Assembly: GCA_945866245.1 (NCBI GenBank)
Contig: CAMBGW010000002.1
Coordinates: 1 to 32,795, forward strand
DNA length: 32,795 nt
Direction: 5' to 3'
From: Verrucomicrobia subdivision 6 bacterium
GTDB taxonomy: Bacteria; Verrucomicrobiota; Verrucomicrobiia; Methylacidiphilales; Verrucolacustridaceae
Part shown: in pieces, positions 1-32,795 of the stretch
Layout of the letters: the number at the start of each line of letters is the position of its first letter
How positions within the stretch are numbered: the first letter of the stretch is position 1
Notes under the pieces: generated by a model
Told to the model about the DNA's origin: nothing
What the model saw: only the letters and a program-made list of their open reading frames with translations
Databases searched by the model: none
Program-made: the position numbers and the translations under genes

Positions 1-339
1 GCCGTCCTCGGTGCCCTCGGCGCCGGTGATATCGGAGCCCACTTTCCCAATACCGACCCCAAGTGGAAAAATGTCGCCAGTACTCTCTTCCTGGCTGAAT
101 CCGCCCGCCTCGCCAAAGCAAAAAAAGCCACCATCCTCAACGTCGACGCCACTCTGCTGGCTGAAGCCCCCAAGCTTCTCCCCCACTTTCCCGCCATGTG
201 CCAAAAAATCGCCGCCGCCCTCGGTCTGCCCGTCGATCGAGTCAATATGAAGGCTACCACCAATGAGAAGCTCGGTTTTATTGGTCGAGGAGATGGTATC
301 GCCGCTCTTGCCGTGGCCGCCCTCGACGTTCCCGAATGA
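1..339 (+). CDS. ispF: 2-C-methyl-D-erythritol 2,4-cyclodiphosphate synthase, C-terminal part (5' truncated by window edge)
   Basis: Frame +1 reads AVLGALGAGDIGAHFPNTDPKWKN...NMKATTNEKLGFIGRGDGIAALAVAAL, matching IspF motifs (GDIGxHFPxTDP; KATTxExLGFxGRxEGI). TGA at 337-339. Confidence 0.93.
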   Translation, partial: AVLGALGAGDIGAHFPNTDPKWKNVASTLFLAESARLAKAKKATILNVDATLLAEAPKLLPHFPAMCQKIAAALGLPVDRVNMKATTNEKLGFIGRGDGIAALAVAALDVPE

Positions 340-989
340 CCTCCGCAGGTCGCTTCCTCACTTTTGAAGGGTGCGAGGGGTGCGGCAAAAGCACTCAAAT
401 CACATCCACCCTCGCTTGGCTTCGCTCGGCAAAGCTCACCGTACACGAGGTTCGAGAACCCGGCGGTACCCCAGTGGGCGAGGTCATTCGCCACCTCCTC
501 AAACACGATCCCGTGGGCCAATCCATGACCGCCGAAACGGAACTCCTCCTCTTCGCCGCCAGCCGAGCCGAGCTCGTCCGCCAAACGATCCTTCCTGCGC
601 TGACCCGAGGCGATTGGATCATTGCCGACCGCTTCCACGACTCCACCACCGTTTTCCAAGGCAATGCCCGTGGCCTTCCCATGGAAGAAGTATCCTTTAT
701 CAACCGCTACGCCATCGCCCAGCGCGAACCCGATCTCACTCTCGTCCTCGATCTCGATCCCGCCGAGGCCCGAAGTCGCGCCCTTCGTCGCCCCCGACCT
801 GCCGGCCAAAAAGACCGGCTGGAGGATCTGGACCTAGGGTTTTACCAGAAAGTAGCTGAAGGATATCGCGCCCTCGCCCAAAGAGAACCCAAGCGGGTCA
901 AGCTGATCGACGCATCAGGTTCGCGCGAACAAACCTTCGCCATGATCCAAAAGGAGCTCCGCCATGCCTTTTCCTCCCTCCCGCGTTGA
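336..989 (+). CDS. tmk: Thymidylate kinase
   Basis: FLTFEGCEGCGKSTQ P-loop, RxPGGTxxGExIR, DRFxDST, DLDPxxAxxR. Overlaps ispF by ATGA. Confidence 0.95.
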   Translation: MTSAGRFLTFEGCEGCGKSTQITSTLAWLRSAKLTVHEVREPGGTPVGEVIRHLLKHDPVGQSMTAETELLLFAASRAELVRQTILPALTRGDWIIADRFHDSTTVFQGNARGLPMEEVSFINRYAIAQREPDLTLVLDLDPAEARSRALRRPRPAGQKDRLEDLDLGFYQKVAEGYRALAQREPKRVKLIDASGSREQTFAMIQKELRHAFSSLPR

Positions 990-1824
990 GGAGCTGTTCC
1001 AAACCGCCGCGAAAGAAGGTCGCCTCGCCCACGCCTACCTCCTCACCGGAGCTCCGCCGGCCGAACTGGAGTCACTTGGAAAAGGCCTAGCCGCCAACCT
1101 TCTCGATGCCGATTTAGAGGGACACCCCGATTTTTTTGTACTCCGCCCTGAATCCAAATCCCGCCGCGTCTCGATCGCCCAAGTCCGCTCTCTGGAACAC
1201 TCTCTCTCCCGCCGCCCTCACAAAGCCCCACTCAAAGTCGCCCTTATCTTAGAGGCTGAGCGGATGTGCCTCCCTCCTGCCGAGGCAGCGAACGCTTTTC
1301 TCAAAACCTTGGAAGAGCCCCCCGATCACTCCCTCTTAATTCTCACCTCCGACCGCCCCGAGCAGCTTCTGCCCACCGTGCGCTCCCGCTGTCTCACCTT
1401 TCCTATTCTTCCCGACAAGCACCCCGCCCCGATCGAGGGGATCGATGAACTCACCCGCCTCTGGGCCGAGTCATCCGAACCCACCCCGCTCGCCGCCTAC
1501 CGACGCGCCTCCATCCTACAATCCTTTCTCCTATCCACTCGCGATCGCCTCAACGCCCAAAGTGAACAGGAGGTGGAAGATGAAGAGGGGGACGAAAATG
1601 AGTCTGCTCAATCAGCCTCCTTGGCAGGCCAACTGGTGCGCGTTCGTGAAGACATTATCACCCACCTAATCCGCTCCGCCTGGAGCCGAGCTCAATCCAG
1701 CCTCCGCCCCGAAATTGTCCGCGAGGTCGACTCCCTCGAAAAACTTCGGCTCGCCCTTGCCCGAAATATCGACCCCACCCTCGCCATCGAGGTCTCCTGC
1801 CTCCGCATCGCCGGCCTCACCTAA
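964..1824 (+). CDS. holB: DNA polymerase III delta' subunit-like (HolB family)
   Basis: HAYLLTGAP, ADLEGHPDFF, ANAFLKTLEEPPDHSLLILTSDRPEQLLPTVRSRCLTFP, typical of clamp-loader delta'; follows tmk as is common. Confidence 0.88.
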   Translation: MPFPPSRVEELFQTAAKEGRLAHAYLLTGAPPAELESLGKGLAANLLDADLEGHPDFFVLRPESKSRRVSIAQVRSLEHSLSRRPHKAPLKVALILEAERMCLPPAEAANAFLKTLEEPPDHSLLILTSDRPEQLLPTVRSRCLTFPILPDKHPAPIEGIDELTRLWAESSEPTPLAAYRRASILQSFLLSTRDRLNAQSEQEVEDEEGDENESAQSASLAGQLVRVREDIITHLIRSAWSRAQSSLRPEIVREVDSLEKLRLALARNIDPTLAIEVSCLRIAGLT

Positions 1825-1856
1825 CACATACTCAAGAATACTTCCGAATTTCACTG

Positions 1857-1880
1857 ATACTTTAATGATAAAGTATTTTT
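1857..1880 (+). terminator. Possible weak hairpin terminator between holB and accB
   Basis: Inverted repeat ATACTTTA(1857-1864)-ATGA-TAAAGTAT(1869-1876), followed by T-rich TTTTATTTTGATTT. The stem is mostly A-T, so it is weak. Confidence 0.4.
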
Positions 1881-1922
1881 ATTTTGATTTCAGGCCGTTT
1901 GAGCCACTAATATTGCCTTCAT

Positions 1923-2390
1923 ATGGATATTAAAGAGATTAAGGCGGTCATCGATCTCATGAGGAAAAACAGCCTCACCGAGTTCGAATATGAAAAAGAC
2001 GGAACCAAAATCCGTATCCAGCGCGGGCCGGACGGGAAACCCCAAGTCTTCTCCTCATCCCCAGGCCTCATCCCCGCCCCCACTCTTCTTCCCATCCCAA
2101 CCGCCCTGCCCACCGCTCCAGCGGCCACCCCACCCCCTCCGGCCGAAACTCTCCCCACCATCAACTCCCCCATGGTCGGCACCTTCTACGGCTCCCCTGC
2201 CCCCGATGCCCCTCCCTACCTCTCCGTCGGAACAGCCGTCACTCCAGAAAGCGTCGTCTGTATCATCGAGGCCATGAAAGTGATGAATGAAATCAAAGCC
2301 GAAATGTCAGGCACGATTACCGAAATCCTTGTCGAAAGCGGAAAGCCGGTCGAGTTCGGAAAGCCGCTCTTCCGCATCCGCCCATCCTAA
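1923..2390 (+). CDS. accB: Biotin carboxyl carrier protein of acetyl-CoA carboxylase
   Basis: N-terminal IKxxIDLMxxxxLTEFEYEKDGxKIRIxR, Pro/Ala-rich linker, biotinyl motif EAMKVMNEIKAE. Confidence 0.95.
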   Translation: MDIKEIKAVIDLMRKNSLTEFEYEKDGTKIRIQRGPDGKPQVFSSSPGLIPAPTLLPIPTALPTAPAATPPPPAETLPTINSPMVGTFYGSPAPDAPPYLSVGTAVTPESVVCIIEAMKVMNEIKAEMSGTITEILVESGKPVEFGKPLFRIRPS

Positions 2391-2426
2391 CCCCCCACGG
2401 CGGGGAACTCCCTCTGCCACCCCAAT

Positions 2427-3788
2427 ATGTTTGAAAAAATTCTTATCGCAAATCGGGGCGAAATCGCACTCCGCGTCATCCGCGCCTGCAAAGACATGGG
2501 CATCCGCTCCCTCGCCGTTTACTCAGAGGCAGATCACGACTCCCTCCACGTCCAAGCCGCCGATGAAGCCATCTGTATCGGGCCAGGCCCCAGCGCTCAA
2601 AGTTATCTGAAAATCGACCGAATCATCTCCGCCGCCGAAGTTGGAGACGTGGACGCCATTCACCCGGGCTACGGATTCCTCTCCGAAAACGCCCACTTCG
2701 CCGAAGTTTGCCAATCCTGCAACATCCGCTTCATCGGTCCCTCTCCCGAATCGATCCGCCGAATGGGAGATAAATCCCTCGCGCGAGAAAATGCCCGCAA
2801 GGCCGGCGTCCCCATTCCCCCGGGAAGCGATGGCCCGGTAACTTCCGAGCAGGAAGCGATCAAAGCCGCGAAAAAAATCGGCTATCCCATCATGATCAAA
2901 GCCGTCGCGGGGGGCGGAGGCAAAGGAATGCGACCCGCTCACAATGACGTCAGCCTCGTCAAAGGCTTCCTCGCCGCACGCATGGAAGCAGAAAAAGCCT
3001 TCGGAAATCCCGACGTCTATCTTGAAAAATATATTGAAGAACCTCACCACATCGAATTCCAAATCCTCGGCGATAAGCGCGGTAAAATTATCCATGTCGG
3101 CGAACGCGACTGCTCGATCCAACGCCGCCACCAAAAACTTCTAGAAGAATCCCCCTCCCCCCTTCTCGATAGCGATCTCCGTAAACGGATGGGGAAAGCC
3201 GCCATCAAACTGGCCGAAGCCGTTCAATACGAAAACGCCGGTACGATGGAGTTCCTCGTCGATAATGCCGGTCACTTTTACTTTCTCGAAATGAATACCC
3301 GCATCCAAGTCGAACATCCTGTGACCGAAGAGGTCTACGGGATCGACCTAGTCAAAGAGCAAATCAAAATCGCTTCCGGCGAACGCCTCGGCCCCGAATT
3401 CGATAACCTTCGCCCCCTGCGACACGCCATCGAATTCCGCATCAATGCGGAGGATCCCGCCAACGATTTCCGACCCTCCCCCGGCACGGTCAACCTTTAC
3501 TACCCCCCCGGCGGCATCGGCATACGAATGGACTCTCACATCTACGGCGGCTACTCCATCCCGCCGTTCTACGATTCGATGATCGGAAAACTGATTGCCG
3601 TCGGCCCAGACCGCGCCACGGCCGTCGCCCGTATGCAGCGCGCCCTCGACGAAACCATCATACGCGGAGTCAAAACCACCATCCCTCTCGGCCAACGAAT
3701 CGTCCGCGATCTGGACTTCCGCCGGGGAAAATACTCCACCCACTTCCTAGAGCGGTTTTTCGAGCGCAAGGTCGAGACCCCCTCTTAA
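2427..3788 (+). CDS. accC: Acetyl-CoA carboxylase biotin carboxylase subunit
   Basis: [26 protein letters not shown], [14 protein letters not shown], [25 protein letters not shown]. Confidence 0.97.
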
Positions 3789-3791
3789 CCC

Positions 3792-4478
3792 ATGGCGCCA
3801 GCCTTGGATCCCTCCCGGGCCCACGAGGCTCTCCAGCAAGCTCACCTCTACGCCATCCTCGACTCCTCGTACGCTCCTCCCTCCGCTTGGCCCTCACTCG
3901 CCGGCAAACTGGCAGACGGCGGGGCAGGTGTTTTTCAACTTCGCGCCAAAAATCTTCCCAAGGACGAAATCCTCACCGCAGCAAAAATTCTCGCGCCACT
4001 CCTCGCCCAACGTGGCCTCCCCCTCCTCCTCAACGATCATCCCGACTTAGTCGCCCCATCCGGTGCTGCCGGATGCCACCTCGGCCAAGATGATCTAGGA
4101 ATTCCAGAAGCTCGCCGACTCCTCGGTTCTGCCACACTCCTCGGCCTCTCCACCCACTCCCCTTGCCAAGCAACCGCTGGTCAGGCGCTAGGCGCTGACT
4201 ACCTCGGCTTCGGCCCCCTCTACGCCACGGGGACAAAGCCCGACTACAAACCGATCGGCCCCGCAAAAATCAGCGATATCGTGAAACAAGTAACTCTGCC
4301 CTTCTTCTGTATCGGGGGAATTACCCCAGAACGAATTTCGGAAGTGACCCAACACGGCGGCTCCCGTGTCTGCGTGGTCTCTTACCTACTGCAAGCCGCC
4401 GACCCCGCTGCCGCCGCTCGTAACATTCTTTCTCGGCTTGGCACTTCATCCCAACTGAAGGATGCTGATCGCCCATGA
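3792..4478 (+). CDS. thiE: Thiamine-phosphate synthase
   Basis: GAGVFQLRAKNLPKDEIL, LLLNDHPDLV, GCHLGQDDLGIPEAR, LGLSTHSPCQA, ADYLGFGPLYATGTKPD, FFCIGGITPERI. Confidence 0.93.
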   Translation: MAPALDPSRAHEALQQAHLYAILDSSYAPPSAWPSLAGKLADGGAGVFQLRAKNLPKDEILTAAKILAPLLAQRGLPLLLNDHPDLVAPSGAAGCHLGQDDLGIPEARRLLGSATLLGLSTHSPCQATAGQALGADYLGFGPLYATGTKPDYKPIGPAKISDIVKQVTLPFFCIGGITPERISEVTQHGGSRVCVVSYLLQAADPAAAARNILSRLGTSSQLKDADRP

Positions 4479-5380
4479 GCGTTCTTGTCGTCGGCTCGGT
4501 CGGAATCGACCGAATTGAAACCACCCAGGAGGATCGTTCCGATCTTTTGGGAGGATCCGCCTCCTATGCAGGGCTCGCGGCAAGCTTTCACGCCCCCACA
4601 AGCCTGATCGGGATTGTCGGTGATGATTTCCCCGCCCACCACAGGGCTGTCTGGGAAAAACGCAAAATCGATCTTTCAGGCCTTCAGATCGCCAAAGGAA
4701 AAACCTTTCGCTGGCACGGTCGCTACGAGGACAATATGAACAATCGGCACACCATCTCGACCGATCTCAACGTCTTTGCCGATTTCAAACCCCAACTTCC
4801 TCCCGCTCAGAAAAAACTCCCCTTCGTTCTGTTGGGAAATATCGCTCCCGACCTCCAACACCTCGTCCTCGATCAGATGGAAAAGCCGAAGTTTACCATC
4901 GCCGACACCATGAATCTCTGGATCGATATCGCACGCCCTCGCCTCCTCGAGCTTCTCCCCCGGATCGACATGCTCATCCTCAACGACTCGGAAGCCGCCC
5001 TCCTCACAGGCGAATCGAATCTTCTTCGTGCCTCCCGCTGGCTTCGCGAACGTGGTCCTCGCTACGTCGCCATCAAAAAGGGGGAGCACGGCTGCTATCT
5101 TTCCGGAAAAGAGGGTGCTTTTGCCGCGCCCGCCATCCCGCTGGAAAAAGTGCTCGATCCCACTGGGGCAGGTGACACCTTTGCTGGTGGCCTTGCCGGT
5201 TACCTCGCCGGTCAAAAAGAGATCAATCTCTCCACCCTGGCACACGGAGTTCTCGAAGGCACCATCCTCGCCTCATTTACCGTAGAAGACTTCAGCCTGA
5301 ACCGGCTTTCCGCTCTCTCCCCTCAAGATCTCGAAACCCGCCGAAAAGAACTTTCCCGCCTAATCAATCCTCATCCCTAG
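4475..5380 (+). CDS. PfkB-family carbohydrate kinase (substrate not determinable)
   Basis: LLGGSASYAGLAASF near the N-terminus; DPTGAGDTFAGGLAGYLA C-terminal PfkB signature. ATGA overlap with thiE. Confidence 0.9.
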   Translation: MSVLVVGSVGIDRIETTQEDRSDLLGGSASYAGLAASFHAPTSLIGIVGDDFPAHHRAVWEKRKIDLSGLQIAKGKTFRWHGRYEDNMNNRHTISTDLNVFADFKPQLPPAQKKLPFVLLGNIAPDLQHLVLDQMEKPKFTIADTMNLWIDIARPRLLELLPRIDMLILNDSEAALLTGESNLLRASRWLRERGPRYVAIKKGEHGCYLSGKEGAFAAPAIPLEKVLDPTGAGDTFAGGLAGYLAGQKEINLSTLAHGVLEGTILASFTVEDFSLNRLSALSPQDLETRRKELSRLINPHP

Positions 5381-5401
5381 TTTCGTGCTACACTTTTTTC
5401 G

Positions 5402-5701
5402 ATGGAACCTAACGAGGAGATCGCCCTAGTTCTGCTTCTTATTGTCACCATCGGCTCCGTTGCCCTTACCCTTGCCCTTTCCGTCCTCCACCCCCGCTAC
5501 CGAGAACTTCGACCCCGCCTAGCCCTCTCCATCAAAATGCTTGGCTTTCCTCTGGCCGCGTACGGACTCCTGCGTTGGTTCACCTCCCTGCCGTTAGCCC
5601 GTTTTGACTTCTTTCTCATCGTCCTACTTCTTATCTATACGGTTGAGTTTCTGTTTTTCTTTATCGTCATGCGCCACCCTCCACGTGGTCCTCGTGTCTA
5701 A
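5402..5701 (+). CDS. Small hypothetical membrane protein (about 3 TM segments)
   Basis: 99 aa ORF with hydrophobic stretches (IALVLLLIVTIGSVALTLALSVL; FDFFLIVLLLIYTVEFLFFFIVM); fits between neighbours on the same strand. Confidence 0.6.
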   Translation: MEPNEEIALVLLLIVTIGSVALTLALSVLHPRYRELRPRLALSIKMLGFPLAAYGLLRWFTSLPLARFDFFLIVLLLIYTVEFLFFFIVMRHPPRGPRV

Positions 5702-5824
5702 TACGAGCCCATCCTGCTTTTTTAAAGTGCTTATAGACAAACGCTTCAATCCGACCTCCGTAACATCCTAGAGAAATCGGTTTCTAGAACTTGCTCTGTT
5801 GAAAATATCGAGCAGTCTTATCGG

Positions 5825-6775
5825 ATGTCTTCATCCATCTCACACGCCCAAGCAACAGATCCGCTCACCAAAACCATCCTCCTGGCCCTTGTCTGGCTAC
5901 CTATCTTCGGAGTGATCTCCGCCATTGTCCTTCTCTGGAACTCCTACGTTACTTGGGTGGACGTCGCCCTCCTCCTAACCTTTTTTACCCTTTGTGGCTA
6001 CGGTATCACTCTCGGTTACCACCGAATGCTCACCCACAAGAGCTTCCAAGCTCATCCCTGGCTAAAAACCTTCCTCCTCATCTGTGGCTCCATGGCCATG
6101 CAAGGCCCCGCCCTTCACTGGGCCGCCACCCACGTCCAACACCACGCCAATTCGGACGAAGAGGAAGATCCCCATAGCCCACTCAAAAGTCTGTGGCATG
6201 CCCACGCCGGTTGGATTCTCGACAACTTTAAACCTGACATCCAACGCTACGCTCCCGCCCTTTTGAAAGACCCCATCATTGTTGCCATCAACAATACGTG
6301 GTGGCTCTGGGTATTCACAGGTCTTCTCATTCCCACAGGCATCGGCGCGCTCGCTGCCGTGTTTTTCGGAAAATCGGTTTTAGTGGGTGCCTTCGGTGGT
6401 TTGGTTTGGGGCGGCTTCGTTCGCCTTTTCATGAACCAGCACATCACCTGGTCGGTGAACTCGATCTGTCACACCTTCGGCCGTCGCTCCTTTGAAACCA
6501 CCGATGCCAGCCGCAACAACTTCCTCTTCGGGATTCTTGCCATGGGTGAAGGTTGGCACAATAACCACCACGCTTTTCCCCGCTCCGCCCGTCACGGCAT
6601 GCATTGGACTCAGCCCGACTCCTCCGCTTGGCTCATCTGGATTTTCGAAAAGCTCGGTCTGGTCAAGGAGGTGGTGCTCATCTCCGAAAGCCGGATCCAA
6701 GCCCGCCTCGCTTCCCAACCCGATCCCGAAGCCGAATCGATCATCCTCCCCATCCCCGCTGAACAGCGGGACTAG
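5825..6775 (+). CDS. Membrane fatty acid desaturase (acyl-CoA/acyl-lipid delta-9 type)
   Basis: Three His boxes: YHRMLTH, HVQHH, and GEGWHNNHH; several TM segments. Confidence 0.92.
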   Translation: MSSSISHAQATDPLTKTILLALVWLPIFGVISAIVLLWNSYVTWVDVALLLTFFTLCGYGITLGYHRMLTHKSFQAHPWLKTFLLICGSMAMQGPALHWAATHVQHHANSDEEEDPHSPLKSLWHAHAGWILDNFKPDIQRYAPALLKDPIIVAINNTWWLWVFTGLLIPTGIGALAAVFFGKSVLVGAFGGLVWGGFVRLFMNQHITWSVNSICHTFGRRSFETTDASRNNFLFGILAMGEGWHNNHHAFPRSARHGMHWTQPDSSAWLIWIFEKLGLVKEVVLISESRIQARLASQPDPEAESIILPIPAEQRD

Positions 6776-6801
6776 CTTCTTAATTCCCTCACACGAAAGA
6801 G

Positions 6802-6834
6802 AGTGGCGCAGACCGCCACTTGCGTGATGTTTTT
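6802..6834 (+). terminator. Hairpin downstream of desaturase, possible terminator or leader structure
   Basis: AGTGGCG(6802-6808)-CAGAC-CGCCACT(6814-6820), then TGCGTGATG and a short T run. The T run is not immediately adjacent to the stem. Confidence 0.35.
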
Positions 6835-6939
6835 GCCCCCTAGCGGTAGAGGACTATGCCGGCAGCGGCTGGATGATGCTTTAATAATCAAATCCTTCCT
6901 TCTTTCGCGCCTCTTTATTCCGAGTTAGCCTTTTTCCCC

Positions 6940-8520
6940 ATGTCCACTGCCCCCCATCTCACCATCTACGACACCACCCTGCGTGATGGGGCCCAGGGCG
7001 AGGGCGTTCACTTCTCCCTATCCGATAAACTTCGCCTCGCCGAACGCCTCGCCTCCTATGGCCTCCACTACGTCGAAGGCGGTTGGCCCGGTTCGAACGA
7101 CAAAGATCGCGACTTTTTTGCCGAAGCCAAAAAACTCCGCTGGACCTCATGTAAATTAGCCGCTTTCGGCTCCACCCGTCGCCCCAACACCGAAACCTCT
7201 AATGACTCCCAAGTCCGGCTCCTTCTGGAGGCGGAAACTCCCGTGGTGACCATCTTTGGGAAAAGCTGGCTCCTCCACGTCGAAAAAGTCCTGCGCACCA
7301 CCCCCACAGAAAATCTCCGAATGATCTCCGATACCGTAGCCCTCCTCAAAAAAGAGGGCCGGGAAGCCATCTACGATGCCGAACACTTCTTTGACGGCTA
7401 CTCCGCCGACTCGGACTACGCCCTCCGCACCTTAGAGGCTGCAGCCGAAGCCGGTGCCGACTATCTCGTCCTCTGTGAGACCAACGGAGGTCGCCTTCCC
7501 TCCGAAATCAGTACGATCGTTCGCGCCGTGCAAACCCGCTTTCCAAAATTGAAATTGGGAATCCATACCCACAACGACTGCGGACTCGGGGTCGCCAATG
7601 CCGTCGCCGCCGTCCAAGAGGGCGCCCTTCAAGTCCAAGGTACGATCAACGGGTACGGAGAGCGCACAGGAAATTGCAACCTGACCACCCTCCTTCCCCT
7701 TCTCGAGCTCAAACTTGGAAAGAAAGTCCTGCCGCAGGGCAATCTGCGGCAACTTTCCGAACTCTCTGCCTTTGTCGACGAACTGGCCAATCTACATCAC
7801 GACCCACGCGCCCCCTTTGTTGGCCGAACTGCCTTCGCCCACAAAGGCGGCATGCACGTTAATGCGGTCAACAAACTTGCCGCCAGCTTTGAGCACATCG
7901 AGCCCGCCTCTGTCGGCAACAGCCAGCGCATCCTCGTCGGCGAACTTTCCGGAGGTGCGAATGTCATGATGAAGGCGCGTGAACTCGGCGTCACCGTAGA
8001 TGAAAAATCAGCGCAAACTCGGGCTATTTTAGCGAGGATCAAAAAACTGGAGAAAGATGGGTATGAGTTTGAAGCGGCTGACGCCTCATTTGAACTTCTG
8101 GTCCGCCGATCCCTCGAGAAGATCCCTGCCCCCTTCCAGATCGAGTCCTATGAGGTGAAGGTCGTTCGCTCCCGCCCCACCGCTCGGGAGACCAGCCATG
8201 CCAAGATTGCCGTGCGCATCGGTAAAAAAGTACAAAAGACCTCTGCCCGTGGGGATGGTCCGGTCAACGCCCTCGATGCTGCCTTGCGAAAAGCCCTGCT
8301 CCCCTCCTTCCCGTCCCTCCGCAGAATGAAGTTGATCGACTACAAAGTTCGCATCGTCAGCTCTCGTGGGGGTACCGCAGCACGCATCCGTGTTTTGGTC
8401 GAATCCAGCGATGGGGCTCGTGAGTGGGGAACTGTCGGTGTTTCCACCAATATCTTGGAGGCCAGCGCACTAGCCCTGACCGATAGTTTGTCCTACTTTC
8501 TTTTGCCCCGAACCACCTAA
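6940..8520 (+). CDS. cimA: Citramalate synthase / 2-isopropylmalate synthase-like protein (CimA type)
   Basis: TIYDTTLRDGAQGEGVHFSLSDKLRLAERLASYGLHYVEGGWPGSN, HTHNDCGLGVANAVAAV, GTINGYGERTGNCNL, GMHVNAV; 526 aa with C-terminal LeuA-type regulatory domain. Confidence 0.88.
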   Translation: MSTAPHLTIYDTTLRDGAQGEGVHFSLSDKLRLAERLASYGLHYVEGGWPGSNDKDRDFFAEAKKLRWTSCKLAAFGSTRRPNTETSNDSQVRLLLEAETPVVTIFGKSWLLHVEKVLRTTPTENLRMISDTVALLKKEGREAIYDAEHFFDGYSADSDYALRTLEAAAEAGADYLVLCETNGGRLPSEISTIVRAVQTRFPKLKLGIHTHNDCGLGVANAVAAVQEGALQVQGTINGYGERTGNCNLTTLLPLLELKLGKKVLPQGNLRQLSELSAFVDELANLHHDPRAPFVGRTAFAHKGGMHVNAVNKLAASFEHIEPASVGNSQRILVGELSGGANVMMKARELGVTVDEKSAQTRAILARIKKLEKDGYEFEAADASFELLVRRSLEKIPAPFQIESYEVKVVRSRPTARETSHAKIAVRIGKKVQKTSARGDGPVNALDAALRKALLPSFPSLRRMKLIDYKVRIVSSRGGTAARIRVLVESSDGAREWGTVGVSTNILEASALALTDSLSYFLLPRTT

Positions 8521-8580
8521 ATTTCACCCTCCGTGGGAGTTGAGTCCTCACAATTTTTTCGGTAGGTTACCCAACTGCTT

Positions 8581-8655
8581 TCCGGAGTAGCTCAGCGGTA
8601 GAGCGATGCACTGTTAATGCATTGGTCGCTGGTTCGATCCCAGCCTCCGGAGCCA
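8581..8655 (+). tRNA. tRNA-Asn (anticodon GTT)
   Basis: TCCGGAG acceptor paired with CTCCGGA; GCTC...GAGC D-arm; anticodon loop CTGTTAA; GGTTCGATCC T-arm; encoded CCA. Confidence 0.95.
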
Positions 8656-8681
8656 ATTTTTTTTCATATTCTGAAACTTGA

Positions 8682-8758
8682 TGGTGCACCCGGCCAGGGT
8701 CGAACTGGCAACCTTCGGCTTCGGAGGCCGACACTCTATCCAGTTGAGCTACGGGTGC
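8682..8758 (-). tRNA. tRNA-Arg (anticodon CCG)
   Basis: Reverse complement GCACCCG-TAGCTCAACTGGATAGAGTG-TCGGC-CTCCGAA-GCCGA-AGGTT-GCCAGTTCGACCCTGGC-CGGGTGC-ACCA. The 7-nt anticodon loop CTCCGAA gives CCG; encoded CCA. Confidence 0.95.
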
Positions 8759-8808
8759 TTCTGGGAATGAAATCCTAATCCCACCTGCCGATCGGTTCAA
8801 GACCCCCC

Positions 8809-9468
8809 CTAACCTGTCTCCTCACTCGCCTTTCCATTTTTAAAAAATGCTTTTTTGTCCGGTGCTCCACTTTCCTTCCACTCCACCCACCAACCGTCCG
8901 GAACCCCTTTTTTATAGTTCGTCTCCTGCCTTTTTTTTCCACTTTCCCACCAGACAACAAAGGTTCCACTTCTCTCCCCCTGCTCATACGTTCCCACTCC
9001 CTTCCGATTCCCACTGGTAAACCACGTCTCCACGGCTCCATGTCGCTTGCCCGCACGCCAAGAGGTTCGCCGCTGCATTTTCCCATTTGGATACCACTCC
9101 GTCGCGGGCCCATCGGGTAACCCTTGGTGAAAGCGCGTTTCTTGAACCAACTGCCCCTTCGCATTCCAAAGCCTCGCCCGCCCCTCCCGCACCCCTTTTT
9201 CAAAATGCGCTTCTCCCTCCATCTGCCCATTCGCAAACCAGCTCCGATAGGCCCCGTGCATCCGCCCCTGCCAAAACTCTGCCTCGGTCTTTTTCCCGGC
9301 CACTTGAGTGACCGCCGCCCCACTGAAAGGCTCCTTCTCACCCTGCCGATAAAACAGATCCCCTCGCCCTTTCAACTCGCCCGCAGGAACCACCTCTCCT
9401 GAGCGCTCCATTCCCAAAGCCACTACTCCCGCCAAGAGACACAATGATATAAATATTTTCGAACTCAA
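8809..9468 (-). CDS. YwqK/MORN-like repeat protein, probably exported
   Basis: Repeats of the form G-x-W(Y/F)xNGxxxxxxxxxxGxxxGxxxxW (SWFANGQMEGEAHFEKGVREGRARLW; EWYPNGKMQRRTSWRAGKRHGAVETW; VWWESGKKRQETNYKKGVPDGWWVEW). Start revised to TTG at 9468 (4-nt TTGA overlap with the upstream gene). The longer provided ORF extends through the upstream gene in another frame. Confidence 0.75.
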   Translation of the reverse strand: MSSKIFISLCLLAGVVALGMERSGEVVPAGELKGRGDLFYRQGEKEPFSGAAVTQVAGKKTEAEFWQGRMHGAYRSWFANGQMEGEAHFEKGVREGRARLWNAKGQLVQETRFHQGLPDGPATEWYPNGKMQRRTSWRAGKRHGAVETWFTSGNRKGVGTYEQGERSGTFVVWWESGKKRQETNYKKGVPDGWWVEWKESGAPDKKAFFKNGKASEETG

Positions 9469-9818
9469 TGGGCTAGGCCAGCCAAAACCGTTACCCGATG
9501 GGTGATCTGCACCAGATTTTCGGGCACGATCCGCTCCGCCGTGATCGTGGGATGCAACTGGTCCGGCCGTGCGTCCAGCTTGATTCCCGGCTCGTACTCG
9601 TCCGAAAAAATCAGATCGTTGACGTAATCCCGTCCGCCGTTTCTTCCGGTCCATTTCCAATATAAGTCCCTTAATTTTCGCTCCGATTCAATCAAGATTA
9701 CTGAAACCACCGTTCCTTTCAATTTCATCGTCAACTCTCGATACGCAGGAAACCACGTGGGGGGCTCGGTGAGCTCCCCGCGAATGATCAGCGTGGGTTG
9801 GCTGCTCAGATTTCGCAC
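9465..9818 (-). CDS. Hypothetical protein
   Basis: 117 aa ORF from GTG. It lies directly upstream of, and its stop overlaps the start of, the YwqK-like gene. No recognised domain. Confidence 0.5.
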   Translation of the reverse strand: MRNLSSQPTLIIRGELTEPPTWFPAYRELTMKLKGTVVSVILIESERKLRDLYWKWTGRNGGRDYVNDLIFSDEYEPGIKLDARPDQLHPTITAERIVPENLVQITHRVTVLAGLAH

Positions 9819-9874
9819 CGCGATTCGAACTTCGCTCCCCGCAGAACTTTGGCAAGCCCCTTCCCACCCCCCTG

Positions 9875-10390
9875 ATGCCGTTTGCCGATTGCCCTCTTTT
9901 TCGCCATCCTAAACCGGTGATACGCACTACTCATCCTCATCCTCGGACCCGCGCCGCAACCCGCCCTTTGTCCCAGGAGATTGTCCGGATTCTCCGCTTC
10001 GGATTTGTCGGTGGCTTTGGCACCCTGCTCAATGCCCTCCTCATGTGGGGACTTCTCTCCCTTGGCAGCACTTTCTTGGCCCTGAACCCTAGCGGCCACC
10101 GAGTTGCCACGGCCGCAGCCTTCATCGCTTGGATCATCTGCTGTGGGGGAAATTTTCTTTTGAACTCTGCCTGGACCTTTCGGGCCTGGCCCCCCTCTTG
10201 GCACAAAGCCCAGCAGTACTACCTCTCCGCCGCCTTGGCCTTGGTCTTTCAACTCTTTCTTCTAAATTTTCTTCTTCTCGTTCTGGAAACCGATCGCCCG
10301 ATCCAAACTGCTGTCCTCAACGCCGTAGCGGTCGCCACCGGCGCTCTCCTGAACTACCTCTTCGCTTCTCTTTGGGTCTTCCGTAAATGA
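9875..10390 (+). CDS. GtrA-like family membrane protein (exact start uncertain)
   Basis: ILRFGFVGGFGTLLNALLMWGLL...NFLLNSAWTFR...NAVAVATGALLNYLFASLWVFRK, typical 4-TM GtrA pattern. Confidence 0.85.
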   Translation: MPFADCPLFRHPKPVIRTTHPHPRTRAATRPLSQEIVRILRFGFVGGFGTLLNALLMWGLLSLGSTFLALNPSGHRVATAAAFIAWIICCGGNFLLNSAWTFRAWPPSWHKAQQYYLSAALALVFQLFLLNFLLLVLETDRPIQTAVLNAVAVATGALLNYLFASLWVFRK

Positions 10391-11241
10391 AATTCTCTCA
10401 AACTCAATCCAACTTCTACTCACCTCGTGGCGAAGATTTTCCCACCGCTCTCTCCTCCACCACCCACCTAGGAATCGGTGCACATGCGGATGACCTCGAA
10501 ATTCTCGCCTTCCCAGGAATCTCCGCCTGCTATGGCCACGCAAAAAATCGTTTCTCCGGTATAGTCGTCACCGATGGCGCTGGCGCCCCCCGAACCGGTG
10601 CCTTCGCCGCGATGAGTAATGCGGAAATGATTCCCCAACGCCAAAAAGAACAGCGTCAAGCTGCCGATCTCGGACAGTACGCCTCCGTCATCCAACTGGC
10701 TCACCCCAGCAGTGCCGTTCGACAAGCGGATCGATCCCAAGTTGTCGCGGACTTGGTAAAGATCCTCGAATCGACTCGCCCCCATGTCCTCTATCTTCAC
10801 AACCCGGCAGATCGCCACGAAACTCACCTCGCCGTCCTCCTGGCTTGTCTGGAAGCTCTTCATAAAGTTTCTGCTGCGGCTCACCCCAAAGAGATCTACG
10901 GGTGCGAAGTTTGGGGAGATCTCGACTGGGTTCCTGCCTCCCACATCGTGCGACTGCCCTGCCACGCCCCGGCAGCCCTGGGCAGTTCTCTTCTCAACTG
11001 TTTTCAATCCCAGATCGAGGGCGGCAAGCGGTATGATCGAGCCGCGTTGGGGAGGCGCCATGCGCAAGCCACCTTTGGCAACCCAACTCAGCCCGATTCC
11101 GATGAGGAAATTGTTCTGGCACTCGATCTTCGCCCACTTCTTAAAACAAAAAGTTCTCCCACCGAATTTCTTGCCCCCACTCTCGATCTCTTCCGTAAAG
11201 AAACGCTCGCTCGCCTCGAAGCCCTTTCCGCAAAGCCATGA
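10387..11241 (+). CDS. PIG-L (LmbE-like) family deacetylase
   Basis: IGAHADDLEI near the N-terminus (AHPDDxE-like), GIVVTDGAG, LYLHNPADRHETHLAV zinc-site-like motif. ATGA overlaps at both ends. Confidence 0.82.
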   Translation: MKFSQTQSNFYSPRGEDFPTALSSTTHLGIGAHADDLEILAFPGISACYGHAKNRFSGIVVTDGAGAPRTGAFAAMSNAEMIPQRQKEQRQAADLGQYASVIQLAHPSSAVRQADRSQVVADLVKILESTRPHVLYLHNPADRHETHLAVLLACLEALHKVSAAAHPKEIYGCEVWGDLDWVPASHIVRLPCHAPAALGSSLLNCFQSQIEGGKRYDRAALGRRHAQATFGNPTQPDSDEEIVLALDLRPLLKTKSSPTEFLAPTLDLFRKETLARLEALSAKP

Positions 11242-13190
11242 AGAATCTGCACTCCTCGGTGACGGAGGCGACCCAACGTCTCCTCGGCTTTCTACAACGC
11301 ACTCAGCTTCCAGACGGCAGCTGGTCCGTCCCGTATACTGGGCCAAACTTTCTTCTTCCGCTCTATGTCATCACTACCTACCTCACTCACCACTCTATCT
11401 TGGATGAGGAGCGACCCCGCTTCGTCGCTGGTCTTCTTCGGCCCCAACTCGCAGACGGATCGATCGGTCTACATGAGGAGTCGGTTCGCGGTGCTGTCTT
11501 TACCAGCGCCATCTCTTACGTCGCCCTTCGCATCCTTGGAGAAAAAGCAAAACGACCGGAGCTGACTCGCCTTCGTGACTGGATTCACGCATCTGGTACC
11601 CCTGTGAAAGCAGCCGCTTGGGGAAAATTTATTCTTTCGATTCTCAATCTCTACGACTGGTCGGGTGTCACCCCTGTCCCTCCTGAACTGTATCTTTTAC
11701 CGAAATGGGTTCCGGTCCAGCCGATCAACATCTCGGGTTATGTCCGAATCGTTTATCTCCCCATGGCCTACTTTTACGGAAGGCGCTGGCAGGCCCCCCT
11801 TGATCCCCTTCTCAAGGAGCTACGCAGTGAACTTTTCCCACAGGGATTCGATCAGATCGATTGGCCCAAGCACCGCGCAGATCTGGCTTCCACCGACCAT
11901 ATTGTGCCGGAAAGTCTCCTCGTTCGGATTGCCATGCCCCTTGTGCGCCAGCTTGAAAAGTTCATTCCTGCCTTTCTTCGCCGTAAAGCTCTCCGTCTAA
12001 CCTACGAGCATATCTGCTATGAGGATGAGCAGTCCGAATACATCCGCCAAGCACCGGTGAACGCCTGCTACAATACGCTGGCACATTTTGTCGAAGGTCA
12101 AACCAATCGACTGCACCGCAGTTGGCAGGAGCTGCCCCGATACCTCTGGAATCATACCGACCACATCGCGTGCCAAGGCTTCACCTCATCCAAAGTCTGG
12201 GACACTGCTTTCACATTGCAGGGTATGACCCATCTGGAATTAAACCTTGCCCCTAAAAAATCGATTCAAGAGGGATGTCGGTACTTAGTGGAAAATCAGG
12301 TGATCGACGAGTTGCCCAACCCCCGACGATACCACCGCCTCCCTCGAAAAGGGGGTTGGCCCTTCAGTGAGCGGAGAAACGGGTGGTCGATTGCTGACTG
12401 CACAGCAGAAAGCTTGCTGGCTCTGGTTGCGGCTCGACCTTTTCTCAATGCACCGACCGCCAAGAGTGTCCTCCAGGATGGAGTCCGCTTTATTTTGAGC
12501 TATCAAAACAGGGATGGAGGCTGGGGAAGTTGCGATCGTGTCGTCGGGCCCCTTTGGATTGAAACCTTCAACGCATCGCATGTTTTTGCCGATATCATGG
12601 TCGACCACTCCTTTGCCGAATGCACCGGCTCGGTCCTTTCGGCACTGGCACTGATTCGCCAGCATGATGCAGAGATGGAACGGGGCGGGGTGGATCGTGC
12701 GATCCAGGAGGGCATTCGCTACTTGAGTGAGACACAACGTCCTGACGGCTCATGGGAAGCGGTTTGGGGAATCTGTTTTAACTATGGGACTTCTTTCGCA
12801 ATTCCCGGCCTTCGCGCGGCGGGTTTGCCGATCGATGATCCTCGAATCGTCCGCGGGCGGAATTTTCTTCTCTCCCAACAGCTAGCAGATGGTGGCTGGG
12901 GCGAGAAACCCGAGTCCTGTCTGGAACGTCGGCCGATTCCGACGTCACACGGTCTGGTCGAACCCACCGCCTTGGCGATCATCGCGCTCCTTGCCAGCGG
13001 CCCCAAAGAAGACCCATCCATTCAAAGAGGATTAGAGTTCCTCATCAAAAATCAGCAAGAGGATGGTGATTTTCCACCTCAACCGATCCCTGGGCTTTTT
13101 TATCGAACCACCCTAATTCGTTACGACCACTATAAGCGCGCCTTTTCCCTGAAAGCCTTCGCTTCCTACTTGAAAAGTGAGTCGCCCTAA
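11238..13190 (+). CDS. Oxidosqualene-cyclase-type triterpene cyclase (squalene/oxidosqualene cyclase superfamily, DCTAE class)
   Basis: GWSIADCTAESLLAL (Asp387), FNASHVFADIMVDHSFAECTGSVLSALAL, DGSWEAVWGICFNYGTSF, ADGGWGEKPESCLERR, GDFPPQPIPGLFYRTTLIRYDHYKRAFSLKAF: all align with lanosterol/cycloartenol synthase blocks. No SHC DXDDTA motif. Confidence 0.92.
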   Translation: MKNLHSSVTEATQRLLGFLQRTQLPDGSWSVPYTGPNFLLPLYVITTYLTHHSILDEERPRFVAGLLRPQLADGSIGLHEESVRGAVFTSAISYVALRILGEKAKRPELTRLRDWIHASGTPVKAAAWGKFILSILNLYDWSGVTPVPPELYLLPKWVPVQPINISGYVRIVYLPMAYFYGRRWQAPLDPLLKELRSELFPQGFDQIDWPKHRADLASTDHIVPESLLVRIAMPLVRQLEKFIPAFLRRKALRLTYEHICYEDEQSEYIRQAPVNACYNTLAHFVEGQTNRLHRSWQELPRYLWNHTDHIACQGFTSSKVWDTAFTLQGMTHLELNLAPKKSIQEGCRYLVENQVIDELPNPRRYHRLPRKGGWPFSERRNGWSIADCTAESLLALVAARPFLNAPTAKSVLQDGVRFILSYQNRDGGWGSCDRVVGPLWIETFNASHVFADIMVDHSFAECTGSVLSALALIRQHDAEMERGGVDRAIQEGIRYLSETQRPDGSWEAVWGICFNYGTSFAIPGLRAAGLPIDDPRIVRGRNFLLSQQLADGGWGEKPESCLERRPIPTSHGLVEPTALAIIALLASGPKEDPSIQRGLEFLIKNQQEDGDFPPQPIPGLFYRTTLIRYDHYKRAFSLKAFASYLKSESP

Positions 13191-13240
13191 ATTGATCCAC
13201 TCAGATTTCTGACTGAGGAGGATTTGGGGATTAGAAGAGA

Positions 13241-14515
13241 TTACGATTTCGTGCGAACCCAACCGGCCATGGCGTAGGCCATCGGCAGACGTATCCAACT
13301 TGCGATTGAGGCCAGATCGGCACCCATCGTAGTCGTATTATCCCGACCCCTCCACGCACCAATCAGTGCCTTCAAGAATGGCCCTGCGAAGGTGAGGAAC
13401 GAACGACCATTCCCCATCAACAAGCCCATCGTCCGGTCTCTCTCTTTTTGGTCATTGCGCCAAAGGGAAACAACCGCCCGCCGAAGCGATTGGGAAAAAG
13501 CATCCTCTTTCGAGAAGCAGTCATACAAAGCACGAGAAAGTAGCTCGGGCACGCGACAAGCCCTGCGACGACTGCGTGCAAATTCCCGGAAATCTTTTTT
13601 CTCCACAAGCTCCATCGCATCCACCAGCCCATTGGTGATCCCAGTCGCCGTCAACGGATGTGTATGTCCCGCAGCATCCCCAATCAAAACCCGATGCCCG
13701 TTGCCGTAGTCCGCCCGTGCCAAGAAGTGATTGGCCTGCCAACGCAGATGACCACCCCGAATCTGCTCCTCACACGGTTTCCTCCAAACGGGCGGCAGCG
13801 TATCCCGCGTCGCCGCGATGAGCCATTCCGGATCTTTCATTTCTGTTTTATATTTTAAGGGAACATCGACGCAGATGCGGACAACGGAAGGGGCAATTTC
13901 GTATCCCAATAGAAAACTCGGCTTCCCTAAAAAAACATGGCCATATTCCGGATACGGAGCTTTGACTCCTTCCAGAAGGATTCCCGTCATGGCAGACATC
14001 GCCTTGTGGGATCCAGAGCCACGCAAACTTCTCCGCACCACGCTCGACCGCCCATCCGCACCAATCACTCGGCTGGCTTCAACTCTTTCCCCACTCTCTA
14101 AAGTCACGCCAGCGTCATCCACCGACGCAACCCGCACCCCTTGCCGAAATGTTACCCCTTCGGTCTGCGCAACGACTTGCCGCATTTCATCGACCAAATC
14201 TCCGTGATGAAATGCCAAACCCCTCTGCCCTTCCACGTAATCTAATTTTACCGGCGACTCCCCATGCCCGGGATACACCACGAAACCACGCCCTTGGGGC
14301 CTTCCCTGCATCGCCGTGATCGCATCAAATCCCAACTTCTTAAGCGCATCGACCCCTTGCGGATGGAGCCACTCTCCCGCAAAACGTTTTCTACTTTTCC
14401 CCTGTTCCTCAGCCTCCAACAAAACCACTCGCTGGCCCGCCAGCGCATACGCCCGCGCCACCGCACAACCCGCAGGCCCTGCTCCTACCACCACGATATC
14501 TGTGTTTGTTGTCAT
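13241..14515 (-). CDS. FAD-dependent squalene epoxidase (squalene monooxygenase)-like protein
   Basis: IVVVGAGPAGCAVARAYALAGQRVVLLE; AGEWLHPQGVDALKKLGF; GLAFHHGDLVDEMR; RVIGADGRSSVVRRSL; HRVLIGDAAGHTHPLTATGITNGLVDAMEL (compare the SQLE blocks GRxFHHGRF and GDAxNMRHPLTGGGMT). ATG at 14515 preferred over TTG at 14518. Confidence 0.78.
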   Translation of the reverse strand: MTTNTDIVVVGAGPAGCAVARAYALAGQRVVLLEAEEQGKSRKRFAGEWLHPQGVDALKKLGFDAITAMQGRPQGRGFVVYPGHGESPVKLDYVEGQRGLAFHHGDLVDEMRQVVAQTEGVTFRQGVRVASVDDAGVTLESGERVEASRVIGADGRSSVVRRSLRGSGSHKAMSAMTGILLEGVKAPYPEYGHVFLGKPSFLLGYEIAPSVVRICVDVPLKYKTEMKDPEWLIAATRDTLPPVWRKPCEEQIRGGHLRWQANHFLARADYGNGHRVLIGDAAGHTHPLTATGITNGLVDAMELVEKKDFREFARSRRRACRVPELLSRALYDCFSKEDAFSQSLRRAVVSLWRNDQKERDRTMGLLMGNGRSFLTFAGPFLKALIGAWRGRDNTTTMGADLASIASWIRLPMAYAMAGWVRTKS

Positions 14516-14586
14516 CAAAATTGCCCCTTCATCCCTAGCACCGATTCTCAGAACACCAAGTAAAAGGAGCCGTGCCCTATGCTAAA

Positions 14587-15078
14587 CTACTCTTGGAGAA
14601 TGAGTTCGATCATCCAGGCTAAGAAGTGAATTTCCACCAAAGCAACTCTTTTATCCCCTTTAGATTTTTCCATAGCACGCACCTCGAGGTCCCCTTCCCC
14701 AAGATCAAACTCCGCTGCCCGACGTAAACGATGATCATTTAATGTCGCCACGAAGGATTCTACCTCATCTCCATCTAAAACCCACCCGCCAGCTTGCCCA
14801 ATCGGCGGAAGACCTTTCATCCAACCCTGAGCCATCTTTTCACGCCCTAGACGAACTTCGTGCAGTCCCTCTACCCAATGGAAAGCATCTTCCCCACGAA
14901 TTCCCGCTTCTCGTAAACCCGCCTGCCGATACCAAACATTACCCACCATAGGATCTAGTTCTGCCGGCGGTGTCCGATAGGCCGCGACCGTACTCTCCAA
15001 AGCTTGTCGTAAAAGCGCCGCCTCCGGAGCCGCCAACTCAAAATGGCGGTTTCCAGAACTTTTTTTTTCGATTCTCAA
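14587..15078 (-). CDS. DUF2017-like protein
   Basis: Lies directly downstream of clpS with a 4-nt overlap. C-terminal pattern VATLNDHRLRRAAEFDLGEGDLE...LVEIHFLAWMIELILQE resembles DUF2017. Confidence 0.5.
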   Translation of the reverse strand: MRIEKKSSGNRHFELAAPEAALLRQALESTVAAYRTPPAELDPMVGNVWYRQAGLREAGIRGEDAFHWVEGLHEVRLGREKMAQGWMKGLPPIGQAGGWVLDGDEVESFVATLNDHRLRRAAEFDLGEGDLEVRAMEKSKGDKRVALVEIHFLAWMIELILQE

Positions 15079-15383
15079 ACGGGACGAGCCTCGAGCGTCG
15101 ATTGCAATCCGAACTCCTGCAATCGGTGACAGTACATCTCTGCTTTTTCACGAGTCTCCAACGCCACCACACTTTTTCCTAGTTCATGCACCTCCAACAT
15201 ATGTTTTTTTGCTTTCGCTTCATCGAAACCTAAAACTTTCTGAAATACGAATACGACGTAACTCATTAAATTCACCGGGTCGTTCCATACCAATACCTGC
15301 CATCCTTTGGCAAAAGCTTCTGAAAAATCGTTCTCTTGAGTCGGAGATTCAACTGGTGTCTCAATCATCCCTGCGCGCATCAC
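15075..15383 (-). CDS. clpS: ATP-dependent Clp protease adaptor ClpS
   Basis: GWQVLVWNDPVNLMSYVVFVFQKVLGFDEAKAKKHMLEVHELGKSVVALETREKAEMYCHRLQEFGLQSTLE, a clear ClpS core. Confidence 0.93.
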   Translation of the reverse strand: MMRAGMIETPVESPTQENDFSEAFAKGWQVLVWNDPVNLMSYVVFVFQKVLGFDEAKAKKHMLEVHELGKSVVALETREKAEMYCHRLQEFGLQSTLEARPV

Positions 15384-15460
15384 TCGAGCTTACTTCCTCC
15401 AGCGCTTTTTTCAATCTGCTTCCCGCATCGCCTTAGGACCAATTCCCGCTACAAAGAGTT

Positions 15461-16660
15461 ATGTTCGTTTCCCGTATCCTTGCTTTTCTTGCCGCGGTTG
15501 CCCTGGGCCTTCTCGCCGCTGTCAGCCTCGTGCCCTTCTCCCAAGCTTTTCTTCCCCACCTTTCTGCACCCGCAAAAGCTCCCCCCGCCCCCGTCCTCAT
15601 CTCGATCGAAGATCTTGCTGGTGAATCTTGGCCTTGGCCTCGACTCGACCTGACCCTCGCCCTACGCGCGATGTCCCCTTACCGACCCGAGCCTGTTGGC
15701 CTTCTTCTTCCGCTCGACGCTCCCGATACCTTTGAACCCGCTCAAGATGACCAGCTCGCCCGTGCCCTCGCTGCCTATTTCTCCCCCGCGCTCTCCGCCA
15801 CCGCATTCTCCCTCCCCACCCAAGCCGATACTCTCTCTCTCCCAAAAATTCCTCACACCGGCTCAATCACCTCCCTGCGCGCCGCTGACTCTTTTTTTGC
15901 TCCTGAAAAAAGCATTCAACGCGCCGCGCAAACCGCCGCTTGGAAAGTCACCCCTGAATCAGACGGACTTCTCTGCCGCCTGCCCCTTGTCTTTCGGCAT
16001 GAAAACGCCGTCACCCCCTCTTGGCTTCTCTCGCTCTATGCACAAGCCCTAGGAGCCGACCTCTCCCACTCCACTCTCGCCGGTCGCCGCCTCATTTTGC
16101 GCGACAAAAATGATTTTGAGCTGCAGGCGATTCCTCTGGATCGCCGAGGCTCCGTGCCGATCGATTGGAGCCGACCCGATCAGCTCCCAGAAAAAATGGA
16201 GATTCGGGGAGTTGTCCTCGCGGCGGAACAGGAGCGAATCGGTGTTCGCCCTTACTACGATCTGAAAGGAATTTCAAAACGACCCGCCATCCTCGCGGGT
16301 GGCTTAGCCGAGGTAGATCCCATTATTGACTCTCCCATCGGTCGCCGCTCTCTTGCCGAAGCGGTAGTGCGAACCTGGACCGGATTAACCCGCGGCCCTG
16401 CCCCCGTGCTGCATCCTCCTTCCTGGACCATTTTCTTAGCTCTTTTTCTTGCCTCAGCTCTTGGCTTTTCTTCCGGAAAACGGGGCGGAGTTTGCTTGGG
16501 TGAAGCCATCGCCCTTGCCGGCCTCGTCATGGGCGCGGGCTGGATCGCGGCAAAAACAGAAGGTTACGCTGGAGCCTTTCCCTTGGCCCTCGGTGTCTTG
16601 CTCACCACCCTCGTCACCCCGCGTCTCTACCAATGGATGGAATCCTCTCATGTTCGTTGA
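15461..16660 (+). CDS. CHASE2-like sensor domain protein with C-terminal TM segments and no recognisable output domain
   Basis: N-terminal TM, APVLISIEDLAGESWPWPRLDLTLALRAMSPYRPEPVGLLLPLD (CHASE2-like), C-terminal hydrophobic segments near residues 320-390; ends at 16660. Confidence 0.6.
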   Translation: MFVSRILAFLAAVALGLLAAVSLVPFSQAFLPHLSAPAKAPPAPVLISIEDLAGESWPWPRLDLTLALRAMSPYRPEPVGLLLPLDAPDTFEPAQDDQLARALAAYFSPALSATAFSLPTQADTLSLPKIPHTGSITSLRAADSFFAPEKSIQRAAQTAAWKVTPESDGLLCRLPLVFRHENAVTPSWLLSLYAQALGADLSHSTLAGRRLILRDKNDFELQAIPLDRRGSVPIDWSRPDQLPEKMEIRGVVLAAEQERIGVRPYYDLKGISKRPAILAGGLAEVDPIIDSPIGRRSLAEAVVRTWTGLTRGPAPVLHPPSWTIFLALFLASALGFSSGKRGGVCLGEAIALAGLVMGAGWIAAKTEGYAGAFPLALGVLLTTLVTPRLYQWMESSHVR

Positions 16661-17645
16661 TCGAGTCCGCCTTCATGCCAATTCGGGAAATGGAGGGCGT
16701 GGAGCCGTCAGTTTCCTGCGGGAAAAATTTGTACCCAAAGGCGGGCCTGACGGCGGCGATGGAGGCGAAGGTGGCGACGTCGTCCTCATCGTCGACCCCC
16801 AGCTCAATAACCTGATCGATCTCCGCTACCGCCCTCACGCTCGCGCCGGACACGGGGGAAGCGGAGGTGGCAAACAGTGCACAGGTCGCAACGGCAAAGA
16901 TTGTCTGCTCAAAGTTCCCCCAGGAACTGTCGTCTATCCCTTACCCCCTGGTGAGGTGGGAGACCCTCTCGTCGACTTAACCAACCCAGGAGAAAAGTTT
17001 GTCCTGTGCAAAGGGGGACGCGGGGGTCGCGGAAATTCCCGCTTCGCTACCTCGACTCGGCAAACCCCTCGGCACGCAGAAGATGGCCGTCCGGGCGAAG
17101 CCGGTGAGTTCATTCTTATCCTTAAGTCGATCGCGCAAGTCGGTCTGGTTGGGCTTCCTAACGCAGGAAAATCGAGCCTCTTGGCCGCTTTCTCCGCTGC
17201 ACGGCCCAAAATCGCATCCTACCCTTTCACCACTCTTGCCCCCTACATCGGAGTCGTAGGCTCGCCCGAAGAAACACGTTTTACCTTAGCAGACATACCG
17301 GGGCTGATTGAGGGCGCGAATGAGGGCAAGGGACTGGGACACGACTTCCTGCGCCACATCGAACGTTGCTCCGTACTGCTTATCGTCATCGATACCGCAG
17401 GGGTGGATGGAAGAAATCCCGTCGAGGACTATCGACTCCTGCGAAAAGAGCTACGATTACACGATGTCGCTCTTGGTAAACGCCCCTTTCTTGTCGCCGC
17501 TAATAAAAGCGACCTTCCCGAATCTGCCGAACACATGGCGGCTCTTCGCGCAGCTGCCCGACGCGCCATTTTTCCTATTTCCACGAAAAGCGGAGAGGGC
17601 CTACCTGCCCTTCTCGACGCCGTTCGGAAATCCCTACCGGCTTGA
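16650..17645 (+). CDS. obg: GTPase Obg/CgtA
   Basis: MFVDRVRLHANSGNGGRGAVSFLREKFVPKGGPDGGDGGEGGDVVL (Obg fold), GLPNAGKSSLLAAFS, DIPGLIEGANEGKGLGHDFLRHIERC, AANKSDL. Start revised to ATG at 16650; the provided ORF from 16449 is over-extended. Confidence 0.96.
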   Translation: MFVDRVRLHANSGNGGRGAVSFLREKFVPKGGPDGGDGGEGGDVVLIVDPQLNNLIDLRYRPHARAGHGGSGGGKQCTGRNGKDCLLKVPPGTVVYPLPPGEVGDPLVDLTNPGEKFVLCKGGRGGRGNSRFATSTRQTPRHAEDGRPGEAGEFILILKSIAQVGLVGLPNAGKSSLLAAFSAARPKIASYPFTTLAPYIGVVGSPEETRFTLADIPGLIEGANEGKGLGHDFLRHIERCSVLLIVIDTAGVDGRNPVEDYRLLRKELRLHDVALGKRPFLVAANKSDLPESAEHMAALRAAARRAIFPISTKSGEGLPALLDAVRKSLPA

Positions 17646-17654
17646 CCCGGTAGG
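17633..17654 (+). other. Perfect 8-bp inverted repeat spanning the obg stop codon
   Basis: CCTACCGG(17633-17640)-CTTGAC-CCGGTAGG(17647-17654). No following T tract. Confidence 0.5.
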
Positions 17655-17686
17655 CTAGATACTTCACATTATTAACCATTCATAGT

Positions 17687-18715
17687 ATGAAACATTATTT
17701 CATCCCATGTCTTCTTCTTGCCCTTGGGGGCTGCATGAAAGGCGGCGGACCCCCCAAGGATCCCCCTGTCCCGGCTGAACTCGTCACCGTGGAGGTAGGT
17801 CCCTTGCGTGAAACCCTCGAAGCAATCGGCACCCTCGAAGCAGATGAGTACGTCAACCTGCGTCCCGAAGTAGACGGCGAGATCACTTCGATCCAGATGA
17901 CGGAGGGGGACACTGTCAAAAAAGGAGATCTACTCTTTCAAATCGATGAGTCGAAACAGGCCGCCGCCGTCGCCGAGGCCGAAGCCGACTACAACTACAG
18001 CCAGGAAACCCTGAAACGATCCGATACCCTCCTTCAGGACGGGACGATTTCTCAACAAGAACACGACCAAACCCGCGCTGCCTACCAACGGGGTGTGGCC
18101 ACTCTCAATCTAGCAAAAAAGCGGATGCGGGAATACACCCTCACCGCCCCGTTCGACGGAGTTCTCGGTCACCGCAACGTCAGTATTGGCCAGTACGTTA
18201 ATCCCCAGACCACCCTCGTGAGCATCTATGCCATGGATCGAATGAAGCTCACCTTCACCGTCCCCGAACGTTGCAGCGCAACCGTTCATCCTGGGCAAAC
18301 TCTCGCCGTGCGGGTTGCTGCTTATCCCGAGGAAAAATTTTCTGGAGAGATTTACCTCATCGAGCCCCAGATCGATATCGCCACGCGGACTGTTCCCGTT
18401 CGCGCCTTCATTCCGAACTCCGATCACCGACTGAAACCCGGCATGTTCGCAAACCTCACCCTTGCCATCGGGACAAAACCCAACGCCCTCACCATTCCGG
18501 AGGATTGCCTCTTTCCCCACAATGGCGGCTTTGCCGTCTACCGCGCGACCGATGGCCTTGCCGAGCTCGTGCCGGTCAAAGTAGGCCTTCGAATTCCTGG
18601 CCGAATTGAGATTCTGGAGGGCCTTCGACCTGGTGATCAGGTGGCGCGCTCTGGGAATCTACGCCTGGCTCCAGGCAGAAAACTAATCCTGCAAACCGAA
18701 GCCCCCCGCGGATGA
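17687..18715 (+). CDS. RND efflux periplasmic adaptor subunit (membrane fusion lipoprotein)
   Basis: Lipobox-like LLLALGGC, LRPEVDGEITSIQMTEGDTVKKGDLLFQID, coiled-coil hairpin, APFDGVLGHRNVSIGQYV. Confidence 0.93.
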   Translation: MKHYFIPCLLLALGGCMKGGGPPKDPPVPAELVTVEVGPLRETLEAIGTLEADEYVNLRPEVDGEITSIQMTEGDTVKKGDLLFQIDESKQAAAVAEAEADYNYSQETLKRSDTLLQDGTISQQEHDQTRAAYQRGVATLNLAKKRMREYTLTAPFDGVLGHRNVSIGQYVNPQTTLVSIYAMDRMKLTFTVPERCSATVHPGQTLAVRVAAYPEEKFSGEIYLIEPQIDIATRTVPVRAFIPNSDHRLKPGMFANLTLAIGTKPNALTIPEDCLFPHNGGFAVYRATDGLAELVPVKVGLRIPGRIEILEGLRPGDQVARSGNLRLAPGRKLILQTEAPRG

Positions 18716-21700
18716 ATCTGCCCGAATTCTGTATTCGGCGCCCGATCGCCGCCGTCATGTTGAATCTGGCGTTGGCGGTCATCGGCATCGTTGGTCTTTC
18801 CCGACTCCCCGTTCGTGAGTTGCCCGATATCGATCCACCTGTTGTCTCGGTCACCACCATTTACCCGGGGGCCAATGCCGAACTCGTCGAGGCAGACGTC
18901 ACCGAGCCCATGGAGCAGGAGATTAACAACATTCCCGGAATCAAAATTCTCCGGAGCGAGTCCCGCGAGCAGGTCAGCGCCATCACCATCGAATTTGAAC
19001 TCAATCGTAACGTGGATATCGGCGCACAAGACATCCGAGACCGAATCAGCCGTGTTCGAGACAAGCTCCCCCAAGACATTAAGGAGCCCATCGTCGCCAA
19101 GCAGGATGCCGATGCCCAAGAGGTCATGTGGGTGGCCCTCTCCAGTCCCTCCCGATCCACTTTGGAACTTTCCAATCTGGCCGAGCGGCAAATTAAGGAC
19201 CGCCTGCAAATTCTCCCTGGAGTGGGTGGAATCAACTTTGGAGGCGAGAAGCGTCCCTCGATGCGAATCTGGCTGAATACGGCGAAAATGTCCTCTCGCC
19301 AAGTCACCGCCGCCGATATTCGCAGTCTTCTCCAAAGAGAAAATGTGGAGCTTCCCTCCGGTAAAATCGAGGGCCAAAGCCGCTCCCTGAGCATCCTTGC
19401 CCGCGGCCGAATGGACCAACCCGAGCAGTACGCCGACCTGATCGTTCGGGAGAGCGATGGTTCCCCCGTGCGTCTTCGAGACGTCGCCACGATCGAGATT
19501 GGTCCGGAAGTCGAAGATACCATCGCCCGTTTTAGCGGCCAACCCGCCGTCGGTCTCGGGGTTGTCAAACAGTCGGATGCAAATGCGGTGGATGTCGCCC
19601 GCGGGGTTCGCCGTGAGTTGGAAAAGATCAAGCCGACTCTCCCCCCCGATGTTTGCATCGATATTCCTTACGACTCGTCCCTTTACGTCGAGGCCGCGAT
19701 TGATGAGGTGGGAGCCACTCTGGGCATCTCCTTTGTCCTCGTTGTGCTCCTCATCTACTTCTTCCTGCACAACGCTCGTGCCACACTCATTCCATCGGCT
19801 GCGATTCCTCTATCCATCCTCGCCACTTTCGGGCTCCTCTACTTTCTCGGCTACAGCGTCAATATCCTCACCCTCCTCGCTCTGGTCCTAGCCATCGGAA
19901 TCGTGGTGGACGACGCGATCGTCGTCCTTGAAAATATCATGCGCCATATCGAAGAAGGCATGTCCCCTTTTGAGGCCAGCATTCTTTCGATGAAGGAAAT
20001 TACCGGCGCCGTCCTCGCCATCACCGCCAGTCTGATTGTCGTCTTTCTACCCATCGCTTTTCAAAGCGGGACGACTGGAATCTTATTTCGCGAATTTGCC
20101 ATCACTTTAGCTGGCTCAGTTGCCATTTCCGCTTTTGTCGCTTTGACCCTCAGCCCAGCTTTGGGGGCTCACTTTCTCAAACCAAAAACCGATCACACGA
20201 CCGCTTTTTCCCGCTGGGTCGAACGAATTCTCTATCGTCTCTCTTCCGCCTACGCCAAAAGCCTCGCCGCTGCCCTTCGCTCCCCTCGAATTCTTCTTGG
20301 ACTCGGGGTGGGTATTCTGGCCCTCACCATCCTCCTCTACCGAGCGATTCCCCAAGAGTTTCTTCCAGACGAGGATAAGGGCACGATCATAGCCGTAATT
20401 GTTACGCCAGAGGGTTCCACCCCAGAGTCCACCGACCGCTATCTTCGTCAGGCAGAAAAGATCGCCTCCGAATATCCGGAAGTCCTGAGCTACTTCAGCG
20501 CGGTTGCTTTGTCTCGTGGGGCACCAGGCCAGGCAAACCTTGGAATTATGTTCATACGCCTGAAAAAAGACCGCGATCGCTCCGCGCTTGTCCTCGCACG
20601 TCCGGGAGCCAGGGGCTCGATGTTCACCCGAATGATTTCCGAAATCCAAGGCGCTGTGGTTATCCCCTTTTTGCCAAAGGCCGTCGGGCGCGGTTTTGGG
20701 GAGTCTTTCCAAGTGATTCTACAATCCTCCAATCTGGCACTTCTTGAAAAAACGGCCCGCCAACTGCGGGACGAAATCGCCGAGGCTGGATTTTTGAGCC
20801 AACCGCGAACAAACTTTAATTACGAGAAACCTCAACTCAGTCTGAAGATCGATCGGGAACGAGCTTCCAGCTTAGGAGTCTCCGTTCGCGATATCTCCGA
20901 AGCCCTGCAAATCCTTCTGGGCGGACTTGATATCTCCCGTTTCAATTATGAAGGCAAACAGTACGACGTCATTGCTCAGCTCAAGCGAGCCGATCGCCTT
21001 GTCCCCGATGAGCTCAACTCGCTCTATGTTCGCACCCAAAGTGGTGAGCTGGTGCCAATTCGTAATCTTGTCACAACTTCTGAGCAAGGTTCGGTTAACT
21101 CGATTTTCCACTTTTTGCGACAACGAAGCGCCTCTGTTACCGGTCAACCCCAAGGTGTCACCTTGGGACAGGCGATTGAAAAGACGGAGGAGATCGCACG
21201 GCGCATTCTTCCACCTGAAGTGACCTTAGAGTTTGACGGAGAGGCCCGAGAGCTTCGTTCGGGTCGAGGCGAAGCCTGGCAAATCATCATTTTAGCTCTT
21301 CTCATCGTTTACATGGCGCTCGCCGCACAGTTTGAAAGCCTCGTTCATCCCCTCACGATTATGGTCGCCCTTCCCTTGGCGGTTTTTGGTGCACTTCTCT
21401 TTATTTTTTCGCTGGGTTTCATCAACCAGCTAGCTGTCATCCCCCAGTATGCTCCCCCCGGGGCTCTTCCGGCCCCTCTCGCTTGGCTTTTCGGAGTTTT
21501 GCCCGAAATCCCTTCAATGAATCTCAATCTTTATAGCCTAATCGGCTTGGTTCTCCTTTTGGGCCTAGTCACAAAGAATTCCATTCTCCTCGTTGAGTTT
21601 GCCAACCAAAGACGTGCCTTAGGAATTTCGGCAGTCGAGGCCATGCGCCAGGCGGGAGCGGTGCGACTACGTCCCATTCTCATGACGGCACTTTCCACAA

Positions 21701-21888
21701 TTATCGGCATTTTGCCTATCGCCTTAGGCTTGGGAGCGGGGGCGGAAAGTCGCCGCCCTCTAGGTGTTGCCGTTGTCGGTGGGATGCTCTCCTCCACATT
21801 TCTGACTTTGTATCTCGTTCCCGCTTTTTACGTCATCATCGATCGTCTTCTTCCTGGTCGAAAAGCCACACCAGTACCCTTGTCCTAA
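18712..21888 (+). CDS. RND efflux transporter permease (HAE1/AcrB-like)
   Basis: 1058 aa; FCIRRPIAAVMLNLALAVIGIVGLSRLPVRELPDIDPPVVSV, LVLAIGIVVDDAIVVLENI, GLVTKNSILLVEFANQRR, LRPILMTALSTIIGILPIAL. Confidence 0.97.
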   Translation: MNLPEFCIRRPIAAVMLNLALAVIGIVGLSRLPVRELPDIDPPVVSVTTIYPGANAELVEADVTEPMEQEINNIPGIKILRSESREQVSAITIEFELNRNVDIGAQDIRDRISRVRDKLPQDIKEPIVAKQDADAQEVMWVALSSPSRSTLELSNLAERQIKDRLQILPGVGGINFGGEKRPSMRIWLNTAKMSSRQVTAADIRSLLQRENVELPSGKIEGQSRSLSILARGRMDQPEQYADLIVRESDGSPVRLRDVATIEIGPEVEDTIARFSGQPAVGLGVVKQSDANAVDVARGVRRELEKIKPTLPPDVCIDIPYDSSLYVEAAIDEVGATLGISFVLVVLLIYFFLHNARATLIPSAAIPLSILATFGLLYFLGYSVNILTLLALVLAIGIVVDDAIVVLENIMRHIEEGMSPFEASILSMKEITGAVLAITASLIVVFLPIAFQSGTTGILFREFAITLAGSVAISAFVALTLSPALGAHFLKPKTDHTTAFSRWVERILYRLSSAYAKSLAAALRSPRILLGLGVGILALTILLYRAIPQEFLPDEDKGTIIAVIVTPEGSTPESTDRYLRQAEKIASEYPEVLSYFSAVALSRGAPGQANLGIMFIRLKKDRDRSALVLARPGARGSMFTRMISEIQGAVVIPFLPKAVGRGFGESFQVILQSSNLALLEKTARQLRDEIAEAGFLSQPRTNFNYEKPQLSLKIDRERASSLGVSVRDISEALQILLGGLDISRFNYEGKQYDVIAQLKRADRLVPDELNSLYVRTQSGELVPIRNLVTTSEQGSVNSIFHFLRQRSASVTGQPQGVTLGQAIEKTEEIARRILPPEVTLEFDGEARELRSGRGEAWQIIILALLIVYMALAAQFESLVHPLTIMVALPLAVFGALLFIFSLGFINQLAVIPQYAPPGALPAPLAWLFGVLPEIPSMNLNLYSLIGLVLLLGLVTKNSILLVEFANQRRALGISAVEAMRQAGAVRLRPILMTALSTIIGILPIALGLGAGAESRRPLGVAVVGGMLSSTFLTLYLVPAFYVIIDRLLPGRKATPVPLS

Positions 21889-21914
21889 ACCCTTTTGTTT
21901 CCTACTTTCAATGG

Positions 21915-22979
21915 ATGACCATGGCTATGCCTCCAGAGGGGGTCTCTCCCTTGCCCTATGCGAACGAAGACGCGCGCGACAAACGGGACATGGTCATTGC
22001 GTCTCTTTTTACTTTTCTCTACCTCTTACTTTTTGGCTTCTTTTGGATCTCCTCCCAAACTTTGACCGCACTACAAAAAAAAGCCCCAGAGAATGTCGTG
22101 CGAACAAATATAAAAATTCAACGGCTGGCTCAGCCCCCCCAAATGGCTCCCCCGATGCAAAGCCAGTTTGTCGATGCCTCTGGACTCAAGGAGGTAGATA
22201 AGCCCGACCCGCGAACTGCCCTCCAGAGCGATCGCAATACCGCGGCCTCAAGCAAGGTCGTCAATGGGACCGACACGACTTTAGGAGGCCAAGACGGAAA
22301 GAAAGATGACTCTTTAACCATGCGCGATTCCCAGTTTTCACCCAACCCTGCCTCCCCTCCTCCTTCGGCCCGCCTCAGCCCCTCCACTGCCAAACCCGCC
22401 CAACAACCCCCTAAACCTGCCCCTGCCCTACCCAAAACCGAACTTCTCAAGCCCACCCCCGGCCCAGGCACACCGATCGAAAAAGCCAACGACACCCCTG
22501 AGGCAAAAGAAGATCCCTCTCAATCGCAAAATGATTCCCCACCCTCAGCCGCCCAAGCCGCTTCCAACGCCTCTGACTCCTCCTCGGCCATGGCACCTCC
22601 TCCCGACATCTTTCGGGATCGAAGCGCCGTTTCCGGTGGGGCTGCTATGGGACAAGATGCCTCGTTCGCCTCCATGGGCACCGCCCTCGGTCGCTACCAA
22701 CACAAACTCTATCTGGCGATTGGCTCACGCTGGAATCTGAAGGTAGCTCAAACAATGGCGCAGATCGGAGTCGACCGAGTCGTTGTTCGCTTCCATGTTA
22801 ACGCCGACGGTACAATCTCCGACCTCGATATCGTTCAAGGGAACCCCAACTCGATTCTTGGTATGATCAGCTCCGATTCGATCAAGCAATCCAGCGACCT
22901 AATCGGCCCCTTTCCTGCCGATCTAAAAGCCGAAAAACCCGGCGGCTTCCCATGGCAACTAGCCTTTCGTATCTACTAG
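21915..22979 (+). CDS. TonB/TolA-like energy-transduction protein (Pro-rich)
   Basis: Single N-terminal TM, long Pro/Ser/Ala/Lys linker, C-terminal YLAIGSRWNLKV...VVVRFHVNADGTISDLDIV TonB_C-like domain; followed by exbB/exbD. Confidence 0.7.
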   Translation: MTMAMPPEGVSPLPYANEDARDKRDMVIASLFTFLYLLLFGFFWISSQTLTALQKKAPENVVRTNIKIQRLAQPPQMAPPMQSQFVDASGLKEVDKPDPRTALQSDRNTAASSKVVNGTDTTLGGQDGKKDDSLTMRDSQFSPNPASPPPSARLSPSTAKPAQQPPKPAPALPKTELLKPTPGPGTPIEKANDTPEAKEDPSQSQNDSPPSAAQAASNASDSSSAMAPPPDIFRDRSAVSGGAAMGQDASFASMGTALGRYQHKLYLAIGSRWNLKVAQTMAQIGVDRVVVRFHVNADGTISDLDIVQGNPNSILGMISSDSIKQSSDLIGPFPADLKAEKPGGFPWQLAFRIY

Positions 22980-23027
22980 CAGATCAAAGCTGGCCAAACT
23001 TTCGCCTTTCACTAGATTCATACTCTT

Positions 23028-23675
23028 ATGGGACTCGATGTCATCAGCACTTTGCAAGATCTGACCAAGGTCAGCCCTTTCATCATCGCAGCCATCCTTT
23101 TTCCACTCGTCTCATGTCTAATTTCCGGCCTTTTTCTATCGACCGTCATCTTCCTCCGCCTGCGCCGTGATCGTGTTGCTCCCAAAGATATTATCGATGC
23201 GATTCGTGCCCTCAAAGCTGGCGGAAATACGGAAACACTTGTGCGCCTCTGCGTGCGCAACGACTCCCCCCTCGCCCGCCTCGTCAATAGCTCGTTGGAA
23301 CACTCCTCTCTCCCTCGCGGTGAAAATGTGGAGGCTCTGCAAACCCTCGCCCGCACCGAAGTGGCCCGACTCGAACGCGGCATCGTTTACCTAGAAATCT
23401 TTGTGGGTGCTTCTCCTCTCCTCGGCCTCGTGGGAACGGTATCCGGCCTCATCACCATCTTTGCCGCCGTCGGCAGCGAGAACAGTGACCCTGCAAAAAT
23501 CTCTGCCGGTATCGCCGAAGCCCTTCACACCACCGTTCTGGGTATCGGCACGGCCATCATTATGCTGTTTCCTTTCACCTTCTTTAGCAAAAAGATCGAC
23601 GTTCTTTCCGTAGAGCTCGAAGAGTACTCCATGCTACTCCTCAAGAAGCTCTACACCGAAGAAGTCCCTGCCTAA
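23028..23675 (+). CDS. exbB: MotA/TolQ/ExbB proton channel family protein
   Basis: GIVYLEIFVGASPLLGLVGTVSGLITIFAAVG...ISAGIAEALHTTVLGIGTAIIMLFPFTFF. Confidence 0.92.
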   Translation: MGLDVISTLQDLTKVSPFIIAAILFPLVSCLISGLFLSTVIFLRLRRDRVAPKDIIDAIRALKAGGNTETLVRLCVRNDSPLARLVNSSLEHSSLPRGENVEALQTLARTEVARLERGIVYLEIFVGASPLLGLVGTVSGLITIFAAVGSENSDPAKISAGIAEALHTTVLGIGTAIIMLFPFTFFSKKIDVLSVELEEYSMLLLKKLYTEEVPA

Positions 23676-23697
23676 CCCCCTCCCGGGTCCGCCCGCG

Positions 23698-24180
23698 ATG
23701 AAGTTTAAATCCACCCGTCGACGCCGAGTCGAAATCAATGTCATTCCGTTGATCGACATTCTATGCATGCTCCTCATCTTCTTTATCGTCACGACAAGCT
23801 TTAAAAAGAAAACCGCCTCCGTCGACGTCACTCCTCCCAAATCGGAAAAAGGAACCGAAAAGGTGGAAGAGGCTAAGACCGCTCCTCCCGAACTCACCCT
23901 AAAGTCCGCCAAGGCGGCCGAATATGCGAAACTTTACGACGATGACAAATTTCCTCTCTACCTCGGGGATCAGACCCTCAATCTCAATGTGAAATCCGAC
24001 ACCTTCCGGGCGGAATTAGCAAAAACTCTCAAGGATCGTAAGGTAAAGAATATCATCCTCAATTTCGATGAGACCACTCCTATCGCCATTTTCTTCAAGT
24101 TTTTCGATGCGTGTGAGGACGCCGGCGTCCCGATCTCCGTCCGTACATCCAAGATCGGTGGCGCTACTGCCACCCCCTGA
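23698..24180 (+). CDS. exbD: ExbD/TolR family biopolymer transport protein
   Basis: RRRRVEINVIPLIDILCMLLIFFIVTTSFKKK, followed by a periplasmic domain. Confidence 0.88.
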   Translation: MKFKSTRRRRVEINVIPLIDILCMLLIFFIVTTSFKKKTASVDVTPPKSEKGTEKVEEAKTAPPELTLKSAKAAEYAKLYDDDKFPLYLGDQTLNLNVKSDTFRAELAKTLKDRKVKNIILNFDETTPIAIFFKFFDACEDAGVPISVRTSKIGGATATP

Positions 24181-24209
24181 AGGCGACCGCCCCCGTTCTC
24201 CCTGTTCGC

Positions 24210-24752
24210 TTGTACGGAGATCCCGTTCTCCGGCAGCCTGCCGTGCGGGTCACACCTCCCAACGAGAAGTTGAATGAACTTTCCCGTGTCTTAGAAAATA
24301 CCATGCGAGAAGCGGAGGGTATCGGCCTGGCAGCGCCGCAGATTGGTGTCTCGCTTCAAATCGCAGTGGTCGACCTCCGGAAGGTTGAAAAACGCCCATC
24401 AACCATGGAGCTTATGGGCAAACCAGTCGATTGGCGTGTCCACATGCCCCTATTTTTTTGTAATCCCGTCATTACCCTCACCCGCAAAAGAGACGATGAG
24501 GACGAAGGATGTCTTAGCTTTCCCAACCTTCACGGACCTGTTCGCCGAAGTCTTCGAATTCAAATGGACTACCTCGATTTGAAAGGTCACCCCGTGACAC
24601 TCACTGCAGGAGGCCTTTTAGCTCGTGCCCTTCAGCACGAGGTCGATCATCTCATGGGAATCCTTTTTATCGATCGCATGGCTCCAGACGTCCGGCGTGC
24701 CCTATCCCCAGAACTTGAAATACTTCAACAGAAACAGCTCGCGAGAAAGTAA
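24210..24752 (+). CDS. def: Peptide deformylase (true start likely somewhat upstream or non-ATG)
   Basis: YGDPVLRQPA, EGIGLAAPQIG, EGCLSFP, LQHEVDHLMGILFIDRM. The provided start is TTG at 24210; in-frame CTG at 24177 is another option. Confidence 0.93.
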   Translation: MYGDPVLRQPAVRVTPPNEKLNELSRVLENTMREAEGIGLAAPQIGVSLQIAVVDLRKVEKRPSTMELMGKPVDWRVHMPLFFCNPVITLTRKRDDEDEGCLSFPNLHGPVRRSLRIQMDYLDLKGHPVTLTAGGLLARALQHEVDHLMGILFIDRMAPDVRRALSPELEILQQKQLARK

Positions 24753-24758
24753 TCTGCT

Positions 24759-25979
24759 GTGCTGATCTGCGCTGGCGCCCTGCTCGAATCCACAGAAAAG
24801 ATTCATCGCCCCGGATGCTTGCGAATCAACCGAGAGATCATCACAGAAGTCGGCTCTGCTCTTACTCCCCAAGCGGGCGAAGAGGTTCTCCATCTTCCTG
24901 AAATCACCCTGGCCCCTGGTTGGATCAATCTCCATGCACACCTTGAACTCGCCTCCCTCCATAAAAAACTTACCCTTGGAAAAGACTTTGCCAGCTGGCT
25001 TGAGCAACTGCTCTCACAACTACCCGCCCTTACACCAGAGGTTCGCCGACAATCGATTCTAAACTCCACCCACCTAGCCGCCCTTTCTGGGACAACATCG
25101 ATTCTCTCCATTCTCTCTCAGCGCGCCGCGCTGGCTGGCTTAACCTCCACTCAAACTCGCGTTTGGTGGGCCCTCGAAATGATCGACCTGCACGAAAAGC
25201 CTTCCGCGACTGAACTACTCGATCAAGCCACCTCTTGGATTTCGCGCCATCCAAATGCTCCTTGGCACTTAGCCCTATCTCCTCACGCGCCTTATACCTG
25301 CTCCCCAGCCCTCTTTCGTCAACTTTCCCTTCTTTCTGCCCAAAATCATCTTCCTTTTACCACACACCTAGGCGAATCCACGGAGGAGTCGGAACTGCTG
25401 GCAGGAGTGGATACACCCCTGCGGAAACTTCTGCCTGCCGACTTAAAACGTCCTGATCTTGCCGAGAAGAACTCTCCCGTTTCATGGTGCTGCCAGCACG
25501 ATGCATTACCCGCTAATCCTATTCTTGCACACGGAAATGAAATCTCCCCGACCGATCTTCCTTTTCTCAAAGAAAAGAATGCCACGATTGTCCACTGCCC
25601 TGCCTCCCACCACTGGTTCCAGCGAAAACCCTTTCCTCTCACCACTTTTCAATCTCAACAGATTCCGGTCGTTCTTGGTACAGATAGTCCCGCCAGCTCA
25701 TCGAATCTTGGCCTCGATCTTCGTCAAGAGGCTCGCCTCTTTCAAAAATCCCAACCTGCGGTGACTCCTCACCAGATTTGGCAAATGATCACAACCCTGC
25801 CCGCTCAAGCCCTCGGCCAAGGGAAGACACTGGGCGCACTGCTACCAGGTCGATGGGCCGATTGGGTGGGATGGCGTGTTCCTCTTGATCAAGATCCTAT
25901 TTCCGCCATCTTGCAAAGCATTGAGCCTGCCGAGCTCACTTGTGTCGGCGGAAAGATTACCCAGCACGAAAAGATTTAA
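24759..25979 (+). CDS. Amidohydrolase family protein (TRZ/ATZ/SsnA-like deaminase)
   Basis: LAPGWINLHAHLELASL metal-site motif, SPHAPYTCSP, HLGESTEE, LAHGNEIS, IVHCPASHHWF, VLGTDSPASSSNLGLDLRQEARL. Confidence 0.82.
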   Translation: MLICAGALLESTEKIHRPGCLRINREIITEVGSALTPQAGEEVLHLPEITLAPGWINLHAHLELASLHKKLTLGKDFASWLEQLLSQLPALTPEVRRQSILNSTHLAALSGTTSILSILSQRAALAGLTSTQTRVWWALEMIDLHEKPSATELLDQATSWISRHPNAPWHLALSPHAPYTCSPALFRQLSLLSAQNHLPFTTHLGESTEESELLAGVDTPLRKLLPADLKRPDLAEKNSPVSWCCQHDALPANPILAHGNEISPTDLPFLKEKNATIVHCPASHHWFQRKPFPLTTFQSQQIPVVLGTDSPASSSNLGLDLRQEARLFQKSQPAVTPHQIWQMITTLPAQALGQGKTLGALLPGRWADWVGWRVPLDQDPISAILQSIEPAELTCVGGKITQHEKI

Positions 25980-26019
25980 CCTCGTCCCCCACCCCCTTTC
26001 CTCGGCACGATAGAGGAGT

Positions 26020-27153
26020 ATGAAGACCGCCTCTTTCTTAGCCGAAATTGAGACTCGTCACGCCGCACGCCACCAAGAGGACCGGCAACGGTTGCTTCCC
26101 ACTGAAATCTCCCCAATCTCTTTTTCGCATAACGATTACCTTGGTCTCTCCCAACACCCCGTAGTGATTCAGGCTGCCCAGCAAGCCTTGCAAAAATATG
26201 GGGCAAGTGCTCGAGCAGCCCGCCTCCTCGCTGGTCCCTGCCCCGAACATGAAAAGCTTGAAACCGCTCTTGCCTCATGGAAAGAGACGGAGCGGGCCCT
26301 CCTCTTTTCCTCGGGATACCTCACTCCCCTTGGCGTCATTCCGGCCCTCGTTGGATCGGGGGACACCATTCTTCTCGAACGCCAAGCGCATGCCTGTCTT
26401 TTTGATGGGGCAAAGCTTGCCAATGCCCGCCTACGAGTTTTTTCTCGGCAAGACCCCACCTCACTCAAAACGATACTTGATTCCACCCGATCGCTGAACC
26501 CGAAGGGAAAGATTCTCATAGTCGTTGAGTCCCTTCACTCCATGGATGGAGACATCGCCCCACTTCGAGAAATTGTTCGACTCAAATCGGAAGCAGGAGC
26601 TTGGCTTCTTTTAGATGAAGCTCATGCCAGCGGTGTTTGCGGTCCCCAAGGCGCAGGATATGCCAAAGAATACGGCCTCACCTCCTCAGTCGATCTGCAA
26701 ATGGGCACTCTCGGTAAAGCCTTAGGATCTTCAGGAGGCTTTGTCGCGGCGCAAAGTCAGATTATCGATCACCTTCTCAATGAAGCTCGGACCTTCCTCT
26801 TTGACACTGCACTCGCCCCCGCTGCTGCCCACGCCGCTTTAAGCGCACTTTCCATTCTTCGCTCAAAAGAGGGTGATCAACTCCGCCAAACTCTCCATAA
26901 AAATATCTCCCATTTCCGCACGGCCTATCCATCACCCCAAGAGGGCGCAATTCAAACTGTCTTTTGCGGTTCCAACTCCGCCGCCACTTCCGCATCCCAA
27001 TATCTTCTGCAACATGGCCTCACTGTTCCTGCCATTCGCACCCCCACGGTTCCCTCAGGAGCCGCTCGACTTCGTCTTAGTCTCTCCGCTTGCCATACGC
27101 CCCAGGAGATTGAAAAGGTCACGGCGGCACTGCGATCCCTTCCTACCTCGTGA
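26020..27153 (+). CDS. bioF: 8-amino-7-oxononanoate synthase-like PLP enzyme
   Basis: SHNDYLGLSQHP, GASARAARLLAG, VVESLHSMDGDIAPL, LLLDEAHASGVCGPQGAGYA, GTLGKALGSSGGFVA; next to bioA/bioD. Confidence 0.92.
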   Translation: MKTASFLAEIETRHAARHQEDRQRLLPTEISPISFSHNDYLGLSQHPVVIQAAQQALQKYGASARAARLLAGPCPEHEKLETALASWKETERALLFSSGYLTPLGVIPALVGSGDTILLERQAHACLFDGAKLANARLRVFSRQDPTSLKTILDSTRSLNPKGKILIVVESLHSMDGDIAPLREIVRLKSEAGAWLLLDEAHASGVCGPQGAGYAKEYGLTSSVDLQMGTLGKALGSSGGFVAAQSQIIDHLLNEARTFLFDTALAPAAAHAALSALSILRSKEGDQLRQTLHKNISHFRTAYPSPQEGAIQTVFCGSNSAATSASQYLLQHGLTVPAIRTPTVPSGAARLRLSLSACHTPQEIEKVTAALRSLPTS

Positions 27154-28541
27154 CTCCCTCCGAAATCACAAAACTGGATCGCCAACACCTATGGCATCCA
27201 TTCACACCCAACTCCGTCTGGCTTGATCCCTCGACTCCGATCGTATCCATAGCCTCGGGGCAAGGAACTTGGTTAACCGCCAGCGATGGTCGCCGATACC
27301 TTGATGGCAACTCGTCGATCTGGACCAATCTACACGGCCACGCCCATCCCCAAATCAACCAGGCAATCCGCCAACAGCTCGACCAAATCGCCCACTCCTC
27401 TTTTCTTGGTCTTACCCACGAACCCGCAGTCCGCCTAGCCGAACAGCTCATCCACTATGTGCAACTGAATCCACAAACCCCTACTCTTAGCCGCGTTTTC
27501 TTTTCCGACGACGGATCAACCGCCATCGAGGCAGGCTTAAAAATGATTCTGCAATCCTTCGCCCAAAGCGGGGAAAAGCAGCGCACCCAGTTCATTTCAC
27601 CAAAAGGCTCTTATCACGGGGACACTGTCGGCGCGATGAGCCTCAGCCATAGCCCAGCCTTCCATCGGCACTTCCAGCCCATTCTCTTTCCAACCCAAAA
27701 GGTGATGACTCCCTCCTGCTACCGCTGCCCTTACAACCGAGCCAAGCCTGAAAAGGCAGATGCCCGCCTGACTCGCAAGTGTAACTTCGAGTGTGCCACT
27801 CAAGCGGAAGAGGCAATTCACCAAGCTGGAAATCAGCTGGCTGCCTGGGTGCTTGAGCCACGTGTCCAAGGTGCTGCTGGCATGGTGATGCATCCTCACG
27901 GTTACGCCACTCGAACGGCGCAGGCCGCACGCGAGGTTGGGGCCAAAGTGCTTTTGGATGAAGTCTTCACCGGCTTCAGCCGAACCGGCCCCCCCCTCGC
28001 CTCTCATGACGAAAATGTCGTCCCCGATGTCGTGGCACTGGCCAAGGGATTAACGGGGGGCTACCTGCCCCTCGCGGCCACTCTTACCACCGAAAAGATA
28101 TTCGAATCATTTAGTGGTGATCCACAGCACACCTTCTTTCACGGTCATAGCTACACTGCAAACCCCCTCGGTTGCGCAGCAGCATCCGCCAGCATCGACT
28201 TACTGCTTCAACCCGCAGAAATTCAGAAAAGAGAAGATCTTGCCCAAAATATGTCACGGCTTGCCTCCACCTTCTGGATTCATCCGAATGTGGGTGACGT
28301 TCGCCAAGAGGGCACGATTCTAGCCATCGAGCTTGTCACCGATCGGGCCTCCCAAACCCCATTCCCGACTGAAAAAAGGCTCGGAGCCAAAATCTGCCAA
28401 ACCGCACGAGAGTTTGGTCTTTTGACTCGCCCGATTGGCGATGTCCTTGTTCTCGTCCCACCCTACTGCACCCAACCAGAGGAGCTGGAGCAGATGGTCA
28501 ACGCACTTCACTCCGCCATTGTCCGGGAGCTTGGCTCATGA
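27150..28541 (+). CDS. bioA: Adenosylmethionine-8-amino-7-oxononanoate aminotransferase
   Basis: RQHLWHPFTPN, FSDDGSTAIEAGLKMI, KGSYHGDTVGAMSLS, LLDEVFTGFSRTG, FFHGHSYTANPLGCAAA. GTG start, GTGA overlap with bioF. Confidence 0.94.
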   Translation: MTPSEITKLDRQHLWHPFTPNSVWLDPSTPIVSIASGQGTWLTASDGRRYLDGNSSIWTNLHGHAHPQINQAIRQQLDQIAHSSFLGLTHEPAVRLAEQLIHYVQLNPQTPTLSRVFFSDDGSTAIEAGLKMILQSFAQSGEKQRTQFISPKGSYHGDTVGAMSLSHSPAFHRHFQPILFPTQKVMTPSCYRCPYNRAKPEKADARLTRKCNFECATQAEEAIHQAGNQLAAWVLEPRVQGAAGMVMHPHGYATRTAQAAREVGAKVLLDEVFTGFSRTGPPLASHDENVVPDVVALAKGLTGGYLPLAATLTTEKIFESFSGDPQHTFFHGHSYTANPLGCAAASASIDLLLQPAEIQKREDLAQNMSRLASTFWIHPNVGDVRQEGTILAIELVTDRASQTPFPTEKRLGAKICQTAREFGLLTRPIGDVLVLVPPYCTQPEELEQMVNALHSAIVRELGS

Positions 28542-29179
28542 AGGGATTTTTTATAACGGGAACCGATACAGGCGTGGGTAAAACCTACTTCACCGCACTT
28601 CTAACTCGCGCTCTGCGACAACAGTCGATCCCTGCTATTCCTCTGAAGCCGATTTCAGCGGGAGACCGAAGCGACTCGATCATACTTTCAGAGGCCTGCG
28701 GAGGAGTGGTCTCGCCTGCAGAGATGAATCCGGTTCACTTCACTGCACCGCTTTCCCCCTACGCCGCCTCGATGCTCGAATCTCGCCCTTTTCCTTGGGG
28801 AATCCTGCGAGAAAAAATGAAAAATCTAACGGAGAACTATCCTGGCCCTTTTTTGATTGAGGGTGCGGGCGGCTGGCGCGTCCCTCTCGACTCGTCGCTC
28901 GGAATTCGCGAGTGGGCCCAAGAGCTGGCACTTCCCGTTATTGTGGTTGCGCGGAACAGCCTAGGCACAATCAATCACACCCTGCTTACCGTCGAATCGA
29001 TTCGTCAAAGCCGTTTGCCGATTCTTGGCATCATCTTAAACGACCACTTTTCCAAATCGGATGAATCCTCTTTCACGAATCCCGCTCTTCTGCAGGAGCT
29101 GACAGCACTTCCCGTCCTCTCTTTGCCCTCATCTGCCCTTCATCTTCCCACTCTTCCTTCTTGGCTGATTCCCTCTTAG
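28538..29179 (+). CDS. bioD: Dethiobiotin synthase
   Basis: MKGFFITGTDTGVGKTYFTALL, PLKPISAG, FLIEGAGGWRVPLD. ATGA overlap with bioA. Confidence 0.95.
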   Translation: MKGFFITGTDTGVGKTYFTALLTRALRQQSIPAIPLKPISAGDRSDSIILSEACGGVVSPAEMNPVHFTAPLSPYAASMLESRPFPWGILREKMKNLTENYPGPFLIEGAGGWRVPLDSSLGIREWAQELALPVIVVARNSLGTINHTLLTVESIRQSRLPILGIILNDHFSKSDESSFTNPALLQELTALPVLSLPSSALHLPTLPSWLIPS

Positions 29180-30198
29180 CGGGCTACCGACCAGCGGGGA
29201 TCTGCGTCTGCATCCCAATCAGAGGGCAGTCCATCCAAAGCTCGTCGAGCTGCAACTGCCGCGATCATGGAAGCATTATCAGTATTCCAACCACCCGCCG
29301 CGCAGTGAAGCGTGACCCTACGATCTTGCGCCATGCTTTTCAAAGCCTGGAGCACTCCCTGATTCGCACTGACCCCGCCACTTACCGTAAATGTTGATAT
29401 CCCTGTTTCCTCTAAAGCTGCTGAAGCACGATCGGCGAGCGATTCGGTGATCGCTGCCTGCACCTCGGCACAGAAGTTCGAGCGAGCCTCTCCCGGCTGA
29501 GCAATCTCTGGATTCTTTTCTAAGAGGAGCCGAGCCGCATTTTTCAATCCACTAAAGCTAAAATCACACCCTTCTGTCCCTTTCATCGGACGGGGAAGAG
29601 ACATCCGCCCCTTTTTCCCCATCCGCGCCTCTTTTTCCAGTGCCGCTCCCCCCGGATATCCCAGCCCCACCATACGGGCTAACTTATCGAAGGCTTCCCC
29701 CGCAGCATCGTCTCTTGTTGTGCCCAAGATTTTTCGCCTTTGCGGTCCGGAAGCTTCGACGAGCAACGTATGGCCGCCACTGACGATCAAGGCTACGTGG
29801 GGATAGACGGGCCACATTCCTTGAGAAACAAACGGGCTAAAAAGATGACCCTCAAGGTGATTGATCGCAAAGAATGAGTTTCCCTGAGACCAAGCCAGAG
29901 CCTTTCCGAAAGAGAGCCCCACGAGGAGAGCCGGTGCTAAGCCAGGCCCGGCGGTAGCCCCAACTGCCTGAACCTTTCTAGCTCCCGCCTTTTCCTGCAC
30001 CTCAACCATGAGACGGGGCAAGAGCTCCAAATGTTGCCGTACGGTTAACTCAGGCACGATTCCACCCAAGGCCGAATGCTCCTCGGGGCGTGTTGCCAAA
30101 GCCTCTGCACAAAGACGACACCCCTTTTCATCTGCCTCGATAACTGCGACCGCCGTTTCGTCGCAGGAGGTCTCAACTCCGATCGTACAAACGGTCAC
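29176..30198 (-). CDS. tsaD: tRNA N6-adenosine threonylcarbamoyltransferase
   Basis: TIGVETSCDETAVAVIE, LPRLMVEV, NHLEGHLFSPF, LIVSGGHTLLVE, GGAALEKEA, FSFSGLKNA. Start revised to GTG at 30198 (340 aa); the provided ORF runs into the upstream gene. Confidence 0.95.
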   Translation of the reverse strand: MTVCTIGVETSCDETAVAVIEADEKGCRLCAEALATRPEEHSALGGIVPELTVRQHLELLPRLMVEVQEKAGARKVQAVGATAGPGLAPALLVGLSFGKALAWSQGNSFFAINHLEGHLFSPFVSQGMWPVYPHVALIVSGGHTLLVEASGPQRRKILGTTRDDAAGEAFDKLARMVGLGYPGGAALEKEARMGKKGRMSLPRPMKGTEGCDFSFSGLKNAARLLLEKNPEIAQPGEARSNFCAEVQAAITESLADRASAALEETGISTFTVSGGVSANQGVLQALKSMAQDRRVTLHCAAGGWNTDNASMIAAVAARRALDGLPSDWDADADPRWSVAR

Positions 30199-30202
30199 AA
30201 AT

Positions 30203-31507
30203 CTAAGAAGAGCGATCGGACACGGCTCTCCGCTTGACCACTTTCCAACCACGCAAAAGATCGATCGCACGATCCAGCGGCTCATCATTCACCTCCAGCT
30301 CCTCCTCACTGCTTTTCTTTAATCCTGGACTTCTTTTTTGAAAGATCGCCTCCTCCTCCGCACGCGTTAATCGCGCCACAACATCCGGTTGAATTCCCAC
30401 CCCATGGATTTTTTTTCGGGAGGGCGTTGTGTAGTGCGCCGTAGTCAGTCGCACCCCCACATCGGGAATAACACTCGGGTCCACCCTTTGCACCGTTTGT
30501 ACCGAACCTTTACCAAAAGTAGTCTCCCCCACAATCACAGCTAACCCCAGATCTTGTAGGGCCCCTGCGACAATTTCCGCCGCACTTGCTGTATTCCCAT
30601 TGACCAGCACCACCGTGGGCCAGCGAACTCTTAAAGCGGCCTCCCGGGAAAGATACTCTTGTCGCTTTGCGCCCGCTTTCCTGCCCTCCGTTGCCACAAC
30701 CAGCGTTCCTTTAGGAACAAAGCGGCTGACAACCTCCACGGCTGCATCCACTAACCCGCCGGGATTATCGCGCAAGTCGAGAATCAGGGCGGTGGCCCCA
30801 TCTTTTTCCAACTTTCCTATCGCCCCATCAAACTCTTTGCCTGTTTTTTCTCCAAACTGGGTGATGCGGACATATCCGATCTTTTCCCCTTGAGACTCCG
30901 CCGCTGAAATCATTTTCGTCTCTTGCAAAGTGGGCACTTGGATCATTTCTCGGATGACCGACAATTCGATCGTTTTACTTTCACTGGGCCGATAAATCGC
31001 GATCTGCACAGGGACTCCTGGACGACCCCGTAGCAATCGGATCGATTCGCCTAACGAAAGTTTTTGGGTCCCTTTCCCGTCAATTTTTGTAATCCGGTCC
31101 CCAGGAAGCAGGCCCGCCCGATAACCCGGCCCACCTTCAATCGGCACATTCACCGTTAACTGATTCTCGACCATGCCCACAGATATTCCCAATCCACCAA
31201 ACTGCCCCTCTGTTTCCGTGCGGATCATCTTGTAATGCTCTGGGTCGAGAAATTGACTATGGGGATCAAGCGAAGTGAGTAAGCCGCGTAGAGCGGAATA
31301 AGTCATCTTGTCGTAATCGGTTTTTTCCAGCTCGAGATACTCGTCTCGAATTAGCTCCACCACGCTGGCAAAGAGAAGTGCGCTACGATAACGCCCCTCC
31401 TCGTTTGGGACCGGTCGATTGGTTTGGGTTACTTCCGCCCCTTGTGAGGACACCCCAGTGATAACAAAAGCCAAAAGAATTCCCGCTGCCCGTGCGTTTA
31501 AATTCAT
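30203..31507 (-). CDS. ctp: S41 family carboxyl-terminal processing peptidase with PDZ domain
   Basis: Signal peptide; [75 protein letters not shown]. Confidence 0.95.
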
Positions 31508-32454
31508 TTGCTGGAAGTTGAATCAAGATGCGCCTGAAACCAACGAATCGTCTCGCGAAGACCATCTTCCAGCAGCACTTTTGGCTCCCAACCTAAAATG
31601 GTGCGAGCGCGGGTAATATCGGGTTGCCGCTGCTTGGGATCATCCACCGGCAGGGGGCTTTTGACGATTGTGCTTTTAGTTCCAGTGAGGCGGCGGATTC
31701 GTTCTGCAAATTCTAAGATCGTAAGCTCAAGCGGATTGCCAATGTTCACTGGCTCATGGAAGTTGGCTTGGGAGAGACGATAGATTCCATCGATCAGGTC
31801 GCTGACAAAACAGAAGCTGCGCGTCTGCTTACCCTCCCCAAAAACGGTCATCGGCTCTCCCCTCAAAGCTTGCCCCACGAAGGCAGGAACGACTCGCCCA
31901 TCTCGTAGTCTCATCCGTGGACCATAGGTGTTGAAGATGCGAACAATCTTCGTGTTTACCTTATGAAATCGGTGATAGGCCATGGTCATCGCTTCGGCAA
32001 AGCGCTTCGCCTCGTCATAAACGCCGCGAGGTCCAATCGGATTCACGTTACCCCAGTAATCCTCTTTTTGGGGATGCACCAGCGGATCTCCATAGCATTC
32101 ACTGGTCGAGGCCAAAAGGAAGGTGGCCCCTTTTGCCTTGGCTAATCCGAGCGCGTTATGGGTTCCCAGCGAACCTACTTTGAGCGTCTGAATGGGCAGC
32201 TCCAGGTAGTCGATCGGGCTGGCTGGGGAGGCAAAGTGGAAAACGTAATCCACCGCTCCCTCCACGGCGATAAACTTGGTCACATCATGCCGGAGGAAAC
32301 GAAACCTCTTTTCACCCCGTAAATGATCCAAATTTCTCTCATTTCCAGTCAGGAGGCTATCCACTGCAAGAACTTCGTGCCCTTCCTTGAGTAGACGATC
32401 GACTAGGTGGGAGCCGAGGAAGCCCGAACCCCCTGTGACGACACTAATTGGCAT
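31504..32454 (-). CDS. UDP-glucuronate decarboxylase-like NAD-dependent epimerase
   Basis: [77 protein letters not shown]: the UXS motif set. Confidence 0.9.
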
Positions 32455-32534
32455 ATACTTGAGCTAGAAACTAAATAGCCCAAAGGCAAGCCAACGGACT
32501 CGCCCCATGGGGATGAATCGGGCAACCTCCAGAG

Positions 32535-32795
32535 ATGTCAATCACGGCGACCCAAGTCGGGCAGGCTTTCGGGAATTATCAGCTGGAGCGGGAACTAGGC
32601 CAAGGGGGAATGGGAACAGTTTATTTAGCCAAAGATAGCGGCCTCAACCGGTATGTTGCCCTAAAGATTTTACGGTCGGATCTGGGCGATGATCCCTCCT
32701 TTTCTCGGAAATTTCTTGAAGAGGTCGAGGTCACCGCTTCTCTGGCACACCCCAACATCATTCGTGTCTTCACCTTGGGCGAACAGGAAGGCCGC
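32535..32795 (+). CDS. Serine/threonine protein kinase, N-terminal part (3' truncated by window edge)
   Basis: ATG at 32535: MSITATQVGQAFGNYQLERELGQGGMGTVYLAKDSGLNRYVALKILRSDLGDDPSFSRKFLEEVEVTASLAHPNIIRVFTLGEQEGR; Gly-rich loop and VAIK-type Lys. Open at window end. Confidence 0.92.
   Translation, partial: MSITATQVGQAFGNYQLERELGQGGMGTVYLAKDSGLNRYVALKILRSDLGDDPSFSRKFLEEVEVTASLAHPNIIRVFTLGEQEGR

Follow-up and report, generated by a model that had tools for sequence, protein, structure and literature searches.

Background

The closest described relative of the enzyme studied here is the oxidosqualene cyclase (OSC) of Eudoraea adriatica, a marine member of the Bacteroidota, whose products, according to the work of Banta et al. 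2017 (PNAS), are reportedly eudoraenol and adriaticol, two arborane triterpenols. In the same work, a lanosterol synthase from a bacterium is said to have yielded arborinols after four of its residues were exchanged, and the abstract is said to have already foreseen freshwater producers. To our knowledge, the one characterised bacterial arborinol producer is a marine Flavobacteriaceae species, and we know of no planktonic producer for the isoarborinol of lake sediments; a search of the open-access literature for isoarborinol in lakes found no paper. Arborane biomarkers occur in rocks that predate flowering plants, so that their source is often ambiguous (PMC10646143). The plant isoarborinol synthases of wheat (TaIAS) and rice are plant-type enzymes of independent origin, for which we expect the same product class as for the cyclase described below (PMC9169793).

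Here we analyse a stretch of 32,795 nucleotides (the window) from an uncultured planktonic bacterium of the freshwater LD19/BACL9 clade of Verrucomicrobia. Named loci of its genus are labelled Verrucomicrobia subdivision 6 or BACL9, and their sources are lakes and brackish water. Two public metagenome-assembled genomes (MAGs; loci L022 and L023) carry the titles Candidatus Paceibacterota and Akkermansia muciniphila, which are evidently wrong, their contigs being syntenic with this verrucomicrobial genus. The original describers of the clade already noted its hopanoid capacity, in passages that do not mention this cyclase (PMC4699468).

Results and discussion

An oxidosqualene cyclase in a conserved neighbourhood

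The open reading frame at 11238-13190 encodes an OSC (Table 1). Its product passes the TIGR01787 model (480 bits, cut-off 322.7), scores 563.9 bits against TIGR03463 (2,3-oxidosqualene cyclase), below the curated cut-off of 851, and at 220 bits does not reach the cut-off of the hopene_cyclase model (431). It matches human OSC (1W6K) with E 4.6e-125 in phmmer, and its predicted structure (pLDDT 94.2, pTM 0.92) has as best structural match the same human enzyme with lanosterol (TM 0.94, rmsd 1.9). Both the OSC fold and the DCTAE acid motif with its cysteine partners are present, the catalytic residues Asp455, Cys456 and Cys533 of the human enzyme being retained as Asp387, Cys388 and Cys462. We rejected an assignment as squalene-hopene cyclase, because the motif is DCTAE and not DXDD and a separate hopene cyclase gene lies elsewhere in the genome (G000:C4), together with two genes of the squalene/phytoene synthase family.

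Table 1. Features of the cyclase locus (positions in the window; residue equivalents in human numbering unless marked CAS)
Feature	Position	Strand	Basis
MORN-repeat protein beside the cyclase operon, position conserved across the genus	8809-9660	-	
GtrA/DPMS-type membrane protein, 4-base overlap with the PIG-L gene	9875..10390	+	PF04138; synteny
PIG-L-type deacetylase, 4-base overlap with the cyclase start	10387..11241	+	PF02585; upstream of cyclase across genus
OSC, arborinol (eudoraenol)-synthase type by residues and tree, 650 aa; acid motif DCTAE at Asp387	11238..13190	+	PF13243/PF13249
Tyr33 = Tyr98 (B-ring boat Tyr), kept	11334..11336	+	alignment
ISGYVR (Ile165-Arg170) replacing LWCHCR; Ser166 = Trp230, Tyr168 = His232	11730..11747	+	alignment
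Phe315 = Thr381 / CAS Tyr410	12180..12182	+	alignment
NGWSIADCTAE, Asn381 to Glu391, including catalytic Asp387-Cys388	12378..12410	+	alignment
Cys432 = Tyr503 (Eudoraea: Val)	12531..12533	+	alignment
Tyr622 = Asn697 (Eudoraea: Tyr)	13101..13103	+	alignment
Squalene epoxidase homologue, convergent with cyclase	13241..14518	-	PF08491 1.4e-21; best PDB match 6c6n squalene monooxygenase 2e-25

Wherever contigs of the genus reach, the gene order is cimA, MORN, GtrA, PIG-L and OSC, followed by the convergent squalene epoxidase, CHASE2 and obg. A squalene epoxidase family match occurs in all 19 genus genomes searched, adjoining the cyclase in most, and in one of 11 other genomes of the same order; the homologue in the window likely supplies 2,3-oxidosqualene. 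The E. adriatica gene is likewise adjacent to its cyclase, but the two are divergent there, whereas in the window they are convergent, with PIG-L and GtrA genes upstream of the cyclase. The window epoxidase is about 23% identical to that of Eudoraea and 37-38% to that of Methyloceanibacter; cyclase and epoxidase may therefore differ in history. The GtrA-like gene probably shares an operon with the PIG-L gene, for whose product no relative with a solved structure was found. The PIG-L deacetylase is a possible tailoring enzyme and, by analogy with hopanoid tailoring, the two proteins could modify a glycosylated triterpenol.

A different arrangement is seen in two Bacteroidota loci (L090 1408-4827, minus strand; L093 7-3537, plus strand), where a single frame of about 1140-1180 residues fuses squalene epoxidase (PF08491) to OSC, as a check of the domains confirmed. 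The cyclases of L090, L091, L092 and L093 are unusual in their active site, with Met at Tyr98, WYCHTR, Ala at 381 and Phe at 697.

The cyclase groups with the Eudoraea enzyme

The gene was found in each of the 20 same-genus genomes searched, fragments included, and the best matches in nearly all of them are 75-86% identical to the window copy. Outside the genus, the closest cyclases are those of E. adriatica and its kin (43-47% identity), followed by myxobacterial, Methyloceanibacter and spirochaete OSCs (37-42%). At a threshold of E 1e-120, a search of 388 Verrucomicrobiota genomes, among which the other genus members are not listed, gave no further cyclase relative besides the query genome, and 399 Pseudomonadota genomes likewise gave none at a strict threshold. 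In a 42-row tree, drawn from a comparison set without the characterised bacterial lanosterol synthases of Methylococcus and Gemmata, the genus and Eudoraea cyclases are sister groups in one clade (support 98/100). We considered whether this clade was an artefact of common active-site residues and rejected the idea, as a tree rebuilt without 27 diagnostic columns still recovers it at 100/99. Judged by its sequence, the window cyclase belongs to the arborinol-synthase type known from bacteria, as a new and deeply diverged member.

Active-site residues

Residue equivalences, given in human numbering, were taken from a phmmer alignment to 1W6K and a MAFFT multiple alignment that includes more than 50 OSCs; the superposition of the model on 1w6k indicates that this alignment is structurally sound. 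The sequence-only reading of the locus had placed Tyr33 at the Tyr98 site, ISGYVR at the MWC(H/Y)CR site with Ser166 for Trp and Tyr168 for His, Phe315 at the CAS Tyr410 site, and Asn381 and Ile385 at CAS His477 and Ile481 (human Cys449 and Val453). All of these residues fall where it had put them, and the codons that it gave for Tyr33 (11334-11336), Tyr168 (11739-11741) and Phe315 (12180-12182) are correct. Within the ISGYVR motif, human Cys231, Cys233 and Arg234 correspond to Gly167, Val169 and Arg170. Beyond the residues listed in that reading, Tyr503 is replaced by Cys432, Asn697 by Tyr622, Ile335 by Gln271, Trp590 by Ser519 and Glu504 by Asp433. The cyclase thus shares with human lanosterol synthase the fold, DCTAE, Tyr98 and the cation-pi aromatics (Trp387, Phe444 and Trp581, retained as Trp321, Phe376 and Trp510), but differs from it at Trp230, His232, Thr381, Tyr503 and Asn697. 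In place of the set Trp230, His232, Tyr503 and Asn697 that marks sterol-type OSCs we find Ser166, Tyr168, Cys432 and Tyr622, so that of His232 and Tyr503, the pair supposed to carry out deprotonation, neither is left. The myxobacterial and Methyloceanibacter OSCs, of sterol type by their residues, are similar in family, Tyr98 and DCTAE, but have WCHxR, Tyr381, mostly His449, Tyr503 and Asn697.

The same comparison sets the genus and Eudoraea apart together. Trp and His occupy sites 230 and 232 in all sterol-type rows that cover them, whereas all covering genus and Eudoraea rows have ISGYVR. Among the 29 other OSCs, Trp230, His232 and Tyr503 do not vary and Asn697 hardly does; neither the genus nor Eudoraea keeps any of the four. 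Phe315, Asn381 and Tyr622, like ISGYVR, are the same in Eudoraea and in every genus copy covering them, and ISGYVR, Phe315 and Tyr622 occur in none of the 29. Eighteen columns are common to the genus and Eudoraea and absent from those 29 OSCs, six of them falling within a list of 30 positions that we take to be the active site of 1W6K (Fisher p 9e-5). The pocket residues are unchanged among genus copies that are only 75-86% identical, and because every genus member covering these positions carries identical residues, the pattern exceeds chance. Taken on their own, Asn381 and Ile385 are weak evidence, because the H477N change in CAS favours lanosterol.

Of the Eudoraea-specific pocket residues, Ile229, Ser230, Gly231, Tyr232, Val233, Phe381, Asn449 and Tyr697 are identical in the window, as are Tyr98 and Asp504, and Tyr503 is lost in both enzymes. 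The sequence-only reading had named the Eudoraea enzyme as a comparison, and it proved to be the nearest outgroup. The window enzyme is 46% identical to it and unlike it at four positions of the pocket region, with Cys432 for Val at 503, Ser519 for Cys at 590, Ile385 for Val at 453 and Ser384 for Val at 452; with 43-47% identity to the Eudoraea group and these four differences, the product outcome could therefore differ.

Proposed product and alternatives

Of the 19 genus genomes, 18 lack cytochrome P450, that of the window among them (as a positive control, it was found in five of seven OSC-bearing genomes). The lone P450 of the remaining genome (L086 2678-3946, genome G015) lies on a 4.1 kb contig and is possibly contamination. 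The ERG4/ERG24 family was not found in the genus, a result with a weak control, as ERG24 was found in one of the seven OSC-bearing genomes. The genome of the window is a fragmented MAG, 78% complete, so that genes missing downstream in it alone say little, and the genus-wide pattern helps; because of these absences across the genus, canonical sterol demethylation is unlikely.

We consider it very probable that the cyclase converts 2,3-oxidosqualene to a five-ringed, arborane-type triterpenol with a hydroxyl group at C-3 (eudoraenol, adriaticol or isoarborinol type), and not to lanosterol or cycloartenol. Squalene would come from HpnC/HpnD and their partners and the epoxide from the convergent neighbour, as their families suggest. 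By the roles known from human OSC, Asp387, backed by Cys388 and Cys462, would protonate the epoxide, and Tyr33 would favour a boat-shaped B ring, as in sterol cyclases. The changes of Trp230 to Ser and Asn697 to Tyr would reshape the pocket, and the loss of both His232 and Tyr503 would take away the base that supposedly terminates the path to lanosterol; with the base lost and the pocket remodelled, the cation would go on to expand ring D and close ring E, losing its proton elsewhere. In this freshwater LD19/BACL9-type verrucomicrobium, the product probably serves as a membrane lipid alongside hopanoids, for which the genus also has genes.

A tetracyclic protosterol (lanosterol, parkeol or cycloartenol), made despite the substitutions, would agree with the retained Tyr98 equivalent and DCTAE, with a fold closest to lanosterol synthase and with the known effect of H477N in CAS; the replacement of His232, Trp230, Tyr503 and Asn697, together with a genus that has neither P450 (18 of 19 genomes) nor ERG24-type reductase, makes it highly improbable, although the latter point is not decisive, given that Gemmata makes unprocessed lanosterol. 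We rejected a sterol synthase because of the active-site residues, the tree and the missing P450s. Another pentacyclic skeleton, of fernane, amyrin or lupane type or undescribed, appears highly improbable: plant pentacyclic synthases, too, typically carry Tyr where the human enzyme has His232, and Cys432 and Ser519 are absent in Eudoraea, but 8j5z, the plant pentacyclic synthase of the comparison set, shows Asn in place of Tyr98, WCYCR, and Lys at 697 and is distant in the tree, and the overall signature of the window cyclase is that of Eudoraea. It is hardly credible that we are dealing with a binning artefact or with a decaying gene whose active site is relaxed, as a fragmented and incomplete MAG might suggest; the frame is intact, the gene recurs in all 20 genus genomes searched, fragments included, the pocket residues are invariant among diverged copies, and the gene keeps a fixed synteny with cimA, obg and other housekeeping genes. 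We rejected decay and misbinning on this conservation and synteny. The residues and clade shared with Eudoraea, with sterol demethylation machinery not found in the genus, thus support the chair-boat-chair fold and pentacyclic, arborane-like outcome that the sequence-only reading had proposed; of its two options, the arborane is favoured and the undescribed skeleton is less likely.

Conclusions

Lake bacteria of this clade probably make arborinols, five-ringed lipids, instead of ordinary sterols, as the residues and phylogeny of their cyclase suggest. The enzyme class is already known; what is new, as far as found in the open-access literature, is that it can be assigned to a planktonic clade widespread in fresh water, together with Cys instead of Val at position 503 and a conserved operon with PIG-L and GtrA genes, which may serve to modify the product. 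The foresight of freshwater producers attributed to Banta et al. lowers this novelty. At 46% identity to the Eudoraea enzyme, the cyclase offers a natural second test of the pocket residues that set the arborane outcome. Much more tentatively, and as an extension that we hold to be doubtful, LD19-clade Verrucomicrobia might, via Cys432, Ser519 and the neighbouring differences, make either isoarborinol itself or an arborane isomer not yet described, on which the co-transcribed GtrA and PIG-L genes possibly act by glycosylation and de-N-acetylation, and might be a major planktonic source of lake-sediment arboranes. Through this locus, an arborinol-type cyclase is linked to LD19, a defined freshwater clade of global distribution, and the question of the lake source thereby becomes directly testable.
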